From Nitrospiraceae bacterium (GTDB taxonomy: Bacteria > Nitrospirota > Nitrospiria > Nitrospirales > Nitrospiraceae): a stretch of 64,000 nt of DNA. The DNA is taken from NCBI GenBank assembly GCA_035623075.1, contig DASPUC010000003.1, positions 62,001 to 126,000 of the forward strand, read 5' to 3'. This document shows positions 1 through 64,000 of the stretch, one piece after another. A program made the translations under genes and the position numbers. Position 1 is the stretch's first letter. Every line of letters begins with the position of its first letter. Below the pieces are notes generated by a model that was not told the origin of the DNA, did not search any database, and saw nothing but the letters and a program-made list of their open reading frames with translations.

Positions 1-579
1 AACGCCACAATCTTTCCTGGGCCGCTCCTCCTCTGGGCTTGGAATGATCATGCGGTGGAAAAGGCCAAGGCCACGCTGGAAATCGCGGCACAGATCCCTG
101 ACGTCATGATTATCCCGATGCCGGACTACCGGCCGAAGTATCCGAAGATCGATCCGGAAGAAGTCATCAACCCCAACCATCCGAATCTGACGATCTGGGG
201 CAACAAGATCGAAGCCTGCATCTTCATCGGCGTTCACTGCCACTATGCGAACCTGACGCTCAAGATGATCCGCGCCGGAACGAATTGTTGCACGATGGCG
301 ATTTGCGCGGAGCAAGGCCATGAAGACGCCATGTTGACGATTCGCGACTCCGATACGGCCAAAATCAAGCGGGTGGCCCAGATCTTTAAGAAGGTTCGCG
401 AGCAGATGGGCATCAAGTTGCCGGGCAGCGGCGAAAATGTCCGGTTTACCGGAACCCAGTCCAAAGTTCATGGCGGAAAAACCCACACCAATCCGATGAC
501 CTTCGCTCCGTCTCCTGCCGGTGCCGGCAGTGCAGCAGCATTTGGTCATTCCGCTGAACACATGAAGCGGGAAGGATAG
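1..579 (+). CDS. 2-oxoacid:ferredoxin oxidoreductase small subunit (CODH beta-like), 5' end cut off
   Basis: The reading frame is open from base 1, so the start lies outside the window; about 192 residues are visible. The protein has a Cys/His-rich stretch around bases 215-310 (residues C, H-C-H, C-C, then C) that could bind metal, and a Gly/Ser/Ala-rich C-terminal tail. I recognise it as the kind of subunit annotated as a carbon monoxide dehydrogenase beta-like protein in multi-subunit pyruvate or 2-oxoglutarate:ferredoxin oxidoreductases of Aquificales and Nitrospira; this rests on memory of the family and on the neighbour. The oxidoreductase alpha subunit begins 39 bases downstream, so the two are probably one operon. 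Substrate (pyruvate or 2-oxoglutarate) cannot be told from here. Confidence 0.65.
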   Translation, partial: NATIFPGPLLLWAWNDHAVEKAKATLEIAAQIPDVMIIPMPDYRPKYPKIDPEEVINPNHPNLTIWGNKIEACIFIGVHCHYANLTLKMIRAGTNCCTMAICAEQGHEDAMLTIRDSDTAKIKRVAQIFKKVREQMGIKLPGSGENVRFTGTQSKVHGGKTHTNPMTFAPSPAGAGSAAAFGHSAEHMKREG

Positions 580-618
580 GCTGAGCGACACAGCTCACCA
601 TTTTTGAGAGGTGCGATC

Positions 619-2007
619 ATGAGCGAAGCGTTGGAAGCTGAGCAAAAAACCAATCCGCAGGGCGATCCGATCGCCAGCGAGCCAGAGCAAAAGACCAACC
701 CGCAAGGTGATCCGATCACCAGCGTTGCGGCTCCCAAGTTGGACGGGAAAAAGGATCCCCACGCCGAAGCCAAACGGCAGAAGGTGGTGACACCGGAATA
801 TCTGTTCCACGAAGCCCCGCGAACCAAGGAATTCATCACCGGCAGTGAAGCGGCCAAGGAAGCAATCCGCCGGTCGAACGTCGACCTGGCCGTCGCCTAT
901 CCGATTACCCCACAGAGCGAAACGATGCAGCTCGTCGGCGTGCTGTACGGCGAAGGGTATGTGAAAGAATATTATCGCGGTGAAGAGGAAGTGGGTGTGA
1001 TGGCGGCGATTGCCGGTGGTTCCCGGGCGGGCGTCCGATGCTTCACGGCGACAGCCGGTCCCGGAACCTTGAGAGGAATGGAAGGGATTGCTTCATGGCC
1101 GGGCCACCGATTGCCAGCCGTGGCGATGTTTACGTGCCGGGTCGTGAACGCCCCCTTGGCCATTCAGCCCGACAACATCGAGGTTGCCTATCTCCTCAAC
1201 TGCGGCATGATCGTCTTTCACGCCGAGAACCAGCAAGACATGTTCGATTTCATCATGGCCGGCTTTACGATCAGCGAGAAGAACGACGTGACATTGCCGG
1301 TCGGTGTCTGCTGCGACGGGTTCTTTGTGACCCATGCCCGTGGCTATGTCCGGATGCAGGATCGCGGTCTGAAGCTGCCTCCGCGAGAGGCCTGGCGTGG
1401 TGCAGTGCCGGTGCTCGATGCGGAAAATCCGCCTGCTCGTCTCTCACGAGACGCCCCGGTCCAAAAATCGAACTTCATGGCGTACAACATCCACGCGGTC
1501 TGGCAGCAGGAAGTGTGGGCTGCTGTTGAACGGTCCCGCAAGTACATCAATAGGTACGTGGGTGGCCTGCTCACAGCGGAGAATGTTGACGGGGCAGACG
1601 CCATCATCATCGCATCGGGCAGTGCTGCCGCGCAGTCGCGCGAGGCTGTTCGTCTCTGCACGGAGAAGGGCATTAAAGTCGGCTTGATCAAGGTCCGCTC
1701 CCTTCGTCCATTCCCGACCCAGGAATTACGAAAGCTCTGTGCGAATGCCAAGCTCATCGTCGTACCGGAGTTCAACTACGTCGGCTGGCTGGCCAAAGAG
1801 GTTGCCACAGCGATTTATGGCTATTCCAAGGCCAAAATCATCGGCGGTCCTCGGGTGTATGGTGGTCAGTCGATGCCAGTCGAATTGATCGTGGACGAGG
1901 TCGAGTCCGGTCTGACCGGCAAGAAGTCCACCAACGTGGCGATGTCGTCGATTATGGGTGGCACGGTCAATCCGGATGAAGTCGCGCATTTCATGCGTAG
2001 TATCTAA
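619..2007 (+). CDS. 2-oxoacid:ferredoxin oxidoreductase alpha subunit
   Basis: This 462-residue protein carries the pyrimidine-binding domain of TPP-dependent oxidoreductases, with the typical AYPITPQSE motif near residue 90, followed by the EEEVGVMAAIAGGSRAG and TATAGPG segments. A C-terminal transketolase-like domain begins around residue 320. In the family this subunit joins a TPP-binding beta subunit and iron-sulfur subunits to carboxylate acetyl-CoA or succinyl-CoA using reduced ferredoxin, an rTCA reaction. ATG 619 is preferred over the in-frame TTG at 604 because GAGAGG (606-611) sits 7 bases upstream of it. The first ~50 residues are outside the conserved fold and contain a ten-residue direct repeat. 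The gene ends just before a strong terminator, so it closes its operon. Whether it is the Por or Kor enzyme is unresolved. Confidence 0.88.
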   Translation: MSEALEAEQKTNPQGDPIASEPEQKTNPQGDPITSVAAPKLDGKKDPHAEAKRQKVVTPEYLFHEAPRTKEFITGSEAAKEAIRRSNVDLAVAYPITPQSETMQLVGVLYGEGYVKEYYRGEEEVGVMAAIAGGSRAGVRCFTATAGPGTLRGMEGIASWPGHRLPAVAMFTCRVVNAPLAIQPDNIEVAYLLNCGMIVFHAENQQDMFDFIMAGFTISEKNDVTLPVGVCCDGFFVTHARGYVRMQDRGLKLPPREAWRGAVPVLDAENPPARLSRDAPVQKSNFMAYNIHAVWQQEVWAAVERSRKYINRYVGGLLTAENVDGADAIIIASGSAAAQSREAVRLCTEKGIKVGLIKVRSLRPFPTQELRKLCANAKLIVVPEFNYVGWLAKEVATAIYGYSKAKIIGGPRVYGGQSMPVELIVDEVESGLTGKKSTNVAMSSIMGGTVNPDEVAHFMRSI

Positions 2008-2030
2008 CGGCGCGCGGCCTGCTGAAATGT

Positions 2031-2073
2031 AAAGAGCCTGTCCGGAGAATATGCCGGACAGGCTCTTTTTTTT
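2031..2073 (+). terminator. Rho-independent terminator of the oxidoreductase operon
   Basis: A perfect 15-base-pair stem (2031-2045 with 2054-2068) encloses an 8-base loop, and a run of eight T ends it at 2066-2073. It lies 24 bases after the alpha-subunit stop codon. Confidence 0.95.
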
Positions 2074-2155
2074 CCGCGCGCCGCGTACCTGGTTATTCGT
2101 GAAGCGCATCTCGCCAGTATTTACCGAACGGCGCTCACGAGATATGAACGACGAG

Positions 2156-2404
2156 CTATCCCTGCAGATCGTCCTGGATGAGTTCCTCGCTCTCAGGCAT
2201 GCCGTACGCCACGAACTTGGCGTAGGAAAGATAGATCATGGCGCTATCACGCATGGCTTTCGAGCCCTGACTCAATCGGACGACTTTGTCGGTGTCGGAA
2301 TTCGGAGCTGAGCGCAGTGTCTCCACATGACTGTGTAGCAGTTCCGTAAACCGCTCCATGGATTTCTCGACGTCTTTGTACGCGAGTAGAATGGCGTCGG
2401 TCAT
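2156..2404 (-). CDS. Small helical hypothetical protein, 82 residues
   Basis: I do not recognise the family. ATG 2404 is chosen because the bases upstream on the minus strand read GAGGAGG six bases before it; the longer reading from 2431 would begin upstream of this Shine-Dalgarno sequence. The protein is mostly amphipathic helix with charged ends, no cysteines, no signal peptide and no membrane segment, so it is probably a small cytosolic protein. It is transcribed divergently from the Rsm22-like gene with only 37 bases between the start codons, so the two probably share a promoter region. Confidence 0.7.
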   Translation of the reverse strand: MTDAILLAYKDVEKSMERFTELLHSHVETLRSAPNSDTDKVVRLSQGSKAMRDSAMIYLSYAKFVAYGMPESEELIQDDLQG

Positions 2405-2441
2405 AGTTGTCCTCCTCAACGACATCAGCATACACTAGCCC

Positions 2442-3659
2442 ATGGGGCCCTTCAACGACCGGCGGCCGGCCACACTCTCGTCCCTTGTGCTACGAACCCT
2501 CGAACGACTCAGCCAAGGAGATGGGGCGAGAAGCGACAGAATCGCGCAGACAGTCGCCGAACTGTCGCGGCTGTTCACGAAAGAACGGGCTGAGCTGAGT
2601 CGCTCATACCTCGACGATCCGAAGAGTGCCGCAGCCTATTGCGTCTATTTTCTCCCCGTCAATCTCTCAAAGATCCAAGTGCTTCTTGATGAACTCACGC
2701 TCGAGTCCCTGGCGGGAGAAGAAGAGTCGAGCATGAAAGTCCTCGATCTGGGGTCCGGCCCTGGGACGGGCGGATTGGCCGTTCTTGATTGGCTTCATCA
2801 CCAGCATCCTGAGTTGGCCCGGCGTCTCTCGGTCATGGCCGTCGACTCATCCAGTGGAGCAGTGCGGCTTGCGCAGAATTTCTGGAATGCCTACTGTCAG
2901 GAAGCCGGGACCGTCGGTGCCACTCTCTATCCATACGAAGGGAACCTTGAGCGGGCGCAGAAAGAGTCCTGGCGCCACCAGGCGAAAGAACGAAGCCCGT
3001 TCGATCTCATCATCATGGCAAACTGTCTGAATGAACTCTTCGCCGCAGCGCTCGATCCAATTGTCTTGCGTACACAACTGGTAGCAGACCTCCTCCCGCT
3101 TCTCAAGCCCCACGGCACGATCATGCTCATGGAGCCGGCATTGCGGCAGACGTCGCGAGCCCTCCATCAGGTTCGTGACCGATTGCTCCAAGAGCAGCGC
3201 TGCACGATTTACAGCCCCTGTCTCCATGAGCGAAATTGCCCGGCGCTGGTGAATCCGGATGATTGGTGCCATGAAGAACGGCCATGGGACACACCGGCCC
3301 ATATTCTCGAGATCGATCGAGAGGTGGGCTTCATCAAGGATGCCCTGAAGTTTTCGTATCTGTTGCTTCGTAAGGACGGGCGCACGATTGTGCAGAGGCA
3401 ACCGGATGTCTATCGGGTGGTGAGTGAGTTGCGGGAATTCAAAGGGGAGAAGCGGGCCTGGCTGTGCAACGAGCTGGGGCGGCAGGACGTTGGACGACTC
3501 GACCGAAAGGCATCGCCCGAGAATGCGGCAGTGGATGACTGGCATCGAGGTGCAATCGTACGGATAAGCGACATAGTCAGAAAGACCAAGGGCGATCGTC
3601 TGGGAACAGTCGGGAGAATTTCAGATTCTGCGTCTGTTGAGATCATCCGTCCTGTCTAA
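2442..3659 (+). CDS. Rsm22-like SAM-dependent methyltransferase
   Basis: This 405-residue protein has a class I methyltransferase motif I (VLDLGSGPGTGG, about residue 100) and later the NCLNELF segment typical of the Rsm22 family. A C-terminal cysteine cluster near residues 250-270 (C-x5-C-x5-C-x8-C, ending in DDWCHEERPW) matches the family's iron-sulfur-like signature. In mitochondria and related bacteria Rsm22 proteins act on or assemble with the small ribosomal subunit; a ribosome role here is inferred from the family. No clear Shine-Dalgarno sequence precedes ATG 2442, so a somewhat later start is possible. It stands alone, divergent from the small gene upstream. Confidence 0.8.
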   Translation: MGPFNDRRPATLSSLVLRTLERLSQGDGARSDRIAQTVAELSRLFTKERAELSRSYLDDPKSAAAYCVYFLPVNLSKIQVLLDELTLESLAGEEESSMKVLDLGSGPGTGGLAVLDWLHHQHPELARRLSVMAVDSSSGAVRLAQNFWNAYCQEAGTVGATLYPYEGNLERAQKESWRHQAKERSPFDLIIMANCLNELFAAALDPIVLRTQLVADLLPLLKPHGTIMLMEPALRQTSRALHQVRDRLLQEQRCTIYSPCLHERNCPALVNPDDWCHEERPWDTPAHILEIDREVGFIKDALKFSYLLLRKDGRTIVQRQPDVYRVVSELREFKGEKRAWLCNELGRQDVGRLDRKASPENAAVDDWHRGAIVRISDIVRKTKGDRLGTVGRISDSASVEIIRPV

Positions 3660-3693
3660 ACTTTTCCAACCAATACAGAGGAAGTGTACGCCC

Positions 3694-3873
3694 TCTCGCT
3701 CCGGCGCCTCTCGCGCCACCCCTTCCACGGCGCTCTGCAGTGGAAGCCTTCTGGAATTCCTTCAGCTGCAATCGTTCGATCGCAGTGCTTCTGTCAGTTC
3801 CAGCTTTCCTTCTGCAGACGCCGGGTGGGGACCCCACCGCTCCCGCGCAAGTCGCTCGATGCCGCACCCTTCC
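3694..3873 (+). repeat. Long-hairpin repeat, copy 1
   Basis: This stretch is homologous to the reverse complement of 5186-5365. Shared blocks include GTGGAA-CCTTCTGGAATTCC around 3740-3760 and CAGTTCCAG-TTTCCTTCT around 3795-3812. It folds as nested stems: CCACCC 3716-3721 with 3823-3828, GGCG 3729-3732 with CGCC 3819-3822, CTGCAG 3735-3740 with 3812-3817, CTGGAA 3751-3756 with 3798-3803, and an apical hairpin 3766-3785. Several of these stems have different sequences in copy 2 yet still pair, so the structure appears to be conserved. No protein is supported here. Confidence 0.8.
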
Positions 3874-3887
3874 CTATAAAGTATGGA

Positions 3888-3920
3888 AACGGGACCGATC
3901 GCTCTTAGACCGGTCCCGTT
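3888..3920 (+). terminator. Hairpin, possible weak terminator
   Basis: Ten perfectly paired bases (3888-3897 with 3911-3920) enclose a 13-base loop. No T run follows, so it may stop transcription only weakly or may be part of the repeat-rich spacer after the Rsm22-like gene. Confidence 0.4.
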
Positions 3921-3977
3921 GCTTGGACTAGTGCCCGAATATCGCTATAGCACGTTGGAGCTGTGTAGTGGATAGCA

Positions 3978-4006
3978 TTGACAAGTGATTGAGCGCAAGT
4001 AAGAAT
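3978..4006 (+). promoter_or_regulatory. Candidate sigma70 promoter for the Ntn-hydrolase-like gene
   Basis: TTGACA at 3978-3983 is followed 17 bases later by AAGAAT at 4001-4006 (or 16 bases later by TAAGAA at 4000). The start codon at 4093 lies about 85 bases downstream. The rest of the 3660-4092 spacer holds only the structured repeat and the hairpin. Confidence 0.5.
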
Positions 4007-4092
4007 CGCCTCCTAGCTCACGGTCTGTGTTCGTGTACTATGCCAAGCAGTTTGCCGAATAGTTGGACCTTCCGTTTAGGGAGTCGGGTAAT

Positions 4093-4986
4093 ATGACTCA
4101 GATTCTCGCTGCACTTACGCACGAATACGTCCTTGTCGCATCTGACCGACAACTCACCTTCACCAGTGGTCTGCACAAAGGCGAGATTGCCGACGACAAC
4201 ACCTGCAAGCTCGTGTCCCTATGTGGCGTTTGGGGGATAGCTTATACGGGGTTCTCCCAACTTCAAGGGGTACCTACGCATGAGTGGATTGCCGTGCGTC
4301 TTGCTGAAAACGGGTGCCGAAGCCCATACGTAGCTGTTCAGATCCTTGCTGATTCGGCCCCATCAGCATTGAGAGCAGCCCCCTTTCTCCTGGAACTCAC
4401 GTTCTTAATCGCGGGATGGACGAGGTTGGCTGATCATAAGACACTTCAGCCTCATTTTTTGCTAGTCTCAAACATGCACGAACGAGACGGGAAATTACGG
4501 CCTAGTCCAGGGTCCGACTTCCATTTTTTCGAGCGAAGATTGAAGGCAGAGGAGGTCTACGTTAGCCGTGTCATCGGCCAGCCACTTCCAAATGGCCGCG
4601 GAAAATATCTTGACCGATTTCTACGGCGACTGCTGAAACATAAAATTGGACCGAAGCCTGCGATGCAAGCTTTTGCAAACGAAATCATCAATACTTCTCG
4701 GTCTAAGGGGACTGTTGGTCAGAAAATCCTTGCCTTCTCGATTCCGAAGGCGGCGGCTGAACGAACATACCAGACAGGGAACTATGTGCTGTTGGCCATG
4801 GAGCCGGATCGGTGTAACATAGCGTTTTGTTATTTCGACCCGGTCTACTCTCAATTGCGTCAGTATGGACCAACTTCCACGTGTGGGGAGTCGGCTGTGA
4901 CAGATATAGTGACTGAGAATGATCCTGCCCGTGACTACCAAAGTTCAAGCGTCAGGCTTCTGCACCTGCCGAAACCGAAGTCCTAA
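4093..4986 (+). CDS. Proteasome/HslV-like Ntn-hydrolase candidate
   Basis: The 297-residue protein begins Met-Thr-Gln-Ile. If the Met is removed, Thr becomes residue 1 and Asp falls exactly at position 17 (VASDRQ), as in proteasome beta subunits and HslV. A Lys in DNTCKLV sits near position 38, close to the catalytic Lys33, and is followed by a hydrophobic strand ending in a GIAYTGFS segment like the family's AG-G turn. A Ser/Gly-rich SRSKGTVG segment near residue 210 may match the family's SGG loop. ATG 4093 has AGGGAG nine bases upstream; an in-frame TTG at 4063 is less likely. It is about 1.5 times the usual length of HslV. No ATPase partner is adjacent. Fold and activity are inferred from motifs only; it could be an inactive relative. 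Confidence 0.6.
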   Translation: MTQILAALTHEYVLVASDRQLTFTSGLHKGEIADDNTCKLVSLCGVWGIAYTGFSQLQGVPTHEWIAVRLAENGCRSPYVAVQILADSAPSALRAAPFLLELTFLIAGWTRLADHKTLQPHFLLVSNMHERDGKLRPSPGSDFHFFERRLKAEEVYVSRVIGQPLPNGRGKYLDRFLRRLLKHKIGPKPAMQAFANEIINTSRSKGTVGQKILAFSIPKAAAERTYQTGNYVLLAMEPDRCNIAFCYFDPVYSQLRQYGPTSTCGESAVTDIVTENDPARDYQSSSVRLLHLPKPKS

Positions 4987-5030
4987 CAATCGCGAAACAG
5001 GAAAGGTCCTGGGACTATCTCGAACTCTTG

Positions 5031-5063
5031 AGGCTGCTCAAAAAGACCTTCCAGCAAGGCCAC
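5031..5063 (+). repeat. Fragment of a dispersed intergenic repeat
   Basis: The sequence AGGCTGCTCAAAAAG followed by a CCAGCAAGGCC block resembles one end of the 36061-36225 element (AGGATGCTGAAAATG). I read it as a truncated or degenerate copy of that family. Confidence 0.4.
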
Positions 5064-5185
5064 ATTTCTTGATAAGGCGACGGGTCTAGGAGCGACTCGT
5101 CGCCGTTTCATTTTTTAGAGCAGCGCTGGCCGGTTCTGCGTCGCGAATCGCGGAGGCGGCCGATTTGTTTTGCATGAGGATCGGT

Positions 5186-5365
5186 AAGTAGGTGCCGACC
5201 GCCGACTTCACCGGAGGCGCGGGGACCCAATGAGATTTCAGCGAGAAGGAAATCTGGAACTGACCACAGCACCATGGTCGCAGACCATGGCTACGGGAAT
5301 TCCAGAAGGTTTCCACTCGCTGGAACCCAGAAGGGTCGCGCCGGGAGGTGTGGAGGCGGGAGGCG
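5186..5365 (-). repeat. Long-hairpin repeat, copy 2
   Basis: This is the inverted copy of 3694-3873. Its stems are GGCGCG 5216-5221 with 5337-5342, GACCC 5224-5228 with 5333-5337, CAGCGAG 5239-5245 with 5316-5322, CTGGAA/TTCCAG 5254-5259 with 5300-5305, and a perfect 8-base apical stem 5272-5279 with 5283-5290 around loop GCA. The apical and CAGCGAG stems differ in sequence from copy 1 but remain paired. A 94-codon frame crosses it on the minus strand but follows the repeat and is not supported as a gene. Together with the 5031-5063 fragment this accounts for most of the 4987-5405 spacer. Confidence 0.8.
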
Positions 5366-5405
5366 CCCACTTGCTGAATGATTTAAAAAATCTTAAGAGA
5401 GTGGG

Positions 5406-5588
5406 CTAGTCTGCTTCAGGCTCTGAACTTCCATGCTGGTGCGAGACCCGATCCTCGTCGAACAACTCTTCCATCTCCTCCGCGATCATATCCCGATCGT
5501 TCGGGACAGAGATGAGCGGGATTTCTTTGCGCGCCTTCGGCTGATTGTCCGCCTCAGGGGGCTGCGGTTGTTTTGGCTTCTCACTCAT
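5406..5588 (-). CDS. Small acidic, proline-rich hypothetical protein, 60 residues
   Basis: I do not recognise the family. Translation from ATG 5588 gives a Lys/Pro/Gln-rich N-terminus and an acidic second half (EEMEELFDEDR), likely largely disordered and cytosolic. An in-frame GTG at 5603 is an alternative start; AAGGTG upstream fits ATG 5588 better but is not strong. It lies downstream of the zinc-ribbon gene on the same strand, 38 bases after it, so the two may be co-transcribed. Confidence 0.5.
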   Translation of the reverse strand: MSEKPKQPQPPEADNQPKARKEIPLISVPNDRDMIAEEMEELFDEDRVSHQHGSSEPEAD

Positions 5589-5626
5589 ATCCGAAGTATA
5601 CACCTTTCTAGAGAAGGAAAGGTGAG

Positions 5627-5986
5627 CTATTCGAAGGCTTCCAGCGAGGACTTCTCAGGGAAGGTCCTCTTGCAGTTCGTGCAGGTGACGAAGTAGATGG
5701 CTTCCCGTACTGACATCGTGATGCGAAAATCCAGACTAACTCCCCGTTGATTGCAGGCCGTGCAGGAAATCTCCTTGAGTCGATAGGGCACGTCCGGCTG
5801 AGTGCGGAGATAGAATTCCATATCGGTGTAAACCGGAAAGCTGTAGAAACATTTCTTGCAGACGCCCCGCCATTCCCCGTCGGGGTTCATGAATCGCTGG
5901 TCGATCCCAAAGCTGCTGCCTTTACAGATGGCACACTGGACCGTGGCAAGCCTGGATTCGACGGTCTCGACAGTTGGGTTTGGCAT
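5627..5986 (-). CDS. Double zinc-ribbon hypothetical protein
   Basis: From ATG 5986 the product is 119 residues. It has two four-cysteine pairs: CAIC with CKKC, then CTAC with CTNC, each separated by about 24-28 residues, which suggests two zinc ribbons and a nucleic-acid or protein binding role. No enzyme motif, signal peptide or membrane segment is visible. The start is uncertain: an in-frame TTG at 6055 would add 23 residues and neither start has a clear Shine-Dalgarno sequence. The small acidic protein follows it on the same strand. I do not recognise the specific family. Confidence 0.6.
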   Translation of the reverse strand: MPNPTVETVESRLATVQCAICKGSSFGIDQRFMNPDGEWRGVCKKCFYSFPVYTDMEFYLRTQPDVPYRLKEISCTACNQRGVSLDFRITMSVREAIYFVTCTNCKRTFPEKSSLEAFE

Positions 5987-6113
5987 GAAGGTGTTATTCT
6001 GGGCGGAGATTGATTCGTGCAGGTGAGTATAACGTTGCCTCGAAAGAGACTGCAACCGGATTGAAAAAGGATTTCCTTGACCTGGTCAGCCCGCTGCCTA
6101 TACTGAGGCCACC

Positions 6114-6533
6114 ATGCATCAGATCACGGACAGGTTATTTGTGGGAAACATTTACGATGCCGAGCAGCCGACCTCGCAAGTGAGCGCGGTGCTGCTCGTC
6201 GCGGAGGAATACGATATCGATGCTCCGGGCGGGGTCATTTATGAACGGATTGCCTTCAAGGAATACGGTGAAGTCTCTTCTCTGTCATTGGCCCGTGCAG
6301 TTGATTGGGTCGAACGACACCTCTCGGACAATCGGGTGATGGTCTGTTGCCGTGCGGGGATGGGCCGATCGGTGTCCGTTGTAATGGCCTATCTTTGTTG
6401 TGTGGAAGGAATGATCTATGCCGATGTGCTGAAGTTGGTGATGGCACGCCGTCCCGGTGCGATGCCACTGCCGAAACTCGAAGAGACAATTCAAGATGTT
6501 CTCCGCTTCCGCAAGTCCGCGCCACGGTCTTAG
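6114..6533 (+). CDS. Dual-specificity / tyrosine protein phosphatase
   Basis: The 139-residue protein is a single-domain cysteine phosphatase. The P-loop reads VMVCCRAGMGRS (about residues 79-90), matching C-x5-R-S with the catalytic Cys and Arg present. The usual His before the catalytic Cys is replaced by another Cys. The following helix and the ARRPGAMP segment also match dual-specificity phosphatases. It probably removes phosphate from proteins or small phosphoesters in the cytosol. ATG 6114 is the first Met of the fold and lacks a strong Shine-Dalgarno sequence. No kinase is adjacent, so the substrate is unknown. Confidence 0.85.
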   Translation: MHQITDRLFVGNIYDAEQPTSQVSAVLLVAEEYDIDAPGGVIYERIAFKEYGEVSSLSLARAVDWVERHLSDNRVMVCCRAGMGRSVSVVMAYLCCVEGMIYADVLKLVMARRPGAMPLPKLEETIQDVLRFRKSAPRS

Positions 6534-6680
6534 ACGACTGGTCTGATCGCTGAGAACTGATTGTCCCTTAGGCACCAGTGTCTCACCCGCGACAGTCGTT
6601 GCCTTTCCCATCCTGATCATGGCCTAATTGTCACTTAGTTGGGACAGCGGTATTCTCTGGTCGTTTCGAGGATTGGTTCC

Positions 6681-7520
6681 ATGCCTGAACTGCCCGAAGC
6701 CGAAGTTGTGGCCGATCAGCTGCGCAAATGTCTCCTCGGGTCCCAACTCACCGACTGCTGGGTTGGACGGACAGACATCATCCGTGAGGGGAGTCGGATG
6801 TTTCCCTGGTTTATCGGTACAACCCTTCAAGGAATCGAGCGGTATGGCAAAAGTGTGGCGATGGGGTTTTCGAAGGACGATGAGCTCCGGTATGTTGTGG
6901 CTGAACTCGGCATGACCGGTCTTCTTCTTTTTCGATCTGCTCAGACGAAACATCCTCAACATGTGCATGTCAGGATGTCGTTTGCCGGGGGAAAGGAGCC
7001 GGAACTACGGTATTGGAATCCCCGCCGATTTGGGCGCCTCTCGTTGGTCGATCAGGCTGGCCTCGGCCGGTATGTGACCAGACGGTTTGGGTGCGACCCC
7101 CTGTCTGTCTCTCGAGAAGATTTTTCCCGGATCTTACAAGCTCGGCGCGGCCGGCTCAAACCCATGTTGATGCATCAACAGGTAATTGCGGGAATCGGGA
7201 ATATTTATGCGAACGAGATTCTGTTCCGCGCGGGATTGCACCCGAATCGAGAAGTCAGTCGGCTCCGTGAGGCGACGAGGCTCAAGCTATATGACACGAT
7301 GCAGACGGTGCTCCAAACGGCGATCGCCTATGGCGGCTCCAGCGTCAGGGATTTCTTCGCACCCGATGGGACGGAAGGCCGCTACAAGCACCAGCATCTG
7401 GTCTACGGAAAGGAAAACCAGCCCTGTCCCAATCACTGTGGACGGATGATCCGGCGCCTCCAAAGCGAGCGCAGTTCATTTTTCTGTCCCGCCTGCCAAT
7501 CACTCCGATCCTCACGATAA
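6681..7520 (+). CDS. mutM: Formamidopyrimidine-DNA glycosylase
   Basis: This 279-residue base-excision-repair enzyme removes oxidised purines such as 8-oxoguanine and cuts the abasic site. After Met removal the N-terminus is the catalytic PELPE. A conserved Lys lies in ERYGKS near residue 57, the helix-two-turn-helix contains HQQVIAGIGNIYANEILF near residues 155-175, and the C-terminal zinc finger is CPNHC ... FFCPAC. ATG 6681 is chosen because the PELPE motif must follow Met directly and GAGGA lies 8 bases upstream. It stands as a single gene before the rTCA operon. Confidence 0.95.
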   Translation: MPELPEAEVVADQLRKCLLGSQLTDCWVGRTDIIREGSRMFPWFIGTTLQGIERYGKSVAMGFSKDDELRYVVAELGMTGLLLFRSAQTKHPQHVHVRMSFAGGKEPELRYWNPRRFGRLSLVDQAGLGRYVTRRFGCDPLSVSREDFSRILQARRGRLKPMLMHQQVIAGIGNIYANEILFRAGLHPNREVSRLREATRLKLYDTMQTVLQTAIAYGGSSVRDFFAPDGTEGRYKHQHLVYGKENQPCPNHCGRMIRRLQSERSSFFCPACQSLRSSR

Positions 7521-7648
7521 TGGCAGAGCTCTGGCACACCTTTGCCTGATAAAAAATATACCCATATTTTCAGCCGGTTAGGCGGTCAATCGCATGGCCG
7601 TCCATCCGATAGGCCTTTTGATCCTGCGCACTTAGTACCTCTGGTGTA

Positions 7649-7677
7649 TTGAGTCATCCTGTCGATTTCGCTAGAAT
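7649..7677 (+). promoter_or_regulatory. Sigma70-type promoter of the rTCA operon
   Basis: TTGAGT (7649-7654) and TAGAAT (7672-7677) are separated by 17 bases and lie 45 bases before the aclB start. This is the only good promoter I see ahead of the eight-gene cluster. Confidence 0.7.
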
Positions 7678-7721
7678 CCCTCTCCCCTTAGCAGCGATCT
7701 TCACACGTAAGGAGCGACGTT

Positions 7722-8921
7722 ATGGCCAAGGTCTTGGAAGGTCCCGGAATGGGACTGATGAAGAAGTGGGGGATTCATGTCCCTCATTACGTGGTGGTCA
7801 CCTCAGTTGATGAACTCACCAAACTCGGGCAAGTCAATGATTGGCTGAAAAAATCCAAGCTCGTGGCGAAGGCCCACGAAGCGTTGGGGTCCCGCTTTAA
7901 ACTCGGTCTTGTCAAAGTTGATCTGGATTTCAAGGGTGCTGAGGCCGCGGCCAAAGAAATGATCGGCCGTCAGGTCGGTAGCATTACCGTTTCTCAAGTG
8001 ATTGTCTCCGAGATGATCCCTCACAAGGAAGAATATTATTGTGCGGTGAAATCAACCCGCGAGGGGGCTGAGATACTCGTCGCCAATTGCGGCGGGATCG
8101 AAGTCGAATCCAACTGGGATCGCGTCAAGCGACTCACGCTGGAGGTCGGTGAACATCCCACTCCGGAAGGACTGGAGAAATTGGTCAAGGATGCCGGCTT
8201 TACCGGTTCGCTCGCCAAGAAAATGGCAGATTTCGCCGGCAAGATGTTTATCTGCTTCGACAATGAGGATGCGCAGTATCTGGAAGTGAACCCGGTCGTT
8301 GTCCGCGAAGGCGACGGAGAACTGGTCGCACTGGACGCCGTCACCCTCCTCGATGGCGATGCGAAGTTCCGCCATCCGGATTGGAACTTTGCCTTCGCGG
8401 CCGAATTTGGTCGCGCCTATTCCAAGAACGAGATGGAAGTGATGGCGGTGGATTCCAAGATCAAGGGCTCGGTAAAATTCATTGAAATTCCCAGTGGGGA
8501 CACGGCGATGCTGCCGGCCGGTGGTGGCGCCAGCGTCTACTATTCGGACGCAGTCGTGGCGCGCGGCGGTAAGCTTGCGAACTATGCCGAATATTCGGGC
8601 GATCCACCCGATTGGGCGGTGGAAGTCTTGACCGACAAGGTCTGCTCATTGCCGGGGATCAAGAACATTATTGTCGGCGGCGCGATCGCCAATTTCACGG
8701 ACGTGAAAAAGACCTTTGGCGGCATCATCAACGGCTTCCGCAAGGCCAAGTCCGAAGGCAAGCTAAATGGCGTCCGAATCTGGGTGCGCCGGGGTGGCCC
8801 GCGTGAAAAAGAAGGGCTTGATGCGATGCGTGCGCTTAAGGATGAGGGATTTGAGATCCATGTGTTTGATCGCAACACACCGCTCACCGACATTGTCGAT
8901 AAGGCGCTCCAAACGAAGTAG
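7722..8921 (+). CDS. aclB: ATP-citrate lyase, beta (small) subunit
   Basis: With AclA this enzyme splits citrate to acetyl-CoA and oxaloacetate using ATP and CoA, the diagnostic step of the reductive TCA cycle. The 399 residues match the usual length of the small subunit in Chlorobium and Nitrospira. The N-terminal part is an ATP-grasp domain like that of succinyl-CoA synthetase beta (LEVNPVVV near residue 190 is the metal/ATP segment). The C-terminal part is a flavodoxin-like citrate-binding domain with glycine-rich turns (PAGGGASVYY near 266). AAGGAG lies 8 bases before ATG 7722. It is the first gene of the operon. Confidence 0.95.
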   Translation: MAKVLEGPGMGLMKKWGIHVPHYVVVTSVDELTKLGQVNDWLKKSKLVAKAHEALGSRFKLGLVKVDLDFKGAEAAAKEMIGRQVGSITVSQVIVSEMIPHKEEYYCAVKSTREGAEILVANCGGIEVESNWDRVKRLTLEVGEHPTPEGLEKLVKDAGFTGSLAKKMADFAGKMFICFDNEDAQYLEVNPVVVREGDGELVALDAVTLLDGDAKFRHPDWNFAFAAEFGRAYSKNEMEVMAVDSKIKGSVKFIEIPSGDTAMLPAGGGASVYYSDAVVARGGKLANYAEYSGDPPDWAVEVLTDKVCSLPGIKNIIVGGAIANFTDVKKTFGGIINGFRKAKSEGKLNGVRIWVRRGGPREKEGLDAMRALKDEGFEIHVFDRNTPLTDIVDKALQTK

Positions 8922-8966
8922 CCTGCCACATTGTCCATGACCATACTGACATAACGGGAGATCCCG

Positions 8967-10787
8967 ATGAGTATTCTCGCCAACAAAGACACCCGCGTCG
9001 TCATTCAGGGTGGCCAAGCAGGTGTCAACGCTGCCCGCCGCATGGCTGAGTTTTGTTACCTCATCAAAAAGCAGCTGAACGTTGAAGCGTTTGTCTATCC
9101 GCCTGATGCCGGCAAGACCAATGAGATTCCCTACGGCAGCGGGCTCCTCGCCATTCCCGTCTACAAGAGTATTGCCGAAGCAACGAAGCACCATCCGTCA
9201 ATCAACACCAGCCTCGTGTACATCGGGGCGGATCGCGCGATGAGGGGCGGCATGGAAGCGCTCGACGATCCGCACATTAAGCTCGTGTCCATGATCACGG
9301 AGGGTGTGCCGGAAAAAGACGCCAAACTGCTCGGTGCGCATGCGAGGAAACTGGGTAAAGTCTTCAACGGGCCGTCTTCCATCGGCATCATCTCGGCGGG
9401 CGCCTGTCGGTTGGGTGTCATCGGCGGAGCGTTCGACAATCTGGTGCTCTCCAAGCTCTATCGCGAAGGTTCCTTCGGTGTTATTACCAAATCCGGTGGC
9501 CTTTCCAACGAAATCATCTGGATCTGCTCGCAATTCGCCGACGGGATCACGACGGCGATCGGCATCGGCGGCGACGCTTATCCCGGCACTGACTACGTGA
9601 GTTACCTGGAAATGTTCGAGAACGATCCGCAGACGAAAGCTGTCGTCATCGTCGGGGAGATGGGTGGCGATCTTGAGGAGCGCGCGGCTGAGTGGTACGG
9701 CGCCAAGAAGCGACGGATTAAGTTGATCGGTGTCGTCTCCGGGTTCTGTCAAGAAAGTCTGCCGAAGGGGATGAAGTTCGGCCATGCCGGAGCCAAGGAA
9801 GGCATGAAGGGCGAGGGTTCAGCCCGTTCAAAGTCCGATGCGCTGAAGAAGGCTGGCGCGATTGTGCCTCCGACGTTCGGCGCGCTCGGTCCCGCGATCA
9901 AGGAAACCTATCAAGAGCTGTTGAAGTCCGGTCAGGTCAAGGAAGTGACTGAGCCGATTGTGCTGCCGAAGTTGCCGAAGTCCGTGGAAGAAGCGATGAA
10001 GGCGGACGAAGTCATGGTAGCGCCGCTGATCCGTACAACCATCAGTGACGACCGGGGCGACGAGCCCTGCTATGACGGTTATCCGGCCTCCGAACTCATC
10101 AATAAAGGCTACGAAATTCCACACGTCATCGGTCTTCTGTGGGACAAGCGGGTCATCTCGAAGCAGGAAGCCGAGATCATCAAGCGGATCATGATGCTCT
10201 CTGCCGACCATGGCCCTTGCGTCAGCGGGGCCTACGCAACCATCTTAGCGGCTTGCGCCGGTATCGGATTGTCGCAGTCCGTGGCGGCCGGGTTGATTAT
10301 GATCGGTCCCCGCTTCGGCGGCGCCGTCACCGATGCCGGTCGATACTTCAAGTATGCGGTCGACAATAAGATGTCCGTCGACGAGTTCCTGGCCCATATG
10401 AAGAAGAACGTCGGTCCGGTGCCGGGGATCGGCCACCGCGTGAAGAGCCTGCGCAATCCGGACAAGCGCGTAAAGGAACTGGTCGGGTACGTCAAGAGTT
10501 TAAACATCAAGACGCCCTGTCTCGATTTCGCGCTGGAGGTTGAAAAAGTGACGGCAGCCAAGAAGGATAACCTAATTCTGAACGTCGACGGGACGATGGC
10601 GGCGGTGCTGGTCGATATTGGATTCCCAGTCGATAGCTTGAACGGCTTCTTCATTCTGTCGCGCACGATCGGGCTGATCGGCCATTGGGTCGATCAGAAG
10701 CGCCAGGATAGCCGTCTGATCCGGCTGTTCGACTACCTGGTGAACTATGCAGCGCCAAAAAGGCGGGAAGTGCCGCCGCTGAAATAA
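8967..10787 (+). CDS. aclA: ATP-citrate lyase, alpha (large) subunit
   Basis: The 606-residue subunit has an N-terminal CoA-binding/ligase half related to SucD and a C-terminal citrate-synthase-like half. The phosphorylated His is His273 in KFGHAGAKEG. The citrate-synthase part shows DHGPCVSGAYAT near residue 415 and GIGHRVKSLRNPDKR near 488. Its first 15 residues (MSILANKDTR...) closely resemble those of SucD later in the same operon. It starts 45 bases after aclB with a GGGAG Shine-Dalgarno sequence. Its length matches the large subunit of the two-subunit enzyme. Confidence 0.95.
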   Translation: MSILANKDTRVVIQGGQAGVNAARRMAEFCYLIKKQLNVEAFVYPPDAGKTNEIPYGSGLLAIPVYKSIAEATKHHPSINTSLVYIGADRAMRGGMEALDDPHIKLVSMITEGVPEKDAKLLGAHARKLGKVFNGPSSIGIISAGACRLGVIGGAFDNLVLSKLYREGSFGVITKSGGLSNEIIWICSQFADGITTAIGIGGDAYPGTDYVSYLEMFENDPQTKAVVIVGEMGGDLEERAAEWYGAKKRRIKLIGVVSGFCQESLPKGMKFGHAGAKEGMKGEGSARSKSDALKKAGAIVPPTFGALGPAIKETYQELLKSGQVKEVTEPIVLPKLPKSVEEAMKADEVMVAPLIRTTISDDRGDEPCYDGYPASELINKGYEIPHVIGLLWDKRVISKQEAEIIKRIMMLSADHGPCVSGAYATILAACAGIGLSQSVAAGLIMIGPRFGGAVTDAGRYFKYAVDNKMSVDEFLAHMKKNVGPVPGIGHRVKSLRNPDKRVKELVGYVKSLNIKTPCLDFALEVEKVTAAKKDNLILNVDGTMAAVLVDIGFPVDSLNGFFILSRTIGLIGHWVDQKRQDSRLIRLFDYLVNYAAPKRREVPPLK

Positions 10788-10788
10788 A

Positions 10789-10819
10789 GCTGACAGCTGA
10801 TGGCTTTCAGCTATCAGCC
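10789..10819. repeat. Small inverted repeat between aclA and acn
   Basis: GCTGACAGCTGATGGC (10789-10804) is followed by an imperfect inverted copy ending in CAGCTATCAGCC. It belongs to a family of CAGCTGA/GCTGACAG-rich inverted repeats seen in several spacers of this window. Confidence 0.6.
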
Positions 10820-10838
10820 AAACCGAACGGAGATAGCC

Positions 10839-15342
<4,504 letters not shown>

Positions 15343-15348
15343 GAATGC

Positions 15349-15420
15349 GGTGACGAGTGATGGGTGATGGGCGATCGCCGGGAAGGCTCTTGTCACGCGT
15401 CACTAGTCACCTGTCACGGA
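15349..15420. repeat. GTCAC/GTGAC-rich imperfect inverted repeat
   Basis: The icd-frdB spacer consists of GTGACGAGTGATGGGTGATG on the left and GTCACGCGTCACTAGTCACC on the right, which can pair imperfectly. It is probably related to the other spacer repeats of the operon. Confidence 0.5.
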
Positions 15421-15429
15421 ACATAGAAG

Positions 15430-16149
15430 ATGGCAACGGAAACTACAGACAACCAGAATGTGATCGACCAACCCGAGGTGCTCAAGCCCCGGATGGTTAC
15501 GGTCGAGATCTACGGCAAGAAATTCGAAGTGCCGGAAGGGATCACCGTCATCAAGGCACTGTGGTACACCGGCCACGAGGTTGTACGCGGGGCCGGCTGT
15601 CTCGGCGGATTCTGCGGTGCCTGTGCGACGTACTATCGAACGAAGGACGATCCGAAAGTCAGGACGTGCCTGGCCTGTCAGACGGCGGTCGAAGACGGCA
15701 TGTCGTTTTCGATGGTGCCGCCCTTTCCGGCCCGCAAAGCGACCTACGATATTCAGAAGCTCGAGGATCCTAAGCAGGACCTTTTCAATTTTTACCCTGA
15801 GGCTCCGCTCTGCCGGAATTGCAACGCCTGCACGGAAGCCTGCCCGCAAAAGATCGATGTGCGGGAAGGAGTCTGGAAAGCTGTCTTCGGCGACTTTAAG
15901 AGTGTGTCCGAAATGTTCATGGACTGTGTCATGTGCGGCCTCTGCACGCCGGTCTGCATCGCCGATATCGCGCCGAACCTCGTCGCCCTCTATGTCAGCC
16001 GCGCGCAGGGCGCACACTTCGTCGACAGACCGGTTCAGCTTGACCAACGCATCAAGGAAATCGAGGAGGGGAAGTTCAGCGAGGAGTGGAGCCGCGTGAT
16101 GAAAATGAGCGATGCGGAGTTGACGAAAGTGTGCGCGGAATTGAAATGA
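15430..16149 (+). CDS. Fumarate reductase/succinate dehydrogenase-like iron-sulfur subunit
   Basis: This 239-residue protein has a plant-type [2Fe-2S] domain with Cys57, Cys62, Cys65 and Cys80 (C-x4-C-x2-C-x14-C). Two ferredoxin motifs follow, Cys128/131/134/138 and Cys166/169/172/176, both complete C-x2-C-x2-C-x3-C. The complete second motif differs from classical SdhB, where that site binds a [3Fe-4S] cluster. There is no membrane segment. It passes electrons to or from the flavoprotein encoded next. The set of clusters resembles iron-sulfur subunits of soluble or thiol-linked fumarate reductases without the CCG domains. Function is inferred from the operon, where it fills the fumarate-to-succinate step. 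Confidence 0.85.
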   Translation: MATETTDNQNVIDQPEVLKPRMVTVEIYGKKFEVPEGITVIKALWYTGHEVVRGAGCLGGFCGACATYYRTKDDPKVRTCLACQTAVEDGMSFSMVPPFPARKATYDIQKLEDPKQDLFNFYPEAPLCRNCNACTEACPQKIDVREGVWKAVFGDFKSVSEMFMDCVMCGLCTPVCIADIAPNLVALYVSRAQGAHFVDRPVQLDQRIKEIEEGKFSEEWSRVMKMSDAELTKVCAELK

Positions 16150-16150
16150 T

Positions 16151-16256
16151 GATAGCTGTCAGCAATCGGCGATCAGCTCTCAGTTACGGTGAATCGAGGA
16201 AGAGATAAAAGAGCCGAATCTGAGCTGACAGTTGATCGCTGAAGGCTGAGAGCTTC
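16151..16256. repeat. Paired inverted repeat between frdB and frdA
   Basis: AGCTGTCAGCAATCGGCGAT near 16155 and its imperfect inverted partner near 16221-16256 (GCTGACAGTTGATCGCTGAAG) fill the 110-base spacer and can form a long interrupted stem. It is the same family as the spacer elements at 10789 and 17850. Confidence 0.6.
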
Positions 16257-16259
16257 GCT

Positions 16260-17840
16260 ATGGATGTCCATAAACTCCAAGAGCTGGTTCACAAGACCCG
16301 CGACGAACGCCGTAAGCAGACGATTCCAAAATTTTCTCCGGCCGACCGCGATCAACTCATCAAAAAGTTTCACCCCGACTTTCGCGAAGCCGCCTATCGG
16401 CCCATCAAGTTTGGTCCAAACGCGGGCGAGATGACTGTGCGCGAACTGGCTGCGTTGCTCGAAGGCGAGAGCCCGGTCTCCTCAGATCTGGACCTCACGC
16501 CGCAATACCAGACCGATGTGCTCGTCGTCGGCGGTGGCGGAGCAGGCTGTGCCGCCGCACTCCATGCCCATGCAACGGGCGCGAAGGTCATTCTTGCCAC
16601 GAAGCTCCGGTTGGGCGATTCCAACACCGTCATGGCCCAGGGCGGCATGCAGATTGCCGTCACGGCTGAAGACTCTCCGGTGACCCATTTCCTCGACACG
16701 CTGAAGGGCGGTCACATGAAGAATGACCATCGCTTGCTCAAGACGATGGTGGAGGAGGGGCCTTCGATCGCGAAATGGCTGCTGAGTCTGGGCGTGATTT
16801 TCGATCGCGATGGCGACGGGAACCTGCACGTCAAGAAAGGCGGCGGCAGTTCAAAGCCCCGGCTCATCACTGCTTCGGATTATACCGGCCTCGAGATCAT
16901 GCGGGTGCTGAAGGACGAGGTGCTGAACCAGAAGATTCAACTCTTGGAGTTCTGTGCAGCGGTTGAACTGCTCAGCGACGGAAACGGGACCTGCACAGGC
17001 GTCGTCCTGCGCGATCTCGATAACAAGCGGAACATCGTCGTCGCCGCAAAGGCCGTGATCCTTGCGACCGGCGGGATCGGCCGGCTCCACATCCAGGGCT
17101 TTCCGACCAGCAATCACTACGGCGCCACGGGCGACGGGCTCGCCATGGCCTATCGCATGGGCGCTAAGCTGATGCACATCGATACCTTCCAATATCACCC
17201 CTCGGGAGCAGTCTATCCGGAGCAGTTGATCGGTGCGTTGGTGACCGAGGGTATCCGTTCGGAAGGCGGACATCTAGTCAATGCCAGAGGCGAACGGTTT
17301 GTGAATGAGCTCGATACGCGAGACGTGGTCTCATCGTCGATTATCCGAGAATGTGAAGAAGGCCGAGGCATCCGGACGATGTCCGGGCGCGTCGGCGTCT
17401 GGCTGGACACGCCGTTGCTCGACGTCGAGCAGGGACCCGGCACCCTCAAGAAACACTTCCCCGCCATGGTGACCCAGTTCGAGCGGTTCGGCATCGACAT
17501 CTCGAAAGACCCGGTCTTGATTTACCCGACGCTTCACTATCAAAACGGCGGCGTGAAGATCGATACCAACGGAGAGTCTGAGGCGAAAAACCTCTTCGTG
17601 GCTGGCGAGGCGTCCGGCGGTTTACACGGCCGCAATCGGTTGATGGGCAATTCACTGCTGGACTTGATGGTCTTCGGGAAACGCTCCGGTACGACTGCGG
17701 CCCAGCGTGTTCGTTTGATGAAACAGGGTAAGCTCACGCTTGAGCATCTGACAAAGTTTCGAGCCGAAGCAAAGAGGCATGGCGGCTCCTCTTCGGTCAT
17801 CTCCCCGATGGTGCTGCCGGCCTATGCCAAAAAAGAGTAG
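16260..17840 (+). CDS. Fumarate reductase/succinate dehydrogenase-like flavoprotein subunit
   Basis: The 526-residue flavoprotein has the FAD dinucleotide motif VVGGGGAGCAAA at residues 89-100 and the family's substrate-site segments HPSGAVYPE (His313) and LVTEGIRSEGG, then ARGERFVNE. At the SHTVAAQGG position, where the His links FAD covalently in membrane-bound enzymes, this protein reads SNTVMAQGG with Asn122, so FAD is probably not covalently bound. An extra ~80 residues precede the FAD domain. No cytochrome b anchor gene lies nearby, pointing to a soluble or otherwise linked enzyme. It probably reduces fumarate to succinate in the rTCA cycle. L-aspartate oxidase is an alternative but the iron-sulfur partner argues against it. 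Confidence 0.87.
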   Translation: MDVHKLQELVHKTRDERRKQTIPKFSPADRDQLIKKFHPDFREAAYRPIKFGPNAGEMTVRELAALLEGESPVSSDLDLTPQYQTDVLVVGGGGAGCAAALHAHATGAKVILATKLRLGDSNTVMAQGGMQIAVTAEDSPVTHFLDTLKGGHMKNDHRLLKTMVEEGPSIAKWLLSLGVIFDRDGDGNLHVKKGGGSSKPRLITASDYTGLEIMRVLKDEVLNQKIQLLEFCAAVELLSDGNGTCTGVVLRDLDNKRNIVVAAKAVILATGGIGRLHIQGFPTSNHYGATGDGLAMAYRMGAKLMHIDTFQYHPSGAVYPEQLIGALVTEGIRSEGGHLVNARGERFVNELDTRDVVSSSIIRECEEGRGIRTMSGRVGVWLDTPLLDVEQGPGTLKKHFPAMVTQFERFGIDISKDPVLIYPTLHYQNGGVKIDTNGESEAKNLFVAGEASGGLHGRNRLMGNSLLDLMVFGKRSGTTAAQRVRLMKQGKLTLEHLTKFRAEAKRHGGSSSVISPMVLPAYAKKE

Positions 17841-17849
17841 CGAGAGTCG

Positions 17850-17871
17850 GAAGCTGTCAGCTGACAGCTTC
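17850..17871. repeat. Perfect 22-base palindrome before sucC
   Basis: The two 11-base arms (left arm GAAGCTGTCAG) are exact reverse complements. It lies 9 bases after the frdA stop and is the shortest member of the spacer-repeat family. Confidence 0.7.
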
Positions 17872-17885
17872 ATTATGGAGTTAGC

Positions 17886-19064
17886 ATGAACGTACATGAG
17901 TTTCAGGCGAAGTCTTTGTTTGCGCAGTTTGGAGTGCCGGTGCCGCGTGGCCGCGAAGTCAAGACACCGCAGGAAGCCGAAACGTGGGCCGCGGAACTGA
18001 ACAGCCCGGTGTTTGTCGTAAAAGCGCAGATCCACGCGGGAGGACGTGGCAAGGCTGGGGGTGTGAAGATCACCAAGGATAAAGCGGCGGTTCCCGGTTT
18101 CGCGAAAGAGCTGATCGGCAAGACGCTAGTGACGCACCAGACCGGTCCAAAAGGCCGCGTCGTGCGTCGATTGCTGATCGAGGAAGGTGCCAATATCGCC
18201 AAGGAACTGTACCTGAGCATCCTGGTGGATCGTGATTCGGGATGGCCGGTCTTTATCGCCAGCACCGAAGGCGGGATGGAGATCGAAGAGGTTGCAGCCC
18301 ATACGCCGGAGAAGATCATTAAGGAGCCGATCGATCCTGCCGTCGGATTTCAGGGATACAACGGGCGCAACATCGCGTACGCGATGGGTCTCAACAGCAT
18401 CGAGCCCGCCGTTATGAATCCGTTCATCCAGATGCTCGGCAACCTCTACCGTCTGTTCATGGAAAAGAACTGTGCGCTGGTCGAGATCAATCCGCTCATT
18501 ATTACGAAAGAGAAAACCGTCGTGGCCCTGGACGGGAAAGTCTCCTTCGACGACAACGGCATCTTCAAACATCAAGATGTGCAGCAGATGCGTGATCTGA
18601 ATGAGGAAGAACCGTTGGAGATCGAAGCCAGCGAGAACAACCTGAATTACGTGAAGCTCGACGGCAACATCGGCTGCATGGTGAACGGGGCCGGTCTGGC
18701 TATGGCGACGATGGATGTCATTAAGCTGGCAGGCAGCGAACCGGCGAACTTCTTGGATGTCGGTGGTGGCGCCACGAAGGAAACGGTAGCGGCAGGCTTC
18801 CGAATTCTACTGAAGGACCCGAATGTTAAAGGGATCTTTATCAACATTTTCGGCGGGATCGTCCGTTGCGAGCGGATTGCACATGGCGTGATCGAGGCGG
18901 CCAAAGAAGTACACGTCAATGTGCCCCTTGTGGTCCGCTTGCAGGGGACAAACGCGGAAGAGGGGAGAACATTGCTGCACCATTCCGGGTTGAAACTCGA
19001 AGTCGCCAACGATTTGTGGGAGGCGGCGCAAAAGATCGTGAAGTTGACGGGGAAGGCGGCGTAG
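17886..19064 (+). CDS. sucC: Succinyl-CoA synthetase, beta subunit
   Basis: The 392-residue ATP-grasp subunit binds nucleotide and succinate and, with SucD, makes succinyl-CoA for the next carboxylation of the rTCA cycle. Visible family segments are the N-terminal MNVHEFQAK, the QIHAGGRGKAGGVK loop near residue 45, VEINPLI near 200, and the C-terminal GGIVRCERIAHG near 323. Length matches the E. coli subunit (388). TGGAG lies a few bases before ATG 17886. It is separated from sucD by an unusually long spacer. Confidence 0.96.
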   Translation: MNVHEFQAKSLFAQFGVPVPRGREVKTPQEAETWAAELNSPVFVVKAQIHAGGRGKAGGVKITKDKAAVPGFAKELIGKTLVTHQTGPKGRVVRRLLIEEGANIAKELYLSILVDRDSGWPVFIASTEGGMEIEEVAAHTPEKIIKEPIDPAVGFQGYNGRNIAYAMGLNSIEPAVMNPFIQMLGNLYRLFMEKNCALVEINPLIITKEKTVVALDGKVSFDDNGIFKHQDVQQMRDLNEEEPLEIEASENNLNYVKLDGNIGCMVNGAGLAMATMDVIKLAGSEPANFLDVGGGATKETVAAGFRILLKDPNVKGIFINIFGGIVRCERIAHGVIEAAKEVHVNVPLVVRLQGTNAEEGRTLLHHSGLKLEVANDLWEAAQKIVKLTGKAA

Positions 19065-19079
19065 GAGGAGGGTCCTGTC

Positions 19080-19156
19080 GCCGAGCAGCCCAAGCGTGCT
19101 CGCACCCCCGCCTGGTGTAGGGACCCCCGCTGTGCGCGCTTGGGCGCCCGCTCGGC
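19080..19156 (+). repeat. Long GC-rich hairpin in the sucC-sucD spacer
   Basis: Nested stems pair GCCGAGC 19080-19086 with 19150-19156, CCCAAGCG 19089-19096 with 19137-19144, and CGCAC 19101-19105 with GTGCG 19132-19136. It could weaken transcription between sucC and sucD or protect the upstream message. The remaining part of the 19065-19419 spacer holds one further short stem (AAGCGGAG near 19300, paired around 19320) and no gene that I can support. Confidence 0.6.
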
Positions 19157-19419
19157 GCCACCCGCAGAGAAGAAATCTTTCCCCGTTTCAGGGAGGAGAA
19201 GGGAAAAAAGCGACGTCCCCGCTCCTTCGGCAAAGTCGCTCTCGGCAACATGATGCCGTTTTTAAGTCAAGGGAAGTGGGGAGATAAAGAGAACGGCAAA
19301 AGCGGAGACCTGAGACTCCGCTTGAGTTGCAACGACAAGTCTGGCTAGCCCGCATGTCATAAGAGGTCGGGCTTTCCCGATCAAGAGAAGAAAGTGGAAA
19401 GAAAGAGAAGAGGTCAATC

Positions 19420-20292
19420 GTGAGCATACTTGTTAATAAGAATACGCGGGTGGTGGTGCAGGGGATCACGGGCAAAGAAGGCTCGTTCCATGCGACGCAG
19501 TGCAAGGCCTATGGAACGAAGGTCGTCGCCGGTGTGACGCCGGGGAAGGCCGGTCAAGAAGTCGAAGGCATTCCTGTCTTCAATACGGTCCGTGACGCGA
19601 TCAAGAAAACTCAGTGTGATACCTCGCTGATCTTCGTACCGCCACCATTCTGTGCCGATGCAATTCTGGAAGCGGCTGATGCCGGAATCAAATTGATCAT
19701 CTGCATCACCGAGGGTATCCCGGTCAATGACATGGTGAAAGTGAAGCGCGCACTGCGTACTCGTGATGTCCGTCTGATCGGTCCGAACTGTCCCGGGGTC
19801 ATCACAGTCGATGAAGCCAAAATCGGCATCATGCCGGGATTTATCCACAAGAAAGGCGTCGTCGGCGTGGTTTCACGCAGCGGCACCTTGACCTATGAAG
19901 CGGTGCATCAGCTCTCAACACTCGGACTCGGCGAAACGACGTGCGTTGGCATCGGAGGCGATCCTGTGAACGGGACCGGGTTTGTGGATGTGCTGCCACT
20001 GTTTGAGAAGGACCCTGAAACCCAGGCGATCGTCATGATCGGCGAGATCGGGGGAGATGCGGAAGAAAAGGCGGCTGAGTTCATCAAGAAGAACGTGAAG
20101 AAGCCGGTTATCAGCTTCATCGCCGGGATCACAGCTCCTCCAGGCCGTCGCATGGGTCACGCTGGTGCGATCATCTCAGGGGGCAAAGGCACCGCAGCTG
20201 AGAAGATGAAAACCCTCGAAGCAGCCGGCGTAAAAGTCGTCAAGAACCCTGCCGAGATCGGGAACGCAGTCAAGAACGCCTTGGGTCGGTAA
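19420..20292 (+). CDS. sucD: Succinyl-CoA synthetase, alpha subunit
   Basis: The 290-residue subunit holds the CoA-binding Rossmann domain ([11 protein letters not shown], residues 11-21), the GPNCPGVI segment near 121 and the phosphorylated His247 in RRMGHAGAI. It starts at GTG 19420, with AAGAGG about six bases upstream. Length equals that of E. coli SucD (289). It closes the rTCA operon and is followed by a hairpin terminator. Confidence 0.96.
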
Positions 20293-20297
20293 GTTGT

Positions 20298-20325
20298 CCA
20301 GGCGGTGCCGGACGGCACCGCCTGG
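20298..20325. terminator. Hairpin terminator between sucD and the VIT1-like gene
   Basis: A perfect 12-base stem (20298-20309 with 20314-20325) encloses a 4-base loop between converging genes. The T run is poor on both strands, so it may act as a shared but inefficient terminator or as an mRNA end stabiliser. Confidence 0.65.
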
Positions 20326-20337
20326 GGCCTTCAGTCT

Positions 20338-21309
20338 CTACACCGCGATCCCCCACAGATGCTTTGCCGCTAGGCCGATGGCGTATGTCACGCTGACCGC
20401 CATGGTGATGATGATGAGATTGAGCGCGATCCGGCGCTTGATATCCATGCCGGAGAGGAAAGACAGAATGGTGGAGACGACGATTACCATCAGGCCGGCA
20501 GTCACGACCGAAAAGATGGCGTCGTTGGCGCCGAGCAAGACCGGGACCACCGGAACGAGTGCGCCGGCGATGTAGGCAGCACCGACCACGAAGGCTGAGC
20601 CCAAGGGGGATTCTTCCATCGGCAGGATCTCCGATTCCTCGCCCAGAAATATTTTCCTGGCGATCTCAGTCGTCTTCACTTCCTTCTCAGAGTTCAAGGC
20701 TAAAAACGCACCGGCGGCCATTGAGAGGGCACCGGCCACCGCCGTCGTTGAGGCGGCGACTAGGACCATCGTCGCGCTGCCGAACGCGCCGAAGAACCCG
20801 CTCACTGCTCCGAGAATTTCCACCAAGCCGTCGTTCAACCCGAGGAAGATGTTGCGGATCTTCTCGGCATTGATTTTTCGCTTTGTGAGTTCCGTGACGA
20901 GCACATCTTCATGTTTGAACTCATCCATGAGAATGCCATGGAGTGCCTCACCCAACGGTTGGCCCTGGTATTCCCGCCATAACGCCAGATATTTTCGTAC
21001 TCCGTGGACTTCGATGGCTTCGAGCACGAGATGGACGGCAGTGGAGCCAAACAGCCGACAGACCAGCATCATTACGGCCAGCTTGACCCGACGGCCAAGG
21101 TCGAGAGTCTCAAGCTTCAGTTCGAAGAACTTCTGCCAGAATGCCAGATGAGATGTTTCGACCTTGATCAACTCATCCAGCGTCATACGGACATCTGGCT
21201 GGGTCACGCCGCGAAGGGCTTTGTAGAGCGACAGATCAAACAGTTCGTCGAGAACCAACGTCTGAGCGAGTTGGGGGTCGTGAGGGGGCGAAGAAACCAC
21301 GTGGCACAC
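20338..21309 (-). CDS. Ferritin-like domain fused to a VIT1/CCC1-type metal transporter
   Basis: The 323-residue protein has an N-terminal helical domain with ferritin-like metal motifs (ETSHLAFW near residue 53 and DEFKHED near 128). The C-terminal VIT1/CCC1 domain has about five membrane helices, including GLNDGLVEILGAVSGFFG near 156. Relatives move iron or manganese out of the cytosol, with the ferritin-like part sensing or oxidising the metal. A GTG start at 21309 is used; GTG 21300, with GAGGTG upstream, is an equally plausible start. It converges on the rTCA operon, whose enzymes contain many iron-sulfur clusters; a link is only suggestive. Confidence 0.85.
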   Translation of the reverse strand: MCHVVSSPPHDPQLAQTLVLDELFDLSLYKALRGVTQPDVRMTLDELIKVETSHLAFWQKFFELKLETLDLGRRVKLAVMMLVCRLFGSTAVHLVLEAIEVHGVRKYLALWREYQGQPLGEALHGILMDEFKHEDVLVTELTKRKINAEKIRNIFLGLNDGLVEILGAVSGFFGAFGSATMVLVAASTTAVAGALSMAAGAFLALNSEKEVKTTEIARKIFLGEESEILPMEESPLGSAFVVGAAYIAGALVPVVPVLLGANDAIFSVVTAGLMVIVVSTILSFLSGMDIKRRIALNLIIITMAVSVTYAIGLAAKHLWGIAV

Positions 21310-21650
21310 CTCACAAAAAAGTCAGAGAGCAGGAGCGGTCAGCAGCGGCAGGATTATAGCAGAGATCCAATGAGGCAGGAGGTGGGGGAAGCAGCTCACG
21401 GCACTCGACGCGGGGACTGAACCTCATAGGGTGGTAGTTATGACTACCGTTTGCTCGAGGGATTCAATGTATCGGATTCAATTCTTTCTTGATCTAATTT
21501 TGATTCAGCTTCCTAACTAATCCAGTTTCTCAAATGACTGTGGGAGATCCCTAACCTCTCAATATTGTGAGAGAGACGCCGGTAGCCCCTAAGCCAATCT
21601 CCTTTGGTACGGTCTATGCTCGCAATTAAACAGCGTGGCTCTGTGAGTCA
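21310..21650. other. Spacer between divergent genes with two short dyads
   Basis: The 341 bases hold no gene that I can support. Two dyads are visible: GGTAGT 21433-21438 with ACTACC 21443-21448, and CTCTCA 21556-21561 with TGAGAG 21568-21573. Either could be an operator for the hybrid kinase gene. No convincing -35/-10 pair was found. Confidence 0.35.
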
Positions 21651-23198
21651 GTGTCTCCCTCTGTGCAGGGTTCTCAATGGGCATTCAGTTTGGAGCCTCC
21701 CGTGGGACAGCCCGATAACCAGCTCCGGTCTTCTTATGATCCCCGAGAGCTGTTGAACGCCCAGCCGGTCATCGTCTCGGTGATCGATCCTTCGACGTAC
21801 AAGGTACAGTTCCAGAACGAAACAGGGCTCAACAAGTTCGGAGATATTTCTGGCCAGACCTGTCACGACAAAATCGCCGGCTGTCCGACTCCCTGTGCGT
21901 TCTGCAAAATGCCCGATGCGGTCAGCACGGGGAAGATGACGATGAATGAGGTGCCGCTCCCCAATGACCAATGGGTTTTGGTCCAATGGTCCAAAGCTGT
22001 AACCTCCGACGGTCGTACCCACGTCATTGAAGCGATCACGGATATCACTGAGCGCAAGCGTCTTGAAGACTCGGCCCGCCGGTCCGAGAAGATGGAGGCG
22101 TTAAGCCGACTGGCTGGGGGAGTGGCTCACGATCTTACGAATCTGTTGACGGTCATCAGTGGGGCCAGCGAGCAGGTGTGTCATCGCGCCGAAGATCGTC
22201 AATCCATTCGGGCTCCGATTAAGCAGATCCAGGACGCGGTTGAACGAGCAGGGGAACTGATGCACAAGCTGGTCGCATTCAGTCATCATCAGGTGGTGGA
22301 ACCGACAATGCTCGATCTGGGCAAAGTCCTCACCGAGATGGAACCGAAGATCCGGCAACTCATTGGCGACACGATTCTGCTGACCGTGACCGTGGCTTCT
22401 GGGGGAGGATCGGTCGTCATGGCCTGTCAACAGATCGAGGACATTATTCGTCATATAGTGACCAACGCATGCGATGCGATGCCCCAAGGTGGGCAACTCA
22501 GGATTTCGACGTCGCTGCGAACTGTCACAGAGGTCTCGGCACAGGAGCAGGCGGTCAGACCAGGGACGTATGTCGAGTTAGCGATCTATGATACGGGATG
22601 CGGCATTGATCCGGACATGCAGGCCCATCTCTTCGAGCCCTTCTTCGTTAGAGAGCAATTCCAGAGAGGAAAGGGGTTGGGACTTGCCAGTCTCTACGGC
22701 ATCGTTCGACAAGGCGGCGGGTTTATCGAAGTGTCGAGCAAACTTGGTGTCGGGTCGGTCTTCCGAATCTGCCTGCCGCAAGCCGGTCAGGCTCAAACAG
22801 ACCATTCTCACGCTACTCGGTCGGAGGCAGTGGAAGGGAGGGCGACCATTTTGTTGGTCGAGGATGATGCTGATGTGAGAGTAGCGGTCAGGGATATGTT
22901 GCGCCAAACCGGATATGAGGTTCAAGAAGCAACCGATGGGGTTGAGGCGCTGAGCCTTCTCAGCAAATCGACGGTATACCCCCACTTGATTCTGACCGAT
23001 GTCATGATGCCGCGCATGACAGGCCCCCAACTGGCGAAACGCATCGACGCCCTGATGCCTATGGTCAAAGTACTCTATATGTCGGGATATGCCAATGAGA
23101 ATCTTGAGTCGATGAAAGGGCAGCGTCTGGCGTTCATTCCGAAGCCGTTCAACTCCAGGGACCTGCTCCGAAAGGTCCGTGAAACTCTCGCCAGTTAG
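21651..23198 (+). CDS. Hybrid histidine kinase with cysteine-rich PAS domain and receiver
   Basis: The 515-residue protein reads, in order: a PAS domain (about residues 35-135), a histidine-kinase dimerisation domain with GGVAHDLTNLL (His near 160), an ATPase domain (TNACDAMPQGG, DTGCGIDPD, GKGLGLASLYG), and a C-terminal receiver with LTDVMMP (phospho-Asp near 450) and the KPF Lys. There is no membrane helix, so sensing is cytosolic. The PAS domain contains Cys71, Cys78, Cys82 and Cys85, which could bind zinc or an iron-sulfur cluster. No separate output regulator is adjacent. GTG 21651 has no clear Shine-Dalgarno sequence, so the start is uncertain. Confidence 0.88.
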   Translation: MSPSVQGSQWAFSLEPPVGQPDNQLRSSYDPRELLNAQPVIVSVIDPSTYKVQFQNETGLNKFGDISGQTCHDKIAGCPTPCAFCKMPDAVSTGKMTMNEVPLPNDQWVLVQWSKAVTSDGRTHVIEAITDITERKRLEDSARRSEKMEALSRLAGGVAHDLTNLLTVISGASEQVCHRAEDRQSIRAPIKQIQDAVERAGELMHKLVAFSHHQVVEPTMLDLGKVLTEMEPKIRQLIGDTILLTVTVASGGGSVVMACQQIEDIIRHIVTNACDAMPQGGQLRISTSLRTVTEVSAQEQAVRPGTYVELAIYDTGCGIDPDMQAHLFEPFFVREQFQRGKGLGLASLYGIVRQGGGFIEVSSKLGVGSVFRICLPQAGQAQTDHSHATRSEAVEGRATILLVEDDADVRVAVRDMLRQTGYEVQEATDGVEALSLLSKSTVYPHLILTDVMMPRMTGPQLAKRIDALMPMVKVLYMSGYANENLESMKGQRLAFIPKPFNSRDLLRKVRETLAS

Positions 23199-23279
23199 CA
23201 GGAAGCTAGGGAAGAGCCACACGACACCACACTTGGAGCCTCGACATGGCCGGGGGATAGGTCGTTCGAGTACCTCGGG

Positions 23280-23405
23280 TCAGCCGATCAAGAAATAGGC
23301 GCCGAAGCCGATGGCTGCGAGTAAGGCGACGCTCAACATCACCTTTTCATGCCCGCACATCCCTTCCTGTGCCTTACAGATCGCGAAGGAGCACATGAGT
23401 GACAT
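23280..23405 (-). CDS. 41-residue single-pass membrane peptide
   Basis: This short gene starts at ATG 23405 with AGGAGG nine bases upstream and ends at TGA 23280. The N-terminal half has four Met and three Cys (MSLMCSFAICKAQEGMCGHE). The C-terminal half is one hydrophobic helix (VALLAAIGFGAYFLIG) ending at the last residue. A -35/-10 pair (TTGACT, 17 bases, TATCGT) lies immediately upstream. The three cysteines and a His suggest metal or redox chemistry at the membrane, but the function is unknown and I do not recognise a family. It converges on the hybrid kinase gene. Confidence 0.65.
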   Translation of the reverse strand: MSLMCSFAICKAQEGMCGHEKVMLSVALLAAIGFGAYFLIG

Positions 23406-23437
23406 GACGTTCCTCCTCTTCTCAAGCGGTAGACAAA

Positions 23438-23466
23438 ACGATACGCCGCTTACAGACCATAGTCAA
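23438..23466 (-). promoter_or_regulatory. Promoter of the 41-residue peptide gene
   Basis: On the minus strand TTGACT (23461-23466) is followed 17 bases later by TATCGT (23438-23443), 33 bases before ATG 23405. Confidence 0.6.
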
Positions 23467-23653
23467 TAACCGGCCAATGCTCTTCGATCATCCGGGGTTC
23501 GAATAGCGGACACGTCGGAAGGAAGCGATACTAAGGGAGTTCCCTGCGAACACCTCGCACGCGAAGCACCTGTGGAGCGGAAGTGGAGTAGATCGCAGAA
23601 ATTTGTGTCTGGATCGACAGAAAAAGGCTGAAACCCCAGGCCGTCCCGAGGTG

Positions 23654-24025
23654 TCACCGGCAATTTGGAGGCGGGCTGTTCCCGAAAACTTGCTTCAGAT
23701 TCGTCCACCGTTCGAATTCTCCCGGTGACAGTTCACGAGCTCCAATGCTGCTCGACTTGGTGGACAGTTTGACCCATTCCTCGTACATCGCACATTCCTG
23801 AGCTGACGCGGCAGGAAGACGGGATTGCGTGTCTCTCGACCCTCCCGTGTCGACCGCTGCGGGAGCCGTCGATCTTGAATTAAATTCGGGAGCTTCAGGA
23901 ATTTGGCTGAAGCCCTCTTTGTTCGTATCCTGCATGGGACGACAGCCTTCCCTGGCCTGATCGGAATAGACGTCTCCTGGACAGACATAGAGCGTGGCGG
24001 CAACCAGGACTGCGTCGAGAAGCAT
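23654..24025 (-). CDS. Small exported hypothetical protein
   Basis: The 123-residue product starts at ATG 24025 with GGAGGT five bases upstream. A short hydrophobic N-terminus (MLLDAVLVAATLYVCPG) suggests export or membrane association. A CPGDVYSDQAREGC segment follows, similar to DUF4124-like modules. The middle is Pro/Ser/Ala-rich and probably unstructured; the C-terminal part has a third and fourth Cys (AQECAMY, PPPNCR) that could form a disulfide. No enzyme motif is seen. It is a single gene; the 24026-24370 spacer in front holds only a candidate promoter for the PilZ gene. Confidence 0.7.
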   Translation of the reverse strand: MLLDAVLVAATLYVCPGDVYSDQAREGCRPMQDTNKEGFSQIPEAPEFNSRSTAPAAVDTGGSRDTQSRLPAASAQECAMYEEWVKLSTKSSSIGARELSPGEFERWTNLKQVFGNSPPPNCR

Positions 24026-24274
24026 GAGCGACCTCCATTCTTCTGATTCTCAGCCACGCTAGCATGGCCCCCCAGATTCGGAAACTAAATTGTGCCTTTT
24101 TCACAGCCCCAGCTCAGATAATCAGTCTCTGTGGTATTCGCCCTTCCTGTGCGCTGTGCCCGCTGTTTTCGTCCCGTGATCAGATCATTCGGAAAAGCCT
24201 CAACGTCCCAGTCCTCATCTGAGAGGGAGCTGACAGTTCGGTGGAGGAGGGAAGGGCTTGAGTAGCGGACCGAC

Positions 24275-24283
24275 TGCTATACT
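24275..24283 (+). promoter_or_regulatory. Extended -10 promoter candidate for the PilZ gene
   Basis: TGC directly precedes TATACT (24278-24283), forming an extended -10 element. The upstream TTGAGT (24258-24263) is 14 bases away, too close for an ideal -35. The start codon is 88 bases downstream. Confidence 0.4.
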
Positions 24284-24370
24284 TTCGAGAGAGCTAGCTG
24301 ACTGGTAACAGGCCACCGGTATCACAAGTGTACGGTGTGCGCTGCTCCTCTGACGAAAGGTGAGCGCCCG

Positions 24371-24694
24371 ATGACCCATAAACGTGAACTGTTCCGAGTC
24401 GTAATCGATCGGGTTTGCCAGATTCGACGCGGCACTGAACCGGTGCCATGTAAGGTGCTCGATCTGACCGAGAAGGGATTCCAACTCCAGGTGGAGGGAC
24501 CGGTCCAAGTCGGTGACGAGCTACAGCTTGAGTTCAATTTGAGCGAAGGGTCTCCGGTCCTGTGCACTGTTCAGGTGACCCACGTCCATCCTCCAAATCT
24601 TGGCGTTCGTATTGTCCGAATCTCTCCTGAGCAACAGGTCCAGCTCTCCGACTTCATCGAGCAGCTGAACGCATTGAACATGACAGGATTTTGA
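24371..24694 (+). CDS. PilZ-domain protein (c-di-GMP binding candidate)
   Basis: The 107-residue protein is a single PilZ domain. It has the R-x3-R motif (RELFR, residues 5-9) and a D-x-T/S-x2-G motif as DLTEKG near residue 34, with Thr replacing the usual Ser. In the family these bind cyclic di-GMP and control motility, polysaccharide or other outputs by protein contact. ATG 24371 is supported by AAGGTGAG about seven bases upstream; an earlier start would lack this. It lies 3 bases before the EamA permease gene, so the two are probably co-transcribed, though no functional link is evident. Confidence 0.85.
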   Translation: MTHKRELFRVVIDRVCQIRRGTEPVPCKVLDLTEKGFQLQVEGPVQVGDELQLEFNLSEGSPVLCTVQVTHVHPPNLGVRIVRISPEQQVQLSDFIEQLNALNMTGF

Positions 24695-24697
24695 TCA

Positions 24698-25669
24698 ATG
24701 TCACCGCTCTCGGCGTTTCCAATCAGTACGTCGAAAAAGATGGCCTCCATCGTTCCCATGGCCTGTCTGTTCGGCGTGGTGTTGTTACTGAGCTCCGTAA
24801 CCCTGGTCATCAAATATGTTTTTCAACACAGTGGCATGCAGCCGGCCGGATTGGCCTGGTTCAGAGTGATGATCGGCTTCGTATCTTTGTTTGCCATCAC
24901 GTTATTCTGGGACCGAAGGGGGTTGTTATCGTTGGATCTGTCGGATCTCGTGAAGCTGGGTCTGGTGGGGCTTCTGGGCGTCTTCTCTTACGCCATCGCG
25001 GCCTGGGGTCTCATGTACACGAGCGTCATCCACTATGCACTGATCTATGGCCTCTTGCCCTCGTGTACGTCGGCTCTGAGTGTGCTGTTGGGGAAAGACC
25101 ACATGAGCCCGTTGAAGGTGGCAGGTATCGCGCTCTCATTAATCGGCTGCGGGGTAGCTGTCTACCACGGGGCTCCTTACGGAGAGACGAGTTTTCAATT
25201 CGGCGATCTATTCGTCTTATTATTCACGGTGATGATGTCAGGCCACATCGTGCTCTGCTCCGGTATCGTGAAACGCTTTGGGATGATGGTATCCAATACA
25301 GTCATGTTCGGCAGCAGCGCTCTGGTGCTGTTTCTTGGTTCTCTGAAGTGGTCGGAACCCCAACAGGAGCAAATATCGCCGCTGATTATTGCATCGGTGC
25401 TATACATTGGATGTGCCACTGCCGCCGTGTTTCTCCTGCGCTACCGTTCGTTGCAATCTCTCTCGCCCGCCACCGTCGGGACCTACCACAATTTGATTCC
25501 CGTCTGTACGATCTTCCTGGCCTATCTGTATTTGGACGAACCGCTCCGTGTGCAGACGGTACTCGGCGGAGCCATGGTTGTCGCCGGAGCCGAATTGGTT
25601 CGGAGAGCGCACCAACCACTTCTAGGCTCTGGCCTGCTCTGGTCGAAACTCTGGCTGAGGAAGGCATAG
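24698..25669 (+). CDS. EamA/DMT-family membrane transporter
   Basis: The 323-residue protein has about ten hydrophobic helices in two five-helix EamA repeats; the second ends with the typical LAYLYLDEPLRVQTVLGGAMVVAGAELV pattern (spread over residues 270-300). Family members export metabolites or amino acids in the inner membrane. ATG 24698 is three bases after the PilZ stop; a second in-frame Met at residue 15 is an alternative start closer to the first helix. Substrate is unknown. A parallel open frame (24691-25854) in another phase is a shadow of this gene. Confidence 0.85.
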   Translation: MSPLSAFPISTSKKMASIVPMACLFGVVLLLSSVTLVIKYVFQHSGMQPAGLAWFRVMIGFVSLFAITLFWDRRGLLSLDLSDLVKLGLVGLLGVFSYAIAAWGLMYTSVIHYALIYGLLPSCTSALSVLLGKDHMSPLKVAGIALSLIGCGVAVYHGAPYGETSFQFGDLFVLLFTVMMSGHIVLCSGIVKRFGMMVSNTVMFGSSALVLFLGSLKWSEPQQEQISPLIIASVLYIGCATAAVFLLRYRSLQSLSPATVGTYHNLIPVCTIFLAYLYLDEPLRVQTVLGGAMVVAGAELVRRAHQPLLGSGLLWSKLWLRKA

Positions 25670-25796
25670 ATCCACAGGTCCACCAACTAGTCTCCGGCAG
25701 TCCCTTGCAGCGATATCAATCCAACCATCGAATTAGAATTAGGAATGGCAACAATGCGAGTTCGTGCGTGAGAGAAGGACGGCACGACGACCAACA

Positions 25797-26036
25797 TCAG
25801 TTCATCGTCAGCATGACACGGAAGCGCGCCTTCTCGCTCAACATGCGATCATAGATGGCCTCCGTAGGTTCTAACGATCGGACGAATGCCACCGAGGGCA
25901 CAGAAGTTGAGTGTCTCTTCCGAAACTCGAGCGCTTCCCGACGGCCAGGCTGGACAGTCCATTTAAGTCTCGTGTGGGGTTGAGGCGAGCAACACCATGA
26001 TCCATTGCCATCAGCCGGTTTGACTGATCCCGACAC
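25797..26036 (-). pseudogene. Possible small gene or gene fragment
   Basis: A 79-codon frame whose last ~35 codons have the GC-rich third positions usual here (product ends SLEPTEAIYDRMLSEKARF and a few more residues). The first half looks less coding-like and no Shine-Dalgarno sequence is visible. It may be the C-terminal remnant of a lost gene. The rest of the 25670-26054 spacer shows nothing I can support. Confidence 0.25.
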
Positions 26037-26054
26037 TTGGACTAAAGTTTTTAT

Positions 26055-26408
26055 ATGTTCTTGGATCGTCGAGCACCAGTCTTTGGCCTTACCCTCTGGT
26101 GTCTGCTCTCCTTGTGGCTGTTCTTTGGCTGTCTAGAGCTCGCCGAACAATTACACTTTGTCTCAGAAGCCGCTGCATAAGATCAAGAACATCAGGATCT
26201 AGACGAAGAAGCGCTGACTCAGCTGGCATCGGGCCTTAAGCCGGACATTCCGAGTCTTGGCGCGCCGTGTTGCCTCTTTTTATCAGGAGAGATTGCAGAA
26301 CCCGCGTTCTCCATTTCTTTGACCACCGTCCATCAGATCCGGCGGCTGATGCTGCACGGTCCTCCGTCCCTCCGTCTCCACCAACAACTTTCCGTCTATC
26401 GGATTTGA
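26055..26408 (+). pseudogene. Probable exported protein gene interrupted by an in-frame TAA
   Basis: From ATG 26055 the frame encodes 41 residues with a strong hydrophobic segment (FGLTLWCLLSLWLFFGC) and stops at TAA 26178-26180. The same frame then continues for 75 more codons with protein-like content (DQEHQDLDEEALTQLASGLK...) to TGA 26406. The simplest reading is a signal-peptide-bearing protein of about 117 residues disabled by one nonsense mutation. Alternatively the 41-residue peptide is the real product. No Shine-Dalgarno sequence is clear. It directly precedes a lipoprotein gene on the same strand. Confidence 0.4.
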
Positions 26409-26477
26409 GGAGCCTCTCATTGAGTAGCTGAGTAGCACGGGTTCTCCCGTTCCTCTGCCTATTCTTCGAGAGGCCTT

Positions 26478-27356
26478 ATGAGATTCTTTACGGTCTGTTT
26501 TCGGTCGGTGCCCTCCATATCCTACCTGGCTGGCATGGCTCTCACGGGTTGCGTCGCGTTCGAGCCAGCTCTTCAATCAGAGGTGGAAGATCTGAACGAA
26601 CGCCCTCAGGTGGCAATTTTGCTCTTCGGTTTCGATCTCGAAATCACGCAATTATCCACCTTGAAAACAGTAGGAGAGCCCATGGCACCAGAGGACGAGG
26701 CGAAACAGGTGGCTGAAGCCTTGAAGGAGGTTCAACAGGAGGCCCGCTGGCTCCTCCTGAGCCGACTCGCCGCTGGGCAGGGATTTCGGTTTGTCTCGTT
26801 GGAGCAGACAGACGCACTGGCTGAGGAGTTGGAGCTGAAGCCAGGGACGCTGCCAAATGCCGAACAGCTTGGGGAATTTCGCCGTCGCCTGGGCGCCGAT
26901 CTCGTCGTGGCCGGCAGCATCCTGGATTATGGAAAAATTCGCTGGCAGTGGTCAGCCGCAGGTATGTTTACAGACATGACAGCAGAGAGCATGGCACTCG
27001 GGCTCGCTACGGCATGGAATCCAATCGCGATCGGCGCGAACATCGGCTTCGAATTGCTGACCAGCACGCCTGTCTGGTTTGGAGGAGGCTATCTGTTGGG
27101 CATCGCCTTTCGTCCGGTGCGTGTAGAGGCGCGAGCGTTTGAAACCGTTCAGGGCTATCCGATCTGGCAGGAGATGGAGGAATCGATCTATTCCTGGGGT
27201 GCACTCAAGACGTTACCAGAATCGGTCCGGGATAAGAAGGAAGTTCAACTGAAACTGAATCTGGCCGAAATCATGGAGTCGTTAGGGGATAGTTTGATCA
27301 AGCAGGAGTTCATGGCTTCGCTATTGAGAAAGCAGCCGGAGTTCGCGCAGAAATAG
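26478..27356 (+). CDS. Outer-membrane-type lipoprotein of unknown function
   Basis: The 292-residue product has a signal sequence with a lipobox (LTGC, Cys25), so it is probably lipid-anchored at the cell envelope. The middle part (LGADLVVAGSILDYGKI near residue 143) resembles the nucleotide-free alpha/beta fold of CsgG/penicillin-binding-activator-like lipoproteins. A glycine- and aromatic-rich stretch near residues 160-215 could contact the membrane. The C-terminal third is helical. I do not recognise a precise family. ATG 26478 is the first Met before the signal sequence; the Shine-Dalgarno sequence is GAGAGG. Confidence 0.7.
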   Translation: MRFFTVCFRSVPSISYLAGMALTGCVAFEPALQSEVEDLNERPQVAILLFGFDLEITQLSTLKTVGEPMAPEDEAKQVAEALKEVQQEARWLLLSRLAAGQGFRFVSLEQTDALAEELELKPGTLPNAEQLGEFRRRLGADLVVAGSILDYGKIRWQWSAAGMFTDMTAESMALGLATAWNPIAIGANIGFELLTSTPVWFGGGYLLGIAFRPVRVEARAFETVQGYPIWQEMEESIYSWGALKTLPESVRDKKEVQLKLNLAEIMESLGDSLIKQEFMASLLRKQPEFAQK

Positions 27357-27549
27357 ATGGTCCTGACGATACTCAATGGGAACATTGTCTGACGGAGAGA
27401 GGGCGCCGCAACGACCATCGCTGTGACTGCGATCGAGTGATATGCTGCTTTTCCTGTTTGACTGGAAACCATTCGCACGAACTGCGGTTCAAAACATAAG
27501 AGCGGCTGGATACCCCATCCATTCTGCAGGATAGGCTGTTGAGCGAGGG

Positions 27550-28752
27550 CTATCCAGCGATGGCGTGCTTCGTTTCGTCCAGATGCTTTTGGAGATAGGT
27601 CATGAAGGGAGTTCCACCGGTGCCCACGGCGGTTGGATTGCTCGCGTGAGATTGGTGCTGGCGGTGAATGTAGGTGTCGGCGTATCCGATATGGATCTCG
27701 CGAAACTGAGCAAGAAGATCGATGCAAGTGCTATAGGCTTTCCACAGTTCTGGGTGACGAGCCTTCCGTTCTCGTACATACCCCGAGAGCACCGGTTGAT
27801 CACGGTCGTCGACGGCTTGCTCGAGAGCCTGCAGGAACGAACGGTGCCGAGGAGGCATATAGTCCCGCATTTCCTGGAGGTAGACGGTTAATGGGTCCGG
27901 AGCATGAACGATACCAAGCCCTGCATCGAGGCAGGGCACAATACAGCTTTGCGCGCCGGTTTCGCCACGGAATTGCTGTGGCTGTCCAGCATAGGCTGCG
28001 ACACCTTGATATACCAGGCCGTTCTGGAGCGACGGGCTGTTCTTCCAGCCATGGATGTAGGGCCGGACACGGGTGTAGTACACGTAAGGATCACAGCGCT
28101 CTTTCATGCGGAGCAGCGTGTCGCGCATCGCGGTTTGCGCCAGTGCCAAGGATTGCAGGCCGAGCAGTACTTCATTCTCGTTGTCATCGGCTACTCCGTT
28201 TATCGCGCATAGCAGCCCTGCCAGCCCTGGTCCCGCTTGCCGTTCGATCTGGATGTGGACCACGACGAACCACTCTTCATCTTGGCCGCCGAGAAAATTT
28301 TGCAGCAGCACGATATTGTCGAGCTGAACTGGTTTGGTCAAGTCGAGCCGTCGCCAGTTGTCGAGGGCGTAGGACGCATAGGAAAGAATCGGTGGCCGGC
28401 CAAGCCGCTGCGCTACCTCGTGCCACGGTTTCGCGAGCTGCAATGGTAACGTCGGAGCTGGTTGATCCGGCACATCCCACACGTAAGCATGACCGGCGAA
28501 CGAAAGAATCCGCATCGCGGCTCGATAGTCCTGATCGCGCCATGTAGCGGGAATAGATGGGAGCAGTGTGCGTTGTGCCTCGATATACTTTCTGACGGTC
28601 CGAGCGCTCAGCAACTTGGGCAGCTCGTGCCCGAGATGATTCAGTGTTGGACAATCCGGTAGCTGTTGGATCGGATCTGGCGGAAGAAATCCCTGTTCAG
28701 GAGAAACTTCGAAGTCCGATAGTGAGAGCGGATGAAATGTTGTCGATCTCAT
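27550..28752 (-). CDS. Indoleamine 2,3-dioxygenase-family heme protein
   Basis: The 400-residue protein matches the IDO family: RPPILSYASYALDNW near residue 118, FRGETGAQS near 265, DYMPPRHRSFL near 300, the proximal heme-ligand candidate His354 in FREIHIGYAD, and GTGGTPFMTYL near 374 (the substrate-loop GTGGT motif). Known members open the indole ring of tryptophan or related compounds with O2; others are enzymes of pyrrolnitrin synthesis. No kynurenine-pathway or indole gene is adjacent, so the substrate is open. ATG 28752 has GAGGTTCCT just upstream. It is a single gene with its own promoter. Confidence 0.85.
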   Translation of the reverse strand: MRSTTFHPLSLSDFEVSPEQGFLPPDPIQQLPDCPTLNHLGHELPKLLSARTVRKYIEAQRTLLPSIPATWRDQDYRAAMRILSFAGHAYVWDVPDQPAPTLPLQLAKPWHEVAQRLGRPPILSYASYALDNWRRLDLTKPVQLDNIVLLQNFLGGQDEEWFVVVHIQIERQAGPGLAGLLCAINGVADDNENEVLLGLQSLALAQTAMRDTLLRMKERCDPYVYYTRVRPYIHGWKNSPSLQNGLVYQGVAAYAGQPQQFRGETGAQSCIVPCLDAGLGIVHAPDPLTVYLQEMRDYMPPRHRSFLQALEQAVDDRDQPVLSGYVRERKARHPELWKAYSTCIDLLAQFREIHIGYADTYIHRQHQSHASNPTAVGTGGTPFMTYLQKHLDETKHAIAG

Positions 28753-28790
28753 AGGAACCTCGGATTTTCAAAACCTCAGCACCTATGATC

Positions 28791-28818
28791 ACTCTACCAC
28801 AGCTCATTGGAATCTCAA
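28791..28818 (-). promoter_or_regulatory. Promoter candidate of the dioxygenase-family gene
   Basis: On the minus strand TTGAGA (28813-28818) is followed 16 bases later by TAGAGT (28791-28796), 39 bases before the start codon. Confidence 0.45.
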
Positions 28819-29325
28819 TCCATTGTCCGATTCCTCCTCTATCACTCACTAAGTGATGGTGAGCTGATCCGTTCTCCTTAACGAGACGGTGTCTCCAAAA
28901 ACTCTGGACCGAGGCATCTCAAAATCCTTACCTCGAGTGGCACCTAATGGGGAACGTCCTCGACCTGGCGATACAGTCACTGAATTAGCCGCGGACCGTA
29001 GGACGGTTTGAATCGTCTGATACAGCTCATTGAGGATCCCTTCTTGCTTCTTTCCCGTTCACCACCTGTTCCTTAGTCGCAGTCCCCGGGAAAACAGCTC
29101 CATTGCGGGCTTTAATCGAAAACTGCGGGATGAACTGCTGGATCGGGCACTGTTTGCTACACTTTGAGAGATGACAGTGCTGGTTGAACGCTGGTTCCAC
29201 GCTTACCGCCGCATTCGCCTATACAGGGCGCCGGACTATGGTTCCCTACCATTTGAAGCCGCTGCGGCGCCACGCGCCTGACCCACATGCGGGCCGAGAC
29301 AATCAGAGGGGGCAAGTCATCATAG
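28819..29325. other. Gene-poor spacer before the acyltransferase
   Basis: About 500 bases without a gene I can support. A 36-codon frame at 29171-29281 (+) starts MTVLVERWFHAYRR but has no Shine-Dalgarno sequence and no recognisable family. No insertion-sequence ends were found, although the change in base composition into the next gene suggests past rearrangement. Confidence 0.4.
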
Positions 29326-30489
29326 ATGAAGAATTATAAGAGCATCTCTTACATTGACGAGATAGATCAATTACGCGGAATCGCGATAATCCTCACGCTC
29401 TTAGCGCACGTTGCATTTATGCAAGGGACTCCTTCGAACGTCTATCTCTATGTCATCAATAACATCGCCCAGTTTTGGGGTGGGGTGCATCTGTTTTTCG
29501 TGGTGTCTGGATATGTGATCTCCCGAAGTTTCATGCAAGATTTTGAACAAGACCATGCTCCAACGCGTGCAGACTTTATTAAACAATGGATGCAGTTTTA
29601 TATTCGTCGATTTTTCCGAATCGTTCCGACTGCGATAACTTGGATCGTTACGACTCTTCTCTTAGCACACCTTTTTAATCAAAACGGGAGTTTTGGAACG
29701 CTTCACTCTATACACATACAAGCACTTGCTGCGTCTCTGTTTGTCTACAATGCCTTTATACCTTGGATTGGTGGCGCGGCTTTCGGGGTTTTCTGGTCGC
29801 TTTCTTTCGAAGAGCAGTTCTACATTCTTTTCCCCCTGTTTAGTCGAAACTCCGAGAAGTTCAAACTTCTTGTGTTAGTTGCGGTGATTTTGGTCTTTAC
29901 TCATGTTCATCGGCCAGCCAACCAACATTTAATCATGGTATCGTTCCCACTGGACGCAATCTGTTGGGGGGTGCTGATTGCAATGGCTCAACGAAACGGA
30001 TGGCTAAATCGGTTGGAACCAATTTTTCTCGAAAAGCCGTGGACTCGCCTTGTCAACCTAATGTTTGCGGTCGCGGTCATGATTTTCTCGACGATCCTCT
30101 TGAGGGATTTCACATTCGGTACGAGCGTCCTTGAGCTTTCGGCAGCGTGGCTGGTGACCTGCGCGTCCTTTGACAAGGGATATATTCGCCCTGTTGGAGC
30201 CGCCGGAACTGTATTCAAATCATTCGGGAAAGTATCGTTTTCTCTTTACTGCGCACATATGCCCGCCTTCCTGTTGACGCGAGAAATCCTTATTCCTATC
30301 GGCGGCATGTATCATCTGAGCTCTGAAGTTCTCAATTGGATCGCGCTTCCTATAGCGGCAATACTCTGCACGGTGTTTACCATCCTGTCCGTCAACCTCG
30401 TCGAACGCCCGACTCGTCGCTATGGACGTAGCCTGACCGCAGACGGCTTCAGGGGCCGAGTGCCTGCGTTCAACACCACAGGCAGCTAA
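29326..30489 (+). CDS. Acyltransferase 3 family membrane protein (OafA-like)
   Basis: The 387-residue protein has about ten membrane helices and the family's N-terminal signature: RGIAIILTLLAHVAF near residue 18, with the catalytic His in LLAH, then FFVVSGYVISRSF near 64. Members transfer acetyl or other acyl groups to surface sugars, lipid A or peptidoglycan at the inner membrane. ATG 29326 follows AGAGGGGG with a rather long gap. The coding sequence is clearly richer in A+T than its neighbours and lies alone between spacers, which suggests recent acquisition. The target is unknown. Confidence 0.85.
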   Translation: MKNYKSISYIDEIDQLRGIAIILTLLAHVAFMQGTPSNVYLYVINNIAQFWGGVHLFFVVSGYVISRSFMQDFEQDHAPTRADFIKQWMQFYIRRFFRIVPTAITWIVTTLLLAHLFNQNGSFGTLHSIHIQALAASLFVYNAFIPWIGGAAFGVFWSLSFEEQFYILFPLFSRNSEKFKLLVLVAVILVFTHVHRPANQHLIMVSFPLDAICWGVLIAMAQRNGWLNRLEPIFLEKPWTRLVNLMFAVAVMIFSTILLRDFTFGTSVLELSAAWLVTCASFDKGYIRPVGAAGTVFKSFGKVSFSLYCAHMPAFLLTREILIPIGGMYHLSSEVLNWIALPIAAILCTVFTILSVNLVERPTRRYGRSLTADGFRGRVPAFNTTGS

Positions 30490-30788
30490 GTTATATCCCA
30501 AGTCCAGAAATCTTTAGGCCATTCCGAAGCCATCGATTCGTGTGAAGCGCGTCATACGGACTGAACTCCTGACCTTGAAACACAGCGAATTGACACACGT
30601 AGCACCGGGAAAGGGTGGCAAGTGTGCAAGAAGCTATTGGGAAAAGTTCCGACGAAATTTTGTCATGAAAGCAAGCGGAAACTGACTGAGTCCCTGAAGG
30701 AGTTTCCGAGGGCTTCCGCCCGGGAAAAGTCGAGAGAGTCAATATGATTTGAAGGGTCTGGAAGCGGAAGGGGGATGCAGCTGTGCCT

Positions 30789-32072
<1,284 letters not shown>

Positions 32073-32079
32073 TCAGTAA

Positions 32080-32112
32080 AAGGGGGGCGGATTCTGTAAT
32101 CCGTCCCCCCTT
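32080..32112 (-). terminator. Intrinsic terminator between metK and ahcY
   Basis: On the minus strand a 14-base stem with one bulged base (32098-32112 with 32080-32093, loop ACAG) is followed by TTTT. It would end the metK transcript, so ahcY would need its own promoter or read-through. Confidence 0.8.
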
Positions 32113-32137
32113 GCGTGTGCCTGTGGGAGCGTCTGGC

Positions 32138-33286
32138 TTAGAGCCCTGCGTCCTTGCGCAGGATCTTGGCCTTGTCGATTTTTTCCCAGGTGAACTCCGG
32201 TTCGTTCCGGCCGAAGTGCCCGTAGGCGGCGGTCTTCTTGAAGATCGGCCGGCGGAGCTTAAGGTGATCGATGATTCCGCGAGGGGTCATCGGGAAATAT
32301 TTTCGCACCAGCTTGTCGAGATTTTCGACGGAGACCTTCTCGGTGTTTTTCGTATCAACGAGTACGGAGACCGGATCAGCCACGCCGATCGCATAGGCCA
32401 GCTGCACTTCGCATTTGTCGGCGAGGCCGGCCGCCACAATGTTCTTTGCGATATAGCGGGCCATGTATGACGCCGAGCGGTCCACCTTTGTGGGGTCCTT
32501 ACCGGAGAAGGCCCCGCCACCATGGCTGCCGTGACCGCCGTAGGTATCGACGATGATCTTACGGCCGGTCAGCCCTGTATCGCCCATTGGTCCACCCACC
32601 ACGAAACGACCGGTGGGGTTGATATGGTGCTTGACACCGGTTGGGTCATAGAGACCCTTGGGCATGACTGGCTTGATGACCTTTTCCATGATTTCGCGTT
32701 CGATCTGCTTAGTGGTGACATCGGGACTGTGTTGAGTGGAGACGACGATGGTGTCGATGCGGAGTGGTTTGCCGTTCTTATACTCGACGGTGACCTGTGA
32801 TTTTCCGTCCGGGCGGACCCAGTCGAGGATCTTCTTCTTCCGCACTTCGGCGAGACGCCGGGTCAACCGGTGTGCCAGAACGATCGGCATCGGCATCAAC
32901 TCATCGGTTTCATTCGTCGCGTAACCGAACATGAGCCCTTGATCGCCGGCCCCGCCGGAATCCACTCCCATGGCGATGTCGCTTGATTGCTGATGGATGG
33001 CAGTAAGGACAGAGCAGGTGTGGTAATCAAACCCCCACGACGCGTCGGTGTAGCCGACGTCCTTGATCACATCCCGGATAATGTCGGGGATTTCCACATA
33101 GGCTTTCGTGGAGATTTCGCCGGCCACAAATGCGATGCCGGTTGTTAGGATGGTTTCGCAGGCTACGCGCGAGTACTTGTCTTGCGCGATGATCGCATCG
33201 AGAATCCCATCGGAGATCTGGTCCGCGATCTTATCGGGATGCCCTTCCGTCACAGATTCTGATGTAAACAGGTAGTTGTGTCTCAT
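32138..33286 (-). CDS. metK: S-adenosylmethionine synthetase
   Basis: This 382-residue enzyme makes S-adenosylmethionine from ATP and methionine. Characteristic segments are [18 protein letters not shown] near residue 8, [13 protein letters not shown] near 117, the [19 protein letters not shown] segment near 259, and [11 protein letters not shown] just before it. GAAGGAG lies five bases before ATG 33286. The HGSHGG variant replaces the common GGxxPHGGG wording but keeps the glycine-rich loop. It supplies SAM for the many methyltransferase and radical-SAM proteins of the cell, including HpnH here. Confidence 0.96.
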
Positions 33287-33336
33287 TACGCTCCTTCGAA
33301 GGTTCTGGTATACGAAAACGCGACTAATCTCCCGCG

Positions 33337-33366
33337 ATACTAGTATGACTGCCCTCCATTTGTCTA
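33337..33366 (-). promoter_or_regulatory. Promoter candidate of metK
   Basis: On the minus strand TAGACA (33361-33366) is followed 18 bases later by TAGTAT (33337-33342), about 50 bases before the metK start. No SAM-riboswitch pattern was recognised in the short leader. Confidence 0.5.
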
Positions 33367-33413
33367 TTCTTACTTCCGAGGGGAATTGATCCGAGATGTC
33401 TCATCCAGTTTGC

Positions 33414-33443
33414 TTGACACCTCTTTCCCAGCGCTTGTAGAAT
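33414..33443 (+). promoter_or_regulatory. Promoter of the cytochrome c biogenesis genes
   Basis: TTGACA (33414-33419) is followed 18 bases later by TAGAAT (33438-33443). The resB start lies about 180 bases downstream, so there is a leader of unknown purpose. Together with the divergent metK promoter it accounts for the 33287-33624 spacer. Confidence 0.65.
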
Positions 33444-33624
33444 TACTGGATTTCTGCGGACTTAACGAAGCCAGCCCGCACCGCGTCCGTGCTATTGAAT
33501 GTGAACAGGGTCTCGCCTTCCGGGCAGGGACAATCCCTTAAGATCCGAAGCAAGGAATTCCTACGATACGAATGGAAAGCCAGGGCTTGTGTCAGGTGAG
33601 CAGGGGAGGGAGTGGTACGCAATC

Positions 33625-35058
33625 ATGAACGGCCAGCCGGACGCGCTTCCTCAGAAGGATACCCCTCGGTCTTCCAGCCCCGGCTTGGGATGGGATGAGT
33701 TCTCGCGGGAACTGGTCGAGTTCTTCGCCTCGATCAAGCTGGCGATGTTTCTCTTCCTCTTTTTGGCGGCCACGGCGACGATTGGCACGGTTATCCAGCA
33801 GGGCGAACGACCGGAAACCTACATTCAGGAATATGGAGAGAACGCCTATCGCTGGTTTCTTCGATTGGGACTGATCGACGTCTATCACACCTGGTGGTTT
33901 ACCAGCATCCTCGGGCTCCTCTGTGTTAATTCCTTGACCTGTTTCTATAAGCGCTTTCCCGCCGTCTGGCGATCCATGCGGCAGGACAAAGTCAGTGTCT
34001 CGCTCGCCTTCATTAAGGGGATGAAGCAACAGGCAGAGGTGTCAGTCGATGCGAGCAAAGAAACGGTGGCGGAGAAGCTCGTGCAGCATTTGATCGAGAA
34101 GGGCTATCGCGTGCTCGCGAAAAACGAACCAGGCGAGGTGACGGTCTATGCGACAAAGGGCGTCCTTGGTCGCGTGGGAGCCCACATGGCTCACCTAAGT
34201 GCGACGGTCATTGTGCTCGGCGGGTTGATCGGCAGCTATTACGGGTTTCAGGAGTTCGGCGTCTGCCTGGAAGGGCAGACCTATCACATCCCGCGCGGCA
34301 ATTTTGATTTGAAGATCGATAAGTTTTGGATCGATTATCATGAGAACGGTTCGGTGAAATCGTATAACAGCACACTGACGGTTCTTGAGGGAGGGCAATC
34401 GGTCCTTACGAAGACAATTACCGTCAACGACCCCCTGGTTTATAAAAATATCTGGTTTTACCAGTCGAGCTATGGCGACGCATGGGACCAGATCGAAGTC
34501 GCGCGGATCAATATCAAGGACAAACAGACTGACAAGGTGATCAAAACGGTTGATTTGGAGTGGCAGAAGGAGCAGGCGCTCGCCGATCTCAAGTTGAAGC
34601 TGTCGATCACGGACTTCGTGGCGGACTTTGCCTTCAATTCAACGGAAAAGAAGGTCTTCTCAAAGACGGTGGAACATGCGAACCCCGCCATCAGACTCGC
34701 GGTCAACGAACGTGAGACTGTTCAGGCCACGCCGTGGATTTTTTATCAATTCCCTGATCTCTTTGAGGTCAAAGATTCAAAATATCAGTTCGAACTGGTG
34801 GGGTATAAGCCAAAGAAGTATACCGGCCTCCAGATCGCGAAGAATCCTGGGATCAATATTGTGTGGACCGGGTCGACCATGATCGTCGTCGGGATCACCC
34901 TGTCTTCCTTTATCTATCATCGGCGCCTTTGGGCAAAGATCGTACCGGATGGCAGGGGTGTCGCGGTCTATCTCGGTGGGACCTCTCATAAGAGCCAGAT
35001 CGATTTTCAGAAAGAATTCCGGAAGTTGACCGACAGGATTCGGACGTTTTCGGCTTGA
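33625..35058 (+). CDS. resB: Cytochrome c biogenesis protein ResB (Ccs1)
   Basis: ResB and CcsA/ResC together carry heme across the inner membrane and attach it to apocytochromes c (System II). The 477-residue protein has the ResB pattern: two N-terminal helices (FFASIKLAMFLFLFLAATATIGTVIQQ near residue 33), a third near 195, a long periplasmic domain, and a final helix near 430. GTG 33589 would add 12 residues; ATG 33625 is chosen because AGGGGAGGG lies upstream, though the spacing (about 12) is long. ccsA follows 83 bases downstream, as is usual. Confidence 0.9.
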   Translation: MNGQPDALPQKDTPRSSSPGLGWDEFSRELVEFFASIKLAMFLFLFLAATATIGTVIQQGERPETYIQEYGENAYRWFLRLGLIDVYHTWWFTSILGLLCVNSLTCFYKRFPAVWRSMRQDKVSVSLAFIKGMKQQAEVSVDASKETVAEKLVQHLIEKGYRVLAKNEPGEVTVYATKGVLGRVGAHMAHLSATVIVLGGLIGSYYGFQEFGVCLEGQTYHIPRGNFDLKIDKFWIDYHENGSVKSYNSTLTVLEGGQSVLTKTITVNDPLVYKNIWFYQSSYGDAWDQIEVARINIKDKQTDKVIKTVDLEWQKEQALADLKLKLSITDFVADFAFNSTEKKVFSKTVEHANPAIRLAVNERETVQATPWIFYQFPDLFEVKDSKYQFELVGYKPKKYTGLQIAKNPGINIVWTGSTMIVVGITLSSFIYHRRLWAKIVPDGRGVAVYLGGTSHKSQIDFQKEFRKLTDRIRTFSA

Positions 35059-35141
35059 AGACATATGGTGGTCAAACTACCCCTTTCTTGGGTATGATTA
35101 AACACTAGCGTACTTGCCTGATTCCATCGACGGAGGACCTT

Positions 35142-36056
35142 ATGATGCGGTCTCTCTTCTTATTCGACATGACCTTCTGGCTTTATCTCGCCGCTCTGAC
35201 TCTCTATATCGCCTATCTCTTCGCGCGACGTCCCGCAATGACGTTTGCCCCGGCCGGTCATCCGACTGAGAATTTCGATGAGCGCGATGGGGCTTGGGCG
35301 ACGCAACTGGGACAGGTCGCGACGCTGATTACGGTGTTTGGGTGGATCGTGAATACGGCGGCTTTGTTCACCCGCGCTTTTGAACGTCTCCAACACTCAG
35401 GGACCTTCGCGCCCTGGTCGAATCAATTCGAAGCCATGGCCTATGTCTCCTGGGCAATTATTCTCGGGTATGTGCTGCTTGAGTTGCGATACAAGATCAA
35501 GGCCATCGGAGCGTTCGTGGTGGGTATCGGGTTCATCGCGATGGGAGCCGCGTCTCTCCTCCCCTATCGGTACCAGACGGCCGAACCGCTTGTGCCGGCC
35601 CTGAACAGCTACTGGATTTATATTCACGTGTCCGTAACCCTGACCAGTTATGCGGCTTTTGCCATGGCCGGTGGTCTGGGCCTGATGTATCTGTTCAAAG
35701 AGCGGGCGGAACAGCGGGGGAGCCGGTCACGGTTCTTTGCTTCGTTCCCGGACCTCGAGACGATCGATGAATTGGGGTACAAAGCCATCATGATCGGCTT
35801 TCCGCTTCTCGCCTTCGGCATTATCCTCGGCGCGATGTGGGCGAACTATGCCTGGGGTGGCTATTGGAGTTGGGATCCGAAGGAGACCTGGTCGTTGATT
35901 GTGTGGTTGATTTACGGGGCCTACATCCATGCACGCATGACGCGTGGGTGGGAAGGCCGCCGAGCGGCGATCTACGCGGTCTTCGGGTTCTTGATGGTCA
36001 TCTTCTGTTTCTGGGGTGTGAACTTTTTGTTGTCGGGCCTCCACGCCTACGCCTAG
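35142..36056 (+). CDS. ccsA: Cytochrome c biogenesis protein CcsA/ResC
   Basis: The 304-residue protein has about eight membrane helices and the heme-handling tryptophan-rich motif WGGYWSWDPKETW near residue 240, flanked by His residues in other loops. It is the heme-export partner of ResB. ATG 35142 (or the adjacent ATG 35145) follows GGAGGA. It belongs to the resB-ccsA-tlpA-tlpA-ccdA set, although a repeat element of about 165 bases separates it from the thioredoxin genes. Confidence 0.92.
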   Translation: MMRSLFLFDMTFWLYLAALTLYIAYLFARRPAMTFAPAGHPTENFDERDGAWATQLGQVATLITVFGWIVNTAALFTRAFERLQHSGTFAPWSNQFEAMAYVSWAIILGYVLLELRYKIKAIGAFVVGIGFIAMGAASLLPYRYQTAEPLVPALNSYWIYIHVSVTLTSYAAFAMAGGLGLMYLFKERAEQRGSRSRFFASFPDLETIDELGYKAIMIGFPLLAFGIILGAMWANYAWGGYWSWDPKETWSLIVWLIYGAYIHARMTRGWEGRRAAIYAVFGFLMVIFCFWGVNFLLSGLHAYA

Positions 36057-36060
36057 CCGT

Positions 36061-36225
36061 AGGATGCTGAAAATGGCTACCAACTTCGTTCTTGGTCGCT
36101 CGCTCCCCTCAACGTACTAACGACTGTACGCCTCGGGGCCCTCGCTTGCTGCGGCCTTGCACGGTGGACGGCGCGTCTCGGCGCGCCGGGGTGAGGGGGT
36201 GAGAAGGCGACATTCTGAACATCCT
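36061..36225. repeat. 165-base dispersed repeat with terminal inverted repeats
   Basis: The element begins AGGATGCTGAAAATG and ends with the imperfect reverse complement CATTCTGAACATCCT. It encodes nothing. Inside are GTAC-flanked and GGCGCG-rich palindromes. A shorter related fragment is at 5031-5063. It looks like a non-autonomous, MITE-like intergenic repeat. Confidence 0.6.
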
Positions 36226-36250
36226 TATAAACGGTTGGAAAGGAACAATC

Positions 36251-36862
36251 TTGTCGGAAATTTCGATCCCTAGCTCATCTCATCCTGCATCTCGAACAGG
36301 CGGCTCACGCCTCCTCATCTTGTTGGCAGGGGTGCTCATTCTCAGCGCTGTGTTTGGCATTGTGTGGATGCAGAGTGCCAAGTACGAACCATTGGTCGTA
36401 GGCAAGCAGGCGCCGGACTTCGCCTTATCGGATCTCAATGACAAGCCCTACCGACTCTCTGACTTTCGTGGCAAGGTGGTATTCCTCAATTTCTGGGCCA
36501 CTTGGTGTAAGCCCTGCCGCGAGGAAATGCCGTCAATGGAAGTGCTCTATAAGAACTTTGAGAAAGACGGATTGGTAGTCTTGGCGGTGAGTATTGACCG
36601 TGTCACGACGACGAAGGATATCCCGCCCTTCGTCAAAGGCATGAACCTGACGTTTCCGGTGTTGATCGATTCGTGGGGGCAAACTGATAAGCCCTATAAG
36701 CGGATGGGTGTGCCTGAGACATTCATCATCGACCAAGAGGGCGTCATCCGAGAGATTGTGATAGGACCACGGGATTGGACACGGTTGGATAGCCTCCCGG
36801 TGATTACGAAGTTGCTCAACGTGACACCCAAGACGGTCGATGCAGGCCGTCAAACGATGTAA
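36251..36862 (+). CDS. Membrane-anchored TlpA/ResA thioredoxin
   Basis: The 203-residue protein has one N-terminal membrane helix (about residues 22-42) and a periplasmic thioredoxin domain with WATWCKPCREE, active-site Cys pair C-K-P-C near residue 88. ResA-type proteins reduce the CXXCH cysteines of apocytochromes so that heme can be attached, which fits the neighbours resB, ccsA and ccdA. The start is TTG 36251 with AAGGAA eight bases upstream; no ATG gives the full membrane anchor. Confidence 0.9.
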   Translation: MSEISIPSSSHPASRTGGSRLLILLAGVLILSAVFGIVWMQSAKYEPLVVGKQAPDFALSDLNDKPYRLSDFRGKVVFLNFWATWCKPCREEMPSMEVLYKNFEKDGLVVLAVSIDRVTTTKDIPPFVKGMNLTFPVLIDSWGQTDKPYKRMGVPETFIIDQEGVIREIVIGPRDWTRLDSLPVITKLLNVTPKTVDAGRQTM

Positions 36863-36873
36863 GCGAGGAACGG

Positions 36874-37425
36874 ATGACCCGACTGGGGTTGATCGGGGGT
36901 GCTCTGACCCTCGTGGCGATTCTGCCTGGAGAATATGGGACGTCGTTCTTCGTCGACAGGGGCGTGGCTTCTAAGGTTGCGTCTCGTGGCCTCGTCAAGC
37001 CAGGCGACACCGCGCCGAATTTTCAGTTGCGGGACCTCGATGGAAAAGCCGTCTCGTTGTCGGATTTTCTAGGGAAAGTCGTTCTCGTGAATTTTTGGGC
37101 GACATGGTGCGGACCCTGCCGTGTCGAAATGCCGGCCATGGAGCAGCTCTACCGCACTTTTCCCCGAAAGGACTTTGAAATTCTTGCCGTATCCACAGAT
37201 CCGCAAGGAGCTGCCGTGACCCGTCCGTTTCAGCGGGAAATCGGTCTGACGTTTCCGATTCTGCATGATGCCGACTATCGGGTGGGGTTGACCTATGGTG
37301 CGCGCACCTTGCCGATGTCGTTCATGGTGGACCGCAACGGAGTTGTCCGACAACAGATTTTTGGAGCACGTGACTGGAGTGCCCCGGAAGCCCACCAGTT
37401 GATTCAAGTGCTGATGAAGTCGTAA
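36874..37425 (+). CDS. Second TlpA/ResA-like thioredoxin
   Basis: The 183-residue protein has an N-terminal signal or anchor (GLIGGALTLVAILPG) and a thioredoxin fold with WATWCGPCRVE near residue 80. The active site is CGPC, as in general thioredoxins, rather than CKPC in the upstream paralogue. The two genes are 11 bases apart and clearly related, so they probably arose by duplication and may have divided the roles of apocytochrome reduction and general disulfide reduction. ccdA begins 4 bases downstream. Confidence 0.9.
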   Translation: MTRLGLIGGALTLVAILPGEYGTSFFVDRGVASKVASRGLVKPGDTAPNFQLRDLDGKAVSLSDFLGKVVLVNFWATWCGPCRVEMPAMEQLYRTFPRKDFEILAVSTDPQGAAVTRPFQREIGLTFPILHDADYRVGLTYGARTLPMSFMVDRNGVVRQQIFGARDWSAPEAHQLIQVLMKS

Positions 37426-37429
37426 GAGC

Positions 37430-38176
37430 ATGACGCAGTCCCTTCCACAGATCTCCGTGATCGCTGCATTCTCCGCGGGCTTGCTTTCATTCATCTCGCC
37501 CTGCGTGCTGCCGCTGGTCCCCTCGTACATCTCATACATTACCGGCTTGTCCGTGGAACAACTGACGGATGCCACAGAGCGATCCAAATTCAAGAAAGCC
37601 ATCATCGCCAACGCCCTCTTATTCATCGCCGGATTCTCCGCCGTCTTTATTATGTTCGGTGCCTCTGCGAGTTTCCTCGGGCAGCTGTTGATTACCTACC
37701 AAGACCACGTCAGACGGATCGGAGGGGTGTTGATCGTCGTCTTCGGTCTGTATCTATTGGGCATCCTGAATCTGAATTTTTTGAAAATGGAGCATCGGTA
37801 TCAATTCAGAAATCGTCCGACCGGTTACCTTGGATCATTTCTCATCGGCGTTGCGTTTGCTGCGGGCTGGACGCCTTGCGTCGGTCCCGTCCTCGGAACC
37901 ATTTTGCTCTATGCTAGCACGACCGATTCGCTGACGAGCGGCGTCACGCTGCTGACGGCGTACTCGGTCGGCTTGGGTTTACCACTCTTCGTGACGGCGT
38001 TAGGAGTGGATCGTTTCCTGGTCTATTTCAAACAAGCACGGGCCTACCTGTGGGGCGTCTCGACAGTGAGCGGGGTCTTGTTGGTTATCGTGGGCGTGAT
38101 GATCTATGCCAACACGTTGACGATGATTACCGGTTTTCTAGAGCGGTATGGCATCGGTTGGTATCTCGGGCAGTAA
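37430..38176 (+). CDS. ccdA: CcdA/DsbD-type transmembrane thiol-electron carrier
   Basis: The 248-residue protein has six membrane helices and the two conserved cysteine segments SPCVLPLVPSY near residue 24 and TPCVGPVLG near 147. It carries electrons from cytosolic thioredoxin across the membrane to periplasmic thioredoxins such as the two encoded just upstream. ATG 37430 is 4 bases after the previous stop, indicating one transcript. Length matches CcdA rather than full DsbD. Confidence 0.94.
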   Translation: MTQSLPQISVIAAFSAGLLSFISPCVLPLVPSYISYITGLSVEQLTDATERSKFKKAIIANALLFIAGFSAVFIMFGASASFLGQLLITYQDHVRRIGGVLIVVFGLYLLGILNLNFLKMEHRYQFRNRPTGYLGSFLIGVAFAAGWTPCVGPVLGTILLYASTTDSLTSGVTLLTAYSVGLGLPLFVTALGVDRFLVYFKQARAYLWGVSTVSGVLLVIVGVMIYANTLTMITGFLERYGIGWYLGQ

Positions 38177-38327
38177 ACAGCGGTCAGTCATCAGCGATTA
38201 GCTTCCCGCTCTTGAATCTCGTCTTCGCGCCAGGTTCCGCAAACCTCCTCTTTCCACCTCAGTCCACAGTCCTCAGCCTTGGTGGAGAATCTCGTTGCTG
38301 ATTGCTGACAGCGTCTTCGCTGTAAAC
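38177..38327. repeat. CAGC/GCTGA-type repeats between converging genes
   Basis: Two short elements, GGTCAGTCATCAGCGATTAG near 38186 and TTGCTGATTGCTGACAGCG near 38294, face each other with an imperfect inverted relation. They match the spacer repeats of the rTCA operon. No T-rich terminator is obvious. Confidence 0.45.
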
Positions 38328-39263
38328 CTAGCACCAGGCGCCGAGGCGGCACGTCACGAACGACGGTATAAGGACGTTGGCGGAAGGGATTCCTAGTGAA
38401 CCGTGTGCGGTCGGAGGAGCGAAGCCGGACGGGGAGCTGATATGGGAATCTGGCTCGGTCGCGATAGAGGGAGGCCCAGATGGGCCGGAATCGGATTTCT
38501 TAGCGAGCAGCGTGGGAGAATTCACGTTTCCGATCTTGGCCAACAACCGTCGGGCTTCACCTTCATGCTTGTTGTTGGGATATTTTTCGGCCAACAGTAT
38601 CAGGTTTTCGCTGGCCCAGTCCTCGGCTCCCAGATCGTGATAGCTCAAGGCTAGAAAATAGAGGGCCTCCGGCGCAACCGACTTATCCGGGTAGAGTTTT
38701 ATAATTTGCTCAAATCGGTGAGCTGCAGCCAGGTATGAGGCACGTCGATAATAAAATTGCCCGACAACGAGATGGGTCTGTGCTAAAAGGTCGTGGCATT
38801 CCTGAATTTTCTCGACGGCTTGAGTTTCATAGCGGTTCCCCGGGTATTCCTTTCGCAGTCGCTCAAATGCCTCGATTGCCTTTTGAATCGGTTCGGGGTC
38901 TCGATGGATTCCCTTGGCTCGCTTCATCTGGCTTTCTCCGATTCGGAAAGCCGCATATGGGGCGAGCATATGGGTACGGTGGAGCTCCAGAAAATGGTTA
39001 TACTCGACGATTGCTTCCCCATATTCTTCCTTATCGAAGAAGGCTTCGCCCCGTTTCATGATCACGTTGGGGTCGTAGTTCTTTTCAATCGTGTCTCCCA
39101 CAAAGATCTGCTCATCGGTCCCAGTAAGGGCTTTCTTTGAAGAATCTTGGTTTTTGGGCGTAGTGGAACAGGCAGTCAGTAAGCAGCAGACCACCAGACA
39201 GCCGATCGCTCGGAGGTCAATTGCAGCTCGTTTTCGCGGTTTTAGCTGAAGTAAAACTGTCAT
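38328..39263 (-). CDS. bamD: Outer-membrane assembly lipoprotein BamD
   Basis: The 311-residue product has a lipoprotein signal ending LLTAC (Cys32). Then come TPR-like helices (GEAFFDKEEYGEAIVEYNHF near residue 74, PEALYFLALSYHDLGAEDWA near 196) typical of BamD, which with BamA folds beta-barrel proteins into the outer membrane. The C-terminal ~70 residues are Ser/Pro-rich and probably disordered, longer than in E. coli BamD. ATG 39263 is the first Met before the signal sequence. The spacer in front carries another TGTCACTGTGTCAG-type repeat (39262-39295). Confidence 0.87.
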   Translation of the reverse strand: MTVLLQLKPRKRAAIDLRAIGCLVVCCLLTACSTTPKNQDSSKKALTGTDEQIFVGDTIEKNYDPNVIMKRGEAFFDKEEYGEAIVEYNHFLELHRTHMLAPYAAFRIGESQMKRAKGIHRDPEPIQKAIEAFERLRKEYPGNRYETQAVEKIQECHDLLAQTHLVVGQFYYRRASYLAAAHRFEQIIKLYPDKSVAPEALYFLALSYHDLGAEDWASENLILLAEKYPNNKHEGEARRLLAKIGNVNSPTLLAKKSDSGPSGPPSIATEPDSHISSPSGFAPPTAHGSLGIPSANVLIPSFVTCRLGAWC

Positions 39264-39421
39264 GTCACTGTGTCAGCCTGTCACTGTGTCGGTTTGTATC
39301 AGGCTTGCGCGTAAAATGCAATGAAACTGGCACTTGGTTGACCCCTTTCTCACTGAGACCTATAATCCCGCCCGCACAGGGGGCCGGCTAGTCTCCTAAA
39401 GGAGGGGGCAACCCCAAGAAA

Positions 39422-40414
39422 ATGGTACGAACCAGAATAATCGGGACTGGCTCATATATCCCTGAACGGGAGATATCCAATCGCGAGGTCGGTGAACCGC
39501 TAGGGGTTGATGCAGCTGCCGTGCAGCGGCTCACGGGGATCAAGGAGCGGCGCTGGGCATCTCCGGCGCAAGCCTCCTCAGATCTGGCTGCGGAGGCAGG
39601 TCGACAAGCCTTGGCGACCGCGGGTCTTGCCGCTGCTGATGTGGATGGAATAGTGGTTTCGACGACTTCGGCTGATACGGCATTCCCGTCAACGGCCTGC
39701 CTCGTTCAGCGGTTCCTGGCGTGTCGGAATGTGCCGGCCTTCGATATCTCTGCTTCCTGTTCGGGTTTTCTCTATGGACTCTCGATGGCGGACGCCATGA
39801 TTCGAAGTGGACAGCTCAAAACATGTCTCGTGGTAGCAGCCGAGGTGAAATCTCGGACGTTGGATCGGACGGATGTCGACACGGCGCTCTTGTTTGGGGA
39901 TGGGGCTGGAGCTGTCGTGGTCCGCGCAGAGCCGGGCAGCAGCCATCCGAGCAGAGGTCTCTTGGGCCTACGTCTCCATGCCGACGGATCAGGTCATGAC
40001 TACATTCGTATTCCTGCTGGAGGGTCTCGAACCCCGACGACGCAAGAGACGGTGAACGCAATGGGTCACACATTGCGGATGAAAGGATCTCCGCTGTTTC
40101 GACAGGCAGTCCGGCGGCTGGAGGAAGCTGTGCGGGATGTGGTGAAGGAGTTCGGGATTGACCTTCAAGAGGTGACGCAGCTGATCCTTCATCAGGCTAA
40201 TGCGCGTATCCTCGAGCAGGTTGCGAGACGCCTGAAGATTCCGGCAGGGCGAATCTGTTCTGTGATCGAGCACTACGGTAATACGTCTTCGGCATCTCTC
40301 CCCATTGCCCTTGATCATGCAGTCCGAGCCGGCTCGATCAGACCAAACGATCTTATCGTGCTGGGCACTTTTGGCGGGGGACTCACCTGGGCGACGGGAA
40401 TCCTCCGGTGGTGA
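39422..40414 (+). CDS. fabH: 3-oxoacyl-ACP synthase III
   Basis: FabH starts fatty-acid synthesis by condensing an acyl-CoA with malonyl-ACP. The 330-residue protein has the thiolase fold with the catalytic triad: Cys113 in DISASCSGF, His in LILHQANARI near residue 257, and Asn in EHYGNTSSAS near 287. The Shine-Dalgarno-like AAAGGAGGGGG lies about 14 bases before ATG 39422; the bases between (GGGGGCAACCCC) can form a small hairpin that would shorten the effective distance. It is not in a fab operon here. Confidence 0.93.
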   Translation: MVRTRIIGTGSYIPEREISNREVGEPLGVDAAAVQRLTGIKERRWASPAQASSDLAAEAGRQALATAGLAAADVDGIVVSTTSADTAFPSTACLVQRFLACRNVPAFDISASCSGFLYGLSMADAMIRSGQLKTCLVVAAEVKSRTLDRTDVDTALLFGDGAGAVVVRAEPGSSHPSRGLLGLRLHADGSGHDYIRIPAGGSRTPTTQETVNAMGHTLRMKGSPLFRQAVRRLEEAVRDVVKEFGIDLQEVTQLILHQANARILEQVARRLKIPAGRICSVIEHYGNTSSASLPIALDHAVRAGSIRPNDLIVLGTFGGGLTWATGILRW

Positions 40415-40501
40415 ACAATTTACAGGCCGGTAGCCGTTTCGTAATCTCGACGTAACAGGACTCGTGGAATGTAACCAGCGCACGATAGGAGGGGCGACTC
40501 G

Positions 40502-41122
40502 ATGATGTTTGGGCTGATTCCCAAGGAAGAAGCGTTCTTCGAGATGTTTAAGAAGGCCGCGCATAACATGATCGAGGGGAGTCGTCTCCTGAAAGAGATG
40601 ATGGAACACTTCCAGGATCCGGTCCAACAAGCCAAGCGAATCAAGGACGTGGAACATGTGGGGGACGGCATCACCCACGACATCGCCCTACGGCTAAACC
40701 AGACCTTTATCACGCCGATCGATCGCGAGGATATCCATGACCTTGCCAGCGCATTGGACGATATTCTCGATGTGACCGAGGCGATCGCTGACCGCTTCGT
40801 GCTCTACAAGGTAGCAAAACCGACCGATATGGCGATCAAGCTGGCAAACATTTTGTATCAAGCCTCTGTCGCGGTCGGTCGGGGAGTGGATCGTTTGGGG
40901 ATGGGCCATCCCCAAGTGAATGAATGTAGTGTTCAGGTGAATAGCTTGGAGAACGAAGCGGATCGTGTTTCTCGCGACGCAATCTCGGCGTTGTTCGAAA
41001 AGGAAAACGATCCGATGGCGGTGATCAAACTAAAAGAGATCTACGAGGGCTTTGAAGAAGGAACCGATCGGTGTGAGGACGTGGCCAATATTCTTGAGCG
41101 TATCGCCTTAAAACACCACTAA
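40502..41122 (+). CDS. PhoU-like DUF47-family phosphate regulator
   Basis: The 206-residue all-helical protein matches the DUF47/YkaA family, which is PhoU-like and nearly always encoded beside a PiT phosphate transporter, as here. Recognisable parts are EAFFEMFKKAAHN near residue 10 and the repeated acidic metal-binding segments (DVEHVGDGITHDI near 48, NEADRVSRDAI near 150). It probably modulates the transporter or the PhoR kinase from the cytosolic side. AGGAGGGG precedes ATG 40502; a second ATG follows directly. Confidence 0.9.
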   Translation: MMFGLIPKEEAFFEMFKKAAHNMIEGSRLLKEMMEHFQDPVQQAKRIKDVEHVGDGITHDIALRLNQTFITPIDREDIHDLASALDDILDVTEAIADRFVLYKVAKPTDMAIKLANILYQASVAVGRGVDRLGMGHPQVNECSVQVNSLENEADRVSRDAISALFEKENDPMAVIKLKEIYEGFEEGTDRCEDVANILERIALKHH

Positions 41123-41284
41123 ATGAACCCGGTAAGAGGCAAGGCGTGAGAGGCCAGTGGCTCATCACAAGGGATCAGACTGCGGTGCTCGACCGATCGG
41201 CGGCCTTGTTGGTTGTGTTTGTTCTCGCAGGGAATCCGCAGGGCTTGCCGCCTGCCCCCTCCCTTCGCCTCACCAGGGTGTCGC

Positions 41285-42277
41285 ATGCCTGATTTGGGCG
41301 GGATGCTCCTCCTCGTCGTCCTGCTGGCGCTCATGTTCGATTTTTCGAACGGTTGGCATGACAGTGCGAACGCAATCGCGACCGTGGTCTCCACACGAGT
41401 GGTCAGCCCGTTTGTGGCCGTGATGGCAGCGGGGGCTCTCAACGTCGCTGGCGCATTCATGTCGACGGCGGTTGCGAAGATGCTCGGATCGGGAATCATT
41501 GATCCGACGTCCGTTACACAGCAGATGGTTGCAGCAGCGTTAGCGGGGGCGATTCTCTGGAATCTGCTCACGCTCATGCTTGGTCTTCCGACCAGCTCCT
41601 CCCACGCTTTGATCGGTGGGCTCGTCGGCGCGGCGGTGACTCACGGAGGATGGGAGACCGTGAAATTGTCCGGCCTCCGGTCCGTGTTGGAAGCAATGGT
41701 CTTGTCGCCGTTTTGCGGGTTTGCGATGGGACTTCTATTAATGGTGCTGATCAGCTGGACTTGTTTCCGGATCGCGCGGAGCGTGGCGACGCGGTTCTTC
41801 AAACGGCTACAACTCTTGTCGGCCTGCTTCATGGCATTCAGCCACGGGGCGAACGATGCTCAAAAGGCAATGGGTATCATTACACTGGCTCTCCTTTCGG
41901 CGGGCCAGATTCAAACGGCGGAGGTGCCGGGTTGGGTCATCGGAGCCTGTGCTATCGCGATGGGTCTGGGGACGGCGGTGGGAGGCTGGCAGATCGTTAG
42001 GACCTTGGGGATGCGCATCGTCAAGCTCGAACCGGTTCATGGGTTCGCCGCTGAAACCGGCGCTGCAGCAGTGCTGATGGTCACGGCGCACATCGGTTTG
42101 CCAGTCAGCACGACGCACACGATCACCTCTTCGGTCATGGGTGTTGGCGCGGTTAAGCGACTGTCTGCGGTGCGCTGGGGGGTGACGAAGCGGATTCTCT
42201 ATGCCTGGTTGTTTACATTGCCCGGTGCGGCGCTGTTGTCGTGCGTGATTTATCTGCTCGGAACCAGATTGAGCTGA
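41285..42277 (+). CDS. pit: PiT-family low-affinity inorganic phosphate transporter
   Basis: The 330-residue membrane protein has the duplicated PiT motif: DFSNGWHDSANAIATVVSTR near residue 20 and FMAFSHGANDAQKAMGIITLAL near 183. It imports metal phosphate with H+ or Na+. ATG 41285 is chosen because it directly precedes the first helix; an earlier GTG at 41213 would add a charged stretch. It follows the PhoU-like gene (162-base gap) and its 3' end overlaps the converging phoR by 28 bases. Confidence 0.93.
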   Translation: MPDLGGMLLLVVLLALMFDFSNGWHDSANAIATVVSTRVVSPFVAVMAAGALNVAGAFMSTAVAKMLGSGIIDPTSVTQQMVAAALAGAILWNLLTLMLGLPTSSSHALIGGLVGAAVTHGGWETVKLSGLRSVLEAMVLSPFCGFAMGLLLMVLISWTCFRIARSVATRFFKRLQLLSACFMAFSHGANDAQKAMGIITLALLSAGQIQTAEVPGWVIGACAIAMGLGTAVGGWQIVRTLGMRIVKLEPVHGFAAETGAAAVLMVTAHIGLPVSTTHTITSSVMGVGAVKRLSAVRWGVTKRILYAWLFTLPGAALLSCVIYLLGTRLS

Positions 42278-44115
42278 GAGTCCGGCGAAACGACGTGGTA
42301 GACGGATAATCGCACCACAAAACGACTCCCGGTCGGGATATTTGCCTCTACCCACACCTGTCCACCGTGTCCTTCGACGATATGTTTCACGATGGCCAGC
42401 CCGAGCCCTGTGCCTCCCAGCTCGCGCGAGCGCGCCTTATCAACGCGATAGAATCGCTCGAAGACTCGGGGACGATCCCGTTCGGGAATGCCCATACCGG
42501 TGTCGGTGACCGTCAAGTCGATCTGATCGCTGGCGGAGCTGGCGGAAGAGGGGCCAGATGTCGCGCGATGGGCCGCGATGGTGACGGTTCCATGTTCCGG
42601 CGTGTACTTGATCGCATTGTCGATCAGGTTCATGAGCACCTGCACGAGGCGCTCTTCATCGCCAGCAATCAGCGGGAGATCCGGAGCAATCCACGACGTC
42701 AAGCGATGCCCTTTTTTATCCGCAAGGGGTTTGAGCATGGCCAAGGTCCGCTCAATGACGGTGCTGAGGTGCAGCGGGTCTCGCTTGAACAGGACTTGAC
42801 CGGATTCAATCTTCGAAAGCTGCAGCAGGTCGTCGAGAATCAAATTCAGTCGGTCGCTCTGCTTGAGGATGATATCGAGGAAGCGCGAGCTCGTGTCGGG
42901 GTCGTTTTTCCCTCCGTCGATGAGCGCCTCGACGTACCCTTTGATTGAGGTCAGCGGAGTCCGTAATTCATGGGAGACGTTCGCCACGAAATCTTTGCGG
43001 ATGTTCTCAAGTCTCCGGAGTTCGGTGATGTCATGGAGCACCAGGACCGCACAGGCTTCATTGTCCTGTTCACCTCCTGCGATTGAGGCTTCGACATGGA
43101 GGCACCGCCCACTCGGTGAGAGGATAATCTCGGATTCTTGCCCATTGCGGGATGCCAGCACGTTCGAAACCAACTGATTCAAGTCTTGGTGCTGGAACAC
43201 GTCGGCACAGCGGCGACCACGCGATTCCGATCGACTGATGTCAAACATGCGCTCAAGGGCCGGATTGACCTGAAGGACTCGACCGCGATAGTCGAGGACC
43301 ATCACCCCCTCAACCATCGAAGTGAGCATCGCCAGCAACTGCGACCGATCTTCGGACAATTCCTCGATTTTCACTCGGAGCTCGGCGGTCATGTGATTGA
43401 GCGCATCGCCTAAAAGTCCGACTTCGTCCTGCGCCGATGTTTGGATACGAACGCCGTGGTCACCGGCGGCCAGCTGACTGGCTGCCTTGGCCATGTCCGA
43501 CAACGGTTTTGTCAGCCCGCGTGCCAACCACACGCTTAGCGCGACGGCGATGAGAAACGCACTTCCGAACGCAAGAGCCAGATTGTGCTGTAACTTGCCC
43601 AACTCCTGTTCCAACATTGTCATCGGAAGCCCGAGCCTCAGAAAAATCGAATAGGTCGGGTCGCCATCCCGTTTCAACCCGACCGCTCGATACAACGTTC
43701 GCTGGCCGGTCGTGTGGCTCATGCGGAGATCGGTTCCGAATCCGGAGGCGATCGCGCTTTGAATTTCAGGCCTCGTTCGATGATTTTCGACAGCTGCCAG
43801 TTCTCGATCAGGGACGGCACTGTCGGCCAAAACCGATCCATCCGCCGCCACGAGCGTGATACGCACGAGGGCCAACGAACTCAAATCGCGGACGATCGCT
43901 TGGAGTTGTGTTGTGGGCGGCAGAGGGCTGGGACCCAGAAGAAGAGGTTGCAATTGATGAGCGACGAGCTGGGTCCGGACTTCCAGGGTTTGACTCGACT
44001 GAGCAATCTCCTGTTGCTTGATCGACTGAGCGGCGAGAAGACCGGCAGTGATGAGTCCGCAGGCGAGCACCACCAGCGTGGCGAGCGTCACCTTCCATCG
44101 GATGGGGAGAGTCAT
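42250..44115 (-). CDS. phoR: Phosphate-regulon sensor kinase PhoR-like
   Basis: The 621-residue membrane kinase has two N-terminal helices (about residues 10-30 and 178-198) around a periplasmic domain. Then follow HAMP (GLTKPLSDMAKAASQLAAGD), a PAS domain, the dimerisation domain with ANVSHELRTPLTS (catalytic His near 402) and an ATPase domain (NLIDNAIKYTPEHG, GTGLGLAIVKHI). It starts inside the last codons of phoB (4-base overlap). The PhoR assignment rests on domain order and on the phosphate genes next to it; E. coli PhoR lacks the large periplasmic domain, so the signal may differ. Confidence 0.86.
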   Translation of the reverse strand: MTLPIRWKVTLATLVVLACGLITAGLLAAQSIKQQEIAQSSQTLEVRTQLVAHQLQPLLLGPSPLPPTTQLQAIVRDLSSLALVRITLVAADGSVLADSAVPDRELAAVENHRTRPEIQSAIASGFGTDLRMSHTTGQRTLYRAVGLKRDGDPTYSIFLRLGLPMTMLEQELGKLQHNLALAFGSAFLIAVALSVWLARGLTKPLSDMAKAASQLAAGDHGVRIQTSAQDEVGLLGDALNHMTAELRVKIEELSEDRSQLLAMLTSMVEGVMVLDYRGRVLQVNPALERMFDISRSESRGRRCADVFQHQDLNQLVSNVLASRNGQESEIILSPSGRCLHVEASIAGGEQDNEACAVLVLHDITELRRLENIRKDFVANVSHELRTPLTSIKGYVEALIDGGKNDPDTSSRFLDIILKQSDRLNLILDDLLQLSKIESGQVLFKRDPLHLSTVIERTLAMLKPLADKKGHRLTSWIAPDLPLIAGDEERLVQVLMNLIDNAIKYTPEHGTVTIAAHRATSGPSSASSASDQIDLTVTDTGMGIPERDRPRVFERFYRVDKARSRELGGTGLGLAIVKHIVEGHGGQVWVEANIPTGSRFVVRLSVYHVVSPDSQLNLVPSR

Positions 44116-44822
44116 GCCGTCCGGTCCGCTTCTTTCAACTTATATCCTATCGATTTGACCGAGGTGATGGCTTCGTTCAGGAGCGGAATTTTTTGTTTCA
44201 GGCGGCGGATATGGACGTCGACGGTCCGAGTCGTACCGTAATAATCATACCCCCACACGGTGTTGAGAAGCACCTCGCGTGTGAGAACGCGGCCCGGGTT
44301 TCGCAACAGATGCTCAAGAAGTCCGAATTCTTTCGCCGTCAAGGGAATGTCTTTATTGTTCAGAGTAACCTCGTGACGGGCCAAGTCCATGACCAGGCGT
44401 CCATATTGGTATCGAGTCAGACGTTCGTCGGGTTTGCGATCAAGTCGACGAAAGAGCGCTTTGACACGTGCCATCAGCGCTTTTGGACTGAAAGGCTTGG
44501 TGACATAATCATCAGCGCCCAACTCAAGACCGATCACGGTATCCGACTCCTCGGCTTTGGCCGTCAACATGATGATGGGCAGCATCGCCGTTTCTGGAGC
44601 CGAACGAAGCCGTTTGCAGACCTCAAGTCCGTCGAGTTCGGGAAGCATTAAATCAAGGATGATCAGATCGGGCTTCTCCTGCTTAACCTGCTTCAAACCT
44701 TCTGAACCGGTCGCTGCCGTGACAGTTCGGAATCCCTCTTTCTCCAGATACAATTTGACCAATTGCAGGATGTCCTGTTCGTCCTCGACGATGAGAATCT
44801 TCTTTAACGGTGCGGGCGACAT
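44112..44822 (-). CDS. phoB: Phosphate-regulon response regulator PhoB-like
   Basis: The 236-residue OmpR/PhoB-family regulator has a receiver domain (ILIVEDEQDI, phospho-Asp in LIILDLMLPELDG near residue 54, Lys in TKPFSPKALMAR) and a winged-helix DNA-binding domain (LTAKEFGLLEHLLRNPGRV, then RTVDVHIRRLKQKI). ATG 44822 is chosen because it gives the standard length; the frame continues upstream to 44942 without family similarity. It is the first gene of phoB-phoR. Confidence 0.92.
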   Translation of the reverse strand: MSPAPLKKILIVEDEQDILQLVKLYLEKEGFRTVTAATGSEGLKQVKQEKPDLIILDLMLPELDGLEVCKRLRSAPETAMLPIIMLTAKAEESDTVIGLELGADDYVTKPFSPKALMARVKALFRRLDRKPDERLTRYQYGRLVMDLARHEVTLNNKDIPLTAKEFGLLEHLLRNPGRVLTREVLLNTVWGYDYYGTTRTVDVHIRRLKQKIPLLNEAITSVKSIGYKLKEADRTA

Positions 44823-44999
44823 GGTGAATAGGTCCAGCCTACGGGGCCGTGAAAACCCTGTCAAGAGACGGAATCTGCCGGAGGACGGGCAAAACTGTTG
44901 ACGGAACCTGCTGATCTGACGTAAGGTAAACGAGACGACCATGTTGGCTTGGCGTGAGGGCGACCAATGCTATCGGGCTATGAGGGAGAGCGGATCACG

Positions 45000-45962
45000 A
45001 TGAAGATTTATCTTGCCAACCCGCGAGGATTCTGTGCCGGCGTCGATCGGGCGATCGATATTGTTGACCTGTCGCTGAAGAAATATGGTGCGCCGATTTA
45101 TGTGCGACACGAAATCGTCCATAGCCGGCATGTCGTGAATTCGCTCCGTCAGAAGGGGGCTGTGTTCGTCGAAGAATTGAGCGAAGTTCCGGAAGGCTCG
45201 GTGGTGATTTTCAGCGCGCACGGTGTGGCGAAGTCGGTTTGGGAGGAAGCGCATCACCGACGATTGCACGTCATCGATGCGACGTGCCCTCTTGTGATCA
45301 AAGTTCACAATGAGGTGAACCGTGATTACACGCAAGGGTACGATCTCATTCTTATCGGCCACGCGGGCCATCCCGAGGTGATCGGAACACTCGGTCAGAT
45401 CCCGGACAAGTTTCACCTCGTGTCCTCGGTCGAAGATGTACGAAATCTGCAGGTCGAGAACACCACGAACCTGTCGTATGTCACCCAGACGACACTCAGC
45501 GTGGACGAATGCCGAGATATCGTCGGTGCCCTCCACCAACGGTTTCCCCACATCAAGGGGCCCCACCAGGAAGACATCTGTTACGCCACACAGAACCGTC
45601 AAAACGCGGTCAAAGAACTGGCCAAGTTGGTCGATGTCATCCTGGTCATCGGCTCCCCGAATAGCTCTAATTCCAATCGCTTGCGGGAGTTGGGGGAACA
45701 CTGCGGGATTGTTTCCTATTTGATTGACTCCGCATCCGATATCGACCCGGTCTGGCTCAAGAACGTGAAAGCGGTGGGAATTACCGCCGGGGCATCGGCC
45801 CCCGAAGTGTTGGTAGAGGAAGTTGTAGCCTACCTGAAGACCTATGGCACGGCTGAAGTTGAAGATCTCACTGTGATCGAGGAAGACGTCGAATTTCTTC
45901 TTCCGAAGGAACTCATCACAATCGAATCGTCGAAGAAACCAGTGGCGATCCAAGCAGGCTAG
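45000..45962 (+). CDS. ispH: 4-hydroxy-3-methylbut-2-enyl diphosphate reductase
   Basis: The last enzyme of the MEP isoprenoid pathway, making IPP and DMAPP with a [4Fe-4S] cluster. The 320-residue protein has the three cluster cysteines: Cys12 in NPRGFCAGV, one in DATCPLV near residue 97 and one in [10 protein letters not shown] near 196; the [10 protein letters not shown] motif near 219 is also present. ATG 45000 is required by the N-terminal [19 protein letters not shown] lies about 10 bases upstream. dxs and ispG lie 12 kb further on. Confidence 0.96.
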
Positions 45963-45999
45963 TCTTTTCCCTTCCCTTACACTCAACCGTCAAAATATT

Positions 46000-46022
46000 G
46001 TGGGCTTTTTAACAAAGCCCAC
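46000..46022 (+). terminator. Hairpin after ispH
   Basis: GTGGGCTTT (46000-46008) pairs with AAAGCCCAC (46014-46022) around a 5-base loop, 37 bases after the ispH stop. The nearest T run is 11 bases further on, so termination is likely but not certain. Confidence 0.5.
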
Positions 46023-46040
46023 TACAGGCAGTATTTTTCT

Positions 46041-46073
46041 TTGATTTTTCGTAAGGTCTTGTGTTACAAGACC
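46041..46073 (+). promoter_or_regulatory. Promoter candidate of smc overlapping a dyad
   Basis: TTGATT (46041-46046) and TACAAG (46065-46070) are 18 bases apart. The -10 lies inside an 8-base inverted repeat (46055-46062 with 46066-46073), which could be a repressor site or a second small hairpin. Confidence 0.35.
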
Positions 46074-46127
46074 CCCGTTTGTCTGGTTCATTCAGGCTGG
46101 CCATACCACCCCTGAAAAGGAGTCGCC

Positions 46128-49100
46128 ATGTACCTGAAATCGCTCGAAATGCTGGGCTTTAAATCGTTCCACGAGGCCCGCATCGAATTTCCGGACGGCG
46201 TCACGGCCATCGTCGGACCCAACGGGAGCGGTAAGAGCAATGTCGTCGATGCCATCCTCTGGGTACTTGGGGAACAGAGTACAAAAACGCTCCGCAGCGA
46301 GAAGATGGAAGACGTCATCTTCAACGGGACCGAACTGCGGAAACCCCTTGGGATGGCGGAGGTGTCATTGGTGATCAGCGAATTGGATCGGATCAACGTC
46401 GATCCTTTGTCTGGGCTATCGAGTCAATTGGCCGAATTTCAGGAACTCATGATTACGCGCCGTCTCTACCGGAACGGCGACAGCGAATATCTAATCAACA
46501 AGACGCCCTGTCGCCTTAAAGACATCCGGAGCGCGTTGCTCGACACGCGCGCAGGCACCAAAGGGCACACGGTTATTGCCCAGGGACAAATTGATCAGAT
46601 TCTCAACTCCTCTCCGCAAGACCGTCGCGAGTTGATCGAAGAAACGGCCGGCATCATCCGCTACAAGAAACAGAAGGCAGAAGCTTTGCGCAAACTCGAC
46701 ACCACACAGCAGAATCTCTTACGCGTGCGCGATATCATTGCCGAAGTCAAGAAGCAGCTGAATGCCTTGGAACGGCAGGCGCGGCAGGCGCGTTCGTATC
46801 AGACGCTCCAGCAGGAGGCGAAATCCCTTGAGATCCAATTGTTGACGCATGAATACCGAACGCTCCGAGCGACCATGAAAGGTGTAGAAGCTGAACTCCA
46901 GACATGCGCTCAACAGGAATCAGGAGAAGCGGCCGAGCAGGCGCGGCTTGTGGCTGCGCTCGAACAGGTACGACTTACGGTGTTCGAGGCGAATGACAGG
47001 ATCGCCCGTGTGCACGAAGAGTTAACGACAGTCGAGCAGCAACAGGCGCAAGCGCTGACGGCGGCTGAAGTGGAGCGGAATCGAGGCGGTCTCTTTGAAG
47101 AGCAGTTGTTGCAAGGGAAACAGGAACTCGACCGACTCGCGGAAGAACGACGCCGTCTACGATCGGAGACGGAAGCCATAGAGGAAGCTCTCGTGACCTT
47201 GGAGCGCGAATCTTCGGAACGGGAACAGACCGTGACTGCGCTCGACCGTGAGATGAAAACATTACTCCATCAACGGTCCACAACAGTGGCGGAAGAAGAA
47301 CGGGGCCGACTCGACGTCCTCAACCTGACCGTCCTAGTTGCACATGCAGAACAGGGCTTGGTTCAATTAGCAACGCGCAAGCAAGACATAGCCGGGCGCG
47401 ACGAACGATTGACAAGAGAGCGAGGGGAAACCGAGGCCCAACAAGCTGCGGCACATGATCGACATCTGCAGCTTCAAGCCTCCTGCCGTGAAGCCGAGCA
47501 ATTGGTAGAGACTCTCCGCCAGCAGCATCAGCAGGTCGTGCAGCAGAATGACCGCGCGGCAGAAGACTTGGTGGTGATCGACCAACAACTACTGCGTCAA
47601 TCGGAAGAGTTGGCTGCGGTAGACTCTCACCTGCGGGCACTGCAGGGTGTGTTGCAGGAAGACATGGGGTATGGCCGTTGTGGACAGGAAGAAGCCACCG
47701 CCCTCAAAGCCTGCACCGGTGTGCACGACGCGGTGGCGGAATGGTTGATCATCCCGCCGGGCCTTGACCGCGCGGTGGACGCTATTCTCGGTGAACGGGT
47801 ACGTGGATGGTTTGTCGATGGGCTTGCAGCGGCTACCCACGCCATCGGCTTTTTGAAAGGCAACGATCTTGGGCGAGGCACGTTCATCCCTCAACAGCCG
47901 CGCTGGACCGGCCGAACTTCTTCCTTGGAAACCTGGTGGCCGACAATCAAGGATCAACCCGGTGTCGTGGGGCGTGCGGTCGACCTAATCAAGGCGGAGC
48001 ACCACCGCGAGGAAACGCGAAACTACCTCTTCGATCGTGTTGTCATTGTGGACTCGCTGGAAACGGCGACTCGGCTTTGGGAACAGCATTCGTGGTCGGC
48101 ACCAGACGGCCCCGTGCTCGTGACTGGTGCGGGAGAAATTCTCGACCCTGCGGGAGTGATGACAGGCGGACAGGTGAGTACCACAGGAGGGTTACTCCAG
48201 CGACGTCGAGAGGTTCTCGATCTCGATGCCAAGCGAGAACGATTGGTTGCTGCTGTGGAAGAGGGCAGGCAACGCCGGGAGCAGCTCCTTGCTCACGCCG
48301 TGGGCTTCAAGGAAGAGTTACGGCGGCTGGCCGATGCACTCCGCGATGCCGAGATGCGAGCGTTGTCTCTCCAAAAAGATGCGGTCGGGATCGGGCACAT
48401 ACTGGGAGAGCTGGCGCAGCGGATCGACACACTGACGAGTGATGCAACCCAACATTCGCGCGAGGGCCGGCAACTGGATCAAGAAATACGTTCCGGCGAA
48501 GCCCAGTTTGCGCAGTGGAAAAGCGAAAAACTCGGTCAAGAAACCGGGCTTGGACAGGTGCGGGCACGACTCAGCCAGATCGACCACCGTGTACAAGTGC
48601 TGCGACAAGAGCTGACAGAGGCACAGTTGATTGCCCAAGGCCTCAGGACGACCTCTGAACATCGACAGGAGGATCTGTTGCGCCTTCGGCAGGCTCAAGT
48701 CGAGGCTGATACGCGTGTCGAAGCTCTCACCCGCCAGATCGAAAGTCTCGTCACTTCGATTGAACAATGTCGGGCGGATCGGCTCAGACAGGAGACCTTG
48801 CGCCAGGAGCTGGGGCAGACAGCGGTCCAGATCAAGGCTCGACTGGTTGAAGCACAGGAGCAGCAAGCGCAAGACATGGTAACTGCCCGACAGCTTGAGA
48901 GCGGACTCGATCAAGTACACCAACGGATCACCTCGATTCGCGAGGCTCGGATGCTGGTGGAAGTACGGCGAGCTGAGGTCAAAACTCAACTCGGTACAGT
49001 GGAGTCCACTCTCCTCGGGACGTATCAGGTTGACCTCCGTCTGCTGGCAGAAGGGATGCCCGCGACCTTAACAGTCGAGCCTGGTGGCGATGCCGAGCCA

Positions 49101-49793
49101 ACGGCGAACGAGCCGGCGCTACGAGAACAGCTCCAGAAGGTCCGAGACCGACTCGATCGGATGGGGCCGATCAATCTTGCTGCGATCAGCGAGCATCAAG
49201 AGTTGGAGGAACGGTTTCGTTTCCTCTCCACTCAAGAGCAGGACCTGGCCGCGTCCATCAGCTCGCTCAAGGAAATTATTCAGCGCATCAACCGAACGAC
49301 CAAGGAGATGTTCGTCAATACCTTTGCCGAGTTGCAGCAGAAATTCGGCGATGTCTTCGCCAAGTTTTTCCCCGGTGGTCGTGCAGAGCTCCAATTGGTG
49401 GAAAGTCCTCCGGATGAGACGGATGAAAACCGCGGCCCCCAGGAACCAGGGGTGGAAATCGTCGCCCAACCTCCAGGCAAACGCCTGAAGAGTATTGCGA
49501 TGCTGTCCGGGGGGGAGAAAACCTTGACGGCCATGGCTCTGCTCTTCGCGAGCTTTCTGATCAGACCTACACCGTTCTGCATCCTCGACGAAATCGATGC
49601 ACCGCTCGATGAGGAGAACATCGGACGCTTTACCGGCGTGTTGTGCGAGCTGGCCCAGGATGCGCAATTCATGGTCATTACCCACAATAAACGGACGATG
49701 GCCATCGCGGATTCCTTGTTCGGGGTGACGATGGAAGAGCCGGGAATCTCAAAACTTGTTTCCGTCCGGTTGACCGATTTACAGCCTGCCTAG
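46128..49793 (+). CDS. smc: Chromosome segregation SMC ATPase
   Basis: The 1221-residue protein has the full SMC layout: N-terminal ATPase half with Walker A GPNGSGKSN near residue 34, a long coiled coil (about 160-510), a hinge domain (about 515-670, GRCGQEEATALKAC and later TGGQVSTTGG), a second coiled coil (about 690-1010), and the C-terminal half with signature LSGGEKTLTAMALLF and Walker B CILDEIDAPLD near 1170. It dimerises to organise and separate chromosomes. ATG 46128 follows AAAAGGAG. ScpA and ScpB are not in the window. Confidence 0.96.
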   Translation: MYLKSLEMLGFKSFHEARIEFPDGVTAIVGPNGSGKSNVVDAILWVLGEQSTKTLRSEKMEDVIFNGTELRKPLGMAEVSLVISELDRINVDPLSGLSSQLAEFQELMITRRLYRNGDSEYLINKTPCRLKDIRSALLDTRAGTKGHTVIAQGQIDQILNSSPQDRRELIEETAGIIRYKKQKAEALRKLDTTQQNLLRVRDIIAEVKKQLNALERQARQARSYQTLQQEAKSLEIQLLTHEYRTLRATMKGVEAELQTCAQQESGEAAEQARLVAALEQVRLTVFEANDRIARVHEELTTVEQQQAQALTAAEVERNRGGLFEEQLLQGKQELDRLAEERRRLRSETEAIEEALVTLERESSEREQTVTALDREMKTLLHQRSTTVAEEERGRLDVLNLTVLVAHAEQGLVQLATRKQDIAGRDERLTRERGETEAQQAAAHDRHLQLQASCREAEQLVETLRQQHQQVVQQNDRAAEDLVVIDQQLLRQSEELAAVDSHLRALQGVLQEDMGYGRCGQEEATALKACTGVHDAVAEWLIIPPGLDRAVDAILGERVRGWFVDGLAAATHAIGFLKGNDLGRGTFIPQQPRWTGRTSSLETWWPTIKDQPGVVGRAVDLIKAEHHREETRNYLFDRVVIVDSLETATRLWEQHSWSAPDGPVLVTGAGEILDPAGVMTGGQVSTTGGLLQRRREVLDLDAKRERLVAAVEEGRQRREQLLAHAVGFKEELRRLADALRDAEMRALSLQKDAVGIGHILGELAQRIDTLTSDATQHSREGRQLDQEIRSGEAQFAQWKSEKLGQETGLGQVRARLSQIDHRVQVLRQELTEAQLIAQGLRTTSEHRQEDLLRLRQAQVEADTRVEALTRQIESLVTSIEQCRADRLRQETLRQELGQTAVQIKARLVEAQEQQAQDMVTARQLESGLDQVHQRITSIREARMLVEVRRAEVKTQLGTVESTLLGTYQVDLRLLAEGMPATLTVEPGGDAEPTANEPALREQLQKVRDRLDRMGPINLAAISEHQELEERFRFLSTQEQDLAASISSLKEIIQRINRTTKEMFVNTFAELQQKFGDVFAKFFPGGRAELQLVESPPDETDENRGPQEPGVEIVAQPPGKRLKSIAMLSGGEKTLTAMALLFASFLIRPTPFCILDEIDAPLDEENIGRFTGVLCELAQDAQFMVITHNKRTMAIADSLFGVTMEEPGISKLVSVRLTDLQPA

Positions 49794-49847
49794 GCGACGA
49801 TCCAACAAAAATCCTCGTAGTTCAGAGGACTTCCACTTCTTCAATTC

Positions 49848-49876
49848 TTGACTTGAGGGAGGGCGTCTGTTATAAG
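49848..49876 (+). promoter_or_regulatory. Promoter of the hopanoid operon
   Basis: TTGACT (49848-49853) is followed 17 bases later by TATAAG (49871-49876), about 115 bases before the shc start. Its position rules out the in-frame start at 49853. Confidence 0.65.
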
Positions 49877-49990
49877 CCCAGCGATAGGCAGCTCCCCGAG
49901 TGTGCAGACTCGTTCCGTCTCGTCCTGGCAGCGGAATCAGTCGTTCTCGCGTTCCCGTCTGCCTTGGGTGTTTCCCAGATTAGAAGCACG

Positions 49991-52168
49991 ATGAAACTGT
50001 TTCGAACCATATTCACCCGTCTGTCGGATGGCCTTTTCGCGTCCGTCCCGGAAAAATTCCGCCTCGTAGCGGAATTTTCAAAGACCCCGGCCTTGCGCCT
50101 CATCTCGGAAAAATCTACGTCTCCCGCCACGGTCGACACGCCGGGTCGGCGTGCTAGCGGGCACTCAGGTGGTCAGGTCGAGGCTATTGATGATGCAGTG
50201 CGTCGGAGCCAGGCGTGGTTTATGGCACGGCAGCATACATCCGAAGGCTGCTGGGTCGCTGAGCTCGAGGCGGACACGACGCTGACTTCCGAATACCTCA
50301 TGCTTCGAAGATTCCTCGATCGGGTTGATCTCGAACGAGAACGTAAGGCGGTCCGCTATCTCCGTTCAACGCAATTACCGGACGGCGGATGGCCGATTTA
50401 CTACGGAGGTCCTTCGGAGATCAGTGCGTCGGTGAAGGCCTACTTCGCGTTGAAGCTCAGCGGCGTATCGGCGCAGGAGCCTTTCATGGTGCGAGCAAAG
50501 GATTGCATCCTCGCGAAAGGCGGAGTCGTCCAGGTGAACGTTTTCACGAAGATCGCCCTGGCGCTGTTTGGTCAGTACGATTGGCAAGGCATCCCGAGTA
50601 TGCCTCCCGAAATCATGCTGCTGCCGAAGCGGTTTTATTTCAGCATCTATGCGATATCGTACTGGTCGCGCGCGGTCTTGATTCCATTACTCATTGTGTT
50701 TGCAGACCAGCCTGTCTGCCGCATCCCTCAAGAAGAGGGTATCGACGAACTCTATGTCACCCCACGGACGCAGATTCGGTATCGCCGGTTTCCTCCGTTC
50801 AACAAAGATCAAGGGTGGTTTACCCCGCACAATCTTTTTGTGGTGCTAGATGCCGTGCTGAAAGTGTATGACCGGATGCCGGTCAGTTGGCTGCGTGAGA
50901 AGGCTCTCCACAGTGCGGCCACATGGATGTTGGAGCACATCAAAGGAAGCGGCGGACTCGGGGCGATTTATCCCGCCATGGCGAATTCGATCGTGGCGCT
51001 CAGGTGTTTGGGCTATCAAGTTGACGACCCGCTCGTGCAGAAAGCGCTCCGCGAGATCGAAGACCTGGAAGTCTACGACAGCATCGGGAGCGGCGAGCAG
51101 CGGGTTGAGACGATGCATCTCCAACCCTGCCACTCTCCGATTTGGGATACGTCGGTGTTGATGAATGCCTTGGTCGAAGCCGGGATGGCTCAGGACCATC
51201 CGTCGCTGCAGAAGGCCTGTACGTATCTCGTATCAAGGCAGACCAGGACGGTCGGGGATTGGAAGTTCTCATCCCCCAACGCCGAACCGGGCGGCTGGTA
51301 TTTCCAGTTTGAAAACGAACTGTATCCCGATGTGGACGATTCCGCGGTGGTCTTGATGGCCTTGTCTAAGGTCCACGTGGCTCAGACAGCCGAATTACGG
51401 GACTCCATCCGGCGAGGGATGAACTGGGTGCTCGCCATGCAAGGATCGGACGGGGGGTGGGGCGCCTATGACAAGGACAACAATCGCATCGTCTTCAACT
51501 ATATTCCGTTCGCCGACCACCATGCGTTGCTCGACCCCAGTACGGCCGACCTGACCGGGCGTTGCCTGGAAATGCTGGCCGCGCTGGGCTATGACCAGAC
51601 TCATCCGGCCGTTGCACCGGCGTTGGCGTTCCTCAAGCGGGAGCAGGAGGAGGATGGCAGTTGGTATGGCCGCTGGGGAGTCAATTATATCTATGGCACT
51701 TGGTCCGTGTTGGCCGGTCTACGGGCGATCGGCGAAGATCTGTCGCAGCCGTACATTCGCCGTGCGGTCTCCTGGCTCGAATCGAAGCAGAATCCGGACG
51801 GTGGCTGGGGGGAGTCTTGCCTATCCTACGGAGAGTTCGAGTCGAGGGGGGAGGGAGAGAGTTGCCCATCACAAACCGCCTGGGCCCTCATGGCTTTGAT
51901 GTCTGCTGGCATCACAGATGCCTTCAGCGTGGTTCGAGGGGTTCAGTATCTCCTTCGGCATCAAATGAAGGATGGGTCGTGGGAAGAAGTGCGCCATACC
52001 GGCACTGGGTTCCCGCGCGTGTTCTATTTGCGCTATCACTGGTATTGCCAATACTTTCCGCTTTGGGCACTCGCCATGTATAGGAATTTACGGACACGCG
52101 GAAGGATGCGCGCCGATGACATACGCAGGCAGGTAATGATCTCCGGGTGCTATCGGTCGGATCGTTGA
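49991..52168 (+). CDS. shc: Squalene-hopene cyclase
   Basis: This 725-residue enzyme cyclises squalene to hopene, the core of hopanoids. The catalytic DXDD motif is DVDD at about residues 447-450. Several QW repeats are visible (QLPDGGWP, QGSDGGWGAYD, QNPDGGWGE, QMKDGSWEE). ATG 49991 is chosen because the upstream frame (from 49853) runs into the promoter and has no family similarity. About 90 residues precede the first QW-like repeat, a longer N-terminus than in Alicyclobacillus Shc (631 residues). It overlaps hpnG by 22 bases and begins the hopanoid/Mla operon. Confidence 0.95.
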   Translation: MKLFRTIFTRLSDGLFASVPEKFRLVAEFSKTPALRLISEKSTSPATVDTPGRRASGHSGGQVEAIDDAVRRSQAWFMARQHTSEGCWVAELEADTTLTSEYLMLRRFLDRVDLERERKAVRYLRSTQLPDGGWPIYYGGPSEISASVKAYFALKLSGVSAQEPFMVRAKDCILAKGGVVQVNVFTKIALALFGQYDWQGIPSMPPEIMLLPKRFYFSIYAISYWSRAVLIPLLIVFADQPVCRIPQEEGIDELYVTPRTQIRYRRFPPFNKDQGWFTPHNLFVVLDAVLKVYDRMPVSWLREKALHSAATWMLEHIKGSGGLGAIYPAMANSIVALRCLGYQVDDPLVQKALREIEDLEVYDSIGSGEQRVETMHLQPCHSPIWDTSVLMNALVEAGMAQDHPSLQKACTYLVSRQTRTVGDWKFSSPNAEPGGWYFQFENELYPDVDDSAVVLMALSKVHVAQTAELRDSIRRGMNWVLAMQGSDGGWGAYDKDNNRIVFNYIPFADHHALLDPSTADLTGRCLEMLAALGYDQTHPAVAPALAFLKREQEEDGSWYGRWGVNYIYGTWSVLAGLRAIGEDLSQPYIRRAVSWLESKQNPDGGWGESCLSYGEFESRGEGESCPSQTAWALMALMSAGITDAFSVVRGVQYLLRHQMKDGSWEEVRHTGTGFPRVFYLRYHWYCQYFPLWALAMYRNLRTRGRMRADDIRRQVMISGCYRSDR

Positions 52169-53004
52169 CGATCGCGCCAGCCCAATCCACTGGTTGTGTT
52201 CGTGCCCATTCCACTCCTGCCGTCACACGCATCGCAGTATTCGTTGCCACTCGCTGGGAGTTCCGCGCCCTTCATTCCGCTCTTTCACTCGACGAGACGA
52301 CGATTCTTGGAAGCATCCGCTGTGGCAAGACGGAACGGAACGGGCGCCTCTATTACGTGGTTCAAACCGGCGTCGGCCTCGGTCGTGCGAGTCAGGTTGC
52401 CCGATCGGTGCTCAGTGAGGGTGTATGGACGTTGGCCTTATCGACGGGATTTGCTTGCGCGCTGACGACGGCCGGCATCGGGGATCTGATTATCGGGTCA
52501 GAAGTCGTTTCGGTTGTTCATGATGGGCAAAGGATCAGGAGAGAAGGTCTCACTCCGTGCTCGCAGGACCAGTGTCTTCGTTTGCTTTCCGTCGGGCGAG
52601 AAGCCGGGATACCCGTGAAGAGCGGTACGATCGTGTCGACTCCACGAATCATCTGGCGAGCCGATGAGAAACGGGCCATACGCGATCTCACGGGCGCGGT
52701 CGGCCTCGACATGGAGAGTGCCGCATTGGCAGCCGTGGCGCACGAAAGCGGTATTCCAGTGGCAATCGTACGCACCGTGTCTGATCTTCTCAACGAAGAT
52801 CTGCCTCTTGACTTCAATCTCTTTCTCAGGCCCACTGGGTGGCTCAATGGGTTGTGGGCGCTGATCGGCCATCCATCGAGCTTTGCGGGGTTAAATCGAT
52901 TGCGAAGGCAGAGTCGGGTGGCTGCCGATCGACTGACTGATTTTTTCAAAGGGTATGCCGCGATGCCCAACGGCGTTCGATCGGCGGCCGGAGAATTCCA
53001 ATGA
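52147..53004 (+). CDS. hpnG: HpnG-type nucleoside phosphorylase of hopanoid side-chain synthesis
   Basis: The 285-residue protein is a member of the nucleoside phosphorylase/MTA-SAH nucleosidase superfamily. It has QTGVGLGRASQVA near residue 77, STGFACAL near 99 and GLDMESAALAAVAHESGIP near 187 (the ribose-binding MES motif). HpnG removes adenine from adenosylhopane to give ribosyl- or phosphoribosyl-hopane; position directly after shc supports this over a salvage role. GTG 52147 overlaps the end of shc, indicating translational coupling; a later start is possible. The stop overlaps the mlaE start (ATGA). Confidence 0.85.
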   Translation: MLSVGSLTIAPAQSTGCVRAHSTPAVTRIAVFVATRWEFRALHSALSLDETTILGSIRCGKTERNGRLYYVVQTGVGLGRASQVARSVLSEGVWTLALSTGFACALTTAGIGDLIIGSEVVSVVHDGQRIRREGLTPCSQDQCLRLLSVGREAGIPVKSGTIVSTPRIIWRADEKRAIRDLTGAVGLDMESAALAAVAHESGIPVAIVRTVSDLLNEDLPLDFNLFLRPTGWLNGLWALIGHPSSFAGLNRLRRQSRVAADRLTDFFKGYAAMPNGVRSAAGEFQ

Positions 53005-53771
53005 CGAATTTCACCGAGCATATTGGCACGGCTGTGTTGGCGCTCATCCGAGAAATGGGGAGGATGCTCATCTTTGTCGTGTCCGCGTTCGCATGGCTCA
53101 TCCGTCCCCCGCTGCGCGTCGTCCAAATCGTCAAGCAATTGCATTTTATCGGGTATAAGTCGACCTTCGTCGTGGTCCTGACAGCCACGTTTACCGGCAT
53201 GGTCTTGGCGCTGCAAGGATACTACTCGTTACGGAAGTTCGGTGCGGAAGGATGGCTCGGTTCCGCAGTTGCGCTCAGTATGATTCGAGAATTGGGGCCG
53301 GTCCTCGCCGCGCTGATGGTGACGGCACGGGCCGGGTCCGCCATGACCGCTGAAATCGGGATCATGCGAATTACCGAGCAGATCGACGCTCTCGATACGA
53401 TGGCGATTAGCCCGCTGCAATACCTCATCGCCCCCAAGCTGGTGGCGGGCCTGATCGGAGTCCCGTTGCTCGTCGCGATCTTTGATGTGGTCGGGATCTA
53501 CGGAGGCTATCTCGTCGGGGTGGATCTCTTGGGCGTGAACGCAGGTTCATACTGGAATTCAATGGAGTCGGCAGTGGAATGGAAGGATGTCTACGGGGGC
53601 ATCCTGAAATCGATCAGCTTCGGGCTCATCGTCAGTTGGGTCTGCTGTTACAAGGGTTTTTACACGAGACAGAGCGCCGAAGGATTAGGGACCGCCACAA
53701 CCGAGGCCGTGGTACTGTCGTCGGTGGTGATTCTCGTGTGGGATTATTTCCTCACGTCCGTCCTGATGTAA
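53001..53771 (+). CDS. mlaE: Mla-type ABC transporter permease
   Basis: The 256-residue permease has about five membrane helices and the MlaE signature with SMIRELGPVLAALMVTARAGSAMTAEIGIMR spread over residues 93-125. MlaE proteins move phospholipids or other lipids at the inner membrane together with MlaF and MlaD. Its ATG overlaps the hpnG stop by four bases, so hopanoid synthesis and this transporter are on one transcript. Confidence 0.94.
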   Translation: MTNFTEHIGTAVLALIREMGRMLIFVVSAFAWLIRPPLRVVQIVKQLHFIGYKSTFVVVLTATFTGMVLALQGYYSLRKFGAEGWLGSAVALSMIRELGPVLAALMVTARAGSAMTAEIGIMRITEQIDALDTMAISPLQYLIAPKLVAGLIGVPLLVAIFDVVGIYGGYLVGVDLLGVNAGSYWNSMESAVEWKDVYGGILKSISFGLIVSWVCCYKGFYTRQSAEGLGTATTEAVVLSSVVILVWDYFLTSVLM

Positions 53772-53774
53772 GCC

Positions 53775-54530
53775 ATGATCAGACTGATCGGGGTCGAGAA
53801 GACGTTGGGAGGACAGCCGGTGTTGCAGGGAGTGGATTTGTCCATTCCACAGGGGAAACTCACGACGGTGATCGGGCGGAGCGGAGAAGGCAAGAGCGTC
53901 CTGCTGAAACACATGATCGGTCTATTGCAGCCCGATCGCGGAGAGGTCTGGGTCGACAACGTGGAGATATCGCGGTTGAAGGGAAGGAAACTCAATGACG
54001 TTCGGAAACGCTTCGCGATGTTGTTTCAGGGAGCTGCGCTCTTCGACTCTTTGACGGTCTTTGACAATGTAGCATTTCCGCTGCGGGAGAAGCTGCGGAT
54101 GAAAGGGCATGATGTCACGAAGCGCGTCGAGGAAAAGCTCGATCAGGTTGGGTTGAACGGCATGGGACACAAGTTCCCTGCCGAACTGAGCGGAGGGATG
54201 CGAAAGCGCGCCGGACTCGCCCGTGCGTTGGTCATGGAGCCAGAGATCATTTTGTTTGACGAGCCAACGACCGGCCTTGATCCGCTGATGGTCAAATCCA
54301 TTCACGACTTGATCGTTGCGACCCAGCGTCGATTCGGATTTACGGCCGTGATGGTCAGTCACGAGATTCCGGAGATATTTGGCATCTCCGATTGGGTGGC
54401 GATGCTACGAAGAGGAAAGATTGCTGCGATGGCACCGGCGAAAGAGTTTCAACAGACCACCGATGAAGAGATTAGAGAATTTATTTCCGTTGGAGGGACT
54501 GTTGCGATGCCGGCGGCCCACGACCGGTAA
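53775..54530 (+). CDS. mlaF: Mla-type ABC transporter ATPase
   Basis: The 251-residue ATPase has Walker A GRSGEGKS near residue 35, the Q-loop MLFQGAALF near 87, signature LSGGMRKRAGLARAL near 139, and Walker B IILFDEPTTGLDP near 160 with the switch His in VSHE near 195. It starts 3 bases after mlaE and powers lipid transport by the MlaE-MlaD complex. Confidence 0.95.
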   Translation: MIRLIGVEKTLGGQPVLQGVDLSIPQGKLTTVIGRSGEGKSVLLKHMIGLLQPDRGEVWVDNVEISRLKGRKLNDVRKRFAMLFQGAALFDSLTVFDNVAFPLREKLRMKGHDVTKRVEEKLDQVGLNGMGHKFPAELSGGMRKRAGLARALVMEPEIILFDEPTTGLDPLMVKSIHDLIVATQRRFGFTAVMVSHEIPEIFGISDWVAMLRRGKIAAMAPAKEFQQTTDEEIREFISVGGTVAMPAAHDR

Positions 54531-54552
54531 CTAGAACGAAGGAGCGTTTATC

Positions 54553-54996
54553 ATGGAAAAAGCCAAGCTGGAGCTAGTCGTCGGCATTTTCGTCTTGGCC
54601 GGGATCGCGTGTCTGACCTATCTCTCCATCAAGCTGGGCAAGTTGGAGCTCATCGGAGGGGATGTGTACGAGGTCGAGGCCCAGTTCAATACGGCGACCG
54701 GTTTAAAGCCAGGGGCATCCATCGAGATCGCCGGCGTGGAAGTCGGGCGAGTGAAAGGCATCACGCTGAGGGACGATCGGGCGGCGGTGTTGCTTACGGT
54801 GAACAACAGCGTGAAGCTGTATTCCGACACCATCGCCTCCATCAAGACGCGCGGTATTATCGGCGAGAAGTTCTTGCAGCTTTCTCCGGGAGGAGGAGGT
54901 GACCCGTTGAAACCCGGGGATATGATTCGAGACACGGAGTCGGGCCTCGACCTTGAGGAGTTGGTGAGCCAGTATGTTCATGGTAAAGTACAGTGA
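54553..54996 (+). CDS. mlaD: MCE-domain lipid-binding protein MlaD
   Basis: The 147-residue protein has one N-terminal membrane helix (LVVGIFVLAGIACLTYLSIKLG) and a single MCE domain with FNTATGLKPGASIEIAGVEVG near residue 45. In E. coli six MlaD copies form a ring that guides lipids between MlaC and MlaE. ATG 54553 follows GAAGGAG. Length matches single-MCE MlaD. Confidence 0.94.
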   Translation: MEKAKLELVVGIFVLAGIACLTYLSIKLGKLELIGGDVYEVEAQFNTATGLKPGASIEIAGVEVGRVKGITLRDDRAAVLLTVNNSVKLYSDTIASIKTRGIIGEKFLQLSPGGGGDPLKPGDMIRDTESGLDLEELVSQYVHGKVQ

Positions 54997-55039
54997 TTTG
55001 CGGCCGGTAACGGCAGGACCGAGCGGAAGAGGAACTCTT

Positions 55040-55690
55040 ATGACACCTATGCAAATGGTGAATCGCTGGTTACGGCGAAGCCTGGCATGCTTGTGTGGCC
55101 TCGGAGTTGTGGCGACATTGTTCCTTGCCGGATTGTCGTTCGACATGGCCTACGCTGGCCCACCGACGGATGCGATGAAGGGAACGATTGACGAGGTGCT
55201 GAGAATTCTCCGCGACAAGGAGTTGAAACAACCGGCGAAGGCCGATGAGCGGAGGCAGCTGCTGGAGAAAGTCGTCGGCGATCGGTTCGATTATCAAGAG
55301 ATGTCAAGACGGGCGCTGGGGGCTCAGTGGAATACGCTGTCCGATAAGGACAAACAGGAGTTTGTTGGCTTGTTTAAATCTCTCTTGGTCAGTTCGTATG
55401 CCGACAAGATCGAGACCTATTCGGGGGAGGGTGTCCTTTACATCAACGAACGCACGGAAAAGGACTATGCCGAAGTCCGCACAAAGGTCCAGACCGGGAA
55501 AACCGATATCCCGCTCGACTACCGATTGCTCAACAAGTCCGGTGACTGGCGTGTGTACGACGTGGTGGTGGACGGCGTGAGTCTTGTGAATAACTATCGA
55601 GGACAATTTACCAAGATTCTCCGTTCTTCAGGCTACCCAGACTTAGTCGAGCAACTTCGTAAGAAATCCAATCACGTCAGCTCTCCATAG
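55040..55690 (+). CDS. mlaC: MlaC/Ttg2D/HpnM-family periplasmic lipid carrier
   Basis: The 216-residue protein has a signal peptide ending near AYA-GPP (residue 36) and a Tol_Tol_Ttg2 domain: RFDYQEMSRRALGAQWNTLS near 73 and LDYRLLNKSGDWRVYDVVVDGVSLVNNY spread over 160-187. MlaC shuttles lipids across the periplasm. HpnM, a protein of hopanoid clusters, belongs to the same family, so this gene could serve hopanoid traffic. ATG 55040 has AAGAGGAA about eight bases upstream; earlier in-frame starts lack it. Confidence 0.92.
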   Translation: MTPMQMVNRWLRRSLACLCGLGVVATLFLAGLSFDMAYAGPPTDAMKGTIDEVLRILRDKELKQPAKADERRQLLEKVVGDRFDYQEMSRRALGAQWNTLSDKDKQEFVGLFKSLLVSSYADKIETYSGEGVLYINERTEKDYAEVRTKVQTGKTDIPLDYRLLNKSGDWRVYDVVVDGVSLVNNYRGQFTKILRSSGYPDLVEQLRKKSNHVSSP

Positions 55691-55707
55691 CTCCGTCCGG
55701 AACGTCC

Positions 55708-56910
55708 ATGTACAACCTTCGCGGCTTTGTCGCCGTTGTACTGGTAGTTGTGGCGGCGAGTGCCGTTACGTGTCCGAACAACGTAGGAGCTGAGGCGCAG
55801 TACTTCCCGATCCCTTCCGTATCCACCAGCAAGAACGACGGCAACGATGCAGGGTTGCTCGTCCCCATCCTGATTACCGATCCAGACGGGGAACTCCGCT
55901 ACATCGTCGCCCCCATGTTTATCAACAACTCGATCGTTGGCAATAAAGGCATCATCAATGTGTTTCGGTACGAGCCGGGCGGGCGGCAGATGAGATTCAT
56001 CGGATCCTTTGCCGAGAAGATCGAACGAAGGGTGCTCTTCGACTATACGGATCCCGCATTCGGCGGCGGACGTTATTTTCTGAACTTCGGAGGGACCTTC
56101 TTTAAGAATGCCACCGCGCGGTTCTTTGGATTGGGAGACTCTACCAACGAAGACGAGCAAACCAACTATACGGCTCGGGAAATCAGGGGGAACTGGCGAT
56201 TTGGGATCTACGCAAATGAAGTGACGCAGATTTCCATCGGCCAGCGAGTTCGCGATGTAGAATTGCAACAAGGCGCGACAGATCTTCCCTTCACCGGAAC
56301 CGTGTTTCCGACTGTCCCCGGCGTTCAGGGGCACACCACGATCATCGGCCATCGTGCGAGTTTCCATTACGATACGCGCAACAACCTCGTGACTCCCACC
56401 GATGGGATGGCCGTAAACGCCTATGCCGAGTTGAATCAGAATACCAGTAACAGCCAACACCCAGTCTATTCTCGCTATGAGTTGGAGGTGAAAAAACTTT
56501 TGCCGAGTGAATCGAAACGCGCCATCCTCGTTGTCCGCGCCGATCTCCAAGCGACGATCGGGGATCAGGTCCCGTTCTTCGAACAGAGTTCCTTAGGGGG
56601 ACAAAACAATCTTCGCGGATATGGCGTCGACCGCTATATCGATAAAAATCTGCTCGCGTTCAGCGTGGAGGAGCGGTTCCACGTGGCGCGAACCAAGATC
56701 GCAGGTGTGATGGCCGATTTCGAGATCGCGCCCTTCGTGGATACCGGTCAGGTCTTCAGCAAGTGGCAAGACCTCAGTTTCACAAACTACCGAGTCACGC
56801 CCGGTCTAGGATTCCGCGGGATCGTCAGGCCCAACGTCGTGGGCCGAGTCGATTATGGGTTCAGTAAAGAGGGGGGAGCGGTATTTGCCGGACTGGATTT
56901 CCCGTATTGA
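55708..56910 (+). CDS. Outer-membrane beta-barrel protein (surface antigen/Omp85-like barrel)
   Basis: The 400-residue product has a signal peptide (cleavage near VGAEA-QYF, residue 30) and then alternating polar/hydrophobic strands through the whole length. It has Omp85-like landmarks: GGQNNLRGYGVDRY near residue 307 (the RGY/F motif of the L6 loop) and the C-terminal strand ending FPY. No POTRA domains precede the barrel, so it is a short Omp85 relative. Placement 17 bases after mlaC suggests it is the outer-membrane part of the lipid-transport system, replacing MlaA or adding to it; that is inference. Confidence 0.8.
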   Translation: MYNLRGFVAVVLVVVAASAVTCPNNVGAEAQYFPIPSVSTSKNDGNDAGLLVPILITDPDGELRYIVAPMFINNSIVGNKGIINVFRYEPGGRQMRFIGSFAEKIERRVLFDYTDPAFGGGRYFLNFGGTFFKNATARFFGLGDSTNEDEQTNYTAREIRGNWRFGIYANEVTQISIGQRVRDVELQQGATDLPFTGTVFPTVPGVQGHTTIIGHRASFHYDTRNNLVTPTDGMAVNAYAELNQNTSNSQHPVYSRYELEVKKLLPSESKRAILVVRADLQATIGDQVPFFEQSSLGGQNNLRGYGVDRYIDKNLLAFSVEERFHVARTKIAGVMADFEIAPFVDTGQVFSKWQDLSFTNYRVTPGLGFRGIVRPNVVGRVDYGFSKEGGAVFAGLDFPY

Positions 56911-56911
56911 T

Positions 56912-57955
56912 GTGAAACGAAAGGACAAGTTCAGCCATCTCTTTTCGTCCTCCTGTCTGATGGCAGGAATGTTGATCATCGTGTGTCAACCATCGGGGCT
57001 CGCGTGGGCCGAAGGGTTCGGTCCATTCCCAGTCCGGAATTTTCAACCCTTTCAACAGCTGGTCTTGAGCCTCCCGGGTGACCGCGCCACAGTCGTCAAA
57101 CCAGGTACGTTGGACTTGCGGCTGGAATTGGCCGAGACGGCGAGCATCTTCGATAGTGGGTCTCCCCAGACCACGGTCACCGTGAAGTTCGAGACCCTGC
57201 GGTCTGGTCTCTTCCTTCGGTACGGTGCCACTGAGAAATTGGAGATAGGCCTCGAAGTGCCGGTGCTCTACCGTTGGGATGGATTCATGGATGGGGCCAT
57301 CAAACAGGTCGAGCGCGTAACGACCGGCTTGTCCCCAGCGCGCGCAGCGCTCAGCAACACTAACTTTGCATTCAATGTGACCCATAGTGGACAAACAGTC
57401 ATGACCGGAGGTCCCGGCGCGAGCGGACTGGGGGATACCATGCTCGTGAGCAAGTATCAGCTCGTCACCGAAACTGCGGCAACACCCGCTGTCTCACTGA
57501 GAGGCGCCGTGAAGTTACCGACAGGAAATCAGGCCGAATTTTTCGGAAGCGGGAGTCCCGATTTTGGATTGGGTCTGCAGGTAGAGAAGCTTGTGGCGGG
57601 ACGATTTGTCCTATATGCCAATCTTAATGGTGTCTTGCCCACAGGCACTATAGCGGGGTTCTCTTTGCAGCCGACCCTGTCTGCTATGGCGATCGCGGAG
57701 TATTTGTGGTCGGAGAACTTCTCGATCACCGCCCAGTTCGACTTCTATTCCACACCCTTTCACGGGACCGGCTCAGACGTGTTTGACAAGGGCGTGACGG
57801 AAACAGTCCTGGGGTTCAGCTATCGCATGGCTCCCCACTGGCTCTGGCAGGTCTATGCTGTCGAAAATGTGGATTTTATAACCGGGAGCGCTGCGGACTT
57901 TACCCTTTCGACCGTGGTCACCTATCGATTTGAATCAGACCCAGGCCGACGCTGA
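56912..57955 (+). CDS. DUF3187-like outer-membrane protein
   Basis: From GTG 56912, one base after the previous stop, the product is 347 residues with a signal peptide (SCLMAGMLIIVCQPSGLAWA, about residues 15-33). The rest is beta-rich with GPFPVRNFQPFQQLVLSLPG at the mature N-terminus and many short strands, consistent with an outer-membrane barrel of the DUF3187 type. A longer reading from 56855 overlaps the upstream gene and lacks a signal at its N-terminus. Function is unknown; it is the last envelope gene of the operon before dxs. Confidence 0.72.
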   Translation: MKRKDKFSHLFSSSCLMAGMLIIVCQPSGLAWAEGFGPFPVRNFQPFQQLVLSLPGDRATVVKPGTLDLRLELAETASIFDSGSPQTTVTVKFETLRSGLFLRYGATEKLEIGLEVPVLYRWDGFMDGAIKQVERVTTGLSPARAALSNTNFAFNVTHSGQTVMTGGPGASGLGDTMLVSKYQLVTETAATPAVSLRGAVKLPTGNQAEFFGSGSPDFGLGLQVEKLVAGRFVLYANLNGVLPTGTIAGFSLQPTLSAMAIAEYLWSENFSITAQFDFYSTPFHGTGSDVFDKGVTETVLGFSYRMAPHWLWQVYAVENVDFITGSAADFTLSTVVTYRFESDPGRR

Positions 57956-58109
57956 AAGTAACTTAACGACCTAACCGCTTGACAGTGTGGGGTTTGTATG
58001 TGAAACTGACATCTGCCAGCTAACAAGCCACCTTGCTGCTTCGTCTGAGCCTGTCTGAACCTAGACTTTTGTCACCAGGCCTTTACTTTCACGCAAAGGA
58101 GTGCGGTGT

Positions 58110-60056
58110 ATGTCGATCTTGAAGAGCATTTCCAGCCCAGCCGACCTGAAGCGGCTATCGCCTGTGCAATTTCCCACACTTTGCCAGGAGATCAGGGAGC
58201 AAATCATCAGTGTGGTCTCCAACGTGGGAGGCCACCTCGCGTCAAACTTGGGGGTCGTTGAACTCACCGTCGCCTTGCATTACCTCCTAAACACCCCGAA
58301 GGACAAGATCGTCTGGGATACCAGCAATCAGGCCTATGCCCATAAACTGCTCACAGGCCGGCGCGAACGCTTCCATACCCTTCGGCAATACGGCGGGTTG
58401 AGCGGATTCTGCAAGCGGGAAGAAAGTGAATTTGATACGTTCAACGCCGGCCATGCCGGTACCGGCGTCTCGGCGGCCTTCGGGATGGTTGAAGCCCGTG
58501 AACAGTTGGGACAGAAGCACAAAGTCGTCTGCGTCGTCGGCGATGGAGCAATGACGGCGGGAATGACACTGGAAGGTTTACATCATGCCGGCGGGTTGGG
58601 AAAAGATTTTCTGGTGATCTTGAACGACAATCAAATGTCTATCTCGAAGAACGTCGGGGCGATTTCCTCCTACCTCAATCGCACCTTCACCGGGGAGTTT
58701 TACACGAAGATGCGAGAGGAGACAGGACAATTATTAAGGAAGATTCCTCGCATCGGCCTTGACATGAAGAAGCTCGCTCGGCGGGCCGAGGAGTTGGCCA
58801 AGGGAGCGATCCTTCCCGGTCTCTTGTTCGAAGAGCTCGGGTTTCAGTATGCCGGACCCATCGACGGCCACAATTTTGACCACCTGCTTCCCACCTTGGA
58901 CAATGTATTGAAGATGAAGGGCCCCGTCTTGCTGCACGTCATTACCAAAAAAGGGTTGGGTTATGAGCCGGCGGTGAAGAACCCTGTCTGGTTTCATGCC
59001 TGTCCGTCCTTCGTGCGCGAAACCGGTGCACTGGCCATGAAGGCGGCGCGGCCGTCCTATACGCAGATTGCCATCGAGTCATTGGTCAAGTTGGCCCGCG
59101 AAGACAAACGAGTCGTGGCGATCACGGCAGCGATGTGCGAAGGAACCGGCCTCAACATCTTTGAGAAGGAATTTCCGGAGCGATTGTATGACGTCGGGAT
59201 TGCCGAACAGCACGCGGTCACGTTTGCCGCAGGCCTTGCGACTCAAGGGTTACGGCCGGTGGTTGCGATGTATGCGACGTTCTTGCAACGGGCGTACGAT
59301 CAGGTGGTGCATGATGTCGCTACCCAGAATCTGCCGGTCACGTTGTGCATCGATCGCGGAGGGTTGGTCGCGGAGGACGGGACGACGCACCACGGCGCCT
59401 TCGACTACGCCTATCTTCGACACGTGCCGAACATGGTGGTCATGGCGCCGAAAGACGAGAACGAATTACAACACATGCTCAAGACCGCTCTCCGGTATGA
59501 TGGGCCTGCTTCGGTCCGATATCCGCGCGGAGTCAGCCTCGGTGTCGAGATGGATTCGCGGATGGATATGCTTCCGATCGGAAAAGGCGAGGTGCTGCGG
59601 GAGGGAACCGATGTCGCGATCATCGCGATCGGTGTGCCGGTCTGGCAAGCGGTGAAAGCCGCCGAACGGTTGAGCCAGGACGGCGTGTCGACAGCGGTCG
59701 TTAATGCACGTTTCGTGAAACCGCTGGATCGTGAGTTGATCGTGGACGTGGCCAAGCGTGTCCGCTATGTTGTGACCGTCGAGGAGGGATGCAAGATGGG
59801 CGGGTTCGGCTCAGCCGTGCTCGAGACCCTCTCGGAGGCCGGTGTTACGGATGTGGCGACGAAAGTCATCGGATTGCCTGATTGGTATATCGAACAGGGG
59901 CCTCAAGATCTTCTGCGCGAGCGGTACGGTTTGACGGCAGAGGGAATCTACCAGAGCGTGAAGGAACTCATCGGCAAAACGCCGGCAGCCAGAGACCGAT
60001 TCACTGGTGCGGCATTGACAGACCATCTCCCGCACGGAGACGAGCAAGGCAGCTAG
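58110..60056 (+). CDS. dxs: 1-deoxy-D-xylulose-5-phosphate synthase
   Basis: This 648-residue TPP enzyme condenses pyruvate and glyceraldehyde 3-phosphate, the first MEP-pathway step. Recognisable parts are GGHLASNLGVVELTVALHY near residue 42, the TPP motif GDGAMTAGMTLEGL near 150 ending in NDN, and the transketolase pyrimidine domain with YDVGIAEQHAVTFAAGLA near 360. ATG 58110 follows AAAGGAG by eight bases; GTG 58101 would begin inside that sequence. It is followed 16 bases later by ispG. Confidence 0.96.
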   Translation: MSILKSISSPADLKRLSPVQFPTLCQEIREQIISVVSNVGGHLASNLGVVELTVALHYLLNTPKDKIVWDTSNQAYAHKLLTGRRERFHTLRQYGGLSGFCKREESEFDTFNAGHAGTGVSAAFGMVEAREQLGQKHKVVCVVGDGAMTAGMTLEGLHHAGGLGKDFLVILNDNQMSISKNVGAISSYLNRTFTGEFYTKMREETGQLLRKIPRIGLDMKKLARRAEELAKGAILPGLLFEELGFQYAGPIDGHNFDHLLPTLDNVLKMKGPVLLHVITKKGLGYEPAVKNPVWFHACPSFVRETGALAMKAARPSYTQIAIESLVKLAREDKRVVAITAAMCEGTGLNIFEKEFPERLYDVGIAEQHAVTFAAGLATQGLRPVVAMYATFLQRAYDQVVHDVATQNLPVTLCIDRGGLVAEDGTTHHGAFDYAYLRHVPNMVVMAPKDENELQHMLKTALRYDGPASVRYPRGVSLGVEMDSRMDMLPIGKGEVLREGTDVAIIAIGVPVWQAVKAAERLSQDGVSTAVVNARFVKPLDRELIVDVAKRVRYVVTVEEGCKMGGFGSAVLETLSEAGVTDVATKVIGLPDWYIEQGPQDLLRERYGLTAEGIYQSVKELIGKTPAARDRFTGAALTDHLPHGDEQGS

Positions 60057-60072
60057 CTGCGACTAGATCGTC

Positions 60073-61263
60073 ATGCACATCACCAGACGGAAAACACGGC
60101 AGATCAAAGTCGGTCCAGTGAAAATCGGAGGGGATGCTCCGGTATCCGTCCAGTCGATGTGTTCGACGGACACGCGGGATGTCGCGGCGACGATCGAGCA
60201 AATTCGCCAGCTCGAAGCGGCCGGATGCGAAGTGATTCGCGTCGCTGTGCCGGACGTCGAAGCGGCAAATGTCCTGAGCAAGATCAAAGCCGCCATGACC
60301 GTACCGTTGATTGCGGACATTCATTTCGATCACCGGCTGGCTCTGAAGGCGGCTGAAATCGTCGACTGTGTCCGGATCAATCCCGGTAATATTGGCGCCT
60401 GGTGGAAAGTCGAGGAAGTGATCAAAGCGGTCAACGATGTCGGGATTCCGATTCGGGTAGGAGTCAATGGCGGCTCGCTCGAGCGACCCCTGTTGGATAA
60501 ATACGGATGGCCCTCGCCCGAGGCATTGGCTGAATCGGCCCTCAACGCCGTTCACGCACTCGAAGACGTCGGCTTTACCAACATGAAGGTGTCGCTCAAG
60601 GCGTCTGACGTTCATCACGCGATCGACGCCTATTGGCTCTTTGCTCATCAATCCGATTATCCGTTGCACATCGGCATTACCGAGGCTGGGACGGCCATGA
60701 CCGGAGCCGTCAAGTCGGCGATGGGGCTGGGCTATTTGCTCTCGCAGGGGATTGGAGACACATTGCGGGTGTCATTGGCGGCCGATCCAGTCGAGGAAGT
60801 GAAAGTGGGATTTGAAATTCTGAAGTCGCTGGAACTCAGGCATCGAGGGATCAACGTCATCGCCTGTCCGACTTGTGGGCGGGTCGAGATCGACGTCGTT
60901 CGAATGGCCAACGAATTGGAGAAGAAGCTCGGACATATCAAGGCACCGCTCAACGTGTCGGTTCTGGGTTGCGTCGTCAACGGGATCGGTGAAGGGAAAG
61001 AAGCTGACATCGGCATTGCCGGCGGAGAAGGAAAGGGAATTCTCTTCAAGAAGGGCAAGCTGGTTCGCAAGGTGCCGATGGACGAATTAATGGATACCCT
61101 GATTCGGGAAGTTGAAATTCTCGCAAAAGAAAAAGAAGCCGAAGGAAACGGCGAGGCGGTATCAGCCACTCAGCCCCATTCCGAGTGGGAGCCGGTTGTT
61201 CCTCACTCCGATCAGCCGTCGACGCTCGGGAAAGAAATTCCCGTCCTTTCAAATAAGCGGTAG
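60073..61263 (+). CDS. ispG: 4-hydroxy-3-methylbut-2-en-1-yl diphosphate synthase
   Basis: The 396-residue [4Fe-4S] enzyme makes HMBPP, the substrate of IspH. It has RKTRQIKVGPVKIGG and VQSMCSTDTRD at the N-terminus, NPGNIG near residue 102, and the cluster cysteines in CPTCGR (about 264 and 267) and GCVVNGIGEG (about 299). The last ~45 residues are a non-conserved tail. With dxs it forms an isoprenoid pair downstream of the hopanoid/Mla genes. Confidence 0.96.
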   Translation: MHITRRKTRQIKVGPVKIGGDAPVSVQSMCSTDTRDVAATIEQIRQLEAAGCEVIRVAVPDVEAANVLSKIKAAMTVPLIADIHFDHRLALKAAEIVDCVRINPGNIGAWWKVEEVIKAVNDVGIPIRVGVNGGSLERPLLDKYGWPSPEALAESALNAVHALEDVGFTNMKVSLKASDVHHAIDAYWLFAHQSDYPLHIGITEAGTAMTGAVKSAMGLGYLLSQGIGDTLRVSLAADPVEEVKVGFEILKSLELRHRGINVIACPTCGRVEIDVVRMANELEKKLGHIKAPLNVSVLGCVVNGIGEGKEADIGIAGGEGKGILFKKGKLVRKVPMDELMDTLIREVEILAKEKEAEGNGEAVSATQPHSEWEPVVPHSDQPSTLGKEIPVLSNKR

Positions 61264-61306
61264 TCCACTCTCCCCTCACCACTAGCCCCGTGCCCCTTGC
61301 CCAGAC

Positions 61307-61312
61307 TATAAT
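61307..61312 (+). promoter_or_regulatory. -10 element of the tRNA-Cys promoter
   Basis: A perfect TATAAT lies 14 bases before the mature tRNA. The bases between are GC-rich, like the discriminators of stringently controlled promoters. No good -35 was found at 16-18 bases. Confidence 0.55.
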
Positions 61313-61325
61313 GCCGCCCTCGCGA

Positions 61326-61400
61326 GGCGCCGTACCCAAGTGGTAAGGGAGCAGTCTGCAAAACTGCGATGCAGCGGTTCGAACCCGCTCGGCGCCTCCA
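61326..61400 (+). tRNA. tRNA-Cys (anticodon GCA)
   Basis: The cloverleaf is complete: acceptor GGCGCCG (61326-61332) with CGGCGCC (61390-61396), a D arm, an anticodon stem GCAGT/ACTGC with loop CTGCAAA giving anticodon GCA, variable loop, and T arm AGCGG-TTCGAAC-CCGCT. The 3' CCA is encoded. It is 75 bases with CCA. Confidence 0.97.
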
Positions 61401-61612
61401 AATCGCGCTTCATGCGTGCTGACGGCATTCCAACTCGGGATCATCATGATTTTCGTAACATGCTTCCTCGGCGGTTAGAGGTGACTCCCTCGTAAATTGA
61501 CGAGTAATTGGTGGGATGTTAGAATCCAGCTGAACCTGAAGGGGTCTACTAGCCAGACTCCCACCCATAGCCGTTCACCATTACAGCACAGCGTCAAGAG
61601 AAGGAAAACTGG

Positions 61613-62629
61613 ATGGCCGTTCCGATTTCTCAGATGTTGACGGTTTCAAAGTATGTCCTCACCCAGAAGCTCAAAGGGGTGAAACGGTACCCATTGGTGC
61701 TCATGCTTGAACCGTTGTTCCGCTGCAATCTGGCCTGTGCTGGTTGTGGAAAAATTCAATATCCTGATCACGTCCTCGACAAGCGGCTGACACCGGAGCA
61801 ATGCTGGGCTGCGGCGGAGGAGTGCGGGGTACCAATCGTGAGTATCCCGGGCGGCGAACCGTTGATACATCCGGAGATCGCCAAGATTGTTGAAGGGCTC
61901 GTGGATCAAAAGCGGTATGTCTATCTCTGCACGAACGCCATCCTCTTGGAGCGCAAGCTCGATGAATACAAGCCCTCGAAGTACCTCACGTTCAGCGTCC
62001 ATATGGACGGGTTGCGCGACGAACACGATCTAGCAGTGTGCCGTGACGGGGTCTACGACATCGCGTTAAAGGCGATCAAGGCGGCACTCAAGCGGGGTCA
62101 CCGTGTGACGACGAATACGACGTTGTTCGACGATGCCAATCCGGAGCGTGTGCGGAAATTCTTTGACGAAATGATGGAGCTCGGTGTGGAAGGCATGATG
62201 ATTTCTCCGGGCTATAGCTACCAGAAGGCGCCGGACCAGCAGCATTTCTTGAAGCGCGCGAGGACGCGGGAATTATTCTCGCGGATTCTCGGCCGCCCCA
62301 AGAGAAGCTGGCGATTCAATCAGTCTCCGTTGTTTTTGGACTTCTTAATGGGCCGGCGAGAATACCAATGCACTCCCTGGGGGAATCCGACCTACAATGT
62401 ATTCGGCTGGCAAAAACCCTGTTATCTGTTGCAGGAAGGATATACACAAACGTTTCGTGACCTTATGGAGCTGACCGAGTGGGATCGTTATGGTACAGGG
62501 CGGAACGAAAAATGCGCCGACTGCATGGTGCATTGCGGCTATGAAGCCTCTGCGGTGGAGGATACTTTCGGCTCCGTTTCAGGCTTCAGTCGGACCGTTA
62601 AATTGACCTTGCTCCCCACGTCCCGATAG
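61613..62629 (+). CDS. hpnH: Hopanoid radical-SAM protein HpnH (adenosylhopane synthase)
   Basis: HpnH joins the 5'-deoxyadenosyl group to hopene to form adenosylhopane, the first side-chain step; HpnG then acts. The 338-residue protein has the radical-SAM cluster motif C-x3-C-x2-C as Cys38, Cys42, Cys45 (RCNLACAGCGK), the SAM-binding GGEPLIHPEI near residue 82 and the C-terminal CADCMVHCGYEASAV typical of HpnH. ATG 61613 begins the conserved MAVPISQ N-terminus. It lies 8 kb from shc, on the same strand. Confidence 0.95.
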   Translation: MAVPISQMLTVSKYVLTQKLKGVKRYPLVLMLEPLFRCNLACAGCGKIQYPDHVLDKRLTPEQCWAAAEECGVPIVSIPGGEPLIHPEIAKIVEGLVDQKRYVYLCTNAILLERKLDEYKPSKYLTFSVHMDGLRDEHDLAVCRDGVYDIALKAIKAALKRGHRVTTNTTLFDDANPERVRKFFDEMMELGVEGMMISPGYSYQKAPDQQHFLKRARTRELFSRILGRPKRSWRFNQSPLFLDFLMGRREYQCTPWGNPTYNVFGWQKPCYLLQEGYTQTFRDLMELTEWDRYGTGRNEKCADCMVHCGYEASAVEDTFGSVSGFSRTVKLTLLPTSR

Positions 62630-62697
62630 TACCTCGCGTGAAGGTTCTTCCGCAACTTGGTGTTCTTCACACACGCTTCACGCCTTATGGCTATTCA

Positions 62698-63090
62698 ATG
62701 ACCGATACGAAGAACCACAGTGGTGGCCAGGGTGGAGGCCTTGAGGGAAGAGTGTTCAGGCCGGCTTCATTCGATGAAGTTGCCGAGGCCGTTGAACTCG
62801 CGTTCGACTATCGGGGTGACGTGACGTTGTCGTTAAAATCGGGCGAATCACTGTGTGGCTACATCTTCAATCGCCGCCTGGCGGGATCAGAATCTACCAT
62901 CGAATTGTTTCCTGCCGAGAACTCGAATGCCGCCATCGTTCGTTACGGTGACATTGCCGCGATTGCCTTTACCGGCGAAGACACGGCTACAGGCAAGTCA
63001 TGGGAAGCGTGGATGGCAAAAAAAGAATCAGAACGACGGGCTGAAGCCGAACGCGTGGCCACCGAGGCGAAGGCCCGAGGGCATCTCTAA
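62698..63090 (+). CDS. Hypothetical protein next to hpnH
   Basis: From ATG 62698 the product is 130 residues with a Gly-rich start, a central beta-rich domain (DVTLSLKSGESLCGYIFNR near residue 40) that resembles small RNA- or ligand-binding barrels, and a charged helical tail (KKESERRAEAERVATEAKAR). There is no signal or membrane segment. An in-frame GTG at 62638 is an alternative start; neither has a strong Shine-Dalgarno sequence. Its place 68 bases after hpnH suggests co-transcription, but a hopanoid role is only a guess. Confidence 0.65.
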   Translation: MTDTKNHSGGQGGGLEGRVFRPASFDEVAEAVELAFDYRGDVTLSLKSGESLCGYIFNRRLAGSESTIELFPAENSNAAIVRYGDIAAIAFTGEDTATGKSWEAWMAKKESERRAEAERVATEAKARGHL

Positions 63091-63421
63091 GCTTTTCACC
63101 ACCGTTCGCATCTGGTCCTCTCATATCCCACACGCTTCCCGAGCCACTTCGGAAGAATTTCGCCAGTTTGGCTGCGCGAATGAAGTCGGGTGTCAAGAAC
63201 ACTGCTATTTCCAAGTCCTTGGAAACGTGCTTATTTTTACAGTAACTTCGCGCCTCCTCTCGTTGACAAACAGGAAGCCCCATGCTAAAAGGGTCGGCCT
63301 TAAAATTAGGCGAGCCTGCTCAGAGAAGCTGTTCTGTTGTGTGAGGGAGCAAGCGGAAACTCACCGGCAGAAAATCGGTAACGTCGCGTACGTGAGGTGC
63401 AACCAAACAAGGGGGATTCAG
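63091..63421. other. Spacer before the exported Cna-like protein
   Basis: About 330 bases in which a frame stays open by chance from 62855, but its content is not protein-like and overlaps hpnH's neighbour in another phase. No clear promoter or hairpin was found. Confidence 0.4.
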
Positions 63422-63937
63422 TTGCGGCGGAGCGTGCTTGCCGCCGTGATAGGAACAATTGGGCTGGGCGGCTTCCCTTCTGTCGTTTCGGCGACGCATG
63501 AAGCCGACCACCGGTTCACGGTCGAGGGGTTCGTCTGTGACGCCGATGGAAAAGGCAGCGCCAATGTCGATGTCTTGGTGAAGGATACCAAGGTCTCCTA
63601 CGGTCAGATCGTGAAAACCGATGGAGATGGGTACTATAAGGCGACGTTTCATCTTCATAACGACAATCTTGGCGATCCACTGTTGGTGGAAGCCAAAGGA
63701 GAGCAGCAAGATCATAAGATACAATTTGATCCGAAAGACCTGGAGACGGAACGAAAAGTTCAGGTGAACTTCGGGACCGGCTGTATTCACGATGTGAACA
63801 GTCCTCCGGTGTGGGTTTTTCTTGGGTTAGGGGCCGGAGCCGTGGCCGTTGGCGGGTTCGTGTGCATGAAGATGGTTCGTTCGTGGCGAAGGCAAGAACA
63901 GAAGCGGGGGAAATCGCAAGGGAAACGCAAGAAATAA
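63422..63937 (+). CDS. Exported, C-terminally anchored beta-sandwich protein
   Basis: The start is TTG 63422, with AAGGGGG six bases upstream. The 171-residue product has a signal peptide (SVLAAVIGTIGLGGFPSVVSA), a carboxypeptidase-regulatory-like beta-sandwich (VEGFVCDADGKGSANVDVLV near residue 33, DGDGYYKATFH near 65), one membrane helix near 132-152 (PPVWVFLGLGAGAVAVGGFV) and a basic C-terminal tail. It is probably held in the inner membrane with the sandwich in the periplasm. Two cysteines (in GFVC and TGC) may form a disulfide. The specific role is unknown. Confidence 0.75.
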   Translation: MRRSVLAAVIGTIGLGGFPSVVSATHEADHRFTVEGFVCDADGKGSANVDVLVKDTKVSYGQIVKTDGDGYYKATFHLHNDNLGDPLLVEAKGEQQDHKIQFDPKDLETERKVQVNFGTGCIHDVNSPPVWVFLGLGAGAVAVGGFVCMKMVRSWRRQEQKRGKSQGKRKK

Positions 63938-64000
63938 CCGATGGCGGTCCGTGGGGCTGATGTGCACCTCGCCGGATCGGTCAGTTGAAGTGGCGGAGAG

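Follow-up and report, generated by a model that had tools for sequence, protein, structure and literature searches.

Two long hairpins, A and B, lie in opposite orientation on either side of a single gene in the window (the whole 64,000-nt stretch of Nitrospiraceae DNA that was analysed). They seem to be copies of a non-coding mobile DNA element, about 200 bp long, which functions as a single folded strand and of which facing pairs border cargo slots; confidence in this reading is about even. The earlier note on this DNA had observed the inverted pair and its compensating stem changes. The mobile, multi-copy family and its position at the borders of accessory genes go beyond that observation.

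Both copies are present and mutually inverted, as had been described. Their inverted-repeat matches comprise 29 nt at 86% and 22 nt at 95% identity. The z-scores of folding against dinucleotide shuffles were -4.1 for A and -5.4 for B as RNA, and -3.1 and -5.2, respectively, as DNA. The stems quoted before could be located, namely CCATGGTC/GACCATGG and CAGCGAG/CTCGCTG in B and the middle stem CTGCAG/CTGCAG in A; the apical stem of A also pairs, except for one A-C mismatch. The limits given for the two copies were roughly right, and alignment with orthologous copies places the ends slightly further out (Table 1). A is downstream of the stop codon of the methyltransferase-like gene (3659) and B is downstream of that of the small conserved gene, each in the same orientation as its gene. 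A weak short-apex relative of the hairpin (CCCTCGGAAACTCCTTCAGGGACTCAGTCAGTTTCCGC; 28.8 bits), probably decayed, is found at 30634-30750 on the minus strand of the window.

Table 1. Features of the slot between the methyltransferase-like gene (MT) and the small conserved gene; positions are those of the window.
Feature	Position	Strand	Remarks
MT, core neighbour	2442-3659	+	in 136/147 relatives
Hairpin element A, whole palindrome	about 3679-3874	+	ends aligned to the orthologous copy in L043, GGAAGCATGC...GCACCTTCC
A model core	3708-3840	+	covariance-model hit, 98.9 bits
A conserved inner core	3734-3818, approximate	+	GTGGAAGCCTTCTGGAATTCC, apical stem, GTCAGTTCCAGCTTTCC; invariant columns of 15 Nitrospiraceae and Patescibacteria copies
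Probable terminator after A	3888-3920	+	inverted repeat AACGGGACCGATC...GACCGGTCCCGTT
Promoter into the enclosed gene	3978-4006	+	TTGACA-17-AAGAAT; sole promoter-like hit of the stretch
Enclosed accessory gene, 297 aa	4093-4986	+	slot holds other genes in relatives
Intrinsic terminator, cargo side of B	5076-5104	+	GGCGACG.GTC...GCGACTCGTCGCC, conserved in >10 relatives
Hairpin element B, whole palindrome	about 5181-5376	-	ends aligned to five orthologous copies, CAGCAAGTGG...CCACTTGCTG
B model core	5216-5347	-	covariance-model hit, 141.4 bits
B conserved inner core	5238-5319, approximate	-	motif as in the A core
Small conserved gene (65 aa), core neighbour	5406-5603	-	convergent with MT
Cys-rich gene, 5' side of the small gene	5627-5986	-	in 135/147 relatives

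The genome that contains the window carries five copies of the hairpin, from which a first covariance model was built. Of the three copies beyond A and B, one follows purQ, one follows a WD40 gene and one is located at the end of a contig. Each matches the model at E < 1e-29; the A/B pair is therefore far above chance. The covariance-model search that the earlier note had proposed detected the hairpin in 89 of the 147 genomes that were sampled from the same family and in 19 of 22 genera, often with more than ten copies, the per-genome numbers from the large searches being lower bounds. A deeper search of eight genomes gave 4 to 21 copies per genome. When the search was extended to the class, all of the 87 matching genomes were from the same family. 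A pattern scan of named genomes returned Nitrospira and Nitrospirae contigs and also several Patescibacteria, and with a second model, which combined Nitrospiraceae and Patescibacteria copies, 12 of 280 genomes of one Patescibacteria class matched, the largest number per genome being at least five. Most of the inspected Patescibacteria copies fold as a long hairpin of like kind. One of them (L126:3-800, minus strand) overlaps an open frame resembling DprA, possibly as an in-frame insertion comparable to the Rickettsia palindromic elements. The pattern hits in Bacteroidales (L086) and in another bacterium (L068) are without paired flanks and were dismissed as chance; a Pyrinomonadaceae hit (L131) is close to the Nitrospira copies and may belong to a misbinned contig. 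No pattern match was obtained in viral contigs or plasmids, and a phage or plasmid carrier was thus rejected.

The conserved core consists of GGAA-N-CCTTCNGRAATTCC followed by GTCAGTTYCNGYTTTCC, the two being separated by an apical stem, the sequence of which is free, or by a short loop. The N-N' pair of this core varies among copies (T-A, C-G, G-C or A-T), and short-apex variants occur in the family. Nitrospiraceae copies have in addition the outer motif pair ACCCTT and GGGTCCC, beyond which lie locus-specific closing arms. The whole element, mostly 191-204 nt long, is discrete, intergenic and multi-copy, and has no coding capacity.

The pairing of the hairpin stems is under selection. In the proposed covariation test, carried out on 115 copies, both sides had changed with pairing kept in 588 cells, compared with a mean of 143 in shuffles; none of 500 shuffles reached 588, and slid structures gave at most 108. 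Changes on both sides were observed at 34 of the 47 pairs. As a control for kinship, 52 disjoint nearest-neighbour pairs of copies, which are phylogenetically independent, were compared: pairing survived 77 double changes and was lost in 25, whereas controls with a slid partner column gave 6-8 kept and 23-38 broken. Pairing is thus conserved in further copies and the covariation is significant, which supports the earlier claim that the compensating changes reflect selection on a folded nucleic acid. Orthologous hairpins are also well conserved in place. Their identity was 91% at the WD40 locus (69% for the upstream coding sequence), 87% at the small-gene locus (70% for coding sequence), 86% at the MT locus (65%) and 93% between L153 and L069 (70%). 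One WD40 comparison (L005/L047) is an exception, the hairpins being only 62% identical. The DNA directly beyond the orthologous hairpins on the downstream side showed about 50% identity, that is, it had been replaced.

Gene calls from a simple codon-usage script place a co-oriented gene nearest upstream of 87 of 116 copies, and its stop codon precedes the model core by a median of 60 nt. The upstream genes, recognised from sequence as purQ, ftsZ, secA, truA, ychF, sucC and ispG, are typical core genes. The downstream genes are mostly singletons and follow no orientation rule (65 same, 50 opposite). One copy lies between the stop codon of ftsZ and the start of yfiH. A role in transcription termination was rejected: a strict terminator was found within 150 nt behind only 2 of 129 copies.

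The sense-oriented position directly behind stop codons, the copy inside the ftsZ-yfiH pair, the strong conservation in place and the conserved internal loops would fit an RNA element transcribed as part of a 3'UTR or between cistrons, or a small RNA originating from such an element, with a stabilising or regulatory effect on the mRNA of the upstream gene. A role of this kind has been proposed for ERIC and YPAL transcripts; in that case, mobility would be secondary. This explanation is possible but doubtful. On the sense strand, G-T (G-U in RNA) was not favoured over A-C mismatches in the independent pairs (53 versus 78, p 0.036, a weak difference), and the 29 of 116 copies without a co-oriented upstream gene pair almost equally well. 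Predicted stability was higher for the antisense strand in 112 of 120 copies under DNA parameters and in 104 of 120 under RNA parameters; these counts are not independent, since the strand asymmetry is shared via the common core. In addition, many orthologous genes have no hairpin. A sense 3'UTR RNA is therefore disfavoured, and the evidence leans toward a folded DNA strand or an antisense RNA. A structured non-coding RNA from the antisense strand, with purine-rich internal loops, would be in agreement with the better antisense fold under RNA parameters and with the A-C excess, which is G-U on that strand. Nevertheless, such an RNA seems unlikely, because the orientation of the downstream genes is inconsistent and no match at the gathering score was obtained in Rfam 15.

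Judged from sequence comparison, the hairpin element is evidently mobile: G041, G111 and G123 carry copies at unrelated loci that share 92-97% identity, and the likeness of these copies ends at the palindrome ends. Mobility seems to proceed without target duplications, as the ends of 70 copies showed no repeat of 4 bp or longer. The core evolves independently of the outer shell. The correlation between core and outer identity over all pairs was 0.09, and among 95 pairs with cores at least 93% alike, the outer parts were less than 70% alike in 18, yet still paired. Moreover, in five genomes (G036, G041, G073, G084 and G099) a second hairpin type replaces the core inside the outer arms of A. This nesting, together with the independence of core and outer shell, suggests that cores might move into existing hairpins or be swapped within them.

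An inert, ordinary MITE, with arms that stay alike through template switching at quasi-palindromes and not through selection, is improbable. It would suit the many unrelated palindromes that fill intergenic gaps in Nitrospiraceae and the strong differences between the stems of copies with identical cores. However, the compensating changes are scattered (7 adjacent, 6.5 expected) and are mostly double transitions (57 of 77), which points to stepwise compensation, not to correction of one arm by template switching. Conserved bulges and mismatches were never corrected, and the hairpins are usually better conserved than coding DNA. Homogenisation between loci is likewise disfavoured, because the arms stay locus-specific. 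With regard to a MITE of a known IS family, the hairpin termini are locus-specific, and one ISL3-like element, in G012 (see below), carries a copy.

Several other repeats were observed in these genomes. A second long hairpin family with the motif CTTGCTCGCAGAACGCG gave about 34 hits in 26 loci (L145, L198, L199, L200 and L204 among others); its conserved motifs, GGCCAGGTGCCCTTCTTGCTCGCAGAACGCG ... CGATGCGCGCAGTAAAGGGCAGCC, are asymmetric, and it is often in tandem. This is the hairpin type that occupies the middle of the outer arms of A in the five genomes named above. In G012 (L057, L058) a hairpin copy is contained within an element of about 0.55 kb with ISL3-like terminal repeats, GGCTCTTC...GTGTGGGTGA, which occurs twice at 98-99% identity and is exceptional for the family. 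A clean pre-insertion site for a single hairpin was not found: the relatives at the ftsZ-yfiH junction carry other palindromes. In five loci (L275, L277, L280, L282, L290) this gap holds wholly different palindromes in each genus, such as repeated TTGACGATTGATTCATCG or TTTGAGTTGTGAG, which looks as though this site tolerates, or gives rise to, any palindrome.

Throughout the family, MT and the small gene lie next to each other in convergent orientation. Their stop codons are 4-9 nt apart in the empty slots of seven relatives (G009, G067, G070, G074, G090, G131, G132), and filled slots carry inserts of up to 7.3 kb. The window and G078, which represent different genera, have both A and B, and the genes enclosed are unrelated; only one of the two hairpins is present in six genomes (G018, G053, G084, G102, G116, G122). 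Nearly all of the called cargo genes at this junction are read in the direction of MT. The probable terminator after A is conserved at the MT side in G078, G053 and others, and the promoter at the equivalent slot in G075, G073 and G062, as seen in a four-genome alignment. The gene enclosed in the window had been labelled Ntn-hydrolase-like. This label could not be confirmed, since no match was found in Pfam, PADLOC, NCBIfam or PDB; a single-sequence AlphaFold model of its product had a pLDDT of 33 and was unusable. Before the terminator on the cargo side of B, the segment 5036-5070 (TGCTCAAAAAGACCTTCCAGCAAGGCC) matches a repeat in the slots of G036 and G004, apparently another Nitrospira repeat family. 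Behind the hairpin cargo of G078:C135 (L050, near 4900), there is a stretch that resembles a true attC (GGTTTAACG...GCGTTGTTAGGC).

Neighbouring hairpin copies less than 7 kb apart are mostly in the order plus and then minus: they face each other around one or a few genes. Among the proteins adjacent to or enclosed by hairpins are an Mrr type IV nuclease, UzuA, a type IIG restriction-modification enzyme, an HNH nuclease, a Fic protein and trypsin-like proteins with weak similarity to LmuA. PADLOC models matched 222 times across about 90 downstream genes versus 9 times across 73 upstream genes; these are counts of models, and overlap among restriction-modification models inflates them. The downstream side of the hairpins is enriched in restriction and other defence genes. 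Hairpins and cargo exchange are linked by association. At the MT/small-gene junction, an intact hairpin of the family is missing from most occupied slots, so that the cargo turnover could be ordinary hotspot behaviour.

A search of the literature, in which few subscription journals were covered, gave nothing relevant on such repeats in Nitrospira or Patescibacteria, and as far as could be found this family of mobile palindromes of about 200 bases had not been described before. It is filed as a variant of the bacterial palindromic mobile repeats and assigned to none of the named families. Among the described kinds it comes closest to YPAL/RU-2, likened here by description only, and next to ERIC and RUP. 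YPAL/RU-2 are the Yersinia palindromic sequences of about 168 bp in Yersinia and Erwinia (PMC2229807). Like the present family, they are long non-coding palindromic intergenic repeats, mobile without a known enzyme, not A+T rich and without TA termini; YPAL is co-expressed with upstream genes (PMC2229807). However, YPAL has target duplications of 3-26 bp (PMC2229807), and the present family has none; the latter is further distinguished by covarying stems of free sequence, a core shared across phyla, and opposing pairs around accessory genes. ERIC/IRU (127 bp), RUP and the NEMIS MITEs are also imperfect intergenic palindromes with proposed action in mRNA. In contrast to the present family, ERIC and RUP carry TA at their termini and produce target duplications (PMC2229807), and unlike in ERIC and other MITEs, sequence conservation in the present family is confined to the core.

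The REP/BIME elements with RAYT (TnpA_REP) resemble the hairpins as palindromes at gene ends and in inverted pairs, but they are 20-40 nt long with GTAG or CGTC tags (PMC3733652), whereas the hairpins are about 200 nt long and have no shared end tag. The Y1 tyrosine transposase (PF01797, E 1e-5) was absent from the genome of the window (G000) and from six hairpin-rich genomes (G004, G010, G018, G023, G028, G038), and a REP/RAYT system was therefore rejected. Like integron attC sites, the hairpins have a folded strand and variable stems, lie behind genes and border exchangeable genes; they occur as single copies or facing pairs, not as arrays. The integron integrase (TIGR02249) was absent from G000 and from hairpin-rich G004, G018 and G023, and scored over the cut-off in 15 of 147 genomes without tracking the presence of hairpins. 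A disguised attC-type site, at which a tyrosine recombinase inserts cassettes, would agree with the geometry (a hairpin behind a gene, a better antisense fold and a promoter-headed cargo slot) but is very improbable, because this integrase is missing and the attC boxes RYYYAAC and GTTRRRY are absent from the conserved core on inspection. Neither the search for Y1 transposases nor that for integron integrases yielded an enzyme that could move the hairpins. Taken together, the lack of target duplications as in YPAL and of the REP/RAYT and integron enzymes keeps the family out of the named ones.

In the favoured reading, of a mobile element working as a folded single strand, the conserved core would be carried by stems whose sequence is free and whose pairing is selected. 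A trans-acting recombinase or transposase might recognise the folded strand, probably the antisense strand, as this folds better, and might insert the element beside or into hairpin DNA at gene ends. Facing pairs inserted in this way could become stable borders of slots for accessory genes, and exchange in the slots might be performed by the same enzyme or by homologous recombination between elements. A bolder form of this reading, considered rather unlikely, is that the hairpins represent a new class of single-stranded DNA recombination site, attC-like in function but unrelated: a mobile core would enter hairpin tips, and facing pairs would frame promoter-headed slots for single defence genes, exchanged in at least two phyla via a novel recombinase.

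The family is a clean example of strong covariation in mobile DNA, and warns against discovery of RNAs from covariation only. It might also be a genetic link between Nitrospirota and Patescibacteria. If the favoured reading is true, accessory genes of defence type in nitrite and ammonia oxidisers, an ecologically central group, would sit in slots marked by folded DNA, and this mark would provide a handle for new defence genes and for the mobilising enzyme.
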